From Acidobacteriota bacterium (GTDB taxonomy: Bacteria > Acidobacteriota > Terriglobia > Bryobacterales > Bryobacteraceae), in assembly GCA_016870995.1 (NCBI GenBank), contig VFZU01000033.1, positions 1 through 50,268 on the forward strand: DNA of 50,268 nt. Reading direction: 5' to 3'. Under the pieces are notes generated by a model. That model saw only the letters and a program-made list of their open reading frames with translations, did not search any database and was not told the DNA's origin. Both the position numbers and the translations under genes were made by a program. Shown one piece after another: positions 1 to 50,268 of this stretch; positions within the stretch are counted from its first letter, which is position 1, and the number at the start of each line of letters is the position of its first letter.

Positions 1-89
1 TCGCCCTGGCCAAACAAATCATCGCCGAGTTCGTCGACACCATGAACGCCAAGTACGATCCCCAACCAAAACCAACCGAAAAAAGCTAG
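1..89 (+). CDS. C-terminal end of an unidentified gene (5' end outside window)
   Basis: An open frame runs from position 3 to a TAG at 87-89 and encodes the last 28 residues of a protein. The tail reads as an amphipathic helix (around IIAEFVDTMNAKYD) followed by a proline- and lysine-rich end. The fragment is too short to assign to a family. It is convergent with the permease gene that ends at 234, and about 145 bases with a hairpin lie between them. That this is coding is inferred only from the open frame and sensible residue composition. Confidence 0.45.
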   Translation, partial: ALAKQIIAEFVDTMNAKYDPQPKPTEKS

Positions 90-175
90 CAAACGAACCC
101 AAAACCCGAGGCCACCCGCAACCTCACAGCTCTTCGAAAACTGAATAGCAGCAAGACCCGCGCAAGCCCAACGCC

Positions 176-204
176 CCGGGTGTCTCTACCGACAGAACAC
201 CCGG
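176..204. terminator. Hairpin between convergent genes
   Basis: An 8-bp perfect stem, CCGGGTGT (176-183) and ACACCCGG (197-204), encloses a 13-base loop. It lies about 90 bases after the rightward stop and 30 bases after the leftward stop. Neither strand has a T run after it, so it is at best a weak or factor-dependent terminator. The remaining bases of 90-233 show nothing else I can name. Confidence 0.35.
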
Positions 205-233
205 CAAAGCGAAGCCAGCCTTCAAACCCACAC

Positions 234-1472
234 TTACTCGTACCGCAGCGCCTCCACCGGGTCCAACCCTGCCGCCTTGTTCGCCGGCCAGATTCCGAAA
301 AACAGACCCACGGCCACACTCACCCCAACGCCAAGTCCCGCCGCCCACAACGGCACAGACATCGGCAAATTCGGAAACACAATCGAACCCAGCACCGGAA
401 TCAACCATCCCACCGCCATCCCCAGCAACCCGCCCAAAAACGTCAGCACCACTGCCTCCGTCATAAACTGCGTCACAATCTCGCTCCGCCGCGCGCCCAG
501 CGCCTTCCTCACTCCAATCTCGCGCGTCCGCTCCGTCACACTCACCAGCATGATGTTCATCACGCCGATCCCGCCCACCAGCAAACCAATCGACGACAAC
601 ACCACCATCACCAGCGCCGTGATCGACATTATCTGCCGGAAGTCCGCAATCATCTGCTCGCTGGTCGAAATCGAAAAGCTATCCGGCTCGTCGTACTTCA
701 CCCGCCGCTCCTGCCGCAACACCCCGCGCACCTCATCCATCGCCGCCGCCAGATTTCCCTTCTCCGGCTTGATAAACAACATATGCTCCACCGCCGCCGG
801 CTGAAACTTCCGCATCGTCCAATACGGCATCACCACGCGATTGTCCCGGCTTCCGGGCGGCCCGCTCCCGGAATTCTTCATCACACCCAACACTTCCATC
901 ATCTGCCCGTCCAGGTCCACCATCTTGCCCGACGGGTCACTCGTTGAGAAAAGCCCCTTCGCCACATCCTCGCCCAGCACCACTACCTTAGACCGGTGCT
1001 GATTATCGATCTCGTTGAAGAATCTTCCGTGGATCATCTCCACCTGCCACACATCCGCATAGCTCGATTCCGATCCCTGCAAGTTGATCCCGGCAAAATC
1101 ATTGGCCTGATAGCGAATCTTCTTCACGCCGCGCCACGGCATCAACATCGAAGTGACCTTCTCGACATGCGGACACCGCTCCCTGACCGCCTGCGCTTGA
1201 TCGTAAGTGATCGGCTTCCGCATCCGCTCCTCGGCCGAACGGTTTCCAAACCGCAGCCCAACCGCGAACTTGAACACCACCATCGTTTCCGACCCGATCG
1301 TCCGCATCGCGTTCGAAAACGCGCCATCCATCCCCGTGATAATCGAACCCACACCAATGATCGTGCCTGTTCCGATAATCACTCCCAGCACCGTCAAAAA
1401 CGACCGCAACTTGTAGCTCCGCAGCGTGTCGAACGCCATGCCCACACTCGACCAGAACAATCCTTGAAACAT
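234..1472 (-). CDS. MacB/FtsX-type ABC transporter permease (second copy of pair)
   Basis: This 412-residue protein has the MacB permease layout. One membrane helix near residues 20-45 follows a KLRSFLTVLGVIIG motif, a large periplasmic MacB_PCD-like domain spans about 50-260, and three helices lie in the last 140 residues. The stretch with EIGVRKALGARRSEI between the second and third helices and the end AAGLDPVEALRYE are typical FtsX/MacB signatures. Such permeases work as dimers with a cytoplasmic ATPase in export or mechanotransmission of lipids, peptides or drugs. The start lies 7 bases after the stop of a closely similar permease, so the two are probably co-translated and may form a heterodimer. 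No ATPase gene is visible in the window. The substrate is unknown. Confidence 0.9.
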   Translation of the reverse strand: MFQGLFWSSVGMAFDTLRSYKLRSFLTVLGVIIGTGTIIGVGSIITGMDGAFSNAMRTIGSETMVVFKFAVGLRFGNRSAEERMRKPITYDQAQAVRERCPHVEKVTSMLMPWRGVKKIRYQANDFAGINLQGSESSYADVWQVEMIHGRFFNEIDNQHRSKVVVLGEDVAKGLFSTSDPSGKMVDLDGQMMEVLGVMKNSGSGPPGSRDNRVVMPYWTMRKFQPAAVEHMLFIKPEKGNLAAAMDEVRGVLRQERRVKYDEPDSFSISTSEQMIADFRQIMSITALVMVVLSSIGLLVGGIGVMNIMLVSVTERTREIGVRKALGARRSEIVTQFMTEAVVLTFLGGLLGMAVGWLIPVLGSIVFPNLPMSVPLWAAGLGVGVSVAVGLFFGIWPANKAAGLDPVEALRYE

Positions 1473-1479
1473 TCTGTGC

Positions 1480-2718
1480 CTACCTCTCCACTCGTAACGC
1501 TTCGATCGGATCCAGCTTCGATGCTCGTCGCGCAGGATAAATGCCGAAGAACAAGCCCACCGTCATCGATAGCCCAACTCCCAGCGCCACACTCATCATC
1601 GGCATCTCCATCGGTACCGGAGTCAGATTCCGAATGGCCACCGCAAACACCCAGGCGATGCCAACCCCAAACAAGCCTCCACTCGCAGCCAAGACCGAAC
1701 TCTCCACCAGAAACTGGTTCAGAATGTCAGACCGCCGCGCCCCCAGGCTCTTCCGGATTCCAATCTCCTGCGTCCGCTCGCTCACCACCGCCAGCATGAT
1801 GTTCATAATCACCACCCCGCCCACCACCATAAACACGCTCACCACCCCGATCGCCGTCGCCGCGATCGCTGCCGTCATCTGGTTCCAGGCATTCGCAATC
1901 GTTTCGGAGCTGAAAACCGCGAAATTATCCTCTTGCCCCGGCAACAATCTGCGATAACTCCGGATCAGCACTCGCACTTCTTCCTGAGCCTGCTGGAACT
2001 TGTCGTGCCCCGCCGCCATCACCGCATAACTAATCCCCTTCCGCGCGCCATAGCTCTTAAAGTAAGTCTCAGCTGGCATCGCCACAAAGTTGTCGCGCGA
2101 CATCCCGAACACACTCCCCTTGGCCTTGGCCACACCAATCACTTCGTAGGGCCGCCCATCTACCTGCACCACTTTGCCCACCGCATCCACGTTTGGGAAC
2201 CACCGATCCTTGAAGTCATGGCCAAGCACCACCACCATCAAATGCCTTTGGTCATCCACCTCGCTGATATAGCGCCCGCTCTCGATCTGCGTATCCTCGA
2301 TTGCCGCATAACTCGCCGACACGCCTTGGATCGCAACTCCATCCACACGATCCCCGTCAGCCACCACCGGCCCCATCCGCTCCACATAAATCGCGATCTC
2401 CTTCACCATCGTCGCCTTCGACTTGATGAACTCGTACTCGTCCCGCCTCAACTCCGGGTTCTTCCGAAGAAACTCGAGATACTTCTTCGGGTCGAAATCC
2501 CCAAAGAAGGCCATCCGCTCCACCCGAAACCCATCCGCCCCCATGTCGCTCACTTTCTCAGCGATGTACACATCCATGCCGTGAATCAGGCTCATCACCG
2601 CGATCAGCGTCGTTGTCGCTAGAATGATCCCCAATAGGGTCAGAAAACTTCTCAGCTTGCTGGTGCGCAAACTGGCCAGGGCCACCCATACCGCTTCTCG
2701 AAACCGCTGATTCACCAT
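1480..2718 (-). CDS. MacB/FtsX-type ABC transporter permease (first copy of pair)
   Basis: This 412-residue paralogue of the neighbouring permease has the same order: N-terminal helix after SKLRSFLTLLGIILA, a periplasmic domain, three C-terminal helices, the loop motif EIGIRKSLGARRSDI, and the end SKLDPIEALRVER. I chose the ATG at 2718 (MVNQRFREAVW) because it aligns with the family N terminus. The longer open frame to 2832 would overlap the upstream hydrolase gene and adds a low-complexity Arg/Gly stretch. It lies 19 bases after the hydrolase stop and 7 bases before the second permease, so it is the middle of a leftward operon. It is probably a half of a heterodimeric permease whose ATPase is encoded elsewhere. 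Confidence 0.9.
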   Translation of the reverse strand: MVNQRFREAVWVALASLRTSKLRSFLTLLGIILATTTLIAVMSLIHGMDVYIAEKVSDMGADGFRVERMAFFGDFDPKKYLEFLRKNPELRRDEYEFIKSKATMVKEIAIYVERMGPVVADGDRVDGVAIQGVSASYAAIEDTQIESGRYISEVDDQRHLMVVVLGHDFKDRWFPNVDAVGKVVQVDGRPYEVIGVAKAKGSVFGMSRDNFVAMPAETYFKSYGARKGISYAVMAAGHDKFQQAQEEVRVLIRSYRRLLPGQEDNFAVFSSETIANAWNQMTAAIAATAIGVVSVFMVVGGVVIMNIMLAVVSERTQEIGIRKSLGARRSDILNQFLVESSVLAASGGLFGVGIAWVFAVAIRNLTPVPMEMPMMSVALGVGLSMTVGLFFGIYPARRASKLDPIEALRVER

Positions 2719-2737
2719 CAGCGACTCATACGCACAA

Positions 2738-3679
2738 CTACCGCTGCAAGTTCCCCAAAATCCAGTCCACCGCGTATTCCTCCGCCCAGAACCGCGCCCC
2801 CCGCTTCGCGAGAAACCCAACATGGCCCCCATGCTGGGTCATAACCAGTTTCAAATTCGGATTCTTCTCCGGTGCCGCTTTTTCATAAACCCAGGCCGGA
2901 ATCAGCGGGTCATCCATCGAATGAATCAGCAACCCGGGAATTGCAATCCCCTGTAAGAAACCCTGGCTCGACTGCGTCTTATAGTAGTTATCCGCATCCC
3001 CGAATCCAAATGCCTTCGATGTGAATTTATCGTCAAACTCGAGAACGCTCTTCACACTGTCTAACCCATCCAGCGGAAACAACTCTGGAAACTCCACAGC
3101 CCGCCGCCAGTACCGCGCTTTCAGCTTATCGATGAACTTGTTCGAGTAGATGAAGTTCCTCGGCTCCTGCATTCGCAGGCAACACGCCATCAGATCCAGC
3201 GGCGTCGAGATGCTCACCACGCCCTTCACGCCGATAGCAGCCCCCATCTCTCCGCACAGCTTCAAAACCACATTGCCACCCAGCGAATAGCCCGCCAGAA
3301 ACACAGGCCCTTCCATCGCAGCCACAATGCTCTTTAAGTCGCTGGTCAGCCCTGCATGATACAGCGTCGGAGCCAACCCCTCGGTCCCGCCGCAGGTCCG
3401 CATGTTCAACCGGTGCACTCGCAACCCGCGCGCGAGCCCAGCCGCAGCCATGCTCTTCATGTATCCGGATTCATGTGACCCTTCGAGCCCATGCAGTACG
3501 ATCAGAGTTCCTCGCACCGGCCCTTCGGGCTCATGCCGAATCGACAGCACTTGAACCCTCTCTTCTGTCCGGTGCAATACTCGCACCCCTGGATACCGCA
3601 CTTCATCCAGATTCCTCGGCCAGAAGTTCGCGGCGATCGTCGTCAGATCGCCGTGGGGGATCAATGCCTCAAACGCCAA
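2738..3679 (-). CDS. Alpha/beta hydrolase, YheT-like
   Basis: This 313-residue protein fits the YheT/COG0429 branch of alpha/beta hydrolases. It has an oxyanion motif LHGLEGS near residue 62, a nucleophile elbow GYSLGGN with Ser132, an acid in HSMDDPLIP, and a catalytic His in QHGGHVGF near the C terminus. All three triad residues appear present, so it should be an active esterase or lipase-like enzyme, probably cytoplasmic since no signal peptide is seen. The substrate is unknown for this group. Its ATG begins directly after the stop of the GAF-ANTAR gene with no gap, which suggests co-translation and shared control with the two permeases downstream. Confidence 0.88.
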   Translation of the reverse strand: MAFEALIPHGDLTTIAANFWPRNLDEVRYPGVRVLHRTEERVQVLSIRHEPEGPVRGTLIVLHGLEGSHESGYMKSMAAAGLARGLRVHRLNMRTCGGTEGLAPTLYHAGLTSDLKSIVAAMEGPVFLAGYSLGGNVVLKLCGEMGAAIGVKGVVSISTPLDLMACCLRMQEPRNFIYSNKFIDKLKARYWRRAVEFPELFPLDGLDSVKSVLEFDDKFTSKAFGFGDADNYYKTQSSQGFLQGIAIPGLLIHSMDDPLIPAWVYEKAAPEKNPNLKLVMTQHGGHVGFLAKRGARFWAEEYAVDWILGNLQR

Positions 3680-4429
3680 CTATTCCTTCTCATCCTCCGG
3701 GTCATCGCTCTTCCGTGCCAACTCCTCGGCAAGGATGATTGCCTCGGCCAGTTCCTTCATCGGCTTGCGATGCCGCCGGCTTTCGTTGCGAAGCCGCAAA
3801 TAAGCCTCTTCTTCGGTTAGTTTATAACGCGACTGCAAAATTCCCTTGGCCCGCTCCACCAGCTTGCGCGTCTCGAGCTGCCGCTTCATCTCTTCGGTCT
3901 CGCTCATCAGCCGCTGGTTCTCTTCGCTCAAAACTTCTTTCGAGATCGCGATCCCCATCTGCTCGCCGATAAACGTCAGCAACGAGATCTCTTCCGCTGT
4001 GTGCGGATGCGGTTCCCGATGGTGAACGTTGATGACCCCGATGATCTCGCCCTGGTTAATGAGCGGCACCGAAAGAAACGCTTCATACGTATCTTCAACC
4101 AGACCCTGAAACCGCTTGAACCGGTGATCCAGCGCCGAGTTCGCCGCCAGCGCCACGACCGACTTATGCTCCGCCACCCAGCCCGTCACGCCTTCGCCGA
4201 CTTTCATGCGCAGCAAGTTCAAATCGTGCGCGTGTGGCACCTGAGACGCCCGCAATACGATCTCGTTGGTCTCTTTCTCGATCAGGTATACCAGCGCCGC
4301 ATCACACTCTGTGACCTGAACGGTCAACCCAATGATCTCGCCTAACATTTCATCGAGCGATCTCTGCGAACTGACAATGCTCGAAATACGGTGTAACAAT
4401 GCTACTTGTGAGGTTTGGGGTTCGGTCAT
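3680..4429 (-). CDS. GAF-ANTAR transcription antitermination regulator
   Basis: An N-terminal GAF sensor domain (about residues 20-165, with VGEGVTGWVAE and an SVPLINQGEIIGVINV strand) is followed by a helix and a C-terminal ANTAR domain (about 185-240, LVERAKGILQ ... EEAYLRLRNESRRHRKPM). ANTAR domains bind paired hairpins in nascent RNA and stop termination; GAF domains bind small ligands or sense redox state. I chose the ATG at 4429 because a GGGAG ribosome site lies 8 bases before it; an ATG five codons upstream (4444) lacks one. The gene heads a leftward unit with the hydrolase and two permeases, so it may regulate that unit. It is divergent from the peptidase gene, whose start is only 22 bases away. 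The ligand is unknown. Confidence 0.88.
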   Translation of the reverse strand: MTEPQTSQVALLHRISSIVSSQRSLDEMLGEIIGLTVQVTECDAALVYLIEKETNEIVLRASQVPHAHDLNLLRMKVGEGVTGWVAEHKSVVALAANSALDHRFKRFQGLVEDTYEAFLSVPLINQGEIIGVINVHHREPHPHTAEEISLLTFIGEQMGIAISKEVLSEENQRLMSETEEMKRQLETRKLVERAKGILQSRYKLTEEEAYLRLRNESRRHRKPMKELAEAIILAEELARKSDDPEDEKE

Positions 4430-4450
4430 AGTGCTAGCTCCCATAATGCA

Positions 4451-5467
4451 ATGCTAAGGAATCGTTCCTCATTAGACAATCCAATCTTTTTATCAATCCG
4501 ATTGATGGGGCTCTTTGCCTTGATTGCGGTGTTCCCATCAAACGCTCAAACGGCGCTACGTTCAAAAAACTTCATCTGGTACAGCAGAAATACAAAAATT
4601 CAAACTGCTGAAAAAAGCCTCGAACGACTCGAGCAACTCCGCGCCGCAATCATTGCCATCCACGGCAACGAATGGGCAGCCCAGAGCCCGCTTCGAATTT
4701 GGATCCCCAGCAGCGCTGAAGATTGGCGCAAGTTGACGACTGGAAATTTAGAGCAGGGCCTGTTTCTCTCAGGCCAGCGCGAAGATTGGATCACCGCCAA
4801 TCCGGACGCGCCCCGGTTACTCGAAGTCCTCAGCCACGAGTATATCCACGCAGTACTTCACCAGACTCTCCCCAATCTGCCGCTTTGGTTCGAGGAAGGT
4901 ATCTGTGAATATTACTCTACGCTCGCAATCCGCAACAAGGGGAATTCCACTGAGGTCGTCTTAGGCCGCCCTCCCGGCAACCTTAGTGTCTACGCCCGTG
5001 AATGGGCAGCGGTATACCACCTCTGGCCTACCTACAAGCCCGGCCAACCACTCCCGGCAACCGTTCCAAAAGCCGACGGACCCTTCCCTCCTCGCATCCG
5101 GCCCATCGCCTACAGCCCGCCAGTCATCGAATTCAGCGCCCTCTCCCAGGTCGAGATCAAAGAACTCGAAATCGCATTTCTCAATCGTGTCCCTGCCGCC
5201 CGCTCCGCCGGCGTCGATACCACCTCGGCCGAAGCAAGGTTCCTCGAAGGCTTGCGCTTATCTGATTCCGGCAAACCAAACGAAGCCATTCCGCTGCTCG
5301 AACGAGCTTGCAGTGAACGCCCCTCGAACAGCTCCTGGTGGTATGCACTTGCCCTGGCGCTGAAAGAAGCGAATCGCAAAGACGAAGCCAAACTCGCCAT
5401 CGCCAAAGCCCTCGCCACCGCCAACAACCCAACTGAGCGCAACGTCGCCCTCGCCTTCACACCCTGA
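4451..5467 (+). CDS. Secreted HExxH (gluzincin-like) peptidase with TPR-like C terminus
   Basis: The protein has a hydrophobic signal segment (MGLFALIAVFPSNAQ), a zinc-peptidase motif HEYIH at residues 129-133, and a probable third ligand in WFEEG (Glu149). The spacing and the phrase LPLWFEEGICEYY are typical of gluzincin-type peptidases found in bacterial DUF1570-like proteins. The last 80 residues, with SGKPNEAIPLLERAC and NRKDEAKLAIAKALA, read as two TPR repeats. It is likely periplasmic. The start is uncertain: 4451 gives a 338-residue protein, 4505 would start right at the signal core, and neither has a clear ribosome site. The stop overlaps the start of the next gene by one base (TGATG), so the two are translationally coupled. 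Confidence 0.75.
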   Translation: MLRNRSSLDNPIFLSIRLMGLFALIAVFPSNAQTALRSKNFIWYSRNTKIQTAEKSLERLEQLRAAIIAIHGNEWAAQSPLRIWIPSSAEDWRKLTTGNLEQGLFLSGQREDWITANPDAPRLLEVLSHEYIHAVLHQTLPNLPLWFEEGICEYYSTLAIRNKGNSTEVVLGRPPGNLSVYAREWAAVYHLWPTYKPGQPLPATVPKADGPFPPRIRPIAYSPPVIEFSALSQVEIKELEIAFLNRVPAARSAGVDTTSAEARFLEGLRLSDSGKPNEAIPLLERACSERPSNSSWWYALALALKEANRKDEAKLAIAKALATANNPTERNVALAFTP

Positions 5468-6042
5468 TGCCACTCCAAAACAGGGTCACCCCCTTCTCCA
5501 CGATCGAGATCAACCCCGCCCGCGGCCTCTTCACCGGCAACCGCGGCATCCTCCACAACAACCAACAACAGCTCGTCAATCCCCTCTGGGGTCATAAAGC
5601 CTGGATCGTCTGCCAGCTTGAGTTCAAGAATCTCCGCCGCCCTCTCATGGAGCCCAACCGCTGGACTCAGCTCTTCTTCCTTGATGAAGCCACAGCCTTC
5701 GCCGCCGGCCACCGCCCCTGCGGTGATTGCCGTCGCGAAGCCTACAAGCTCTTCCTCAGCCTCTCCGGCCAGCCCAACGCCAAGGCTCTCGATGCGGTCC
5801 TCCACGAACAGCGCACCCGCCCTCAACCGCAAGCCCCGCTCCACACGCTGCCCGACTACTCCATGTTCCACATCGAACAAAATCCTTATCTCAAGCTAGG
5901 CCCGCTCAGCTACCCGTGGACGCACTCTGGCTACGGACCACCAGAGCTCTTCCAACCTGAGCTGCTAGTCACACCCTTAACAGCCCCACTGTTCCGGCAG
6001 ATCCTGGCCTCCGGCTACCGCCCAGTTGCAAAGCCTCATTAA
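5467..6042 (+). CDS. Conserved protein with Ada-like CxxC motif
   Basis: This 191-residue protein belongs to a family I have seen only as uncharacterised. Its features are an N-terminal GLFTGNRGILH stretch, LEFKNLRRPLMEPNRWTQLFF, and then DEATAFAAGHRPCGDCRREAY. The last piece resembles the end of the Ada zinc-binding motif (GxRPCxxCRP), but the first pair of cysteines usual in Ada is absent. I see no signal peptide or membrane helix, so it is probably cytoplasmic. Translation is coupled to the upstream peptidase by a TGATG overlap. No function can be assigned; a nucleic-acid or metal-binding role is only a guess from the CxxC. Confidence 0.75.
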   Translation: MPLQNRVTPFSTIEINPARGLFTGNRGILHNNQQQLVNPLWGHKAWIVCQLEFKNLRRPLMEPNRWTQLFFLDEATAFAAGHRPCGDCRREAYKLFLSLSGQPNAKALDAVLHEQRTRPQPQAPLHTLPDYSMFHIEQNPYLKLGPLSYPWTHSGYGPPELFQPELLVTPLTAPLFRQILASGYRPVAKPH

Positions 6043-6088
6043 CTCCTGCTAATTTGAGTACCCAGCCGCATTCTGATAGCTTCTACAG

Positions 6089-9000
6089 ATGCGATTTGGA
6101 ATCGGGGTATTGCTGAGCATCAGCATTCTTTGTGGGCAAGAATTTCGAGCCACTCTCAACGGCAGCGTCGTCGACCCAACAGGATCTCCCATTGCAGACG
6201 CTCCCGTGTCAGTCAGAAACCTGGGCACCAACATAACCTCTACAGCGCGTACCGACAACCAGGGCAATTTTACTGTTCTGTTCCTGCAGCCGGGCACCTA
6301 TTCGGCAACCGTAGAAGCCCCAGGCTTCAAGAAGTCGACCAAGACCGGTTTCCAACTCAACGTGAACCAGACCGCCAGCCTGGCGTTCACACTCGAACTC
6401 GGCGCCGCCAGCCAGGAGATTACGGTGACCGCCGAAGCGGAACTTCTCGATGATTCCTCCGCCGACCGCGGCGGTGTGATCGGCGAAAAGGCCATCAAGG
6501 AATATCCGCTAAATGGCCGCAATCCTTTCATGCTGGCCGCACTGGTCCCTGGCGTTGACTTCAACGGCTCGCTCGCCTATCAGAGGCCTTTCGACAACGG
6601 CGCCATCGCCGAGTGGGGCATCAACGGCACTAACCGCAACACCGAGTTTCTCCTCGATGGAGCCCCAAACAATGCACAAGCTGGAGGCAACAACCTGGCC
6701 TACGTTCCGCCGGTCGACTCCGTACAGGAGTTCAAGATCCAAACCAACTCTTACGACGCACAGTATGGCCGCTCCGGCGGCGGAACCGTCAACGTGGTGC
6801 TCAAGAGCGGCTCCAACCGCATTCACGGAACAGCGTATGAATTCATGCGACGCAATTGGCTCGATACGAATTCATTCCAGAACAATGCCCGCGGCGCCCC
6901 AAAGGATGGCCACTACCTCGATCAGTACGGCTTGCAGCTAGACGGTCCTGTCGTCATCCCCAAGCTCTACAACGGCCGCAACAAGACCTTCTTCTTGTTC
7001 AACTACGAGGGCTACAAGGAAGGCAGCCCCCAGCCTCTCGTGCTCTCCGTGCCCGAACCCGAGATGAAGAATGGTGACTTCTCAAAGATGACCGATGCCC
7101 GCGGTCGCCGCATCTCAATCTATGACCCGAACTCGGGAGCGCTCGTCAACAACGTCTGGACACGCACTCCATTCCCTGCAAACGTAATCCCTCAAGATCG
7201 AATCAACCCTGTAGCACGCAAGATCGCTTCCTTCTTCCCCAACCCCAACACAAGGACTCCGGGCGCGGACTACGCCCGTTCGAACTACTTTCTTTCCGGC
7301 GGCAACAACATCGCCGTCGATGACTTCTACAATCTAGTGTTCAAGTTCGACCAGAACCTTGGCTTGAGGCACAAGATGTTCTTCCGCCACGCCTCAAACG
7401 ACCGCACCGAGATCCGCTCCACAAACGGCGTTTCCGGCCCCGGCGAGAACGGCCAGTTTCCTCTTAAGCGCGTGAATGATGCTTACGTCATCGACTGGGT
7501 ATCGACGCTTTCGGCTTCCACCATTTTCAACATCCGCAGTTCTTTCACCCGCTACATCGAAGCATCGCGAAGCGACGCCAATCTCGCTTACGACATGACA
7601 GAGCTGGGCTTTCCCAAGGACTTGCCACAAAGGCTTGGAGCCAAATTCGGCTTCGGGATTTACGCGCTCGACAACTACATCCAGCTCGGCCGCGGCTTCT
7701 CCTCAAATGTCACTAATACCTTCACGACTCACCCGACATTTACGCGCGTGACCGGCTCAAGGACTCTCAAAGCAGGTCTCGATATGCGTTGGATTCAATA
7801 CTCAACGCAGAACTCGGGCGACGTCTTCCGTCTAGCCCAGAACCCGGGCTACACACGAGCAGAATTCAATCGCGCCGATGCACTTTCCGGCGATTCACTC
7901 GCCAGCTGGCTGCTCGGTACGCCGAGTTCCGGCACCGCGAACTACCCGGTGTTTCCGATCTTCATGTATCGGTATTTCGCCCCTTGGGTGCAACACGATT
8001 GGAAGGTTCGCCGCAATCTCACCATCAACCTTGGCCTCAGGATGGACTTCAACTTCGCGCCCAACGAAAGATTCAACCGCTTGAACCGTGGATTCGACGA
8101 AACGGCGACCAGCCCTCTCGACGCCCTCGTCGACCGGGAGGCATTTCCGGATTTGGCGAAGCTCCGCGGCGGACTTCGTTTCGCTGGAGTGGATGGTGCC
8201 CCAAGAACCGCCACAGATCTGTTTTGGAAGACATTCCAACCTCGTATCGGTGTGGCCTACACCCTCAACAAGAAGACCGTGATTCGCGGCGGCTGGGGAC
8301 GTTACTTCCTCAATCCCAATAACGACTTTCAACAGACCTTCGGCTTCTCGAATTCAACCGCGCTGGTCTCTTCGAACGACGCGAACCGGACCGGGATTCC
8401 GAATAAAATCTTCGACCCATTTCCCATCGTCCTGACGCCGCCCGGTGCCTCCGATGGTCTCTCCACCTTTGCGGGCCGGACCTTCAGCTTTATGAACTCC
8501 GATTTCCGGTTGCCCTACATCGACCAGTTCTCATTCTCGATTCAGCGGATGATCACGGCACGATCGCGGTTTGAGATCAGCTACGTAGGCAGTCGCGGTT
8601 TTGACCAACAGGGAACGCGCGTCTACAACGAGGTGGAAGATGCCGGCTTCCGCGACGGCTGCAATCTGATGCGGGGTGGCAATCCGTCGTTTTGCGACGC
8701 GGGCCAGCCGAATCCTTTCCGCAATGTTTCCGCGTTCACAGGTACGACCTATGCGACCAACGGCACGATCGCCCGTTCGAATTTGCTGCGACCCTTTCCT
8801 CAGTTTGGGGCCATCACGGAGCTGGGGCGCAACGACGGGCTCAGCTGGTACAACGCCGTCCAATCGCTCTATACATGGCGCACGCGCAGCGGCATGAACC
8901 TCAATGTCAACTACACGTTCTCAAAGAATATGGCACGCAACGGTTACCTCGACCCGCAGAACCTGGTGCTGCAACAAGGTTTGACGGCCCTCGACAAGCC

Positions 9001-9607
9001 GCACCGGTTTACCGCCAGCATGATCTCGGCTTTGCCTTTCGGACGAGGGCAGAAATTCTTCAGGAATGTTTCGGGTTGGCGCAGCCGACTAGTCTCCGGC
9101 TGGCAGGCGACAACGATCTTCACCTACAGCACTGGCCGGCCGTGGACATTGCCAACGAACGTCCTCTACCTCAAGGACGCCAAGTTGCCCGCCAATTGGA
9201 ATGCCTCCACAGTGCAGGCCGTCAAGCCCTGCGTACAACGGTGGAATGACAACAACACCATCACAATGCAGCCGTTCAGCATCGATGCCGGTTGTACCGA
9301 AGCAAACTGGCTGATCGTGCCCCGCTTCAATCCTCGCTATCACCCGAACTTCGATGGGAGAATCCGGTTGCAGAACGTTGCCATGGCGGATGCCTCTTTG
9401 AACAAAACCACAAAGCTCACCGAGCAGATCTCGCTTCAGCTCCGCGCAGAATGCTTCAACGTCGCGAACTCGTTTTTCGTAGTTTCCCAGCAGTTCAACA
9501 ATAACCCCGAGAACGTTCAATTCGGTTCTGTGATCAAGGCCGCGGTTAGCGCGCCGAACTCGAATTATCCCCGCCAGATCCAGCTTGGCTTCAAGCTGAT
9601 CTGGTAA
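6089..9607 (+). CDS. Oar-like TonB-dependent receptor with carboxypeptidase-regulatory-like domain
   Basis: This 1172-residue outer-membrane protein starts with a signal peptide (MRFGIGVLLSISILCGQ). A carboxypeptidase-regulatory-like beta-sandwich follows (about 22-105, LNGSVVDPTGSPIADAPV ... GFKKSTKTGF), then a plug domain with YPLNGRNPFMLAALVPGV and SGGGTVNVVLKSGSN, and a long beta-barrel ending in FKLIW with a terminal aromatic residue, as expected for Bam-dependent insertion. Length and order match the acidobacterial Oar/CarboxypepD_reg receptors, thought to import large or polymeric substrates with TonB-ExbBD energy. No SusD-like partner is adjacent. It is convergent with the PiT gene with only two bases between their stops. 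The substrate is unknown. Confidence 0.92.
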   Translation: MRFGIGVLLSISILCGQEFRATLNGSVVDPTGSPIADAPVSVRNLGTNITSTARTDNQGNFTVLFLQPGTYSATVEAPGFKKSTKTGFQLNVNQTASLAFTLELGAASQEITVTAEAELLDDSSADRGGVIGEKAIKEYPLNGRNPFMLAALVPGVDFNGSLAYQRPFDNGAIAEWGINGTNRNTEFLLDGAPNNAQAGGNNLAYVPPVDSVQEFKIQTNSYDAQYGRSGGGTVNVVLKSGSNRIHGTAYEFMRRNWLDTNSFQNNARGAPKDGHYLDQYGLQLDGPVVIPKLYNGRNKTFFLFNYEGYKEGSPQPLVLSVPEPEMKNGDFSKMTDARGRRISIYDPNSGALVNNVWTRTPFPANVIPQDRINPVARKIASFFPNPNTRTPGADYARSNYFLSGGNNIAVDDFYNLVFKFDQNLGLRHKMFFRHASNDRTEIRSTNGVSGPGENGQFPLKRVNDAYVIDWVSTLSASTIFNIRSSFTRYIEASRSDANLAYDMTELGFPKDLPQRLGAKFGFGIYALDNYIQLGRGFSSNVTNTFTTHPTFTRVTGSRTLKAGLDMRWIQYSTQNSGDVFRLAQNPGYTRAEFNRADALSGDSLASWLLGTPSSGTANYPVFPIFMYRYFAPWVQHDWKVRRNLTINLGLRMDFNFAPNERFNRLNRGFDETATSPLDALVDREAFPDLAKLRGGLRFAGVDGAPRTATDLFWKTFQPRIGVAYTLNKKTVIRGGWGRYFLNPNNDFQQTFGFSNSTALVSSNDANRTGIPNKIFDPFPIVLTPPGASDGLSTFAGRTFSFMNSDFRLPYIDQFSFSIQRMITARSRFEISYVGSRGFDQQGTRVYNEVEDAGFRDGCNLMRGGNPSFCDAGQPNPFRNVSAFTGTTYATNGTIARSNLLRPFPQFGAITELGRNDGLSWYNAVQSLYTWRTRSGMNLNVNYTFSKNMARNGYLDPQNLVLQQGLTALDKPHRFTASMISALPFGRGQKFFRNVSGWRSRLVSGWQATTIFTYSTGRPWTLPTNVLYLKDAKLPANWNASTVQAVKPCVQRWNDNNTITMQPFSIDAGCTEANWLIVPRFNPRYHPNFDGRIRLQNVAMADASLNKTTKLTEQISLQLRAECFNVANSFFVVSQQFNNNPENVQFGSVIKAAVSAPNSNYPRQIQLGFKLIW

Positions 9608-9609
9608 CC

Positions 9610-11094
9610 CTATTGAAGGCCAAGCTTCGAGATCGCGTAAAGGCCGGCGCCGAAAAAGGCCGCCCCAAGGAACACACACACGGGCAGCGTCAGCACCCAG
9701 GCCATCAGCATGTTGCGCACGGTCTTAAGCTGAACGCCGCTCTTGTTGGCCGCCATCGTACCGGCAACACCGCTAGTCAACACATGCGTTGTACTGACGG
9801 GTAACCCGAGCTGATCGGCAGCGCCGATCGTGATCATTGCCACCAGTTCCGCGCTTGCGCCCTGGGCGTAAGTAAGGTGATCCTTGCCGATCTTTTCGCC
9901 CACCGTCACGACGATGCGCTTCCAGCCGATCATGGTGCCGATACCGAGCGCCAGTGCAACGGCAACCTTCACCCACAGCGGGATGAATCGAGTGCTCTTA
10001 TCCAGCTCTTTCTTGTAGCGGGTAACGGCTTCCTTTGCGTCTTTGTGTTCCACCCTGCCCGTCTTCATCATCTTCACCAGGGCCTCTTCGATCAGGTACA
10101 TGTCGCTGCGAAGCTTGGTGCGGTTGGGGCGCGGAATGTCGGTGAGCCGCTTATGGCCGTTGAGCCGCGTGAGCACTTCCTGATTCAAGCGATGCACAGC
10201 GGCGCCGGTAATCTTCGTCGCCGAAACGTTGGGTTTGAGATAGTTCGAAAGCTCGAGCGATGCTTCCTCAGCAGTCATGGCGCTCTTGTCGAAACGAAGC
10301 TCAAGCAGCATGTTGACTTCTGCGGCAGAGCTCCGCAGAGCAAGCATGTCCTTTTCGTTGGCACCCTCGTTCAGGGCGAAGGACGCAGGGATGACACCGA
10401 TCAGAATCAACATCAACAGCCCCATGCCCTTTTGCCCATCGTTCGAACCATGGGCGAAGCTGACGCCGGTGCAGGTGAAAACCAGAATGGACCGAATCCA
10501 GAACGGTGGGGGCTGATCCGCCTTAGGAGCTTTGTAAAGGTCAGGGTTCTTGATCAGCACTTTGCATAGCAGTAGCAGTAGCGCAGCGCAGCCGAAACCA
10601 ATCAGTGGGGAGATCATCAGGGCGGCAAAGACTTCCTGCGCTTTGGCCCAGTTCACGCCACGCCCGAAGACCTCGGAACTCATGAGGGAATGCGCGAGCC
10701 CGACACCCAGAATCGAGCCAATTAGCGTGTGCGAACTCGAGGCGGGAAGGCCGAGATACCATGTGCCCAGGTTCCAGAGGATGGCGGATACAAGCAAGGA
10801 AAACACCATCGCCATGCCGGCCGATGAACCCACATTGAGCACCAATTCCACCGGCAGCAGAGAAACCACGCCAAAGGCCACCGCTCCAGAACTCGCCAAC
10901 ACCCCAATCAGATTCCAAACCCCGGACCACACTACAGCCACATTCGGTTTCAGTGTGTTTGTATAAATCACGGTAGCAACAGCGTTCGCGGTGTCGTGAA
11001 AGCCATTGACCATCTCAAACCCAAGCGCCAAAACTAGCGCCGCAATTAAGAGCATCGCGGTCGACAGCGATACCCACTCACCAAAAAGTTCCAC
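9610..11094 (-). CDS. PiT-family inorganic phosphate transporter
   Basis: This 494-residue inner-membrane protein has both inverted PiT signature halves: GFHDTANAVAT near residue 32 and FAHGSNDGQKGM in the middle. It also has LPASSSHTLIGSILG and PVSTTHVLTSGVAGTM, which are the paired substrate-binding loops. About ten membrane helices flank a central hydrophilic region (about 240-370) rich in charged helices that recalls PhoU-like domains. PiT carriers import phosphate, often as a metal-phosphate complex, using protons or sodium. A separate PhoU/DUF47 gene is not next to it. It is transcribed away from the damaged receptor gene that starts at 11216. Confidence 0.93.
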   Translation of the reverse strand: MELFGEWVSLSTAMLLIAALVLALGFEMVNGFHDTANAVATVIYTNTLKPNVAVVWSGVWNLIGVLASSGAVAFGVVSLLPVELVLNVGSSAGMAMVFSLLVSAILWNLGTWYLGLPASSSHTLIGSILGVGLAHSLMSSEVFGRGVNWAKAQEVFAALMISPLIGFGCAALLLLLCKVLIKNPDLYKAPKADQPPPFWIRSILVFTCTGVSFAHGSNDGQKGMGLLMLILIGVIPASFALNEGANEKDMLALRSSAAEVNMLLELRFDKSAMTAEEASLELSNYLKPNVSATKITGAAVHRLNQEVLTRLNGHKRLTDIPRPNRTKLRSDMYLIEEALVKMMKTGRVEHKDAKEAVTRYKKELDKSTRFIPLWVKVAVALALGIGTMIGWKRIVVTVGEKIGKDHLTYAQGASAELVAMITIGAADQLGLPVSTTHVLTSGVAGTMAANKSGVQLKTVRNMLMAWVLTLPVCVFLGAAFFGAGLYAISKLGLQ

Positions 11095-11215
11095 TTTTAG
11101 CTACCTCTAGCAGTTCACCAAATGGAGGGGGTCTCAGGCAATCGATTCACGCAAAATTCACTGAAGCGTAACAGGCATGCGAATCTTCGCTGGCATTCTG
11201 TATTATGAATAGGCC

Positions 11216-14200
11216 ATGCGAAGAATCATTACAACTCTATTACTGACAACACTTTGCGCACTCGCACAATTCGACTCAGCGGCAATCGTTGGCTCGGTTC
11301 GCGATGAGTAAGGAGGGACAATTTCTGGTGCGAAGGTTGTACTGCGGAACAACGCTACGGGCATCACTTTAAACACCGATTCTTCAGAAGCAGGTGACTT
11401 CCTCTTCCCAACCGTCCGCATCGGCAACTACAAGGTCACGGCTGAAAAGCCTGGGTTCACCACTGGCGCGGTCGAAAACATTGTCTTAACCGTCAACGCC
11501 CGGCAGAGAATTGACATCACGTTACGAGTAGGCCAGGTGACCGAAATTGTCAATGTCGAAGCAACTACACCGTTGCTCGAGAGCGAGAGTTCGTCCAAAG
11601 GCCAGGTGATCGCCGCCAAACAGGTGGTGGAATTACCTCTACAGGGCCGTAGCTACGCCAACCTCGCACTACTCTCTCCCGGCGTGCGGCAATCGCAATC
11701 CGGCAATCAGGGCTCGATCGCGTTTCGACGCGAAGGTTCCTACAACGTGAACGGTCTCCGCAGCGTGTGGAACAACTTCTTGCTCGATGGCATCGACAAC
11801 AACTTCTACGGCACAACGAATCAAGGATTCTCGAATCAGTCGATTCAACCGTCGCCGGATTCGGTGGCGGAGTTCCGCTTGATCGTCAACGCTTACTCCG
11901 CTGAATTCGGCCGAAGCGGCGGAGCAGTCATGAACGTTGCGTCGAAGTCTGGCACGAATCAGTTTCACGGGGCGCTTTGGGAATTTCTCCAAAACGAAAA
12001 ACTCAACGCAACCGGCTTCTTCAAGCCGACGCTCAATCAGAAGCCGATCAACAAGCGCAACCAGTTTGGCGTAGCGGTCGGCGGGCCGATCATCAAGGAC
12101 CGCACCTTCTTCTTCGCCGACTACGAGGGTTCTCGCTGGTCGATCGCGCCGTTCTCTCTCACCGCGGTACCGAACGCAGATATGCGGCGCGGCGTGTTGC
12201 CGCTCGATGTGCGCGCACCCTTCGCATTCACAGACGATACCGGCCGCACGATCGCGGCGGGAACGGTCTTTCCCGCCGGAACAACAATCCCGATGACGCG
12301 TTTCGCTCGGCGGGTGCTGGCCGAGCTGCCGCAACCCAACCGGGCGGGAGGCGGTGCTCTGGGCATTAGCACCAATTACGGAGGCTTTGACAGCAATAAA
12401 CTCACCGACGACAAGGGTGCCATCAAGATCGACCACCAGCTCTCGAGCAACCTGACCAGCTTCTTCCGCTTCGCGCAGCGCCGCCAGAACATCATCGCCC
12501 CCGGACTCATCACGGGCTTCGCTGGCGGCAACAACCTCGGCAACCTCGATACCTTCAACCAGCAAGGTATCGCCGGCATCACCTGGACCAAGTCGGCGAC
12601 GGAAGTTCTTGAGTATCGCTTCGCGGTTACTCGTTTAGGCATGGACCGCTTGCCCGCAGCTGTCGGTGGACCCTCCATGCGCGAGCTGTTCGGAATCACC
12701 GGATTGCCGGAAGGCCCGCGCATCCAGGGCGGCATCACGCCGCAGGACATCCAAGGCTTCCCGCGCTTCGGCCGTCAAGCGACGAACCCTCAGGCGCAGT
12801 TCCCGACAACACTGAATTCCCGCATGAACTTATCGAAGATCGTCAACCGGCACAACCTGAAGATGGGTTACGAATTGCTCTTCATGAACATCCTGGTCGA
12901 CGACACTAACCCGCTTTATGGCATCGATGGCTACGCCGGTTTCTATTCTCGCCTGCCAGGGCAAAACCTCGGCGCGCTTGCCGGTGCGAGCGCGAACACG
13001 GTGCACTCGCTGGCCGACTTCTACTTCGGCGGCCGCTCCTCTTACCAGTTGGCAACGCAGGTTCAGGCCGAGGTGCGGCAACAAGCCCATTGGTTCTATC
13101 TGCAAGACGACTTCAAAGTAAACTCTCGGCTCACTCTCAACATGGGGTTGCGCTACGAGATGACGACGCCAGCATATGACGCGAACAACCGGCTTGCCAA
13201 CTTCGACCCGGCGCAGAACCGTCTCGTTGTCGCCTCAGGCGGCAACGGAATCGAAGGCCGCACCCTGCAACGTCAGACCTGGAACAACTTTGCTCCGCGC
13301 CTTGGTGCCGCCTACACTCTAAACTCAAAGACCGTGCTGCGCGGCGGCTATGGCTTCGGCTGGAACTACTGGAATCGCATGGCCTCGGCCGAGTACCTCA
13401 ATACGAACGCTCCCTTTGTGGTGCGCTTCTCGTCGCAGAACAGCCCGGCGCAATTGGGGAATCTGTGTCCCGCAAACAACTTCGGCAACTGCTTCCGCAC
13501 ACGCGAACAGGGCTACCCCGTCAATCCCCCTTCCAATGTGATTCTTCACATGGATCGGGAAACGCCCTGGGGATACGTGCAGAACTGGCACTTCACGATT
13601 CAGCGGACGCTGTTCAAGAACACCCTGCTTGATTTGGCTTATGTTGGTAATCGCGCTGACCATTTGCCCGTGCTGGGCGACCTGAATCAGGCCCGTCCGA
13701 TCACGCAGGCAGAAGTCGGCCAGGGTCTCACCGCGCTCGGTACATTGAACGCGCGGAGGCCTTTCCAGGGATTTGGCAACATCACGGCTGTGATTCCCGC
13801 CGCGTTCTCGAACTACAACTCGCTGCAGATCAAGTTTGAACATCGCGGCGATTGGCTCACGATCTTGAACGCCTTCACCTACGGCAAGGCGATCGACACG
13901 GTTGGGCAGGTGCTCGAAGGTTCGGTCGGTGGCAGCCCGAACCCGCAGGATATCCGCAACGTGGCGAACGATAAGGGTTCGTCGAGCTTCGACCAACGCT
14001 GGAACAATACAACCAGTTTCGTAGCGGAGGTCCCCTTCGGCAAGGGCCGCAAGTTTGGCCGCGATCTGAACTCAGGCCTCGACGCCATCGTCGGTGGTTG
14101 GCAGGTGAGCGCGATCGTAAACTCGCAAAGCGGCCTGCCCTTGAACATTCGCTATCCAGATGCCAGCGGCGCACTGTCTGACGGTCAGCCCGACTTCCTC

Positions 14201-14578
14201 GGCAATGTGGCTTTGCGCCCGAACGTGATCGACGGATCGATCGGCATGCTGGCCCCTGCTGCAGAACGTAGCTTCACGAACTACTTCAATCGCGCGAACC
14301 TGGCGATCCCGCCCGTCACCGCGCCGTTTGGCAACCTGGGCCGCAATGTGGCATTCGGCTTTCCGCTGTATCAGACCGATCTGGTGCTGTCGAAGAGCTT
14401 TGCCATGCGGTTCATCAACGAAGGAGCCCGGCTACAGTTCCGCAGCGAGTTCTACAACTTCTTCAACAAGACAAACTTTGCTCAACCAGAGATCAATCTG
14501 GCTAGTGCAAACTTTGGACGGGTGGCTGCGACGTTTGACCCGCGCTTTGTCCAGTTCGCTCTGAAGCTGCAGTTCTGA
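11216..14578 (+). pseudogene. Oar-like TonB-dependent receptor interrupted by an in-frame TAA
   Basis: An ATG at 11216 opens a signal peptide (MRRIITTLLLTTLCALAQ) and the first strand of a carboxypeptidase-regulatory-like domain (AAIVGSVRDE). It then meets TAA at 11309-11311, and the same frame continues for 1089 codons (GGTISGAKVVLRN and onwards) through plug (LPLQGRSYANLALLSPGV) and barrel to the end FALKLQF. Aligned with the other two receptors in the window, the stop sits where they have Thr (ACA) or Ser (TCA), so one C-to-A change from TCA would create it. The first GTG in the long downstream frame (11537) would make a protein without a signal peptide. Either a nonsense mutation, a sequence error or suppression explains this. 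The remainder shows no other lesion. Confidence 0.85.
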
Positions 14579-14586
14579 TGGGCCAC

Positions 14587-14611
14587 GCCATGTTCTCATA
14601 GAGAACATGGC
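14587..14611 (+). promoter_or_regulatory. Perfect hairpin covering the paiB-like start codon
   Basis: GCCATGTTCTC (14587-14597) and GAGAACATGGC (14601-14611) form an 11-bp perfect inverted repeat with a 3-base loop. The ATG of the next gene (14607) lies inside the 3' arm. No T run follows, so it is not a typical intrinsic terminator. A tiny frame (ATG at 14578, stop TAG at 14599-14601) overlaps the receptor stop and runs through the 5' arm. This arrangement could make translation of the next gene depend on ribosomes arriving from upstream, or it could be a DNA operator. Function is inferred. Confidence 0.5.
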
Positions 14612-15314
14612 TGACCGACGCGACTTTCTCATCGGCCTCTCCGCCATGCTCGCCATGGACGCAGAGGCCGATGCCGCTGATACGATCTACATTCCGGAGC
14701 GGCATGCGGAAAAGGACCGCACTTTTCTTTTGGACTACATGGAGGAGTTTGCCTTCGCCATGATCGTTACGTCAAAAGGAGGGATTCGCATTACGAATGT
14801 CCCCACGATTTTAAAGCGCGACGCCGAGGGTTGGGGCAGTGTCTGGTTCCACATCGCAAAGTCCAACCCACAGAATGAGGCCTTCAAAACCAGTGAAGAT
14901 TCTCTGGTAGTTTTTCATGGGCCCCATGCCTACATCTCGCCGAACTGGTACAACACCAAGAATGCCGTGCCCACTTGGAACTTCGCTGTTGTGCACGCCA
15001 AAGGCAAACCGAAACGGATCGACGATGATCAAGCCTTTGCCGAAAACCTCAAGAAGCTCGTCGCCAAGAACGAGGGGCTTTATGGGGGCGGAGAAGCTTG
15101 GGATTATGCCAAACTGCCCGAGAGTTATCTGAAGGGAATGCGGCAAAGCATCGTGGCGTATGAGATGAAGATCGAAGTGGTCGAGGGCAAGTTCAAGCTG
15201 GGGCATGAACGCACGGAAAAGGACCGCATAGGAACACTGGCAGGTCTCGAGAAGAAACAGCAGCGAACCATTCTCGATCTCAGCAGGGCGTATTACGAAC
15301 GTCGAAAAGTCTAG
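14607..15314 (+). CDS. PaiB-like FMN-binding protein with Tat-like leader
   Basis: This 235-residue protein matches the PaiB/FMN-binding split-barrel family: IYIPERHAEKDRTF at the start of the domain, FAFAMIVTSKGGIRITNVPTIL, HIAKSNPQNEAF, VVFHGPHAYISPNWY, and a C-terminal MRQSIVAYEMKIEVVEGKFKLG region. Family members bind flavin or heme and are often called negative transcriptional regulators, though many are probably flavin enzymes. Unusually, about 25 residues precede the domain and include DRRDFLIGLSAML and an AxA-like site, which looks like a twin-arginine export signal. Starting instead at the ATG at 14646 or 14655 would remove it. The stop overlaps that of the convergent DUF1501 gene by four bases. 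Confidence 0.82.
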   Translation: MADRRDFLIGLSAMLAMDAEADAADTIYIPERHAEKDRTFLLDYMEEFAFAMIVTSKGGIRITNVPTILKRDAEGWGSVWFHIAKSNPQNEAFKTSEDSLVVFHGPHAYISPNWYNTKNAVPTWNFAVVHAKGKPKRIDDDQAFAENLKKLVAKNEGLYGGGEAWDYAKLPESYLKGMRQSIVAYEMKIEVVEGKFKLGHERTEKDRIGTLAGLEKKQQRTILDLSRAYYERRKV

Positions 15315-16660
15315 GCCAGAATTTCGCGGATCACCTCACCGTGGACATCGGTGAGACGGCGATCGATGCCGTTGTTGCGATAGGTGAGGCGTTTGTGATC
15401 GATGCCCAACAGATGTAGCAGCGTCGCGTGCAGGTCGTAACAATAGACCGGCTTTTCGACGGCCTTGTAGCTCCATTCGTCCGTCGCGCCATAAGAGACG
15501 CCACCCTGGAAACCACCACCGGCAAACCATGTAGTGAATCCGGCAGGATTATGGTCTCGACCCAGGCTACCCTGGCTGCACGGCATGCGGCCAAATTCTG
15601 TGGTCCAGCAGACAATGGTGTCTTCGAACATGCCCCGAGCTTTGAGGTCGATCAACAAAGCCGCAAGCGGGCCATCCAGCTCGTTGGCCAGCATGCCGTG
15701 ATCGGCCTTGAGATTCTCATGGCTGTCCCAGTTGCGGCGCGGAAAGCCGTTGTCGGCACCAGACCAGATCTGCACAAAGCGAATGCCCCGCTCGGCCATG
15801 CGGCGGGCTACCAAGCAACGGCGGGCGAGATCCGAAGTGCGTGGATCGTCAAGGCCGTAGAGCTTGCGGGTCGCGGCGGACTCGCCTTCGATCGAAAGCA
15901 CCTCAGGGGCGCTCAACTGGAGGCGTGCGGCCATCTCGTAACTCGCAATGCGAGCCTCTAGCCGCGTGTCGCCAGGCCGTGCCGACTGATGATCGCGATT
16001 GATGCGCTGGAGCAGTGCAAGACCATCGGACTCACTCCTCGGAGTGACATACGTGCCCTGAGGGGGATCGAGATCGGCGATCGGAGTTTGCGTGCCGACC
16101 TTGACCATCGTGGCCTGGTGAGCGGCAGGAAGAAAGCCGCCACCCCAATTCGCCGGGCCATTTGGAGGCATGCCGCGCGGGTCGGGCATCACGACGAAGA
16201 CAGGCAGATTTTCGTTGAGGCTACCGAGACCGTAACTCACCCAGGCCCCGGCGCTAGGAAAGCCGGGCAGGATAAAGCCGGTGTTCTGCATGAATGTTGC
16301 TGGCCCGTGAACATTCGACTTGCTCATCATCGAGTGGATAAATGTGATGTCGTCTGCGCAGGCACCGACCTTAGGGAAGAGATCGCTCACCCATTTGCCA
16401 CATTGGCCGTAGCGCTTCCAGCCCCAGGGGCTTGGCATGACGACGCCGGGGTTCGATTGAAAGAGTTCGACCTTTTCGCCCGGGTCCCATTTTTCGCCAG
16501 CCTTGCGAATCAGCAGGGGTTTGTAATCGAAGGTGTCGCACTGGCTGGCGGCCCCGCTGAGGAAGACCTGTATGACGCGTTTGGCCTTTGCAGGGTGGTG
16601 CGTCGCTGCGCCCAGCAGGTGAGTGAGTGCGAGGCCCCCGAGTAATTCTCTACGTAACAT
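15311..16660 (-). CDS. DUF1501 family secreted protein
   Basis: This 449-residue DUF1501 protein resembles a sulfatase/alkaline-phosphatase fold. It has an RRELLGG twin-arginine-type leader, then VIQVFLSGAASQCDTFDYKP, a conserved HGPATFMQNTGF block, the WDSHENLKADH motif, TTEFGRMP and GRDHNPAGFTTWFAGGGFQGG, ending in LLHLLGIDHKRL. These blocks are standard for the family, which is abundant in Planctomycetes and Acidobacteria and has no proven biochemical role. It starts 11 bases after the stop of the PSD1 gene, the usual partner, so the two form an operon and are probably exported together. The degradation role often suggested for such pairs (sulfated polysaccharides) is inference. Confidence 0.9.
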   Translation of the reverse strand: MLRRELLGGLALTHLLGAATHHPAKAKRVIQVFLSGAASQCDTFDYKPLLIRKAGEKWDPGEKVELFQSNPGVVMPSPWGWKRYGQCGKWVSDLFPKVGACADDITFIHSMMSKSNVHGPATFMQNTGFILPGFPSAGAWVSYGLGSLNENLPVFVVMPDPRGMPPNGPANWGGGFLPAAHQATMVKVGTQTPIADLDPPQGTYVTPRSESDGLALLQRINRDHQSARPGDTRLEARIASYEMAARLQLSAPEVLSIEGESAATRKLYGLDDPRTSDLARRCLVARRMAERGIRFVQIWSGADNGFPRRNWDSHENLKADHGMLANELDGPLAALLIDLKARGMFEDTIVCWTTEFGRMPCSQGSLGRDHNPAGFTTWFAGGGFQGGVSYGATDEWSYKAVEKPVYCYDLHATLLHLLGIDHKRLTYRNNGIDRRLTDVHGEVIREILA

Positions 16661-16671
16661 GGTCTGGCTCT

Positions 16672-19056
16672 TCAGTCGACAAACAGGAATTCATTGGCAT
16701 TCAACAATAAGCGGCAGAGGTTGGCCATGCCGTGCGAATCGGCGTACTGGCGGTAAAGCTGAAGTTCGGTGGCGCTTAGCTCGCGGCCAAACACGAGTTG
16801 AGCAGCGAGTTGGATGTTGCCTCCGACGCGGGCAGCAAGTTGGCTGGCTGTGTGAAGCATGAAAGGGTTGTTCCACATGGCCAGCGCCTGAATGGCCGTG
16901 AGCGTGGTGGATCGCTTGGGCGTCAGAACAGAAGGGTCGGGGCAATCGAGGCGTTCGAGGAAAGGATCGGGAACGCTGCGAACGATGAAACGATAGATGC
17001 TACGGCGGTAGGCGCCTGCCGAACTCGGCTCGAAGCGGGCGTAATCGTAGATCGGAGAATGGTCATCCTTAAACCAGAACATACGCACTCCAGGGCCACC
17101 CATCGAGAGGTCGAGTTTGCCCGAGGCAGCCAGAGCCGCGTCGCGGATGCTCTCTGCGTCAAGCTTGGTTCGATTCATGCGCCAGAGTAAGCGGTTGTCT
17201 GCGTCGATGCGTGCGGCGTGGTCGTTGTACTTAGAATCTTGCTGGTAAGCCTGGCTCATCACGATGAGCCGGTGGAGTTGCTTGAAGGACCCCTTGGCTT
17301 CGTCGCGGAACCAGAGCGCGAGCCAATCCAGCAGTTCGGGATGAGAGGGCTGTGAGCCCATTCGGCCGAAATCGCTGGGCGAATCGACAAGGCCTGCGCC
17401 GAAGTGATAGTGCCAGACACGATTGACAATCGAACGCCACGTGAGGACATTGCCGGGATTGACCACCCAACGAGCGAAGGCGGCGCGGCGGGCCCCTTCT
17501 TCGACGGCCGCGAAGCTGGCATCAACGCCGTTTACAGCTCGGAGGGCACCGGGGGAAACCTGTTGTCTGGGTGCAGTGACGCTCCCGCGGTCGAGGACGT
17601 GAACCGGGCGGGCGGCCAGGGCGGGACGGAAATTGCCGATGCGGTTGAAGAAAGACGTGCCGGCATAGACGAGTTTCGGCTTGGGCAGGGCGGCGAGGCG
17701 GTCGTCGAGTTGCTTGATCTCCAATTTCAAGGCTTCGATCTGGTTGTAGGTCGTGGCGCCAATGAGAGCATCGACGAGTTGTTGTCGAGCAGCACGGTCT
17801 GCGGTGCGGCGGGCTTCGAGGCGCTGCTTGTCAGCCTGTTGCCCGGGTGTTTTTGGGGTGCCGAGGTGGGCGAGCAGGAGGCTCGCGTCCTGGATGCGGT
17901 CGTCAAGGACGACAATTTCGGGCGTGGAGGCAAACTCGACCTTGTCGAGCAAGGGTTGAATGCGGCGTTGCAGGGCGAGGCGGTCCTGTAGGAGGTCACG
18001 GCGCTGGATGGCGATGGCCGGGTCTTCATCGTAGGGACGGTCCGCGCGGTCGATCCCCGCAAACACTGCCTGGAGGCGATAGTAGTCTTCTTGCGGAATT
18101 GGATCGAACTTGTGATCGTGGCAACGAGCGCAATGAGCCGTCATGCTCGAAAACGTAGAGACAGCGGTGGCGACCATATCGTCGCGATCGAGGGACCGAG
18201 TCTGGTTCTTCTCCATCGTGCCTTCTTTGAGTTCCTGATGACCGACGAAATCCCAAGGGCCTGCCGCAAGGAAACCGGTGAGCTCGATGGCGTGCGGATC
18301 CGATGGGTGCAGCACGTCGCCGGCAAGTTGGCGTTCCACAAAGTCTTTGTATGGAAGGTCTTGATTGAAGGCGCGAATCACGGCATCGCGGTAAGGCCAG
18401 GCGTTGGTGCGGGGCTTGTCCTTGTCGTAGCCATGAGAATCGCCATAGTGAACAATGTCGAGCCAGTGACGTGCCCAGCGTTCGCCGTAGCGCGGGCTGG
18501 CGAGCAGACGATCCACCAGGTGGGTGTAAGCGTCAGGACGAGGGTCACGCTCAAAGCTTGAGATTTCTTCCGGCGTAGGAGGCAGGCCGTGAAGATCAAA
18601 GGTGAGGCGACGGATTCGCACGCGCCGCGACGCCGTCGCCGAGAAAGTCAGCGATTGCTTCTGCAGTGCCGCACGCAGATAAGCGTCAATGGACCGGTGA
18701 GGGCCCGCCTGTAGTGGCCGCAAAGACCACCAGCGGCTGTCTTTGGAATCATCTTTTGCGCCTTCGACAATCCACGTTTCGATCGCACGCTGTTGTTCGA
18801 CCGTGAGCGGGCTACCGCCTTTGGGCATGCGAGGTTTTGGGCCTCGGAGGACGTGCCAGAGGGGACTATCTTCGGGCTTGCCGGGGATGATGAGGTTCTT
18901 GAGATCGCCAAAAGAAGCAAGGCTCACTTCGGCCGCGCCATTGGTCGCAGGGTGGCAGGCGATGCACTTGGCATTGAGAATGGGCTGAACGGTTCGCTCA
19001 AAGCTCACCGGCTGGGCGGCGAGCGGGATTACGGCGATGAGCAGAAGCCACTTCAC
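16672..19056 (-). CDS. PSD1/DUF1549-DUF1553 protein with N-terminal cytochrome c-like domain
   Basis: This 794-residue secreted protein has a signal peptide (MKWLLLIAVIPLAAQ) and a planctomycete-type cytochrome c domain with a CIACH heme site at residues 31-35 and distal MPKGG. DUF1549 follows (about 120-330, RRLTFDLHGLPPTPEEI, RYGERWARHWLD), including a second CARCH motif near residue 309, in the place where such proteins usually have CARCHDHK. DUF1553 completes it (about 520-790, VNRVWHYHFGAGLV, DFGRMG). Two heme-like sites suggest redox activity in the periplasm. It is followed directly by the DUF1501 gene, as is usual. No sulfatase is adjacent. The substrate is unknown. Confidence 0.9.
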   Translation of the reverse strand: MKWLLLIAVIPLAAQPVSFERTVQPILNAKCIACHPATNGAAEVSLASFGDLKNLIIPGKPEDSPLWHVLRGPKPRMPKGGSPLTVEQQRAIETWIVEGAKDDSKDSRWWSLRPLQAGPHRSIDAYLRAALQKQSLTFSATASRRVRIRRLTFDLHGLPPTPEEISSFERDPRPDAYTHLVDRLLASPRYGERWARHWLDIVHYGDSHGYDKDKPRTNAWPYRDAVIRAFNQDLPYKDFVERQLAGDVLHPSDPHAIELTGFLAAGPWDFVGHQELKEGTMEKNQTRSLDRDDMVATAVSTFSSMTAHCARCHDHKFDPIPQEDYYRLQAVFAGIDRADRPYDEDPAIAIQRRDLLQDRLALQRRIQPLLDKVEFASTPEIVVLDDRIQDASLLLAHLGTPKTPGQQADKQRLEARRTADRAARQQLVDALIGATTYNQIEALKLEIKQLDDRLAALPKPKLVYAGTSFFNRIGNFRPALAARPVHVLDRGSVTAPRQQVSPGALRAVNGVDASFAAVEEGARRAAFARWVVNPGNVLTWRSIVNRVWHYHFGAGLVDSPSDFGRMGSQPSHPELLDWLALWFRDEAKGSFKQLHRLIVMSQAYQQDSKYNDHAARIDADNRLLWRMNRTKLDAESIRDAALAASGKLDLSMGGPGVRMFWFKDDHSPIYDYARFEPSSAGAYRRSIYRFIVRSVPDPFLERLDCPDPSVLTPKRSTTLTAIQALAMWNNPFMLHTASQLAARVGGNIQLAAQLVFGRELSATELQLYRQYADSHGMANLCRLLLNANEFLFVD

Positions 19057-19069
19057 GCTTTACAGCGTA

Positions 19070-19282
19070 TCAAGCATGGGCGCGGCGGCCAGTGATCAGA
19101 CGGAGGATGGTTACCGGTAAGGTCACGACTTCCCATACGAGCCGCAGAACGCCACCAACGGCGATGCCAATCAGCTTGAACGGCAGCAGGAGGAGCCAGA
19201 TGAGCGGATAGAGAGCGAGAGCCACCAGCGCCAAAGGCCAGCAGCACACAAAGAGAAGACACCAGAGAAGAAAAGTGAACAT
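19070..19282 (-). CDS. Small two-helix membrane protein
   Basis: This 70-residue protein is almost wholly hydrophobic. One helix covers about residues 2-30 (LLWCLLFVCCWPLALVALAL), a second lies around 32-50, and a short basic tail ends in TGRRAHA. I chose the ATG at 19282 because a GGAG ribosome site lies 9 bases upstream; a GTG at 19297 is an alternative that would add five residues but has no such site. It stands alone between the strong terminator at 19309-19339 and the PSD1 gene, whose start lies 13 bases downstream, so it may be the first gene of that operon. I recognise no family. Confidence 0.6.
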   Translation of the reverse strand: MFTFLLWCLLFVCCWPLALVALALYPLIWLLLLPFKLIGIAVGGVLRLVWEVVTLPVTILRLITGRRAHA

Positions 19283-19308
19283 CGCAACAGTCTCCACTTA
19301 TAAATACG

Positions 19309-19339
19309 AAAGGAGGGTGAAGCAAGTTCACCCTCCTTT
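19309..19339 (-). terminator. Intrinsic terminator after the NHL/TIGR03437 gene
   Basis: AAAGGAGGGTGAA (19309-19321) and TTCACCCTCCTTT (19327-19339) pair perfectly over 13 bp with a 5-base loop. On the minus strand the hairpin lies 20 bases after the stop at 19359 and is followed by a T-rich stretch (TTTCGTATTTAT). This is a convincing terminator that separates the NHL gene from the small membrane protein. Confidence 0.8.
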
Positions 19340-19358
19340 GCGATTCCTAAGCTAACTG

Positions 19359-20789
19359 TTACTGTTTCACGGAGATCACCGTGTTTACTGGTGGTGCCTG
19401 GCTGGCAACAGATCTCAAGAGAACCACTACCGTGATGTTGTTCACAGGATGAACGGTATCCGGAATCTTGAAGTTCAATTGCCACAGACCCACAAACCCG
19501 GGGGCGAGGCCTGAAAAGAGAACGTCTGCACCGGGGACCTGGCGCCCGTTGATGATGACGTCAGGCTTGGAGCCTTCTGCTAATGGACCACTGGGAGCGG
19601 GAGCTCCATCGGCTGGCTGATTCGAGACGAGTCCAAGGCCAGTTCCATACAGCTGCACCACGCGGCCGCGAGACTCTGGATTCGAAGGTCCATTCACCGT
19701 ATTGTCCTGGTTGAGAGCCGAAATCTGCCCTCTGCCGTTGGCCGTTGAAGTGAAAAAACCTGGCGAAACCGCGACAACATTGGCCTGGCTGGAAGCAAGA
19801 ACCTGTCCGGTGGATTTCTTGATTACCGTAATATCCGCGGGGGTACCGATCGGGGTTGAATAAGGAACCTGATAGTTGATCTGGCCGGTACTCACGAAAA
19901 ACAATGGAGCCGGTGTTTCATTCACCAGAACTTCGATATCGCCCAGCACCTTCGGCAAGGTAGCCGTTGAGGCCACAACTGTGTCGTCCGCGAATTTTCC
20001 GCCTTGCGCATACATCGAAGCGATCATGCCTGGGGCCAGATTTCGCGATTGCTGGTTGCCGCCGTTCACGCTGGCTTGAGCCTGGTAGTAAAAACCAATC
20101 CGGTTGGAAAGGTCCGACATGATCAGGTTGGAGTTCTGGTCCACCTTGAGATCCAGGGGGAAGAGCGCTTCGCCAACGGCGAGGTTCGAAACAGAGTTCA
20201 CCGAGAGCGAACCGAAAGCCGGGAATCGGAGTGAACGACCGTTATTGCCGTCAGTAATCCACAGCTCGGCGGTGCGGGGGTCAGAATGTACGCCTTGAGG
20301 GGCGTTGAACCCGGTCAAGGTGAGAGCAGGCGTTGGGTCGTTGCCAGCCTGCGTAATGCGATCGTAGATCATGAGGCGCTGGTTGCCCCCGTCAACGACA
20401 TACATACGATCATCCACGTCAACGGTGACGCCACGCGGGGAACTGATGCGCTTCGGGTCATTGCTGCGAATCGTAGTAATGAAGTCTTGCTGGCCGAAGA
20501 CTGCTGCGGCGGCCTGGCCGTTAGTAAAGTCTCCATTGGCAGGACGGAGGAAGAGCAACACGCGGTTATGAGCACTATCGGAGACCACGAGGTGGCCACC
20601 GGTGGCGAAGGCCAAGCCCACGGGAGCACTCATGTTTCGGGGGCTAGCGTCCTGGATTTTGCCAGTGAAGCTGGACTGGCCGAGCACCAGGTTGGGCCGC
20701 AAGTTGTTGATGTTGTCGAAAGGCCGAGGGTAGCGTAGAACGCGGCTGTTCAGAGTATCGGCGATGTAGAGGTCACCGCGGGAATCCAC
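19359..20789 (-). CDS. C-terminal part of NHL-repeat protein with TIGR03437-type domain (split by in-frame TAG)
   Basis: This 476-residue frame continues the frame of the upstream gene after a TAG at 20796-20798 and begins in mid-propeller (DSRGDLYIADTLNSRVLRY). It carries about four further NHL blades. From about residue 250 a domain follows with NLAPGMIASMYAQGG, PLFFVSTGQINYQVPY, VVQLYGTGLG and FSGLAPGFVGLWQLNF, which matches the 'Solibacter uncharacterized C-terminal domain' family. It has no signal peptide of its own. A GTG at 20789 with a weak AGG five bases upstream could allow reinitiation, but the part most likely belongs to one secreted protein of about 1015 residues. A strong terminator follows. 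Confidence 0.8.
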   Translation of the reverse strand: MDSRGDLYIADTLNSRVLRYPRPFDNINNLRPNLVLGQSSFTGKIQDASPRNMSAPVGLAFATGGHLVVSDSAHNRVLLFLRPANGDFTNGQAAAAVFGQQDFITTIRSNDPKRISSPRGVTVDVDDRMYVVDGGNQRLMIYDRITQAGNDPTPALTLTGFNAPQGVHSDPRTAELWITDGNNGRSLRFPAFGSLSVNSVSNLAVGEALFPLDLKVDQNSNLIMSDLSNRIGFYYQAQASVNGGNQQSRNLAPGMIASMYAQGGKFADDTVVASTATLPKVLGDIEVLVNETPAPLFFVSTGQINYQVPYSTPIGTPADITVIKKSTGQVLASSQANVVAVSPGFFTSTANGRGQISALNQDNTVNGPSNPESRGRVVQLYGTGLGLVSNQPADGAPAPSGPLAEGSKPDVIINGRQVPGADVLFSGLAPGFVGLWQLNFKIPDTVHPVNNITVVVLLRSVASQAPPVNTVISVKQ

Positions 20790-20795
20790 TGCAAC

Positions 20796-22406
20796 CTAGT
20801 GAGGCAGGAACAGGCCCGTAGCATTAGGAATGTTCTGGTTGCCGTCGGGTGAATTGATCGTCGAGCGGGTCGGGCTCACCTGGCCGATGATGATGTCCGC
20901 CGGTTGCCCGAGAGCGACGCTGCGCACATCACGATAGCCAAGAACACGGTTGTTCAAGGTGTCCGCCACATAGAGAGTGTTACCGTCGAGGGCAATGCCG
21001 CCGCCCCGATATTGCACTCCCTGAAAAACGCCAACGAAGAAGAATTCCTTACCTTCGAGAAGGTTAGGAGCATTGAGATCCAGTGCGAACTGGCCCAGAA
21101 CCTTTGTGGCAGGTGCAGCGAAAGGAGCTCCACCGGAAATCATCAAAATCCGGTGGTTATTGGCATCAACCACGAACAGATTGTTACCGATGGCGACAGC
21201 GTCAACAGGCGAGCTGAGACCATTTGCGGAGGGAACGCGAAGGCCACGGTTTGGGTCGCCCTGATTGAAATCAGGCTGGCCGATGACATCGCGCATGCGC
21301 GGGGAGATCGCGGTAGGGGTTTCTGGCGCCCAAGTATCAGGCAGATCGTATCGAACAATGCGATTGAATCTGGGGTCTGCAACGTAGGGAGAATTGCCGA
21401 CAACAAAAATCGCCTCTGGAGCCCCCAGGCCTTGATCATTCACCGGAGGCGGTGCGGGCTGTCCCTGAACTTGAACCACGATGCCGAGAATACGGTCCGC
21501 TGCCTGACCCGTGCCGCTGGGATTTCTGAAAACCAGCACGCGGCCGCGGGCGTCGCCGACGTATAAGCGGCCATCCTGTCCGAAGCCCAGGCCCGAAGGC
21601 AGGGCGAATGTCGTCTTGTCTGTCACGCCGTTGTTTTGAGTGTTGGAAGTACCATTCAACTGGCCGAGGAACACGTCGGCGTCTGCGCCAAAGTTACCAG
21701 GCGTCAAAACGCGGGAGGGGTAACGAATGACACGGTTATTGCCTGAGTCGGTGACCCACAGATTGCCAGTGGCATCAAAAGCCATGCGGATACGGAGGAT
21801 ATTGCTGCCAAGATCGCTAAAGAACAAGCTGCCAGCGGTGGGAGAGGAGCGGCCGCGATTGGGAAGACGGCCAACACTGCCGCCTGTTGCGCTACCAAAA
21901 GACTCTTGCCCCAGGATCAGATCGATTTCGATGAGCTGGTCAGCGGGTTGTTCCAGCGGCTTAGGATAACGAACGATGCGATTGTTGTTCGCATCAGCGA
22001 CGTAAAGGTTACCCTGGGAATCAACAGCCAGGCCCGTTGGCTGATTGAGGCCGAGGGTGAATGTAGTTCCGGGGCCGTTTTGACTGGTGCGGAAGCGGTC
22101 GCGCTGGCCGATTACGAGATCTGCGGGAGCACCATTGGCGGCATTCACCGGGTTTCGCCAGGCGAGCACCCGATTGTTGCCGGTATCAGCAACATAGAGA
22201 ATCGGCGGCGTGGTGCTGGTGTCGACGGCGATCGCCTGCGGTGTCGTTAATTCCCTGCCCTCAACCCAGTTAGGCGAAGCAGTTCTCAAGTCTCTGTTTG
22301 GGTGTCCCAGGATTCGCGCCGGAACTTGATTGAGCTGGACGCTCGGAGGCTGTGCCACCAGAACGGTGGACAAGGCTAGGGCATATAGAGAAATTTTGAT
22401 CTTCAT
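20796..22406 (-). CDS. N-terminal part of secreted NHL-repeat protein (ends at an in-frame TAG)
   Basis: A signal peptide (MKIKISLYALALSTVLVAQ) precedes repeated NHL blades, each with a phrase like LYVADTGNNRVLAW and an adjacent GQ motif (LVIGQRDRF, LILGQESFG, VFLGQLNG). I chose the ATG at 22406, which has an AGGAA site nearby; the open frame extends 13 codons further without support. The frame ends at TAG 20796-20798 within a blade (GLFLPH, then stop, then VAVDSRGDLY), and the rest of the propeller follows in the same frame. NHL propellers are mostly binding or scaffold modules and rarely enzymes. It is divergent from the TPR gene. Confidence 0.85.
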   Translation of the reverse strand: MKIKISLYALALSTVLVAQPPSVQLNQVPARILGHPNRDLRTASPNWVEGRELTTPQAIAVDTSTTPPILYVADTGNNRVLAWRNPVNAANGAPADLVIGQRDRFRTSQNGPGTTFTLGLNQPTGLAVDSQGNLYVADANNNRIVRYPKPLEQPADQLIEIDLILGQESFGSATGGSVGRLPNRGRSSPTAGSLFFSDLGSNILRIRMAFDATGNLWVTDSGNNRVIRYPSRVLTPGNFGADADVFLGQLNGTSNTQNNGVTDKTTFALPSGLGFGQDGRLYVGDARGRVLVFRNPSGTGQAADRILGIVVQVQGQPAPPPVNDQGLGAPEAIFVVGNSPYVADPRFNRIVRYDLPDTWAPETPTAISPRMRDVIGQPDFNQGDPNRGLRVPSANGLSSPVDAVAIGNNLFVVDANNHRILMISGGAPFAAPATKVLGQFALDLNAPNLLEGKEFFFVGVFQGVQYRGGGIALDGNTLYVADTLNNRVLGYRDVRSVALGQPADIIIGQVSPTRSTINSPDGNQNIPNATGLFLPH

Positions 22407-22492
22407 GGTTTCGTTCCTGTTCAGGACAGACGCGGGACTATTCACAATTCTACATTCAAATCATCGGCATTGAGACGGCTACAATATAGGGC

Positions 22493-23155
22493 ATGATCTC
22501 CATCTTGCTGATTTCAGCAATGTTTACGGGCGTTCTTGAGGACGCACGGGACCGTCAGGACGGCGCTGCTTTGTCCGCACAGGTGGCGAAGTTGAAGGCA
22601 GCGGCTGCAAAGTCTCCCGGAGCCAAAACGGCCTACGAGCTCGCTTTCGCGCGCTCATTTGAAGCCGAAGTGGCGATGGAAAAAGGAGACAAGCGCGCCA
22701 GTGCAGCGGCAGCCGAGGCAGGGATCGAACCAGCCAAAATGGCACTGGCGACCGAGGCAAACAATTCCGAGTATCACCGGATTCTCGGAACCCTGTGCGG
22801 CCAGATCATTCCAGCAAATGTTTTGGCGGGGCTGAAATATGGGCGGTGCGCCATGGATGAGGTGTCGAAGGCGATTGAGCTCAACCCAAAGTCAGCGATC
22901 AATCATCTCTCGAAGGGTGTTGGCAACTACTACCTGCCGTCCTCTTTCGGTGGCGGGATCGATAAGGCCATTGCTGATTTCGACGCGGCGATCCGGCTGG
23001 ATTCCAAGATGGCCGAAGCCTATCTCTGGCGAGGGATTGCGCTGCGAAAGGCTGGCCGCAACGCCGAGGCGCGGCAGGCGATCATGAAATCGCTGCAGCT
23101 AAACCCGAAGCGACTTTGGGCCAAGACGCAACTGGAGAAGACTCCGGAGAAATGA
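22493..23155 (+). CDS. TPR-repeat secreted protein
   Basis: This 220-residue protein has a short hydrophobic leader (MISILLISAMFTGVL) and helical repeats. The clearest are MDEVSKAIELNPKSAINHLSKG, IADFDAAIRLDSKMAEAYLW (each a TPR with Pro or Asp at the turn) and EARQAIMKSLQLNPKRLW at the end. TPR arrays mediate protein binding; no enzymatic motif is seen. Its TGA overlaps the ATG of the next gene (ATGA at 23152-23155), so the two are co-translated, and the product may assist the membrane protein. It is probably periplasmic or membrane-anchored. Confidence 0.8.
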   Translation: MISILLISAMFTGVLEDARDRQDGAALSAQVAKLKAAAAKSPGAKTAYELAFARSFEAEVAMEKGDKRASAAAAEAGIEPAKMALATEANNSEYHRILGTLCGQIIPANVLAGLKYGRCAMDEVSKAIELNPKSAINHLSKGVGNYYLPSSFGGGIDKAIADFDAAIRLDSKMAEAYLWRGIALRKAGRNAEARQAIMKSLQLNPKRLWAKTQLEKTPEK

Positions 23156-24747
23156 ACTGGCGCGAAGCGGGTGCGCTAAGCGTGGTTTTTGCCGCGCTAT
23201 CCGCGCTCGGACTGTTTATATTTCCAGGACATTCGTTTTTGTTGAGCGACACGCAGATTTACGTGCCGCTATTCAAACATCTTCTGAACCCCGAGTTACT
23301 GCGCAATGAGTTGATTCTGAGCGGGGCCCACCTCTCTTACACGATCTACGATGAAGTCACGCTGGGGCTGACTCGGGCGTTCGGGCTCGATATTGAACAG
23401 GCGCTGTTTGCGCAACAGTTTTTCTTCCGCTGGCTCGGCTATTGGGGTGCTTATTGGTTCGCAACGGCGATTGGATTTAGCCGCGCTGCAGGCGTGCTGG
23501 CAAGTGCCCTGTTGTGGCTTGGAGCCTTTGTTTATGGCCCCGCGGTGATTACGACAGAATTCGAACCCGTGCCGCGCGGATTCGCCGTGCCGTTGATCGT
23601 GCTGGCGCTCGGGGCGGCAGCAAAACAACATCGACACATTGCATGCGCCGCCTTGGTGCTCGCGTTTCTCTACCATGCGCCGGCGGTGTGGCCCTTGTTG
23701 CTGGTGGCGACGATTTTTCGCCGCTGGAGGCCACTCGGTTATACGGCGGGGGCGGCATTTCTATTGATGGCGCTGGCATCAAATCAGCAGGGTACCGTAG
23801 AGGCGCAACCGTTCTTCAGCCTGATTGACGCGGGCCAGCGAAAGATACAACAGCTGAGAGCCCCCTACAATTGGATCTCACTTTGGCCATCGAGATACTG
23901 GCTACAGTACTTACTGACAGGCGCGATTGCCCTGGCTGCCTTCCGTCGTTTGAAGGATCGTTTGCCGGTCTCGGTGCAACCCTACCTTCAGTGGATGCCT
24001 CTGATTGGTTGGGTGACCATGCCGCTTTCCTACCTGCTGCTCGAACAGATGGGTTGGGCTTTGTTACCGCAAGTGCAGCCCATGCGCGCTTTGCTCTATT
24101 GCCATTTGTTCTGCCAGATGTTGGGGACACTGGCGGCCTTTCGGGAACTTGAGGATGGCCAATGGCTGAGAGCGGTTGCGTGGCTGTTGGTGCCAGTATC
24201 CCTATCCTTGCGTGGAGACCTCCTGCAGACGACGGGGCTCGAAAAAGAAGCCATGTTGCTTGTCTTGCTGACGGGATGTGTCGCGTTGGCTTCGCTATGG
24301 CCGCGCAAGCAGCTCTTGTGGGTGGCACCGTTTGGGCTGTCATTGCTATTCGGCTATGGATTCGAGGCTCGGGCTTTTCAGCCCGTGGAGACCCCGGACT
24401 TGAACAGCCTGGCGGACTGGGCCGCCACGAAGAGTCCGGTCGACGCGCAATTCCTGTTTCCGGACCTGGGCCGCAGGCCCGAACCGGGGATTTTTCGAGC
24501 GAGATCCGCTCGTGCGGTTTATGTGTGCTGGAAGCAAGGCGGACAAGTGAATTACTTCCCCCAATATGCGTCGACTTGGTTTGAGCGTTGGACGAACCTG
24601 CTCGCGCCCAATCATCCGCCGCTCGATTACAACGATCTGCGCCGTCGGGGAGTCACACATCTTGTTTTATCCAAGGAAGTCCCTGCTGAAGATTTAACGC
24701 CGGTCTATGTTTCGCCGGCCTACCGCGTCTACCTCTTGAGCCGGTAG
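23152..24747 (+). CDS. Polytopic membrane protein, GT-C-like topology
   Basis: This 531-residue integral membrane protein has roughly ten to twelve hydrophobic helices and a soluble C-terminal part (about 420-531) containing DLGRRPEPGIFRARSARAVYV and RRRGVTHLVLSKE. The overall plan, with a periplasmic acidic loop after the first helix (SDTQIYVPLFKHLLNPELL) and a C-terminal domain, recalls GT-C glycosyltransferases or O-antigen-type membrane proteins, but I cannot see a decisive motif. The start ATG at 23152 has GGAG close upstream and overlaps the upstream TPR stop by four bases. Its end overlaps the convergent ribokinase gene by 19 bases. Confidence 0.75.
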   Translation: MNWREAGALSVVFAALSALGLFIFPGHSFLLSDTQIYVPLFKHLLNPELLRNELILSGAHLSYTIYDEVTLGLTRAFGLDIEQALFAQQFFFRWLGYWGAYWFATAIGFSRAAGVLASALLWLGAFVYGPAVITTEFEPVPRGFAVPLIVLALGAAAKQHRHIACAALVLAFLYHAPAVWPLLLVATIFRRWRPLGYTAGAAFLLMALASNQQGTVEAQPFFSLIDAGQRKIQQLRAPYNWISLWPSRYWLQYLLTGAIALAAFRRLKDRLPVSVQPYLQWMPLIGWVTMPLSYLLLEQMGWALLPQVQPMRALLYCHLFCQMLGTLAAFRELEDGQWLRAVAWLLVPVSLSLRGDLLQTTGLEKEAMLLVLLTGCVALASLWPRKQLLWVAPFGLSLLFGYGFEARAFQPVETPDLNSLADWAATKSPVDAQFLFPDLGRRPEPGIFRARSARAVYVCWKQGGQVNYFPQYASTWFERWTNLLAPNHPPLDYNDLRRRGVTHLVLSKEVPAEDLTPVYVSPAYRVYLLSR

Positions 24748-25568
24748 CTTTCCACTTCTGCCCGCGTAGGAGCCGAGGTTTGTGCTCCGATTCGAGTGAC
24801 ACTCAGCCCGGCTGCAATCGTGGCAAACTGCATTGCCGCGAGCCTTGATTCCCCTTCGCAGAGAGCAACAGCCAAAGCGGCGTTGTACGTATCACCGGCG
24901 GCGGTTGTGTCCATGGCTTCAACGGGGATTGTCGGAACGTGAAGCTCACCCCAGGTGCTGCCAGATGCTCCCTGCTTGATCAACACCTTCTCGTCCGGTG
25001 CGAGACCGAGAGCGGCCGCTTCTGATTCGTTTGGCGTCAGCAGATCGATCGAATCGAGAAGTTGCTGGGGCAAAGGGCGAGCCGGGGCAGGATCGAGAAT
25101 CGTGAATGCGCCATGAGCTTTCGCCATCCCTGCCATGGTGGTTACTGCCTCTAAAGGAGTCTCAAGCTGAAACAGGACAAAAGAAGCGCCTGCGAAAACG
25201 TCATCGATTTGATTCCAGACAAAGTTGGCCCCGCTTGAAACCACGATCGAGTTCTGGCCACCGCGATCGACAGTAATGATGGCGATGCCGGTTGGCGCTT
25301 CATCGACGGTAAGCACGTCTCGAGTATCGACTCCCACCTGAGCCAGATTCTGACGCAAAGCAGCGCCAAAGGAATCACTTCCTACGCGACCCACCATGGC
25401 CACAGGTACACTTGTGAGCCGGGCTGCCGCATAAGCCTGGTTGGCACCCTTGCCGCCCGGGATTTGCCGAAAGCCAGATGCCAGCACGGTTTCGCCGGGA
25501 ACCGGGATGCGCTCGCATTCAAGCACAAGATCGAGGTTCAAACTACCGACGACCACCAGCCGGGACAT
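24729..25568 (-). CDS. rbsK: Ribokinase (PfkB family carbohydrate kinase)
   Basis: This 279-residue PfkB-family kinase begins VVVGSLNLDLVLECERIPVPGETV, as in ribokinase. It has the sugar-binding motif GGKGANQAYAAARL near residue 38 and the C-terminal signature DTTAAGDTYNAALAVAL with the anion hole and catalytic Asp. It is a little shorter than the usual ~305 residues, mainly in the middle, but no key motif is missing. It would phosphorylate D-ribose to ribose-5-phosphate in the cytoplasm; another sugar or nucleoside is possible. It starts 3 bases after the DUF507 stop, so it is the last gene of the leftward operon. Confidence 0.88.
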   Translation of the reverse strand: MSRLVVVGSLNLDLVLECERIPVPGETVLASGFRQIPGGKGANQAYAAARLTSVPVAMVGRVGSDSFGAALRQNLAQVGVDTRDVLTVDEAPTGIAIITVDRGGQNSIVVSSGANFVWNQIDDVFAGASFVLFQLETPLEAVTTMAGMAKAHGAFTILDPAPARPLPQQLLDSIDLLTPNESEAAALGLAPDEKVLIKQGASGSTWGELHVPTIPVEAMDTTAAGDTYNAALAVALCEGESRLAAMQFATIAAGLSVTRIGAQTSAPTRAEVESYRLKR

Positions 25569-25571
25569 GGG

Positions 25572-26159
25572 CTAAGAACCGAGGTCGATGCCCAGCTTCT
25601 TCAGTTCTTCAGCGTAGTAACGCTTATGAAGAATGTCGTACTCTTCGCTGCCTTCGAGAATGCCCTTCTTCTGCGAGAGGACTTTCGCGCGCGCGTCTTT
25701 ATCGGCCTTCTCTTCTACCTGAAGAATCTCGGTGAAGGATTTGACGATCTCAAGGCGCGTGTCGTTGGGATCTTTCTTCACGCGGGTTTCGCGCTGCTTG
25801 CGGAGCATGGCGCCGAGCGTATGAGAAAGATCGGTGATCTTATCGCGGGAGAGCTTCATGTTGTCGCCAGACTCGCGACCGGAAGCACGGATAATCTTGC
25901 GCTGGGTCACCATGGTGGACTTGATCTTGCGGAACATGTCCTGGTAGGAGACGCCTTCCTTGCGCATGTATTCGGTGTATTGCTCAAGAATCTCGCGGAC
26001 TTCGTCGTTGAGGTTGTCTTCGATGGAGAGGTCTTTGATGATCACCTCCGCGATCGCTTCAGCAAGGCCAGCCGGGTTGGCTGTGTCGATGTATACAGGG
26101 GCGAGCCGCTGCACGAGACGGCGCGACAGGTAACCAACGAATTCTTTGGCAATCAGCAT
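25572..26159 (-). CDS. DUF507 family protein
   Basis: This 195-residue protein matches DUF507, a family of about 180 residues built from two similar helical halves. The first half has LIAKEFVGYLSRRLVQRL and IIKDLSIEDNLNDEVREIL ... YQDMFRKIKSTMV, and the second repeats this as IVKSFTEILQVEEKADKDARAKVL ... YDILHKRYYAEELKKLGI. It is charged and has no signal peptide, so it is probably cytoplasmic. The function is unknown. It lies 44 bases after the Fur-like gene and 3 bases before ribokinase, and may belong to the same transcript as the metal-regulator genes. Confidence 0.85.
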   Translation of the reverse strand: MLIAKEFVGYLSRRLVQRLAPVYIDTANPAGLAEAIAEVIIKDLSIEDNLNDEVREILEQYTEYMRKEGVSYQDMFRKIKSTMVTQRKIIRASGRESGDNMKLSRDKITDLSHTLGAMLRKQRETRVKKDPNDTRLEIVKSFTEILQVEEKADKDARAKVLSQKKGILEGSEEYDILHKRYYAEELKKLGIDLGS

Positions 26160-26203
26160 GGAGTAGTTCTACGAGAACCAGTGTATCGACATCCAATCGA
26201 GAC

Positions 26204-26623
26204 TCAATTGCGGCAGGCGCAAGAGTCACACATCCCGTAGAGAATCAGCTCATGCGTGGTGGCGACGAAGCCAGTGGGCAGCTTCGGCTTGACTTGCACA
26301 GGGCAGCCCGGAAGATCAAACACTCGCTTGCACTCCGTGCAATGGAAGTGATGATGATGAGCCTTGCCGGCAATCTCGTACCGTGCCGGTTCGCCGGGGA
26401 GTTCCACGGGCGTGAGCCAGCCTTCTTCGACGAGGGCTTTTACGTTACGGTAGACCGTTGCGATGCCAAGGCCATCAATGCGGCTACCGGCCAGTTCAAG
26501 AACTTCCTGCGGCCCAAGAGGGCGGTCCATCTCTGCGAAGACATCGCGGATGGCCGCCTTCTGGCGTGTGTTCCGTTGGAGGATGGCTTTTCCCGATCCG
26601 TCAGGCAACTTGGACGGCTCCAT
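26204..26623 (-). CDS. Fur-family regulator, Zur-like
   Basis: This 139-residue Fur-family protein has a winged helix (RQKAAIRDVFAEM ... LGIATVYRNVKALVEEGWL) and a metal/dimer domain with HHHHFHCTECKRVFDLP and a C-terminal MCDSCACRN, giving two CxxC structural zinc sites. The His run and context suggest a zinc sensor (Zur), although Fur or PerR cannot be excluded. I chose the ATG at 26623; the open frame extends upstream but only in the frame antisense to nothing sensible (Thr/Ala-rich). This start lies 23 bases inside the end of the His-rich gene, so the two are coupled. It is the third gene of the SmtB-like operon. Confidence 0.85.
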   Translation of the reverse strand: MEPSKLPDGSGKAILQRNTRQKAAIRDVFAEMDRPLGPQEVLELAGSRIDGLGIATVYRNVKALVEEGWLTPVELPGEPARYEIAGKAHHHHFHCTECKRVFDLPGCPVQVKPKLPTGFVATTHELILYGMCDSCACRN

Positions 26624-26945
26624 GGTTGTCGCAGTGGCCGTTGTGCATGTGGTGGAGGTGGCCATCCACGAGATAGTCGATGTGATCACCGTGGGGAACA
26701 GCTTCGTGGCCGCAGCCTTCGCCATGGACATGGCCGGCTTCATGACCGCTGCACACGTGCCCGCCAGTGCAATCGGAGGGGTTCGCGGCGGTTACGGCAA
26801 TCGTATGCTCGTCGAAGTGCCCTTCATGCGCGTGATGCAGATGGCCATCATGAAGATAGTCGATATGACCCTCGTGGACAATGGCCGTGTGTCCGCAGCC
26901 AGGGCCGTGGACGTGGTCGTGATTTTCGTGGACGTGATGATTCAT
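26601..26945 (-). CDS. Small His-rich metal-binding protein with duplicated GHIDYL motif
   Basis: This 114-residue protein holds about 30 His residues and several Cys, in two tandem copies of one unit: HGPGCGHTAIVHEGH then IDYLHDGHLHHAHEGH, and HGEGCGHEAVPHGDH then IDYLVDGHLHHMHNGH. Between them is CTGGHVCSGHE. The composition suggests cytoplasmic zinc or nickel storage or delivery; no signal peptide is seen. I have seen related proteins annotated only as hypothetical. Its ATG overlaps the stop of the ArsR gene (ATGA at 26942-26945), and its end overlaps the Fur-like gene, so it sits between two metal regulators. The function is inferred. Confidence 0.8.
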   Translation of the reverse strand: MNHHVHENHDHVHGPGCGHTAIVHEGHIDYLHDGHLHHAHEGHFDEHTIAVTAANPSDCTGGHVCSGHEAGHVHGEGCGHEAVPHGDHIDYLVDGHLHHMHNGHCDNHGAVQVA

Positions 26946-27328
26946 TTTTGTGCCTTTCTCTTTACCGGCATGTTCTCAGTAGAATGCGCCAGAGCATTAA
27001 AAATCAAGCTAGCGACGTGTTGGTCCGCAAGCGAATAAAGAATGTGTTTGCCCCGCCGGCGGCGCGCGAGCAAATTTTCCGAGCGGAGCACACGCAGGCG
27101 TTGTGAAATCGTAGATAACTCTTCGCTGGTCGCAGCGGCGATTTCGCTGACACAAGCTTCCCCTTGAGCCAGCATCGCGAGGGTGCGTAACCGCGCCGGA
27201 TCTCCCATGGCGCGGAAAATCCGGGCCGCCACATCGATCGACGCTTCATCCACCGGCGGCATGAGACGCTTGCGGTGTTCGGGGTCATTCGGGGTGCAGG
27301 CTTGAGTCGATTTGAGTCTTGTTTTCAC
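26942..27328 (-). CDS. ArsR/SmtB-family metal-responsive repressor
   Basis: This 128-residue winged-helix repressor has FRAMGDPARLRTLAMLAQ, an HTH (CVSEIAAATSEELSTISQRLRVLR) and a wing (RRRRGKHILYSL). The last helix reads DQHVASLIFNALAHSTE, giving Asp102, His104, His115 and Glu118; this is the exact alpha5 zinc site spacing of SmtB (Asp104, His106, His117, Glu120). The protein should therefore bind DNA without zinc and release it with zinc. The start is a GTG at 27328 with no ribosome site; an ATG at 27262 is possible but would lose an N-terminal Cys/His stretch. A candidate operator lies directly upstream. It heads the leftward operon. Confidence 0.88.
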   Translation of the reverse strand: MKTRLKSTQACTPNDPEHRKRLMPPVDEASIDVAARIFRAMGDPARLRTLAMLAQGEACVSEIAAATSEELSTISQRLRVLRSENLLARRRRGKHILYSLADQHVASLIFNALAHSTENMPVKRKAQK

Positions 27329-27329
27329 T

Positions 27330-27343
27330 TGAACAACTATTCA
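27330..27343. promoter_or_regulatory. Candidate SmtB/CzrA-type operator
   Basis: TGAACAACTATTCA (plus strand) is a 6-2-6 imperfect palindrome with the half sites TGAACA and TATTCA. From memory these are the half sites of the SmtB and CzrA zinc operators. The match continues with TGAAA shortly after (27346-27350), as in CzrA as I recall it. It ends one base before the GTG of the ArsR gene, so bound repressor would block its promoter or transcript start. That the repressor binds here is inferred. Confidence 0.6.
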
Positions 27344-27442
27344 ACTGAAATGTAGCACAACTGAGGCGCGAAGTGAAGATCGAAATTTCTATCCTCGCGA
27401 TCCCGATCCCAAACCGCCAAAAATGTCATACAGTGGCAGCGT

Positions 27443-28342
27443 ATGAGAATCCTCGCTGCCTTTTTGCTTCTCGCGCTGGTATCGTGCCAGCAACCGAACC
27501 AACAATCTGCTGAATTGCTGGGTGCGAATGCCACCTGGGGCAACACAGAAGGCCCCGCGATTGACTCCAAGGGCAATCTTTACTTCACCTCCCGCGGCAG
27601 CTACAAGGGAGTCGTTTCGTGGAATGAGAAGGATGGCGTTAAGGAGTATCTGGCAGTCGCTACCAAGGAAGGCCCAGGTGGGCTTTACTTCGATGCGAGC
27701 GACAACATGTACGTAACCGCAACGGGCGAACAGCAGATTCTGAAGGTTACGCCCGACAAGAAGGTATCGGTGCTCGCAGAGAACTTCGATGCGATGCCCG
27801 GTAAGAGCAAAGGGCCGAATGATCTGGTGGTCGCCAAGGATGGGACGATCTATTTCACTGAGCCGAATGGATACGACGGCTCAGCCCCCAAAGGCACGGT
27901 TTACCGAATTCCGAAAGATGGCAAGCCTGAGGTGTTTTCGCAAGAAATCACAGGCACCAACGGGATCATTCTGAGTGCTGACCAGCAGACGCTGTATGTG
28001 GCTCACAACGTCGCCAAGGACACTTCGAACATCGTCAAATGGAAATTGCCCTCGGGCAAAGCAGAGTTAGTGGCAAAGGTTGAGCCTTGCCAAGCCGACG
28101 GAATGGATGTCGATCAGAATGGGCACCTGTGGCTCACTTGCTACTCCCACGGGATCGCACACAGAATCGATCCGGCAACGGGCCAATCGCTTGAAACAAT
28201 CACCACGGCGCAGAAGGCCTTGACGAACTGCAAGTTCGGTCGCGCGGGCAAACAGAACTTCCTGTATTTCACCTCGTCAGACATGGACCGCGTCACTGGT
28301 TACATTTATCGCGCTCAGGTTGCGACGGGCGGGCTTCGCTAA
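27443..28342 (+). CDS. SMP-30/gluconolactonase-like lipoprotein
   Basis: This 299-residue protein has a lipoprotein leader (MRILAAFLLLALVSC) with Cys15 as the likely acylated residue. A six-bladed beta-propeller of the SMP-30/LRE type follows: TEGPAIDSKGNLYFTSRG, KEGPGGLYFDASDNMYVT, KGPNDLVVAKDGTIYFTEPNG, TGTNGIILSADQQTLYVAHN, and CQADGMDVDQNGHLWLTCYS. The conserved Glu in EGP, Asn in PND and Asp in DGM are the usual metal-binding residues, so a lactonase-type hydrolase is likely. It is anchored to a membrane facing the periplasm. It is divergent from the ArsR operon, with about 114 bases between. Confidence 0.85.
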   Translation: MRILAAFLLLALVSCQQPNQQSAELLGANATWGNTEGPAIDSKGNLYFTSRGSYKGVVSWNEKDGVKEYLAVATKEGPGGLYFDASDNMYVTATGEQQILKVTPDKKVSVLAENFDAMPGKSKGPNDLVVAKDGTIYFTEPNGYDGSAPKGTVYRIPKDGKPEVFSQEITGTNGIILSADQQTLYVAHNVAKDTSNIVKWKLPSGKAELVAKVEPCQADGMDVDQNGHLWLTCYSHGIAHRIDPATGQSLETITTAQKALTNCKFGRAGKQNFLYFTSSDMDRVTGYIYRAQVATGGLR

Positions 28343-28446
28343 GAGACTCCGGCGGTTCCCTTAAGGAATTGGCTACGGCACCGCTATGGCGTTGAGTGCA
28401 TTTGCGGATTGGCAGAGTTCGCGATTCGCCGCGCACTGGGCTCAGC

Positions 28447-30042
28447 ATGCGGTTATTGGTAACACTTACTCTTGCTCTGGCTGCGCTTGAGGCGGGCACG
28501 CCACCGGCGAACTTCACGGAAACAACGATCGTAAACGGGCTGTCCAGCCCAACGGCAATGGCCTTTGCGCCCGACGGAAGAATCTTCATTCTTGAACAAG
28601 CAGGGGCACTGCGGATCTTCAAGAATGGAGTATTGCTCGCGACTCCGGCGTTGAGCTTATCCGTCGATAGCAGTGGCGAGCGCGGCCTTCTGGGCATTGC
28701 CTTCGACCCTGACTTTACGACGAATCAGTTCATTTACCGCTACTACACTTTGACGTCTACGCCGAGAAGAAATCGCGTCAGTCGATTTACGATGAGTGGC
28801 GATTTGGCGGGGGGAGAAGTTGTGTTGCTCGAGTTGGACAATCTGACCTTAGCAACAAATCACAACGGTGGTGCATTACACTCCAGCATTGATGGCAAGT
28901 TGCACATCGCGGTGGGCGACAATGCGACGGCGTCGAACGCGCAGACCTCAACCAATCTGCACGGCAAAACACTGCGAATGAATCGAGATGGTTCGATCCC
29001 AACCGACAACCCTTTCTTCACAACCGCGACTGGCAAGAATCGGCTGATCTGGACATTGGGTTTGCGCAACCCATTCACGTTCGCAGTTCAGAAAACAACG
29101 GGGCGGATCTTGATCAACGATGTCGGACAGAACAACTGGGAAGAAATCAACGATGGCATTGCTGGTGCGAACTTTGGCTGGCCGGCAACAGAAGGTAACT
29201 TCACCCAGTCTTCATTTCCGACTTTCAGCCGGCCCACCTATACCTACAACCACGCAAACCAGTTCAATGGCCGGTTCAGTTGCGCGATTACTGGTGCCGA
29301 TTTTTACAATCCGCCAAATCAGTCATTCCTTTCGAGCTATACCGGGCTCTACTTCTTCGCGGATTTTTCTGGAGGTTGGATTGCTACTTTGAATCCAGAC
29401 ACTGGCCAGACGCTGCCGTTTCTGACGGGAGGAAGCTCGATCGTAGACATCCATGTGCACCCTGATGGGAGTTTGTATTATCTGCAGCGTGGTGGCGGAA
29501 ACGTACGAAGGGTCGCTTTTACAAGGCCGCAAGCACCTACCATCAGCTCGCAGCCGCAGAACCAGACGGTGCCTGTTGGCCTGAACGCCACCTTTACGGT
29601 GAGCGCCAGCGGCAGTGACCTCAGCTATCAATGGCAGCGCGGCACGGTCAACATCCCCGGCGCGACCGGGGCCAGCTACACGCGGAACAACGTCAGCAAC
29701 GGAGATTCCGGTGCCACATTCCGCGTGATTGTGACGAACCCAACGGGTAGCGCGACCAGCAACGCCGCAACACTCACCGTCACTGCGAACCAGCCCCCGG
29801 TGCCAAGCATCACAGCACCGGCTACATTCATCGGGGGACAGACGATTCTGTTCAGCGGGTCGGCAACCGATCCTGAATCTGGCACTTTGAGCAACAGCGC
29901 TTTCACTTGGCGAGTGGATTACCACACGGGTGCCGCAATCCGACCCTTTGTGCAGCAGTTTTCCAATGCAGGTGGCGGATCCTGGCTGGTGCCGCAAATC
30001 ACGCCTTACTTGCTGACTGACGTTTTTTTAGAATCCATCTGA
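28447..30042 (+). CDS. PQQ-type (GSDH-like) sugar dehydrogenase with Ig-like domain, broken by frameshift
   Basis: A signal peptide (MRLLVTLTLALAALEAG) precedes a soluble glucose dehydrogenase-type six-bladed propeller. It has SSPTAMAFAPDGRIFILEQAG, GERGLLGIAFDPDF, NHNGGALHSSIDGKLHIAVGD, NPFTFAV and INDVGQNNWEEIN (about 20-365). An Ig-like module follows (about 370-460, SQPQNQTVPVGLNATFTV) and then the start of a further domain. I chose the ATG at 28447; the earlier open frame has no leader. The frame meets T7 at 30023-30029 and stops at 30042. The true continuation (FFRIHLSATDPQGNVTS) lies one base back. The catalytic propeller is complete, so the truncated protein may still work. Confidence 0.82.
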   Translation: MRLLVTLTLALAALEAGTPPANFTETTIVNGLSSPTAMAFAPDGRIFILEQAGALRIFKNGVLLATPALSLSVDSSGERGLLGIAFDPDFTTNQFIYRYYTLTSTPRRNRVSRFTMSGDLAGGEVVLLELDNLTLATNHNGGALHSSIDGKLHIAVGDNATASNAQTSTNLHGKTLRMNRDGSIPTDNPFFTTATGKNRLIWTLGLRNPFTFAVQKTTGRILINDVGQNNWEEINDGIAGANFGWPATEGNFTQSSFPTFSRPTYTYNHANQFNGRFSCAITGADFYNPPNQSFLSSYTGLYFFADFSGGWIATLNPDTGQTLPFLTGGSSIVDIHVHPDGSLYYLQRGGGNVRRVAFTRPQAPTISSQPQNQTVPVGLNATFTVSASGSDLSYQWQRGTVNIPGATGASYTRNNVSNGDSGATFRVIVTNPTGSATSNAATLTVTANQPPVPSITAPATFIGGQTILFSGSATDPESGTLSNSAFTWRVDYHTGAAIRPFVQQFSNAGGGSWLVPQITPYLLTDVFLESI

Positions 30043-30887
30043 GCGCGACTGACCCGCAGGGAAACGTCACCTCAATCAGCCGAGACGTCGCGCCAGTTAC
30101 CAGCAACTTTACGGTGAACACGGTGCCTGCGGGCCTGAGTTTTACCGCGGACGGCGTGCCCTTTAATGCCCAACAAACCATCGCGAGCGTCGTCGGATTG
30201 ATACGACCGATTGCGACGTCGAGCCCTCAAGGCAGCGGCGGAACAAAGTCCAACTTCCTGAACTGGTCTGATGGTGGCGCGATTGCTCACAACATCACTG
30301 TGCCTGCCGCGAACTCGATTTACAGCGCGAACTTCGCGACAGAACACTTGCTGACCACAGGAGCCAACCCGGTCGCTGGAGGCATCATGAGCGCGGGGGG
30401 ATTTTTCGCCGCTGGTGCGGTTGTGAATCTATCGGCAACCCCAAGTGCAGGCTGGCAATTCACAAACTTCAGCGGCCCCGCAAGCGGAGCCACCGTAACG
30501 ATGGATGGACCCAAATCGATAACGGCAAACTTCGCGCCGTCGCCGACGCTACTCGCGGTGAACGTCGGGTCGAAGGTGGACGCAAACGGCCTTCGTCTGT
30601 GGAACTTGAGAATCACCAACATCGGGCAGGGAGCGCTTGCGAATGGTCAATTGAGCTCGATTGCGATCACGCCGATCGGCAGTGGGGCGATTTCGCTGGT
30701 GACTCCGCTGCCGATTCCGCTCGGTAACATTCCGCCAGGAGCAAGTGTCAAATTCCCAGTCAGTTTCAACTGGCCGCTGAGCACGCCGCCCACCCGGGCA
30801 CGGATGACCTTCGGCTTTAATGGCGACTTCGGTCATGCGTCGACCGTGACGCTGAACAATCTGTTTCGTGAATCGAGGAGCATGACC
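30024..30887 (+). pseudogene. C-terminal part of the sugar dehydrogenase gene, displaced by -1
   Basis: In the -1 frame from the T7 run the sequence reads FFRIHLSATDPQGNVTS, then VAPVTSNFTVNTVPAGLSFTADGVPF, NWSDGGAIAHNITVPAANSIY, a divergent beta-repeat with GPKSITANF, and an end with RMTFGFNGDFGHASTVTLNNLFR. This is the normal tail of acidobacterial sugar dehydrogenase-like proteins, which follow RIHLxATDxxG with an SNFTVxTxPAGL repeat. No stop ends it: the frame runs through into the PEP-CTERM gene. A TGA at 30869-30871 in another frame lies where an end would be expected. An ATG at 30114 exists in frame, but it lacks a leader and a ribosome site. Confidence 0.75.
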
Positions 30888-31469
30888 ATGCGAGCAATTC
30901 TTCTCATGATGATTGTGGCGATGCCAAGCCTCGGCGCGCCACTATTGACGATCCCCGGTGGGGCCACCTTCAACCTGACGCCGAACGCAACCTTCAATCT
31001 TCCTTTTTCGATCACTGCTGATGCCAATAACTATGTCGTGATCACCGGAGTCAGTGGCGTGATCACAAGATCGCCCTCGGAGATTTATGCGATCACAGAC
31101 GTGCTCAGTGTTTTCGTCAGCAACAATGCTTATGCATTAGCACCCGGAAACTCTGTATGGACCGAGACCTCTACTCCACTATTGGCCGGGACGAGTGCGG
31201 AGGCAGCCGGGCAATTCCTGGTGCCCGCCAATGTGACCCTTGGATTGGCAACGGGGAATCTCTTCATCAGCTATGAACTGTATGATCTGAATCCGTTCTT
31301 GGACAGCATGGCTCAAGGCACAGGAGGCGGTACATTAAGCGCTACCTACAGCGTCAACTTTACCGCTGGCGCAGAAGTGCCCGAGCCGGACACGCTTGCG
31401 TTGGCGGCAGCCGGGTTTGCCGTTTTTCGGGTAGCTATTTGGCGACGACGAAATCGGGCCGCGTTGTGA
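30888..31469 (+). CDS. PEP-CTERM sorting-signal protein
   Basis: This 193-residue secreted protein has a signal peptide (MRAILLMMIVAMPSLGAP), a beta-rich body, and a C-terminal PEP-CTERM signal: VPEPDTLALAAAGFAVF followed by a basic end with WRRRNR. Such signals direct the protein to an exosortase (EpsH-like) for cleavage and surface or exopolysaccharide attachment; no exosortase is in the window. The start ATG at 30888 has AGGAG eight bases upstream (30876-30880), and a second ATG at 30882 is too close to it. The same frame is open far upstream, which makes a fused ORF with the preceding broken gene, but the leader shows this is a separate gene. The end overlaps the convergent ThuA gene by 35 bases. 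Confidence 0.75.
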   Translation: MRAILLMMIVAMPSLGAPLLTIPGGATFNLTPNATFNLPFSITADANNYVVITGVSGVITRSPSEIYAITDVLSVFVSNNAYALAPGNSVWTETSTPLLAGTSAEAAGQFLVPANVTLGLATGNLFISYELYDLNPFLDSMAQGTGGGTLSATYSVNFTAGAEVPEPDTLALAAAGFAVFRVAIWRRRNRAAL

Positions 31470-32325
31470 ACTGTGTTGCTCCGGGAAAATCTTTCGGCAC
31501 CTTTTGGGTTACCTTACCCGTGGCTGCCCATTCGGTGCCGCGCTGAAACGTAGCGATAAAGCCGACCGAGTTGAGAGCAGCCCGATCATGGCCCAGGATG
31601 GTGTGGAAGATTTTGCCCTTCTCATAGGTGAGCGTCATCAGAACGGGTTCATCACGACCGGTGCCTTTGTTGGCCGGATCGGAATAAGCAGTAGAGAGCA
31701 CCGTCATGTTCGCGCCAGGCCCACGCATCTGAGCGTAAAGCTCATCGCCGGCGTGCATCCATTCCGTGGGGAGACCTTTGGTGATCGGGTGATTCGTCAC
31801 ACGGTTAGTGACCTTAAAAGGTAACCGTGCACCATGGCTTCCGGCCCTGCCAGGCGAAGGATCCGCTTCGACTTTGCCGACGCGGTAGAACCAATAGGGG
31901 CCATCTTTTTCGGTTCGACCACGCCAACCTCCAATCCCGATCATCAGGTTGTAAGCCTTCCAATTTGGAAAAGCATTATCGGCGGCATGAAAAATTACAA
32001 CACCGCCGCCTGCGGCAACATATTTCTCAAAAGCCGTCTTGATCCGATCGGGCCAACGATCGTCGGGTGCGTCATAGTTGAGCACGACGGCCTTGTATTT
32101 GCTGAACTGCGGATCGAACGTGGAAAAGTTGGCACCTTTGGGAGGAGCGGTCAAGACATCCACTGCGAACAAGCCCGTTTGATCGAGCATCTTTTTGAGA
32201 AAGGGTGTCGTTTCTTGCCAGGCATGGTAGGGGCCACCCTGCTCACCGTCCAGAAGAAGAATCGGAATTGGGGAAGCGGCGGATGCAACCGCAGCCAGTG
32301 CAAGAAGAAGGATCGAAAGTCGCAT
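31435..32325 (-). CDS. ThuA-domain secreted protein
   Basis: This 296-residue protein has a signal peptide (MRLSILLLALAAVASAASP) and a ThuA-like glutamine-amidotransferase fold: ILLLDGEQGGPYHAWQETTPFLKKML, YKAVVLNYDAPDDRW, AAGGGVVIFHAADNAF, TNHPITKGLPTEWMHAGDELYAQM, and GKIFHTILGHD near the end. ThuA domains occur with sugar catabolism genes in Acidobacteria and Planctomycetes; the reaction is not well known. I chose the ATG at 32325; the open frame upstream lies over the phosphatase gene and is not credible. It starts 16 bases after the phosphatase stop, so it may be co-transcribed with the Fur-FHA-PP2C unit. Confidence 0.88.
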   Translation of the reverse strand: MRLSILLLALAAVASAASPIPILLLDGEQGGPYHAWQETTPFLKKMLDQTGLFAVDVLTAPPKGANFSTFDPQFSKYKAVVLNYDAPDDRWPDRIKTAFEKYVAAGGGVVIFHAADNAFPNWKAYNLMIGIGGWRGRTEKDGPYWFYRVGKVEADPSPGRAGSHGARLPFKVTNRVTNHPITKGLPTEWMHAGDELYAQMRGPGANMTVLSTAYSDPANKGTGRDEPVLMTLTYEKGKIFHTILGHDRAALNSVGFIATFQRGTEWAATGKVTQKVPKDFPGATQFTTRPDFVVAK

Positions 32326-32341
32326 AGGAACCACTGACAGT

Positions 32342-33994
32342 CTATCGCGCGCTAAAGCGAAGTAGAAGCAGCGTTGCGTCGTCGTGCGGCTCGACACCAT
32401 CGAGATAGCTGGTGAGCGCTTGCCGCAAACCGTCATGGAGCCCTTGCAGCGTCGAGTGCGCATTGGCCACAATGGCGGCCGCGATCCGCTCTCGGCCAAA
32501 GAACTCTTTTGGCCCGCGGCGGCCTTCTTCGACGCCATCGCTGAAAAGAACTACCGTATCGCCAGGTTGCAACTGAACCGTCACCACCGGATAGGTCGCG
32601 ACGTCAAGCAAACCAACGGGGAAGCCGTCTTGATCGAGCACTTCGAGAACCGGGCCGCCTGCAGGACGCCTCAGCAGAAAAGGGCGCGAATGCCCCGCGT
32701 TGACATAACGCATCATTCCGCCAGCATCGATCGTGCAGACGAAGAACGTTGCGTACTTCTCGCCCTCCGTGCGCTCGACAAGAAAGCGGTTTAATCGCCC
32801 AAGCCACTCATCCATGCTCGCTCCTGAGCTGGAAGCTTCGAGCAGAACTCCCTGCAGCAACGAGGCCAAGAGTGCGGCACCCACACCCTTACCAGACACA
32901 TCGGCGACAGCGGTTAACCAACTTCCGTCGGGCCGCTTCAGGACATCATAGAAATCCCCACCAACCTGGTGAGTGGGAATCGAACTGCCAGCTGCTTCGA
33001 GAAAACCTTCCGCAGTCAATTTGCGCGGCAGCAAGTTGGCCTGGATCGTTCGAGCAAGCGCAAGTTCTTGTTCCAAACGCTGGCGTTTACGGTCTTCTTC
33101 AAGCAGCCTGGCATTCTCGAGGATCGTCGAGGCTTCTAGCGCAAGCGTCTGCAGCAGTTCGCGATTGCCCTGCTGGTTCACGACCTCGGCGATCCTCGAA
33201 TCCATGTAGATCAGACCGACTGTGTCGTCCATCGTGGCTGCGACGGTATCGCCAGATCCTGTACTGCCGCGAAGACGCAGCAGAGGGACACAAAGAACAC
33301 TGCGCAGATCGAGACCACCCAGCGAATCGTTGAATCGCGCAGACCAATCTGCCAAAGGGTCGAACTGGAAGCTCAGTAAATCCTTGCGCTCCTTCAGAGC
33401 CCTTCGGATGAGATCCAGCGGAACCGGCAGTTGAGAAGCGTCTAGAGGGCGGCCGGCCGCATCGCGGCCAAGTTCCACCACAAGGCCAGCTTCATGCTCC
33501 AGTAATAAGAAGCCCCGCTCGCATCCCGCAACCGTGAGAGCAGCCTCAACTACCGCGGCGAGCACGTCATTTGTGGACATCGCATGCTCGAGGCTGCGAG
33601 CTACTTCTGTCAATGCCCGCAATTTGGATAACTCAGATTCGCCGGCATGGTTGCCGGGCAGGCGCCCGATGAGTTTGCGGATTTCGTCGTCGCTTTTTTC
33701 AACGACGATGATCCGGTAGCCGTCTTCAAGGCCGAAGTCGATCACATCCCCTGCTGACAGCTTGGTCGACTCCAGAATCTTCACGCTGTTGACGCGAACG
33801 CCGTGCAAGCTCTCAAGGTCATCGATCCAGAGTTCCGCTCCGCGCAGTTCAATCGAAGCGTGCTTGCGGGATACGCGGCTGTCACGAAGGATGAGCTGAT
33901 TTTCACTGTGGCGGCCCATCGAGAACGGGAAATGATCCAGCGGAACCTGGATCGCGTTGCCCGATGGATTCACAACGGTCAGTTCGTAGGGCAC
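32342..33994 (-). CDS. FHA-GAF-PP2C (SpoIIE-type) serine phosphatase
   Basis: This 550-residue regulator starts with an FHA domain (about 10-85, FSMGRHSENQLIL, SRVSRKHASIEL), which binds phosphothreonine. A GAF domain follows (about 125-310), then a coiled helix (NARLLEEDRKRQRLEQEL) and a PP2C_SIG/SpoIIE catalytic domain (about 320-550) with THQVGGDFYDV, AVADVSGKG, YVNAGHSRP, VLFSDGVEE and PHDDATLLLL; all metal-binding Asp positions are present. It would dephosphorylate an anti-sigma antagonist or similar target. I chose the GTG at 33994, which overlaps the Fur stop by one base (TAGTG), so the two are translationally coupled. The longer frame to 34048 would lie over the Fur gene. Confidence 0.9.
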   Translation of the reverse strand: MPYELTVVNPSGNAIQVPLDHFPFSMGRHSENQLILRDSRVSRKHASIELRGAELWIDDLESLHGVRVNSVKILESTKLSAGDVIDFGLEDGYRIIVVEKSDDEIRKLIGRLPGNHAGESELSKLRALTEVARSLEHAMSTNDVLAAVVEAALTVAGCERGFLLLEHEAGLVVELGRDAAGRPLDASQLPVPLDLIRRALKERKDLLSFQFDPLADWSARFNDSLGGLDLRSVLCVPLLRLRGSTGSGDTVAATMDDTVGLIYMDSRIAEVVNQQGNRELLQTLALEASTILENARLLEEDRKRQRLEQELALARTIQANLLPRKLTAEGFLEAAGSSIPTHQVGGDFYDVLKRPDGSWLTAVADVSGKGVGAALLASLLQGVLLEASSSGASMDEWLGRLNRFLVERTEGEKYATFFVCTIDAGGMMRYVNAGHSRPFLLRRPAGGPVLEVLDQDGFPVGLLDVATYPVVTVQLQPGDTVVLFSDGVEEGRRGPKEFFGRERIAAAIVANAHSTLQGLHDGLRQALTSYLDGVEPHDDATLLLLRFSAR

Positions 33995-34446
33995 TAGGCT
34001 TTGGCGGCTTCCAACTCCTCGGCGCGCAGGGCTTGGCAATGAGCGCAATAACCACCAATTTCAGTGCGCACCAGGCGAATCTCAAAGCCGAAAGTTTCCT
34101 CTACTTCTTTACGAATTCGCTGCAGCGGATCACCGAAGTATTCTTCCACTTTGCCGCAACGCAAGCAGATCACGTGGGCGTGCTCCCGCTTCATGCGGGT
34201 TTCATAGTAGTGCTGGTCGCCGTCTTTGTGGAGCAGGTCAAGCTCGTCGACAAGACCCGATTCCTTGAGCATCTTCAGTGTGCGGTAAACGGTGACTCGG
34301 TTCAGCTTGGGATCCGTCTCGCGGGCCTTTATATAGAGGGTTTCTGCATCGAGGTGCTGCCCACTCTTATCGATGAGATCGAGCAAAACCTGGCGTTGCC
34401 GGGTGAGGCGGACGCCGCGCTCCTTCAAAGATCGTGTCATTTCCAT
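33994..34446 (-). CDS. Fur-family transcriptional regulator
   Basis: This 150-residue protein has a Fur DNA-binding domain (LTRQRQVLLDLIDKSGQHLDAETLY, LNRVTVYRTLKMLKESGLV) and a C-terminal metal/dimer domain (REHAHVICLRCGKVEEYF, GYCAHCQAL) with two CxxC structural zinc sites. The sensor site could be Fur, Zur or PerR type; I cannot decide. I chose the ATG at 34446 (MEMTRSLKERG), with an AGGGA site upstream. The longer open frame covers the divergent sigma gene and is not credible. It is coupled to the FHA-GAF-PP2C phosphatase and divergent from the sigma factor, with only 24 bases between the starts, so the control regions overlap. Confidence 0.88.
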   Translation of the reverse strand: MEMTRSLKERGVRLTRQRQVLLDLIDKSGQHLDAETLYIKARETDPKLNRVTVYRTLKMLKESGLVDELDLLHKDGDQHYYETRMKREHAHVICLRCGKVEEYFGDPLQRIRKEVEETFGFEIRLVRTEIGGYCAHCQALRAEELEAAKA

Positions 34447-34470
34447 GGGTGCTTCCCTTATTCTCACATT

Positions 34471-34965
34471 ATGGACTTGCTTGCGACATTGCGTGAAAGG
34501 ATTTTCGCGTTCGCGGCATCTCGTTATGGGAGGCAGATCGCGGAAGATATCACGCAGGAGGTCTTGCTGGTGATTCATCAAAAGTACAGCCACGTCACAT
34601 CGATCGCCGAATTGGTGCCGCTCGCGATGCAGATCACCCGGTTCAAAATGACCGCAGCCGCCCGCAAGTCGGCTCGGCGTGGCGAGAATCATATGCTGGA
34701 CGTAGACGAAACACCACTCGAGGATCACCAGGTGGATTTGGTGCACGCATTGGAGCAAAAGGAATTGGTGGATCAGCTGCAAATGGCCTTACCCCAACTC
34801 GGCGAACGTTGCCGCGATCTGTTTCGCCTGAAGCTGGAAGGGCTATCTTTCTCGGAAATTCAACAGGTTCTGGGAGCGTACAGCATCAACACGGTATACA
34901 CCTGGGAAGCGCGATGCCGCGAGGAGTTACGCAAGTTGATGACCAGGCAAAGGAGGCCAAAGTGA
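34471..34965 (+). CDS. Sigma-70 family (ECF-type) sigma factor
   Basis: This 164-residue protein has a region 2 core (LRERIFAFAASRYGRQIAEDITQEVLLVIHQKY), a conserved ARRGENHMLD linker, and a region 4 helix-turn-helix (RDLFRLKLEGLSFSEIQQVLG ... NTVYTWEARCREELRKLM). This length and plan match ECF sigma factors. I chose the ATG at 34471, which starts right at region 2; the open frame upstream covers the Fur gene. Its TGA overlaps the GTG of the next gene (GTGA at 34962-34965), and AGGAGG lies just upstream of that GTG. The downstream product is a membrane protein likely to be its anti-sigma factor. Confidence 0.87.
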   Translation: MDLLATLRERIFAFAASRYGRQIAEDITQEVLLVIHQKYSHVTSIAELVPLAMQITRFKMTAAARKSARRGENHMLDVDETPLEDHQVDLVHALEQKELVDQLQMALPQLGERCRDLFRLKLEGLSFSEIQQVLGAYSINTVYTWEARCREELRKLMTRQRRPK

Positions 34966-35924
34966 ACGACGCAGAAATGCAGGCGCTACTCAGTGCCTAC
35001 GCCGCTGGGACGCTATCGAATGAACAACGAGATCGATTGTTTGAGAAAGCACTGAACAATCAGGCACTGTTTGATGCGCTGGCCGATGAAGAAGCGATGA
35101 AAGCCGCGCTGGCGAATCCGCAAGTGAAGCAACAATTGCTGCAGCAACTTCGGGGGTTTGGTCAACAGCGGCCCACCACACCTGCGCCAAATCGATGGCT
35201 ATGGGTGGGGCTGGCGGGAGCGCTTGTGGTTGGAGTGTTATCTGTGGCGTTTTGGCCCAAGCCGAAAGAAGTGCCGCAAATCGTTGCGATGGCGAAACCT
35301 GAGTCGCCGCAGTCGCCCAGAGTCAAGCTTGAGGAGCCCCCGCCAGCGGCCAAGCCCTTGGCCAAGGCGGCAGAGCGTGCGGCGACCAATTCCGCCATTC
35401 CTGCCATTGCAGAATCGAGATCGATGTCCGATCGCAAGCAGATCGAAGAAAAATTGGCAAGCAATGAGACACCGCCTCCACCGGCCGTCAAGCGGGAGGA
35501 AACGGTACCCGCGGCCAAGGCGGTGGAAAAGGTAGCCGAGGTGGTTGTGGCAGACTCGGCCGTTCCAACCAGCGCCAATTCAAGCCCCGTGGCCAGCTTC
35601 GTACCAGCTGCGGCAACTCCGACCAATCGCGTTCGACTGGAAGCGAAGACGGCTGGCAATCGGGTCGAGGTCTTCAACGGCAGCCTCGTAGTCGGTGCAA
35701 ACGCCAAAGGCTATCTTTATGCATTCGTGGTGGACGCCAATCAGACAAGGCCTGTAAGGCTCACCAACCCGGTTCGCGCCGGTACGATTCCGATCGGAGA
35801 GCATTCGAACCCAGCCGAAGTCTGGTTCGTCCTGACCAAAGAAGAAGACGACGTGCTGCAACGGGCAACGACAGGCGTGCTGCCTCTACCTAGCCGCAAT
35901 TGGAAAAAAGTGAAACTCAACTAG
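34962..35924 (+). CDS. Membrane anti-sigma-like protein
   Basis: This 320-residue protein starts with a cytoplasmic helical part (about 1-70: MNDAEMQALLSAYAAGTL, ALFDALADEEAMKAAL), then one membrane helix (about 77-97, LWVGLAGALVVGVLSVAFW). A long Ala/Pro/Lys-rich linker follows, then a C-terminal beta domain (NRVEVFNGSLVVGANAKGYLYAFVV, AEVWFVLTKEEDDVL) that resembles DUF4384-type domains. No zinc-finger (HxxxCxxC) motif is seen. The start is GTG, with AGGAGG five bases upstream, and overlaps the sigma factor stop, which suggests it holds the sigma at the membrane. It is convergent with the S9 peptidase, with a 4-base overlap. Confidence 0.75.
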   Translation: MNDAEMQALLSAYAAGTLSNEQRDRLFEKALNNQALFDALADEEAMKAALANPQVKQQLLQQLRGFGQQRPTTPAPNRWLWVGLAGALVVGVLSVAFWPKPKEVPQIVAMAKPESPQSPRVKLEEPPPAAKPLAKAAERAATNSAIPAIAESRSMSDRKQIEEKLASNETPPPPAVKREETVPAAKAVEKVAEVVVADSAVPTSANSSPVASFVPAAATPTNRVRLEAKTAGNRVEVFNGSLVVGANAKGYLYAFVVDANQTRPVRLTNPVRAGTIPIGEHSNPAEVWFVLTKEEDDVLQRATTGVLPLPSRNWKKVKLN

Positions 35925-37903
35925 TTGAGGTGTTGCTTGAACCAATCCACATAGCGGCGCATCACATCGCGCTGGTGCACGGGATCCGTTGGGCTATGGC
36001 CATAGACTGGATAACCAATGAAGCTGGTCTCGATGCCGCGATCCGCCAGAGCATGATAGAAGCGATAGCTCTGCATGATCGGGACTCGAAAGTCGCCCGT
36101 GGTGGCGAGTATCAGGGTTGGCGCCACGACAGAAGTGGCATAGTGCATTGGAGATTGAACCCGCATGGCTTCCATGCGCTTCGGGTCTGTGTAAGGTGAG
36201 CCACCAAAGGCATCGCCCCGGCGAACATTGGCATCTCCGAGGTTGTATTGATCCATCCAGTCGGTGACGGACGCACCCGCAACAGCAGCCTTCCAAACCT
36301 TGGGATAGCGCCCCAGCAGCCAGGTGGTCATGTACCCGCCATAGCTCCATCCGCAAGTGGCGATGCGTGATTCGTCCACCCAGCCGCGCTTCTTGAGCAT
36401 GTCGACGCCGGCCATCACGTCTTTGCCTGGGCCCTCACCGGCATCATTCCAGATTGCGGCTTGATAGGCATTACCAAGGTTGTCGCTACCGCGGTAATTG
36501 GGTTCGAAGACGACATAGCCTTGAGCGGCAAACAGCTGCGCGTAGTTCGAGAAGGCAACCTTGGATGCCGAGCGTGGTCCGCCATGAATGTAGAGCACCA
36601 GCGGGTACTTTATGCCTGCCGTGAAGCCTGGAGGATAAGTGACCACGCCATCGTTGGTGAATCCGTCTGGGCCGGCCCAAGTGACGGTCTCGTTCTTGCC
36701 GAGCTCGAGCGCGGCGATTTCGCGATTGAACTCCGTCATTCGAGTGGTCTTTCCTGATGCGGAATCAAGATAGTAAACTTCCGTAGGCCACAGTGGTTCG
36801 CTGCCTGTAAACGCAATCGAGCCTTTCGCATTGACGCTCGCGTCGAGCCAAAAGCCAGTCGTCGCGACCACCTTTCCAGAGTCAAGGCGCACGGCCTTAC
36901 CTTCCAGAGGTTGCCGCCACAGGCTCACTCCGGTGCCGTCGTTCGCACTGACCAGCATCGAACTCGAATCCGGCATCCAGATTGCCCTCATCACGTTGCG
37001 ATCAATTTCGCGAGTGATGCTCTTCCCTTCTCCGCCTTCAAAAGAAGTGATGTGGATTTCATTCACATTCTTGCCTTCGCCACCTCGCGGATACCAGTAG
37101 GAGACCTTCTTGCCATCGGGAGAAATGAGAGGCTGCGTCTCTCTTTGCAAGCGTCCCGTCAGTGGGCGCATTGTGCCCGTGGCAACGTCGACCACATGAA
37201 TACTCGTGAGGTTGAAGTCGCCAGAGTAAGGCGTTCCAACTTTGACGATCGTGACATGCTTGCCGTCGGGCGTCCAACTGATCGGCGCCGCTGGGGGAGA
37301 GGGCGGAAAGCTGATTGGCAGCGTCCATGAGCCACTTGTAAGGCGGCGCGCCTTTCCTCCCGCCCGAGGTGTCATCCAGAGATGAGAAGAGACGGGTTGC
37401 GTTGTAACCAGGAAATCGTTATTGGCGATCTCAAAGCTGCGGTTGTGACGCTCCACTCCGGTGCGCTTCGCCGCGTCATCCGAGGTCACAAAGGCGATCT
37501 GCGTTCCATCGGGAGAGAACGAGTATTGCTGCAGGCCATTCGGGGCATGGGTCACCTGCTGCGCCTCGCCACCGGCAAGCGGCAGCACAAACAACTGAGG
37601 CTTAGCATCGACGGTTGCGAGAAATCCAAGGCCATCACCGCTCGGAGTCCAGCGTGGCTGCGCCAAGCCGCGGCGGCCCTGGGTGAGAACCCGCTGCGCC
37701 TTGGTAGCGACATCGATGAGCACAATCTCCGAATCGCTGCGATTCTCCTCAAGGTTGGCGCGAGAGACGATCACCGCGATCGATTTGCCGTCCGGGGAAA
37801 GCTGGGGATCCGACACGCGCACGATTTTCGACGGCGTATCAATATCGAACTTTGCGGCGGAGGCAACTAGAGCCGCCGAGAGGAGCCAGAGGCGAAAATT
37901 CAT
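35921..37903 (-). CDS. Secreted S9-family prolyl oligopeptidase
   Basis: This 660-residue protein has a signal peptide (MNFRLWLLSAALVASAA) and a WD40/DPP IV-like beta-propeller with repeated SPDG phrases (about 20-370). A C-terminal alpha/beta hydrolase carries VLYIHGGP, GWSYGGYMT (Ser520), TTGDFRVP (Asp) and YPVYGHS (His). All three catalytic residues of the S9 family are present. It would cleave short peptides, or N-acylated ones, in the periplasm. I chose the ATG at 37903; the longer frame lies over the next gene's upstream region and has no leader. It is convergent with the anti-sigma-like gene and divergent from the glycosidase-like gene. Confidence 0.9.
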   Translation of the reverse strand: MNFRLWLLSAALVASAAKFDIDTPSKIVRVSDPQLSPDGKSIAVIVSRANLEENRSDSEIVLIDVATKAQRVLTQGRRGLAQPRWTPSGDGLGFLATVDAKPQLFVLPLAGGEAQQVTHAPNGLQQYSFSPDGTQIAFVTSDDAAKRTGVERHNRSFEIANNDFLVTTQPVSSHLWMTPRAGGKARRLTSGSWTLPISFPPSPPAAPISWTPDGKHVTIVKVGTPYSGDFNLTSIHVVDVATGTMRPLTGRLQRETQPLISPDGKKVSYWYPRGGEGKNVNEIHITSFEGGEGKSITREIDRNVMRAIWMPDSSSMLVSANDGTGVSLWRQPLEGKAVRLDSGKVVATTGFWLDASVNAKGSIAFTGSEPLWPTEVYYLDSASGKTTRMTEFNREIAALELGKNETVTWAGPDGFTNDGVVTYPPGFTAGIKYPLVLYIHGGPRSASKVAFSNYAQLFAAQGYVVFEPNYRGSDNLGNAYQAAIWNDAGEGPGKDVMAGVDMLKKRGWVDESRIATCGWSYGGYMTTWLLGRYPKVWKAAVAGASVTDWMDQYNLGDANVRRGDAFGGSPYTDPKRMEAMRVQSPMHYATSVVAPTLILATTGDFRVPIMQSYRFYHALADRGIETSFIGYPVYGHSPTDPVHQRDVMRRYVDWFKQHLN

Positions 37904-37934
37904 GAGTTGGAGTCTAACGATAAACTGAGGTCTC

Positions 37935-39440
37935 GTGCAACTGTCCCGTCGTGAACTTGCGGTGCTACTGGCACCCGTGCCAGGTATGGCAAGACCTGTT
38001 TCTCTCAACGAAGATTCGAATCATTTTTGGGTCAACCGTCGCAAGCTGCGGCTGACGCGAGAATTGATCCGGCAATGGGTGGACCAGTATGCAAACACGC
38101 TGGTCGGCGAATTGATTCTCAACGTGAATGCGATGCGCTCAAGCTTTCCATCCAAGCATCGCGAGACCTGGTTCAGTGGCTTCGACCCCAACGGGGGAGC
38201 TGGGCAAGCTTTCCTGCGGCCCCTGCCGGAACAGGCCCGGCAGACGTGGTTTGAGTGGATCCGTTGTGCCTGGCAGGCCAACGAAGACAAGCTTGATTTA
38301 TACGAGATCTGGATCCCTGAGATCCGGAGGCAAAAGATGTCGCCCTGGGTCAGTGTGCGCATGAACGACCTGCATAATGTGGATCAGGAAGACCATCCCC
38401 TGCATTCTTCTTTTTGGCAGCAGAACAAACATCTGCGGCGAGTGACCTATCGAGAAGAACAGCGCGACAAGGCACTCGACTACAGCAAACCTGAGGTAAG
38501 AAATCACAACTTCCGTTACATCGAGGAGGTATGCGAACGCTATGACTTCGACATGCTCGAACTGGATTGGATGCGCTTTGGATTCCACCTGCCACCGGGC
38601 AAGGAAAACCCGCAGATCCTAACGGACTTCACGCTTGAGGTAAGAAAGCTTTTGAATCTCTGGCAGAAGAAGCGTGAGCATCGAATCGGCCTCGCGGTGC
38701 GTGTTCCTTCCACTCCCACCACTTCTCTGCAACTGGGCATGGACGCGGTCGGCTGGGCCCGGCAGGGATTGGTGAATTATGTGACGCCCACCAACTTCTG
38801 GCGGACCGTCGACAACAACATGCCGATCGATGAGTGGCGCAAATTGCTGCCGAAGGGCGTGACACTGGCCGCAGGACTGGAACTGGGGTGCAATGCATTT
38901 CCTGGCTCGGTGGGAACAGGCGGGAAGGCGTGGCAGTCGAATTCGCTCGAAACCGCTCGCGGCTCAGCGCTGAGCTACCTGCGTATGGGAGCCGACAAAA
39001 TCTACCTGTTTAACTACATGGATTCTGATACTTCGCTCGACGACGTATCGCAATATCCGCCATTGCTGAAGCAACTCACTTCGCCCACCGCAGCGCGGCG
39101 TCACGTCGTCACATACAAAGACACCTGGGCACCGGGGGAACAAACCAACCACAGCTTGCCGGTTACCCTTGACACTGGACGTTATGCGGCCTTTCGCCTT
39201 CAAACCGGACCAAAGGCAAACAACTGCAGAGTGCGCCTGGGATTGAGCCAATCGAATGTGGCCGTTCGTCTGAACGGGCAATTGCTGCCGACGGGCAAGC
39301 TGGTCGAACCGCCAAAGCCGGGCCCCAACCTCAGCGTCTACGAGTATGTTGCAGGTGCTACTGGTGACGGGGCCAACGTTGTTGAATTGACAGCACAGGA
39401 ACCTACGCGCATCGAATGGGTGGAAATCGCGATTCCCTAG
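37935..39440 (+). CDS. Glycosidase-like (family 10-like) secreted protein
   Basis: This 501-residue protein begins SRRELAVLLAPVPGMARPV, a twin-arginine-type leader, and continues as a TIM-barrel-like domain with SPWVSVRMNDLH, YIEEVCERYDFDMLELDWMRFG, RIGLAVRVPSTP and TLAAGLELGCNAF. A C-terminal beta module (about 380-501, RYAAFRLQTGP, VRLNGQLLPTG, IEWVEIAIP) resembles a carbohydrate-binding or Ig-like fold. The FDMLELDWMRF strand with Glu and Asp suggests a family 10-like glycosyl hydrolase, but I cannot identify both catalytic acids with confidence. The start is a GTG at 37935 with GAGG upstream. It lies 23 bases before the acylase gene and is probably co-transcribed with it. Confidence 0.7.
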   Translation: MQLSRRELAVLLAPVPGMARPVSLNEDSNHFWVNRRKLRLTRELIRQWVDQYANTLVGELILNVNAMRSSFPSKHRETWFSGFDPNGGAGQAFLRPLPEQARQTWFEWIRCAWQANEDKLDLYEIWIPEIRRQKMSPWVSVRMNDLHNVDQEDHPLHSSFWQQNKHLRRVTYREEQRDKALDYSKPEVRNHNFRYIEEVCERYDFDMLELDWMRFGFHLPPGKENPQILTDFTLEVRKLLNLWQKKREHRIGLAVRVPSTPTTSLQLGMDAVGWARQGLVNYVTPTNFWRTVDNNMPIDEWRKLLPKGVTLAAGLELGCNAFPGSVGTGGKAWQSNSLETARGSALSYLRMGADKIYLFNYMDSDTSLDDVSQYPPLLKQLTSPTAARRHVVTYKDTWAPGEQTNHSLPVTLDTGRYAAFRLQTGPKANNCRVRLGLSQSNVAVRLNGQLLPTGKLVEPPKPGPNLSVYEYVAGATGDGANVVELTAQEPTRIEWVEIAIP

Positions 39441-39463
39441 CCTGCGATAGACTACCTTAAATT

Positions 39464-41563
39464 ATGCGGTTCACCATTTGCCTGCTGATTGCCTTCAGTG
39501 CGTTTGCCAAGAGCGAAATTCTTTGGGACAAATATGGGATCCCGCACATCTTCGCTTCTTCGGTCGAAGAAATGTTCTACGCGCATGGCTATGCGCAAAT
39601 GAATAATCAGGCCGATTTGTTGCTCAGCCTTTACGGTGAGTCGCGAGGAAAAGGTGCGCAGTATTGGGGAGAATCGAAACTACCCCTCGACCGCTGGATC
39701 CATGCCAACGGCGTTCCAGCCAGAGCGAAGCAGTGGTACGACGCTCAGACACCCGAATTCAGAAGGTATCTCGATGCGTTCGCGCGTGGCATCAACGACC
39801 ATGCGAAGAAGCATCCTTTGCACGTATCGAAGCAATATCGTCAGGTACTGCCGATTACCGGCGTTGATGTGGTGCAACACACGCTGCGGGCCGTGCACTA
39901 CATGTATATGGGTTCGATGACCCGGATGCGCGGTGAAATTGCGCCGCTGGTGAATGCGAGAACGAAGGCCGAGTTGCAACGGCTGATTCCAGACCCGCCC
40001 GCTGATGCAGGATCGAACACCTGGACGGTGGGGCCTTCCAGATCAGCCTCCGGCAAGGCGATGCTGATCATCAATCCGCATCTTGCCTGGGAAGGCTTCT
40101 ATTCCTACATGGAGGTGCATTTGAATGCGCCAGGCTATAACCTTTATGGCGCACCGCAAATCGGCTTCCCCGTGCCCGTCATTGGATTCAACGAGCATAC
40201 CGGCTGGGGGCGAACCGTCAATACGATCGACACGGTGGACTTTTACAAGCTGACCGTCAAAGGCAATCAGTACCTGTTCGATGGCACGTGGAAGGATTTC
40301 ACCAGCACGACAAGTACGATCCGCGTCCTGCAACCAGACGGGACATTCAAGACGGAATCCCAAACCACTCGTCACTCGATTCACGGTCCCGTCGTGTTTG
40401 ATCAGAATGGCGTGACTGTAGCCATGAAAGTTGCGGGGATCGACCGTCCCAAGATGCTCGAACAGTGGTTCCGCATGGGCGGGGCGAAGAACCTGAGCGA
40501 ATTCAAAGATGCGATGCGCATGATTTCCGTGCCGATGTGGAATGCGAATTATGCCGATGACCAGGGACACATTTATCTGGTCTGCAATGGCACGATTCCC
40601 CGGCGCAAGAAGGGCGATTGGGAGACGTATTCCAAGGTGCTCCCGGGAGACAGTTCCGACTATCTGTGGACCGATTATCTGAAGTTGGAAGAATTGCCTC
40701 AGTCTGAGGATCCGAAGTCGGGATTTAATCAGAATGCGAACGAACAGCCGTGGCACACCACTTTGCCACAGTTGAATGCCGCGAGCTTTCCGCCAACAGT
40801 GGCTCCGCCCAACAGCAGGCCAACTACTTTCCGCACGAAGCGTTCGCTCCGGATGATCACTGAAGACAAGTCGATCACTTATGACGAGTTGATCGGCTAC
40901 AAGCACGACACCCGGGTGGAATTGGCGGATGCCGTACTGCCCGATTTGCTAAAGGGCAGTACTGGCGACACCATCACGAGACGGGCGCTGGAGGTTCTCG
41001 CGAAGTGGGATCGCCATTTGGACACTACCTCACGAGGCGCAGTGCTGTTTCAGGCCTGGAGCGACAAGTACTTTGGCACGGGTGACTTCATCAATCAACG
41101 GCTGAAGGTGCCGTACAACCCTGCGGATGTCCTGGGTTCCAGCTATGGCATTGGCGATATGGAAACCGCGCTCGAGGCCCTCAAGCTGGCTGCCGAGGAA
41201 ACGATGCGAAATTACAACGCGCTCGACGTGCCGTATGGCGATGTCTACAGATTCGAACGCGGATCAAAGGACTTGCCGGGCAATGGCGGCGCCGGAAGGC
41301 TGGGGCTGTTTCGCACGATGACCTTCGGCAAGAAAGTGGGAAACAAGTTCTATCCAGTCCATGGGGAATCCTTCGTTTGCGCAATCGAATTTGGTTCACC
41401 GCAAAAAGCGAATTGCGCTCTAGGCTATGGCAATGCCAGCCAGCCGGGGAGCAAGCACATCGACGATCAATTGCACCTGCTGAGTGAGAAGAAGTTGCAC
41501 CCTGTGTGGCGGTCGAAAAAAGAGATTCAGGCGAATCTGGAGCGGAGCGAAAAGCTCAACTAG
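39464..41563 (+). CDS. Penicillin-acylase family Ntn hydrolase
   Basis: This 699-residue protein has a signal peptide (MRFTICLLIAFSAFA) and an alpha-subunit part with KYGIPHIFASSVEEMFYAHGYAQ. The autocatalytic site is AGSNTWTVG, with Ser184 as the nucleophile after cleavage, followed by SGKAMLIINPHLAW. This is the standard order of the penicillin/cephalosporin acylase and acyl-homoserine-lactone acylase family: secretion, self-cleavage, and amide hydrolysis in the periplasm. No HPHLxW changes are seen at the oxyanion region. The substrate could be an N-acyl amino acid or an AHL; sequence alone does not tell. It is convergent with the small domain gene at 41556, with an 8-base overlap. Confidence 0.88.
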   Translation: MRFTICLLIAFSAFAKSEILWDKYGIPHIFASSVEEMFYAHGYAQMNNQADLLLSLYGESRGKGAQYWGESKLPLDRWIHANGVPARAKQWYDAQTPEFRRYLDAFARGINDHAKKHPLHVSKQYRQVLPITGVDVVQHTLRAVHYMYMGSMTRMRGEIAPLVNARTKAELQRLIPDPPADAGSNTWTVGPSRSASGKAMLIINPHLAWEGFYSYMEVHLNAPGYNLYGAPQIGFPVPVIGFNEHTGWGRTVNTIDTVDFYKLTVKGNQYLFDGTWKDFTSTTSTIRVLQPDGTFKTESQTTRHSIHGPVVFDQNGVTVAMKVAGIDRPKMLEQWFRMGGAKNLSEFKDAMRMISVPMWNANYADDQGHIYLVCNGTIPRRKKGDWETYSKVLPGDSSDYLWTDYLKLEELPQSEDPKSGFNQNANEQPWHTTLPQLNAASFPPTVAPPNSRPTTFRTKRSLRMITEDKSITYDELIGYKHDTRVELADAVLPDLLKGSTGDTITRRALEVLAKWDRHLDTTSRGAVLFQAWSDKYFGTGDFINQRLKVPYNPADVLGSSYGIGDMETALEALKLAAEETMRNYNALDVPYGDVYRFERGSKDLPGNGGAGRLGLFRTMTFGKKVGNKFYPVHGESFVCAIEFGSPQKANCALGYGNASQPGSKHIDDQLHLLSEKKLHPVWRSKKEIQANLERSEKLN

Positions 41564-41903
41564 CTGCCTCTTCTTCGACGATCGAAGTTCCGCAGCTTTG
41601 GCCATCTGTGAACCACTGCCAGGTTTCATGGAGGCGCAGCCTGCCATCGGGCATGTATTCCGGACGCGAATGACAACGACCGCTAAGGAGTGATCCATCG
41701 TCGGACATGTGTTGGTAAAAGAATTCAAGCTCGCCGTTGGGCAGCACTTTGCCGACCATCTGGCCTTCGCGGATGCCACCGCCAGAATAGCTGGCCGTTA
41801 GGAGATCTTCCGCCTGGGAGTATTGAAATCTTGTGGCGGCGTTGACTTCACCGTTGGGAAAATTCACGACAGGCCGAAAGACTTTGCCTTCGTAGTTGAT
41901 CAC
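41556..41903 (-). CDS. Small conserved protein related to 'n-acetylglutamate synthase'-annotated family
   Basis: This 115-residue protein reads INYEGKVFRPVVNFPNGEVN, LLTASYSGGGIREGQMVGKV, GELEFFYQHM, LLSGRCHSRPEYMPDGRLRLHETWQW. It matches a small family that databases often call n-acetylglutamate synthase, although the sequence does not resemble a GNAT domain and the name is doubtful. It looks like a small all-beta (lipocalin-like) fold. The start is a GTG at 41903, overlapping the SGNH stop by GTGA (41900-41903). The longer upstream frame is out of frame with any real gene. Coupling suggests it works with the SGNH-fold protein or the PQQ-like protein upstream. Confidence 0.75.
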   Translation of the reverse strand: MINYEGKVFRPVVNFPNGEVNAATRFQYSQAEDLLTASYSGGGIREGQMVGKVLPNGELEFFYQHMSDDGSLLSGRCHSRPEYMPDGRLRLHETWQWFTDGQSCGTSIVEEEAAS

Positions 41904-42607
41904 CTGGCCAGCGCCTCGGCGATAGCCTTTTCGATAACCGGAGTCATCTCGGCGTAGCCGACGGCGTTCGGGATCAAGCCATCTGTGGTGAGTTCTTTCC
42001 GCATGTTGCGGCCCTGTCCGAGGACGGCATAGAGATCTGCATACACAGAGCCGCTCTGCCGGGCGTAACCTTTGAGCCAACCGTTGAAACCGAGGATCTT
42101 GCCGGGAGGCCGACGTTCGCTTAGGATCTTGACGCAATCACAGATGGGCGTCACTGAAGCCAGGACAACGCGGATGCCATGGAGTTTGGCCAGCTCCACC
42201 ATGGTGACGATGTTTTCGCTAATGGTGCCTTCTGTGGCCGGGCCTGCATAGCCAGCGAAGTCGTTCGTGCCGCCCATAATGACAACCACTTTTGGCTTGA
42301 GCGCGACGACATCCTGGCGGAAGCGGACCAGCATTTGGGGTGTCGCCTGATTCGAGATGCCGCGATTCAGGTACTCCTTCTTGTCTGGGAAGAAGTCTGG
42401 CCATTGCTCGAAGACGTCGTCTCCAAAGAAGACCACCCGATTCTCGCCGGGCTTGGGAGCGCGAAGTTCGGCATTCTCGCTGCCGTACTTCGTCAGTTTT
42501 CCCCAGTCGCTGAGCAGCCGGATGTAAGCGGTGTTTTCCTTTTCGAGTTCCTCGATGAGTTTCGCTGGGTCCGATTGCAGACCCAGCAGCAACAACCACG
42601 GGAGCAC
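41900..42607 (-). CDS. SGNH/GDSL-fold protein lacking the catalytic Ser and His
   Basis: This 235-residue protein has a short hydrophobic leader (LPWLLLLGLQS) and an SGNH fold. Block I reads FFGDDVFEQW, with Asp64 in place of the nucleophile Ser of GDS. Block II NRGISNQATP and block III MGGTNDFAG are intact. Block V reads TDGLIPNAVGY, with Ile212 in place of the catalytic His of DGxHPN. The Asp of block V is present. With Ser and His both missing it should be inactive as an esterase, so a binding or structural role is more likely. The start is a GTG at 42607 that overlaps the PQQ-like stop (TAGTG). It is the middle gene of a coupled three-gene unit. Confidence 0.8.
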   Translation of the reverse strand: MLPWLLLLGLQSDPAKLIEELEKENTAYIRLLSDWGKLTKYGSENAELRAPKPGENRVVFFGDDVFEQWPDFFPDKKEYLNRGISNQATPQMLVRFRQDVVALKPKVVVIMGGTNDFAGYAGPATEGTISENIVTMVELAKLHGIRVVLASVTPICDCVKILSERRPPGKILGFNGWLKGYARQSGSVYADLYAVLGQGRNMRKELTTDGLIPNAVGYAEMTPVIEKAIAEALAR

Positions 42608-44151
42608 TACTGTTTCAACCCGAAGCAGTACAACTCGCCATCGAACGTATTGATGTAAATGCGTCCGTTGGCGACGGCGATGCCCGACCAGTGATTCCAC
42701 TTGGAGATCTGTTTGCCAGAGTTCCAGAGTTCCTTGCCGGTCTGGGCATCGAGCGCGTAAAGCACAGCGTGAGTGGACTTTTCTGCGCGCCGTTCGAGGC
42801 GGAAGTCGAGGCCCACATCGGGGAAGGCCTGGGCGGTATTCTCACCGCTGCCATAGGCGAAGATCACGCCATTGGCAAACACGGGTGGCTCGGCCTGATC
42901 CATGTCGCGCGAGATCCAGGCAGGCTGCAGCGTCGGCTTGCCGTTCTTGCCGTCGACGACCTTGAATGCCGCGATGGCGCCCTTCTTCACGAGACCGTTC
43001 TCGATCGGAGCCTTGTACTTGGAATGCTTCGGGCCCCAGAACGGAGTCAGCACCCAGCGTTGGCCTTGAGTGTCTTCATAGGAGGTGAGAGAGCCCCAGA
43101 TACCGGCTTCGGCGAAGTCCACAATTTCATTGCAGATCAGGGGTGTGCGTTCAAGCGGTGTGCGATGGTCGTCGCCGCCGATTGATTCCGTATCCATGAA
43201 GTAGAGGCGGCATTCCTTGCTGGCATCCACCATGTACTCGCGCCCCTTGTAGCTGAAGATCGTTGGCGTCACTTGCATGTCGAGATCACGCTTGACGAGC
43301 CACTCGGCGTTTGATGGGCCGTAGTAGTCGACCAAGTCGAGAGATTTGGTTTGCTTGTTCTGACGAACGCCGATCATACCGTTGCCATAGACGCCGTTTT
43401 CCGGATCCCAGCGGCCGTCGCCAGTACCCGTGTACATCGTGTCATGGACAGCACTGATGGCCGGGCCAGAGCGACCCCACATACCACCACCGGCTGGCCC
43501 CCAGCTGCCAACCTTGTGCGTTGCGAGATCGTAGGTGTAAGCAACGTTGGGATTACCACCGCAGCCTTGCGCAGAGTGGGTGTAGATCACGTTCTTCCAA
43601 AGGTTCATCGCGTAGGGCTTGCCGTTGGGCGGCATGAACTTGGTGGGAGGCATGATGTGCTTGCCATCTGCGGCGTTGATTTGATGAAGGCGACCGTCCC
43701 AGGAAGCCGCATAAATGGTGAACTTGCCAGCGCCCGCCGGGCCGATCGTGACGTTAGCCGTCATGCCACCGGGGCAAAGAACTGTGGGGCCACGAAAGTT
43801 TTCGGGATCTTTGTAGGTGCTTTCAAACTTGGTGTGCCAGAACAACTTGCCAGTTGCGACGTCAATGGCGTAGACGTTGTCGGAGACACCGGCCTGGATT
43901 GCGAGCAGTTTTTTGCCAGATGGAGTGTCCACGCTGCCGATCACGAGGGGTGGCAGCAAGTTGTGCATGGCGCGGGTTTCGTTCTCCAGCTTGATCTTCC
44001 AAAGCAGCTGAATATCCTTGACAGTCGAGACACTCAGAAGCTTCTCGTTTTTCTGCCAATTGTTGCGTTGTGGATCGCCGCCGTCGGTAAGCCAGTCAGC
44101 TGGCTGCGCTGCCAGCACCGTACCCATCAGGAAAATGAAAATGCTCTTCAT
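42607..44151 (-). CDS. PQQ-like beta-propeller secreted protein
   Basis: This 514-residue protein has a signal peptide ([16 protein letters not shown]) and an eight-bladed PQQ-dependent dehydrogenase-like propeller. It has repeated blades: [64 protein letters not shown] and [20 protein letters not shown]. The block [15 protein letters not shown] is shared with the divergent propeller at 44254. I do not see the catalytic Asp/Glu pair or the disulfide motif of methanol dehydrogenase clearly, so enzyme activity is uncertain. I chose the ATG at 44151. It is coupled to the SGNH-fold gene downstream and divergent from its relative, with about 100 bases between. Confidence 0.85.
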
Positions 44152-44253
44152 AAAGATCTCTACGAAACTACCAATATACAACAAACTCCCCCTATCAAAG
44201 GGCTTTCGGGATATGATCTTGTATCGATGATTTCATTTTCAGGAGCCCCGTCG

Positions 44254-45762
44254 ATGACCCGTGTTCTGAAGACGACCGCTTGCACGCTGCTTTCACTGAC
44301 CCTTTTGCAGGCGCAGCGTGGCGGCAATGATTGGATGACCGTTGGCAACGATGTCCAGCGTTCGCATTGGCTTCGTTTCGACGGTAAGATTTCCGAGCAG
44401 ACCATGCGCAAGCCCGGCTTCGAATTGCAATGGAAGATGAAGCCGAAAAACACGCCGCGGCAGCAGAATGCCTTGACCTCTCCCGCGCTGCTTGACTTCT
44501 ACATCAGCTACCGCGGGTTCAGGACGCTGGGCTTCTTTGGCGGCTCTGGCGATACGACGATTGGCATCGACACCGATCTGGCGCGCCTCGAATGGCAAAA
44601 TGGCGCGGGCACGTCGATGGCAAAGCCTGGCACTCCCGCCTGCCCTGGCGGAATGACTTCCACCATTACCCGGCCTACACAAGTGCCCTATCCACTAAAT
44701 GTGGGACGCGGGCAAGGCAGAGCCAATCCTGCGAGGTCTGGAGTTGGCGAACCGTATGAAGGCGCAGTGACGCTGCAGCAACGGATGGCCCCGCGCCCTG
44801 CTCCACCGCCCGCTCCGGCGCCCGCTGGGGCGGCTCCTGCCCGTCGTGTGGCAACGCCGCCGAATCCATTTGGCCGGACTCCCTTGTTTGTCAATGCAAT
44901 CACCAGCGATGGCATGTTGCATGCCATGTATGTGTCCAATGGCGAAGAGCCGAAGCTGCCATTGCAATTCCTGCCAGCTGGCGCTCATGCCCTCGGCTTA
45001 ACCACGTTTGACGGCAATTCCTACGTCGCGACGATTAATGGCTGCAATGGAGTTGCGAACGGAATCTGGGGCATCAACCTCGAATCCAAAAAGGTTTCGC
45101 ACTGGAAGGCAACCGGCAAGAACATAGAAGGATCCCCGGGCTTTGCCGTGGGACCTGAAGGGGAGCTGTACGCAACCAGCGGCAATCAACTGGTAGCACT
45201 TAAGGAAGGGACGCTCGAGCAGCGCGCCGCCTACGAAGCAGGGGCGAGCAGCTTTACCTCGTCGCCAGTTGTGTTCGACTTCAAGGGTAAGAACTATATT
45301 GCTGCCTCCACAGCAGACGGGAGCGTTCACGTCGTAAACGCCGAGACCATGGCGTTGGTCACGAAATCGAACGCGATTGCCGGAAACAAAGCGACGGCGC
45401 TGGCAAGTTGGGAAGACGAAGGCAAGACACGTTGGGTGCTTGTGCCAACAGCGACCAATGTCACTGCCTTGAAATTGACCGACAAAGGCTTCGAGGCGGG
45501 CTGGACTTCGCGGGAGATTCCCAGTGCGATCACGCCGACGATTGTGAACGGTGTAGTTTTTGCTGCGGCACCTGGCAACGCAAAAGGCGGCAAAGCCGTC
45601 CTTTATGCCATGGAAGGAACGACCGGTAAGGAGCTCTACAACAGCGGCACCACCTTGCAAAGCTACGTCAGCTCAGGCGGCTTGGCTGCCGGAGGGGGTC
45701 GGGTCTATATCAGCACAGCCGATGGCACACAGTACGCCTTTGGCTTCTACATGGAGCACTAG
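44254..45762 (+). CDS. PQQ-like beta-propeller secreted protein with Pro-rich insertion
   Basis: This 502-residue protein has a signal peptide (MTRVLKTTACTLLSLTLLQAQ) and propeller blades with DWMTVGNDVQRSHWLRFD, ACPGGMTSTITRPTQV, GIWGINLESKKVSHWK, AVLYAMEGTTGKELYNSGT and GGRVYISTADGTQYAFGF. It differs from the divergent relative by an Ala/Pro-rich stretch around residues 180-205 (APPPAPAPAGAAPARR). I chose the ATG at 44254 because AGGAG lies 8 bases upstream; the long open frame upstream overlaps the other propeller. It lies 5 bases before the cytochrome-HhH gene, so the two form an operon and could pass electrons if the propeller is a dehydrogenase. Confidence 0.85.
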   Translation: MTRVLKTTACTLLSLTLLQAQRGGNDWMTVGNDVQRSHWLRFDGKISEQTMRKPGFELQWKMKPKNTPRQQNALTSPALLDFYISYRGFRTLGFFGGSGDTTIGIDTDLARLEWQNGAGTSMAKPGTPACPGGMTSTITRPTQVPYPLNVGRGQGRANPARSGVGEPYEGAVTLQQRMAPRPAPPPAPAPAGAAPARRVATPPNPFGRTPLFVNAITSDGMLHAMYVSNGEEPKLPLQFLPAGAHALGLTTFDGNSYVATINGCNGVANGIWGINLESKKVSHWKATGKNIEGSPGFAVGPEGELYATSGNQLVALKEGTLEQRAAYEAGASSFTSSPVVFDFKGKNYIAASTADGSVHVVNAETMALVTKSNAIAGNKATALASWEDEGKTRWVLVPTATNVTALKLTDKGFEAGWTSREIPSAITPTIVNGVVFAAAPGNAKGGKAVLYAMEGTTGKELYNSGTTLQSYVSSGGLAAGGGRVYISTADGTQYAFGFYMEH

Positions 45763-45767
45763 ATAAA

Positions 45768-46217
45768 ATGATGAATATGCGTTATCTGATTCTTCTTGCA
45801 CCGCTGGCACTCTCGGCCCAACTGGTTGAAGGGCCCGGCATGACGGAGACCGACAAGAACTGCAAAGCTTGCCACGAAATTGAACGTTCCATTTCGCTGC
45901 GGCAGGACATCAATGGTTGGAATAATACGATTGCCAAGATGGTTGGCTTCGGGATGAAGTCCAAAGAATCAGATCTGGCGATCGTGGCCGAGTATCTGGC
46001 AAAGCACTACCCGGCTGATGCGATGCCCCCGATCAACGTCAATACGGCATCCGCCATTGAACTGGAAAGCCGCTTCAGCCTAAAACGTTCGCAGTCGTCG
46101 GCGTTCCTTGCGCATCGCGAGAAGGTTGGCAAGCTGAAGACCTTTGCCGACCTTAAGAAGTCCCCGGGAATGGACCCCGAAAGGATCGAAGCCAAGAAGG
46201 CCCAGATCGTTTTTTAA
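45768..46217 (+). CDS. Cytochrome c-like / helix-hairpin-helix fusion protein
   Basis: This 149-residue protein has a leader (NMRYLILLAPLALSAQ) and a short cytochrome c-like domain with CKACH (residues 32-36) and a distal Met region (KMVGFGMKSKE). It then has a ComEA-like helix-hairpin-helix part (about 88-149, INVNTASAIELESRFSL, AFLAHREKVGKLKTFADLKKSPGMDPERIEAKK). The usual LPGIG turn of the first hairpin is replaced by a polar stretch, so DNA binding is doubtful. The fused plan is uncommon in my recollection. It lies five bases after the propeller stop and is probably its electron acceptor in the periplasm (inference). Confidence 0.8.
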   Translation: MMNMRYLILLAPLALSAQLVEGPGMTETDKNCKACHEIERSISLRQDINGWNNTIAKMVGFGMKSKESDLAIVAEYLAKHYPADAMPPINVNTASAIELESRFSLKRSQSSAFLAHREKVGKLKTFADLKKSPGMDPERIEAKKAQIVF

Positions 46218-46317
46218 CTTTTTATTCAGCCGATTCACAATTCCCTCCAAAGACGATAGACTAAGTGCACTTGCATAACTTTATGTAATTTTCACAAACG
46301 TTTTTGGGAGGAATTCC

Positions 46318-49300
46318 ATGTTGCGCCTCGCAATTTTGCTTCTTTCAGCAACTTGTTTTGTCTGGTCTCAGAACTCGTCTTCTGTCACAGGCACAATTAC
46401 CGATAAATCAGCCGCTGCGGTGAGTGCGGCAAAGGTCACGGTACAAAACCTTGAAACGCAAGTATCAAGGGATGTGATCACCGATGAAAATGGCCTGTTC
46501 ACGGTCCCCCTGTTGCCGCCGGGGCCGTACAAGGTGAGCGCGAGCAAGTCGGGATTCCGGCCTGTATTCCAAGACATCAGCCTCGAAGTCAATCAGACGG
46601 CTCGCTTTGATTTTCAGTTGGAAGTGGGCAACGTAACCGAGTCGGTTGAGGTGCGTGCCTCGAACCCGCTCATTGAAAGTGACACGTCTTCAATCGGTCA
46701 GGTCGTCGAACAGCGGCAAGTCGCAGAATTGCCTTTGAACGGGCGCAACTTCGTTCAGCTTGCCACGCTTGGCCCGGGTGTCACGGGCGTCGGGTTTGGC
46801 AGCCGCGGCACGATCATGTCAGGCAATCGTCCTGACGACTTGCGGCCGGGTAGCGAAATCTTTGCCAACGGCAACCGCGAAGGCTCGAACAACTTCTTGT
46901 GGGACGGTATCGACAACAATGAACGACTGACGCTGTCGATCGTTCTGCGGCCGTCGGTTGAGGCGGTGCGAGAATTCAAAATTCAAACGAATCTGTTTAG
47001 CGCTGACCAGGGACGCAACTCGGGCGCAACCGTGAACGTGATCACCAAGTCAGGCTCGAATCAGTTTCACGGCAGCGCGTACAACTTCTTACGCAATGAC
47101 GCGACGGACGCAAGGAACTTCTTCTCTCCTGTGAAGCCGAAGCTGCGTCAGAACCAGTTTGGAGCCTCGCTCGGTGGGCCGGTGATCAAGAACAAACTGT
47201 TCTTCTTCGCCAACTATGAAGGCTACCGCCGGAGCCAGGAGCGCACCTTCGTGAACACAGTGCCAACGGCACTGATGCGGCAGGGGAATTTCTCTGAATT
47301 GCGCGACATCTTTGACCCGGCCACCTTGCGCGCCGATTCGACAGCGGCGACCGGATTTACCCGGCAGCCCTTCGCGAACCGCACGATTCCGGCCAACCGA
47401 TTCGACCCAATCATGGCTCGCCTGATCAACGCATACCCGATCGCGCAGCGCCCTGGTGTGGTGAATAATCACGTCACCAACCCTGGTGAAAAGCAGCAGT
47501 GGGATCAAGGCGACATGCGTGGCGACTGGAACTGGAACGAAAAGAATACGGTTTTCGGGCGCTACTCGCAGCAGAATACAACCACAACCCGGCCTTCGAC
47601 GTTTGCACCGGTCACTCTGGCTGGCATCAGCGAACCAGTGAGCCTTGGCAACGAAGATACCTTTGCAGGCGCCTCGGCGCTGAAGGCTTATCACTCGGTT
47701 CTCAACTGGGTGCGCACCATCAACCCGACCTTCATCATGGAAGCACGCATGGGCTTCAATCGGTTCGCTTTGAACTTCCGTCAGGAAGGGGCGACTCCGG
47801 GTGCTCAGCTTGGCGAAAAGCTGGGTGTGCGCGGATCGAATCAGGGACCGAATTCGGACGGTATTCCGATCTTCTCTCCCGCCGGTTACACCGGGATCGG
47901 GCAGACGCGATCGCTGCCGATTATCCGCATCGAGAACACCTATCACCCGGGTGTGAATTTCACGAATCTTCGCGGTCGGCACACCTTGAAGTTTGGCGCC
48001 GACTTCCGCCGCCGGCAGGTGACGCAGTACCAAACCAACCGCGGCAATGGCCGCTTCAACTTCTCGCGAACCTTTACGGATAACCCGAACAACGTGGCCA
48101 CAACTGGCGACGCCATCGCAGGGTTGCTTCTTGGAACAGCGAGCACCATCGAGCAGGACTTCACGTTGTTTGCTCCTGGCATTCGCATCTGGGAATCGAA
48201 CTACTTCTTCCAGGACGACTGGCGCGTCAATGATCGGCTGACACTGAACTACGGCGTACGTTATGAGTACGACACGCCTTCGGTGGAAGTGACGAATCGT
48301 TGGACGAATTACGACGTGGTCCAGGCTCAGCTTCTGATCTCGGGCTTCAACACGGATGCTCGCACCGGCGTGAATGGCGACAAGAATAACTGGGCGCCTC
48401 GCGTTGGCTTTGCTTACAAGCTGCGGCCTGGCACGATTCTTCGCGGCGGCGCTGGGATCTTCTACAACCCCGCTGGTAGCGAATCGGTGATGTTGCGTCG
48501 GCACCGGCAGTTGCCCTTCGGCCCGATCAACACGATCGACATCAATCAGTTCGTGGCGAATCCGCGGCGCGTCAGCGATGGCCTGCCTCCCATCCCGAGC
48601 CTCAACTTTGCGGCGGCAGTAGCCAACCCGGTTGGCAACTTCCTCGGTGTGGATACGAACTTCCGTTCGGGCATCGCTCAGCAGTACAACCTGCAATTGC
48701 AGCAGCAATTGCCGAAAGAACTGGTGTTCAAGGTTGGCTATGTCGGCAACATGGGCCGCAGACTGGACAACGTCTTCAACTTCAATCAGCCGGTTCCTGG
48801 CGCCGGAGCTCCGGCGCCGCGGCGTCCGCTGTTTTCGCGAGCACCTGGCATTGTGAACATCGACTACAACGTGTCGGACGGGCTGAGCTCCTACCACTCG
48901 TTGCAGTCGACGATCGAACGCCGCTTCTCGAACGGCCTCGGGTTCCTCACCGCCTACACCTGGGCGCATTCGATCGATAACGTGGCCAATCAATTTGGCG
49001 GTGCCGACAACGGACCGCTCCCGCAGGATCGCCGCTTCCGCAACGCGGACAGAGGCACCTCGGGCCACGACATCACGCATCGTTTGGTCTACTCGATGAA
49101 CTATGAACTGCCTTTCGGCAAAGGCCGCAAGTTTTCCACCGGCAATAAGCTGATGGACAACCTGATCGGCAACTGGGATACGAACATGATCGTCGCGGCG
49201 CAGAGTGGGTTGCCTTTCACTCCAGTGCTGGCCGCTTCGGTATCAAACGCCGGTGGCAGCCGCCCGGATCGCTTTAAGTCAGGCGAGCTTGAGAACCCAA

Positions 49301-49623
49301 CGATTGCTCGCTGGTTCGACACTTCGCTTGGCACGGCAGCCAGCGGAGCGGCCTTCGGCACTCCCGCAGTGTTCACCTTCGGCAACAGCGCCCGCAATAT
49401 CCTGCGTGGCCCAGGCCGCACCAACGTGGATTTCTCGATGTTCAAGAACTTCCTGTTCACCGAAAGCCTCAAGCTGCAGTTCCGCGCGGAGTTCTTCAAC
49501 CTGTTGAACCATGCGCAGTTTGACTTGCCGAATCCTGCTGTGGGCAACCCGAACGCTGGCATCATCAACAGCATTGTGGGCACGCCGCGGCAAGTGCAGT
49601 TCGCGTTGCGGCTGTCGTTCTAA
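46318..49623 (+). CDS. Oar-like TonB-dependent receptor with carboxypeptidase-regulatory-like domain
   Basis: This 1101-residue outer-membrane protein has a signal peptide (MLRLAILLLSATCFVWSQ), a carboxypeptidase-regulatory-like domain (about 20-105, VTGTITDKSAAAVSAAKVTV), a plug with ELPLNGRNFVQLATLGPGV and RNSGATVNVITKSGSN, and a barrel ending in FALRLSF. The start ATG has a GGGAGGA ribosome site. No SusD-like partner is adjacent. It follows the propeller/cytochrome operon by 100 bases. A good intrinsic terminator lies 17 bases after the stop. The gene is intact, unlike the relative at 11216. The substrate is unknown. Confidence 0.92.
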   Translation: MLRLAILLLSATCFVWSQNSSSVTGTITDKSAAAVSAAKVTVQNLETQVSRDVITDENGLFTVPLLPPGPYKVSASKSGFRPVFQDISLEVNQTARFDFQLEVGNVTESVEVRASNPLIESDTSSIGQVVEQRQVAELPLNGRNFVQLATLGPGVTGVGFGSRGTIMSGNRPDDLRPGSEIFANGNREGSNNFLWDGIDNNERLTLSIVLRPSVEAVREFKIQTNLFSADQGRNSGATVNVITKSGSNQFHGSAYNFLRNDATDARNFFSPVKPKLRQNQFGASLGGPVIKNKLFFFANYEGYRRSQERTFVNTVPTALMRQGNFSELRDIFDPATLRADSTAATGFTRQPFANRTIPANRFDPIMARLINAYPIAQRPGVVNNHVTNPGEKQQWDQGDMRGDWNWNEKNTVFGRYSQQNTTTTRPSTFAPVTLAGISEPVSLGNEDTFAGASALKAYHSVLNWVRTINPTFIMEARMGFNRFALNFRQEGATPGAQLGEKLGVRGSNQGPNSDGIPIFSPAGYTGIGQTRSLPIIRIENTYHPGVNFTNLRGRHTLKFGADFRRRQVTQYQTNRGNGRFNFSRTFTDNPNNVATTGDAIAGLLLGTASTIEQDFTLFAPGIRIWESNYFFQDDWRVNDRLTLNYGVRYEYDTPSVEVTNRWTNYDVVQAQLLISGFNTDARTGVNGDKNNWAPRVGFAYKLRPGTILRGGAGIFYNPAGSESVMLRRHRQLPFGPINTIDINQFVANPRRVSDGLPPIPSLNFAAAVANPVGNFLGVDTNFRSGIAQQYNLQLQQQLPKELVFKVGYVGNMGRRLDNVFNFNQPVPGAGAPAPRRPLFSRAPGIVNIDYNVSDGLSSYHSLQSTIERRFSNGLGFLTAYTWAHSIDNVANQFGGADNGPLPQDRRFRNADRGTSGHDITHRLVYSMNYELPFGKGRKFSTGNKLMDNLIGNWDTNMIVAAQSGLPFTPVLAASVSNAGGSRPDRFKSGELENPTIARWFDTSLGTAASGAAFGTPAVFTFGNSARNILRGPGRTNVDFSMFKNFLFTESLKLQFRAEFFNLLNHAQFDLPNPAVGNPNAGIINSIVGTPRQVQFALRLSF

Positions 49624-49639
49624 CGGCTGAATCAGTAAT

Positions 49640-49680
49640 GTGAAAGGGGGCGATCTCACGAGATCGCCCCTTTCACTTTT
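49640..49680 (+). terminator. Intrinsic terminator after the third TonB-dependent receptor
   Basis: GTGAAAGGGGGCGATCTC (49640-49657) pairs with GAGATCGCCCCTTTCAC (49660-49676), with one bulged G and a tiny loop, and TTTT follows at 49677-49680. This is a classic rightward terminator, 17 bases after the receptor stop. It also ends next to the stop of the leftward fragment at 49680 and could act from both sides, though no T run lies on that side. Confidence 0.85.
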
Positions 49681-50042
49681 CAGAAAACCGATAGTGGCAG
49701 TACAGCTGTCTTGGTCACTCCGCGCCCCGTACAAGAAATAGTGAGGGGACTTTGCCCGATCGAGGCAAGTGGACCAACGGTAACGAGGATCTTGATTGGC
49801 CAGTCTCGCGGACGAGAGGGCATGCGGTCAAAAACAGCTGCGATGCCGGTCCTATCAGGAGAGAGTGTGCAGGACAAATTGTTTTCGAAGCCTGCAATTG
49901 CTTCCACCTCAAAGAAAAACTCTTCCGTCCGCGAAAGGGCGCGTGATATTGCCAAACGAGTGGGATCCGTAAACTGTGCCGAGAGTTCGAAGGCGGGAGT
50001 GGGGTTTTCAAAGTCTGCACTGCGGTATGGCTCCGAGCGCAC
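49680..50042 (-). CDS. Short frame resembling the end of a secreted Ig-like/BNR protein (possible remnant)
   Basis: This 120-residue frame starts with a GTG at 50042 and has no signal peptide. Its last 80 residues (FFFEVEAIAGFENNLSCTLSPDRTG, IKILVTVGPLASIGQSPLTISCTG) look like the beta-domain often found at the end of acidobacterial secreted proteins, with alternating strands and two Cys. A stop lies eight codons before the GTG in the same frame, so the frame does not extend to a larger gene here. It may be a remnant of a lost gene or a real small protein. No ribosome site is seen. Shadow frames overlap it, and I prefer this one for its domain-like pattern. Confidence 0.4.
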   Translation of the reverse strand: MRSEPYRSADFENPTPAFELSAQFTDPTRLAISRALSRTEEFFFEVEAIAGFENNLSCTLSPDRTGIAAVFDRMPSRPRDWPIKILVTVGPLASIGQSPLTISCTGRGVTKTAVLPLSVF

Positions 50043-50122
50043 AATTGACTCAAGTTGTGTATGTCAAGTTCTGCAATTACGAATTTGGCCAATGCTGCCT
50101 TTCTGGGCTTTTAGGGGAGGAG

Positions 50123-50153
50123 TGCAGAGGAGGGGATGTGCCCCTCCTTTGCA
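50123..50153 (-). terminator. Hairpin after the leftward gene at the right edge
   Basis: TGCAGAGGAGGGG (50123-50135) and CCCCTCCTTTGCA (50141-50153) form a 13-bp stem with one G-U pair and a 5-base loop. It lies 27 bases after the leftward stop at 50180. No T run follows on either strand, so strength is uncertain. Its stem resembles that of the terminator at 19309-19339. Confidence 0.5.
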
Positions 50154-50179
50154 TCCAGTAATGTAGAGTCCCACCGCCG

Positions 50180-50268
50180 TCAGGCGGCTTGTTCGAGTTT
50201 TCTCAACTGCTCCTTTCTGTGGTCTGAGAGTTGCGTCATATTGAGATACCGGATTGCCTCGACCCAGT
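50180..50268 (-). CDS. C-terminal end of an unidentified leftward gene (start outside window)
   Basis: Reading the minus strand from the window edge gives WVEAIRYLNMTQLSDHRKE and then QLRKLEQAA before a TGA at 50182-50180. The tail is a charged helix, typical of a real C terminus. Only 28 complete codons are visible, so no family can be named. A hairpin follows it. Confidence 0.5.
   Translation of the reverse strand, partial: WVEAIRYLNMTQLSDHRKEQLRKLEQAA

What the first reader, a model, noticed from the sequence alone, without database searches (positions are those of the whole stretch)
26204..27350. Compact zinc-type operon: SmtB-like repressor, duplicated GHIDYL His-rich protein, Zur-like Fur, with a CzrA/SmtB-like operator
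Three overlapping leftward genes encode an ArsR repressor with the full SmtB alpha5 zinc ligand spacing (Asp, His, His, Glu), a 114-residue protein made of two His-rich repeats, and a Fur-family regulator. TGAACAACTATTCA lies one base before the first start codon and, from memory, carries the same half sites as known zinc operators. Two zinc regulators of opposite families enclosing a metal-binding protein in one coupled operon suggests an autoregulated zinc buffer. I do not know this arrangement as a described system. DUF507 and ribokinase follow and may be co-transcribed.
Basis: partly seen in the sequence, partly recalled or inferred. Interest (0 to 1): 0.7.

Follow-up and report, generated by a model that had tools for sequence, protein, structure and literature searches.

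The report
SmtB-type, His-rich, Zur-type zinc operon
A small operon in a soil acidobacterium puts a zinc-excess type repressor, an undescribed histidine-rich protein and a zinc-uptake type regulator behind one conserved operator, which looks like a self-adjusting zinc buffer.

Summary
At 26204-27328 (-) three overlapping genes encode an SmtB-type ArsR repressor (D102/H104/H115/E118), a 114-aa two-repeat His-rich protein (HRP) and a Fur-family regulator; TGAATAGTTGTTCA lies one base before the ArsR start.

The trio occurs in 18 of the 30 best-matching Fur loci of the family (two genera), and all 18 carry the operator with at most 2 mismatches. HRP belongs to a widespread family (at least 465 places in GTDB genomes) without a curated family model or solved relative found here. 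ArsR lies just upstream of 64 of 124 HRP genes examined; 60 of those 64 keep the alpha-5 metal ligands. The Fur protein keeps, in register, the zinc-site positions of cyanobacterial SynZur (one Asp replaced by His); 4 of 14 relatives inspected sit beside ZIP or COG0523 genes.

Best reading: excess zinc releases the repressor, making an HRP zinc buffer and more Zur. Zinc binding, repression and buffering are inferred. smtB-zur operons are published for mycobacteria and few relatives; the inserted HRP and the occurrence in Acidobacteriota are new as far as I searched.

The parts
27349..27377 (-). Possible promoter: TTCACT (27377-27372), 17 nt, TACATT (27354-27349)
   Evidence: Weak here: 8 of 12 consensus matches, reached at 7% of random positions; consensus scanner lists nothing. 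13 of 18 trio loci score 9 or more of 12 at this place.
27330..27343 (-). Operator TGAATAGTTGTTCA (plus strand TGAACAACTATTCA)
   Evidence: Exact 14-mer once in genome; at most 2 mismatches in all 18 trio loci; 2 of 57,080 other positions in those loci.
26942..27328 (-). ArsR/SmtB-type repressor, 128 aa from GTG
   Evidence: NCBIfam NF033788 83.1 bits over cut-off 55; SmtB best PDB match, ligands D102, H104, H115, E118.
26601..26945 (-). HRP, 114-aa two-repeat histidine-rich protein
   Evidence: all-beta AlphaFold2 model, pLDDT 81.4, pTM 0.73; no curated family.
26204..26623 (-). Fur-family regulator, 139 aa, Zur-like
   Evidence: Pfam FUR 4.5e-18; H89, H91, C107, H124 at SynZur site positions.

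Best explanation
A zinc-responsive, self-limiting buffer operon. At low zinc the SmtB-type repressor sits on TGAATAGTTGTTCA at the transcription start and holds the operon off. When cytosolic zinc rises, zinc binds the alpha-5 site (D102, H104 of one chain, H115, E118 of the other, by analogy with SmtB), the repressor leaves, and one message with overlapping frames gives more repressor, HRP and the Zur-like protein. HRP, a two-repeat His/Asp-rich protein predicted to be folded, binds the surplus zinc. The extra Zur-like protein, loaded with zinc, represses zinc acquisition. As HRP takes zinc down, the repressor returns. Shown here: gene anatomy and overlaps, conservation of trio and operator, ligand positions, and zinc-gene neighbourhoods of relatives of HRP and Fur. 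Inferred: zinc as the metal, repression and release, one transcript, buffering, and what the Zur-like protein controls.
For: SmtB match and ligands, kept in 60 of 64 HRP-linked ArsRs. Operator in all 18 trio loci, right after a promoter-like pair of 9 or more of 12 in 13 of 18. Trio in 18 of 30 Fur loci examined, 4 in the own genus and 14 in another. ArsR just upstream of 64 of 124 HRP genes and Fur just downstream of 7 of 124, against 0 of 330 shifted positions for each. Within 1.6 kb of the 124: P-type ATPase 13, ZnuC 12, COG0523 10, ZnuA 4, ZIP 2, CDF 1; ATPases of L036 and L057 exceed the TIGR01512 cut-off. SynZur-type residues in 57 of 58 Fur-clade proteins; ZIP beside Fur relatives in L113, L122, L124 and COG0523 in L115, of 14 loci inspected.
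Against: No metal or DNA binding measured. The own genome shows no ZIP and no ZnuA at E<=0.001 (controls ring in 8 and 11 of 14 genomes), so the Zur-like protein has no known target here, and no box for it was found. The promoter of the window itself is weak (8 of 12). In the closest published case, M. smegmatis smtB-zur, net expression was apparently zinc-independent because both regulators act on it, so zinc induction of this operon cannot be assumed. 45 of 61 family genomes had no HRP; two same-genus loci have Fur without ArsR-HRP. 60 of 124 HRP genes have no adjacent ArsR.
Confidence: 0.55

Rival explanations
1. HRP is a zinc carrier or supply protein, not a store: it hands zinc to client proteins or regulators and is useful in shortage as well as excess.
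For: 60 of 124 HRP genes lack an adjacent ArsR, and several lie by uptake or chaperone genes: ZnuC 12, COG0523 10, ZnuA 4 of 124; L098 has HRP, Fur and a znu cluster; L047 has an exact Zur-box-like TGTTATAACATAACA upstream.
Against: The commonest single linkage is to an SmtB-type repressor (64 of 124), expected for an excess response. Zur-box-like sites of that type upstream of HRP genes without ArsR were significant in only 2 of 60, and in 1 of 64 with ArsR.
Confidence: 0.22
2. A detoxification operon for another metal (cadmium, cobalt or nickel), in which zinc is incidental.
For: SmtB-type alpha-5 sensors respond to several metals (general knowledge; Cd response of AzuR in PMC8790569). His-rich proteins can bind nickel (recalled). 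NmtR, a nickel sensor, is the third best PDB match of the ArsR.
Against: Last ligand is Glu as in SmtB in 55 of 64; neighbours are ZnuC, ZnuA, ZIP, COG0523 and ZntA/CadA-type ATPases; Fur carries a SynZur-type site.
Confidence: 0.15
3. Only ArsR-HRP is a functional unit; the Fur gene is an unrelated neighbour, for example an iron or peroxide regulator.
For: 117 of 124 HRP genes have no Fur just downstream; L182 and L183 have Fur without ArsR-HRP; an inter-domain Glu aligns with that of CjFur.
Against: HRP-Fur adjacency occurs in separated Fur branches (4 changes needed, at least 3 forced by well-supported branches; long-branch warnings apply). Fur lies within about 5 kb of HRP in G061, L036 and L056 too. 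In the 18 trio loci an ATG for Fur lies between 22 nt before and 16 nt after the HRP stop.
Confidence: 0.08

Closest known systems
smtB-zur operon of mycobacteria (and Nocardia, Saccharothrix, C. diphtheriae)
   Same: SmtB-type excess sensor and Zur co-transcribed, frames overlapping in several species, autoregulation reported (PMC7174638 passages; PMC6103462 passage).
   Different: Here an HRP gene lies between the two; another phylum; the Fur protein has SynZur-type instead of classical Zur site residues. M. smegmatis shows net zinc-independent expression; ours is untested.
SmtB or AzuR control of metallothionein (smtA, nmtA)
   Same: Alpha-5 repressor with a 12-2-12 type operator at the promoter of a small cytosolic metal-binding protein (PMC8790569 passages).
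   Different: HRP is His-rich with 5 Cys, not Cys-rich, and matches no metallothionein model; a Fur gene follows.
ziaR-ziaA and similar: SmtB-type repressor with a zinc P-type ATPase
   Same: In the family, an ATPase lies beside HRP or ArsR-HRP in 8 of 17 HRP loci (L140, L142, L145, L146, L149, L151, L153, L154).
   Different: The window has no ATPase beside it; a Fur gene follows instead. ziaR-ziaA divergence is cited in PMC8790569.
SynZur of Synechococcus WH8102, which activates metallothionein bmtA
   Same: Zinc-site positions counted from the structural cysteines: H89, H91, C107, H124 for D77, H79, C95, H115. Zur tied to a zinc store (PMC9337993 abstract and passages).
   Different: His for Asp77; a separate SmtB-type sensor is present; Glu83 kept; no evidence that this Fur activates anything.

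Membership tests
ArsR/SmtB alpha-5 metal sensors | ArsR-family fold by sequence | tested here: met
   NF033788 83.1 bits over cut-off 55; Pfam HTH_5 37.6 over 22.
ArsR/SmtB alpha-5 metal sensors | D-x-H-x10-H-x2-E/H ligands in alpha-5 | tested here: met
   60 of 64 linked ArsRs.
ArsR/SmtB alpha-5 metal sensors | 12-2-12 type operator at the promoter | tested here: met
   Core TGAATAGTTGTTCA before the start; conserved in 18 of 18 trio loci. Only the 14-base core was scored.
ArsR/SmtB alpha-5 metal sensors | Zinc releases the protein from DNA | not testable with these tools
   Needs binding assay.
Zur (Fur-family zinc sensor) | Fur family with structural CxxC...CxxC | tested here: met
   Pfam FUR; C95, C98, C132 invariant in 18 aligned rows, some cut before the last Cys; C135 present in the window protein.
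Zur (Fur-family zinc sensor) | Classical inter-domain site with Cys (as in S. coelicolor Zur) | tested here: not met
   No Cys at the aligned place; Glu83 there aligns with CjFur Glu.
Zur (Fur-family zinc sensor) | SynZur-type site (D/H, H, C, H) | tested here: met
   H89, H91, C107, H124; 57 of 58 clade members, partly by construction of the clade.
Zur (Fur-family zinc sensor) | Controls zinc-uptake genes | tested here: inconclusive
   Relatives beside ZIP or COG0523 in 4 of 14 loci; own genome has no ZIP or ZnuA found; no box found.
smtB-zur operon | SmtB-type gene followed by zur on one strand, closely spaced | tested here: inconclusive
   Order, strand and overlap met, but an HRP gene lies between, and Zur identity and co-transcription are not shown.
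Bacterial metallothionein | Cys-rich protein matching a metallothionein model | tested here: not met
   5 Cys against 29 His; no metallothionein match in 26 members in Pfam at E<=0.1 or NCBIfam.

The most novel reading that the evidence does not exclude
HRP is a member of an undescribed, widespread class of folded histidine-based zinc-buffer proteins (a 'histidine metallothionein' with a beta-repeat fold unlike any solved structure). Members of this acidobacterial family wired it between a zinc-excess sensor and a SynZur-type sensor, so that one transcript senses, stores and shuts off supply. The same Fur clade would carry the cyanobacterial-type Zur site into Acidobacteriota and Gemmatimonadota.
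Probability: 0.4. Interest if true: 0.78.

Novelty: new variant of a known kind. Interest (0 to 1): 0.6.

Why it matters
Few cytosolic zinc stores are known in bacteria (general knowledge). A protein family found in many phyla, next to an SmtB-type sensor gene in half of the sampled places and without a Pfam or NCBIfam model found here, is a concrete candidate for one. The trio is also a testable feedback design: excess sensor, sink and uptake-type regulator expressed together. And it shows that smtB-zur type linkage, reported as confined to a few actinobacteria, has a counterpart elsewhere with an extra component.

Tried and rejected
Operator regulon: at up to 2 mismatches the genome has 19 places (reversed-pattern control 15), so only the exact site and the consensus were used. 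The one other consensus match lies inside an open frame of 567 aa.

Zur or Fur boxes upstream of HRP genes: four recalled patterns were tested with 100 shuffles each. Significant at 3 of 100 or fewer: without ArsR (60 loci) 2, 1, 4 and 3; with ArsR (64 loci) 1, 0, 0 and 4. No general Zur control is claimed.

A box shared upstream of 26 stand-alone Fur-clade genes: no shared perfect palindrome or frequent 8-mer; imperfect motifs were not searched for.

A first guess that the permease after ArsR-HRP in L056 is a ZIP was dropped: Pfam says ArsP_1. The planctomycete trio in L094 has a Fur outside the clade and is not among the 18.

Fold relatives of HRP: none in PDB at E<=0.001. The second structure job and the viral fold library were not used.

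Literature: searches gave no paper that I recognised as describing HRP or the trio; the library is open-licence PMC only. Seen: passages of PMC8790569, PMC7174638 and PMC6103462; abstract, outline and passages of PMC9337993; of the rest only search listings.

Full report
What is there. On the minus strand, GTG 27328 to 26942 encodes an ArsR-family protein, ATG 26945 to 26601 a 114-residue histidine-rich protein (HRP), and ATG 26623 to 26204 a Fur-family protein; frames overlap by 4 and 23 nt. DUF507 (26159-25572) and a ribokinase-like kinase (25568-24729) follow; an SMP-30/gluconolactonase-like gene (27443-28342) is divergent.

The repressor. Its best PDB match is SmtB (8.7e-17), and D102, H104, H115 and E118 have the SmtB spacing. 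Of 64 ArsRs just upstream of an HRP gene, 60 keep D-x-H-x10-H-x2-(E or H): 55 E and 5 H; 3 have another last residue (F, D, P) and L143 does not match.

The operator. TGAATAGTTGTTCA sits at 27343-27330, one base before the start codon, 5 nt after a -10-like TACATT with TTCACT 17 nt upstream. That pair is weak: 8 of 12, reached at 7% of random positions, and a consensus scan listed no promoter in the region. Comparison is stronger. All 18 trio loci have the site with 0 (7), 1 (9) or 2 (2) mismatches to TGAAYANNTRTTCA. In 13 of 18 a pair of 9 or more of 12 lies directly before it, with TTGACA exact in 12. Only 2 of 57,080 other positions of those loci come within 2 mismatches. Among all 64 linked ArsRs the site is lineage-bound: 17 had a match with at most 2 mismatches, 11 of them from loci of this family or its order by title or handle, including a TGCACA variant in L036 and L140. 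SmtB-type repressors bind 12-2-12 inverted repeats near the promoter (PMC8790569, passages).

HRP. Its halves share HIDYLxDGHLHH; it has 29 His, 5 Cys, 9 Asp and 7 Glu. NCBIfam gave no match to any of 26 members, PHROGs none to HRP, PDB none to their profile at E<=1. Pfam gave only scattered weak hits at E<=0.1, the best 0.0079 in one member, and a EutQ hit of HRP itself below its cut-off. It was found in 12 of 247 phylum genomes, 16 of 61 family genomes, 11 of 200 genomes of the phylum of the Gemmatimonas locus and 14 plasmid records, the window genome or the centre genome counted where it was searched. AlphaFold2 on 27 sequences gives an all-beta model, two sets of four short strands, pLDDT 81.4 and pTM 0.73; the five models range from 59.6 to 81.4 and the alignment is shallow. 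Foldseek finds nothing in PDB at E<=0.001.

Neighbourhood of HRP. In 124 distinct HRP places (9 duplicates dropped), ArsR lies within 300 nt upstream on the same strand in 64 and Fur within 200 nt downstream in 7. Within 1.6 kb there are P-type ATPases in 13, ZnuC in 12, COG0523 in 10, Fur in 10, ZnuA in 4, ZIP in 2 and CDF in 1. At 330 shifted positions, in loci of 12 kb or more, ArsR and Fur met the adjacency criteria 0 times. The sample leans to close relatives of the query and some loci are short, so these are not rates for the whole family. The ATPases of L036 and L057 exceed the TIGR01512 (cadmium family) cut-off and score well below the PRK11033 equivalog cut-off.

The trio. Of 237 family genomes 59 have a Fur relative at E<=1e-30, in 62 places; loci were given for 30 (own plus 29). 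Of these 30, 18 carry ArsR-HRP-Fur in that order and strand: 4 in the window's genus and 14 in one other. The other 32 places got no locus in that call; two were seen by another route, L147 (HRP-Fur, no ArsR detected) and L144 (Fur upstream of ArsR-HRP). In the own genus L180, L181 and L184 keep DUF507 and ribokinase; L182 and L183 keep Fur and DUF507 without ArsR-HRP in the flank. The L184 Fur match is flagged with one stop inside; its core, 1504-1863, translates without one. A tree of 55 Fur rows needs 4 changes of the HRP-Fur state, at least 3 forced by well-supported branches, with long-branch warnings: the linkage was gained or lost more than once. Outside the family, L094 has ArsR-HRP-Fur with a Fur of another kind, and Fur lies within about 5 kb of HRP in G061 and L056.

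The Fur protein. At the inter-domain site Glu83 aligns with Glu of CjFur, and no Cys stands where S. coelicolor Zur has one. But C107 is invariant in 18 of 18 aligned clade members. PMC9337993 reports that Synechococcus Zur senses zinc with D77, H79, C95 and H115, with structural cysteines 83, 86, 123 and 126. Counted from these cysteines, the window protein has H89, H91, C107 and H124 at the four places, as do 57 of 58 clade members, the exception being the distant L161; of 11 lower-scoring Fur hits one, a partial clade member (L135), does too. That paper finds His for Asp77 in 11.0% of cyanobacterial Zurs. The clade was picked with a profile made from this protein, so its uniformity is partly built in; the register match to SynZur is not. 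Of 14 loci of relatives inspected, ZIP is adjacent in L113, L122 and L124 and COG0523 in L115. The own genome has two more Fur-family genes, one at 34066-34422 of the window and one next to genes that look like peroxiredoxin genes by eye.

Against this reading. The own genome shows no ZIP and no ZnuA at E<=0.001 while controls ring, so the Zur-like protein has no known target here, and no box was found. A cadmium-family ATPase exists elsewhere in the genome (L178) but carries no consensus operator. 45 of 61 family genomes lack HRP. Many HRP genes lack ArsR and some lie in uptake clusters, so store and carrier are both possible. M. smegmatis smtB-zur is reported as apparently zinc-independent in net expression. 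Nothing here measures a metal.

Relation to what is known. [quoted passage not shown] diphtheriae, and cites autoregulation in M. tuberculosis; PMC6103462 (passage) agrees on co-transcription. SmtB-type control of a cytosolic metal-binding protein is the smtA/nmtA theme. The window combines both with another small protein in another phylum. Searches of an open-licence library gave no paper that I recognised as describing HRP or the trio. I rate it a new variant of a known kind, with the uncharacterised HRP family as its most interesting part.

Noticed in passing
L012, L031, L078: ArsR and HRP lie in one open frame without a stop between them, so they may be made as a fusion.
   Followed up: partly
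L102, L107, L103, L108: HRP genes on plasmids: with ArsR on a Pantoea conjugative plasmid and a Pediococcus plasmid, beside a zinc ABC transporter in Paraburkholderia, and as two half-length copies named 'zinc transporter permease' in Rhodococcus.
   Followed up: partly
L047, about 232 nt upstream of the HRP match: An exact TGTTATAACATAACA, a recalled Zur-box form, upstream of an HRP gene without ArsR in a Rhizobium MAG.
   Followed up: no
whole genome G000: No ZIP and no ZnuA family match at E<=0.001 in a genome of 98.99% completeness, so its zinc uptake route is unclear.
   Followed up: no
window 34066-34422 (-): A second Fur-family gene, in the same window, beside a gene whose product looks like a FHA/GAF/phosphatase protein by eye.
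   Followed up: no
L018 and L021 (one contig of G098): Two HRP copies about 2 kb apart, the first beside znuA- and znuC-like genes.
   Followed up: no
L113, L115, L122, L124, L056 and other Fur-clade loci: A Fur clade in Acidobacteriota and a Gemmatimonas genome with the SynZur-type Cys/His register; such a site was described for cyanobacterial Zurs.
   Followed up: partly
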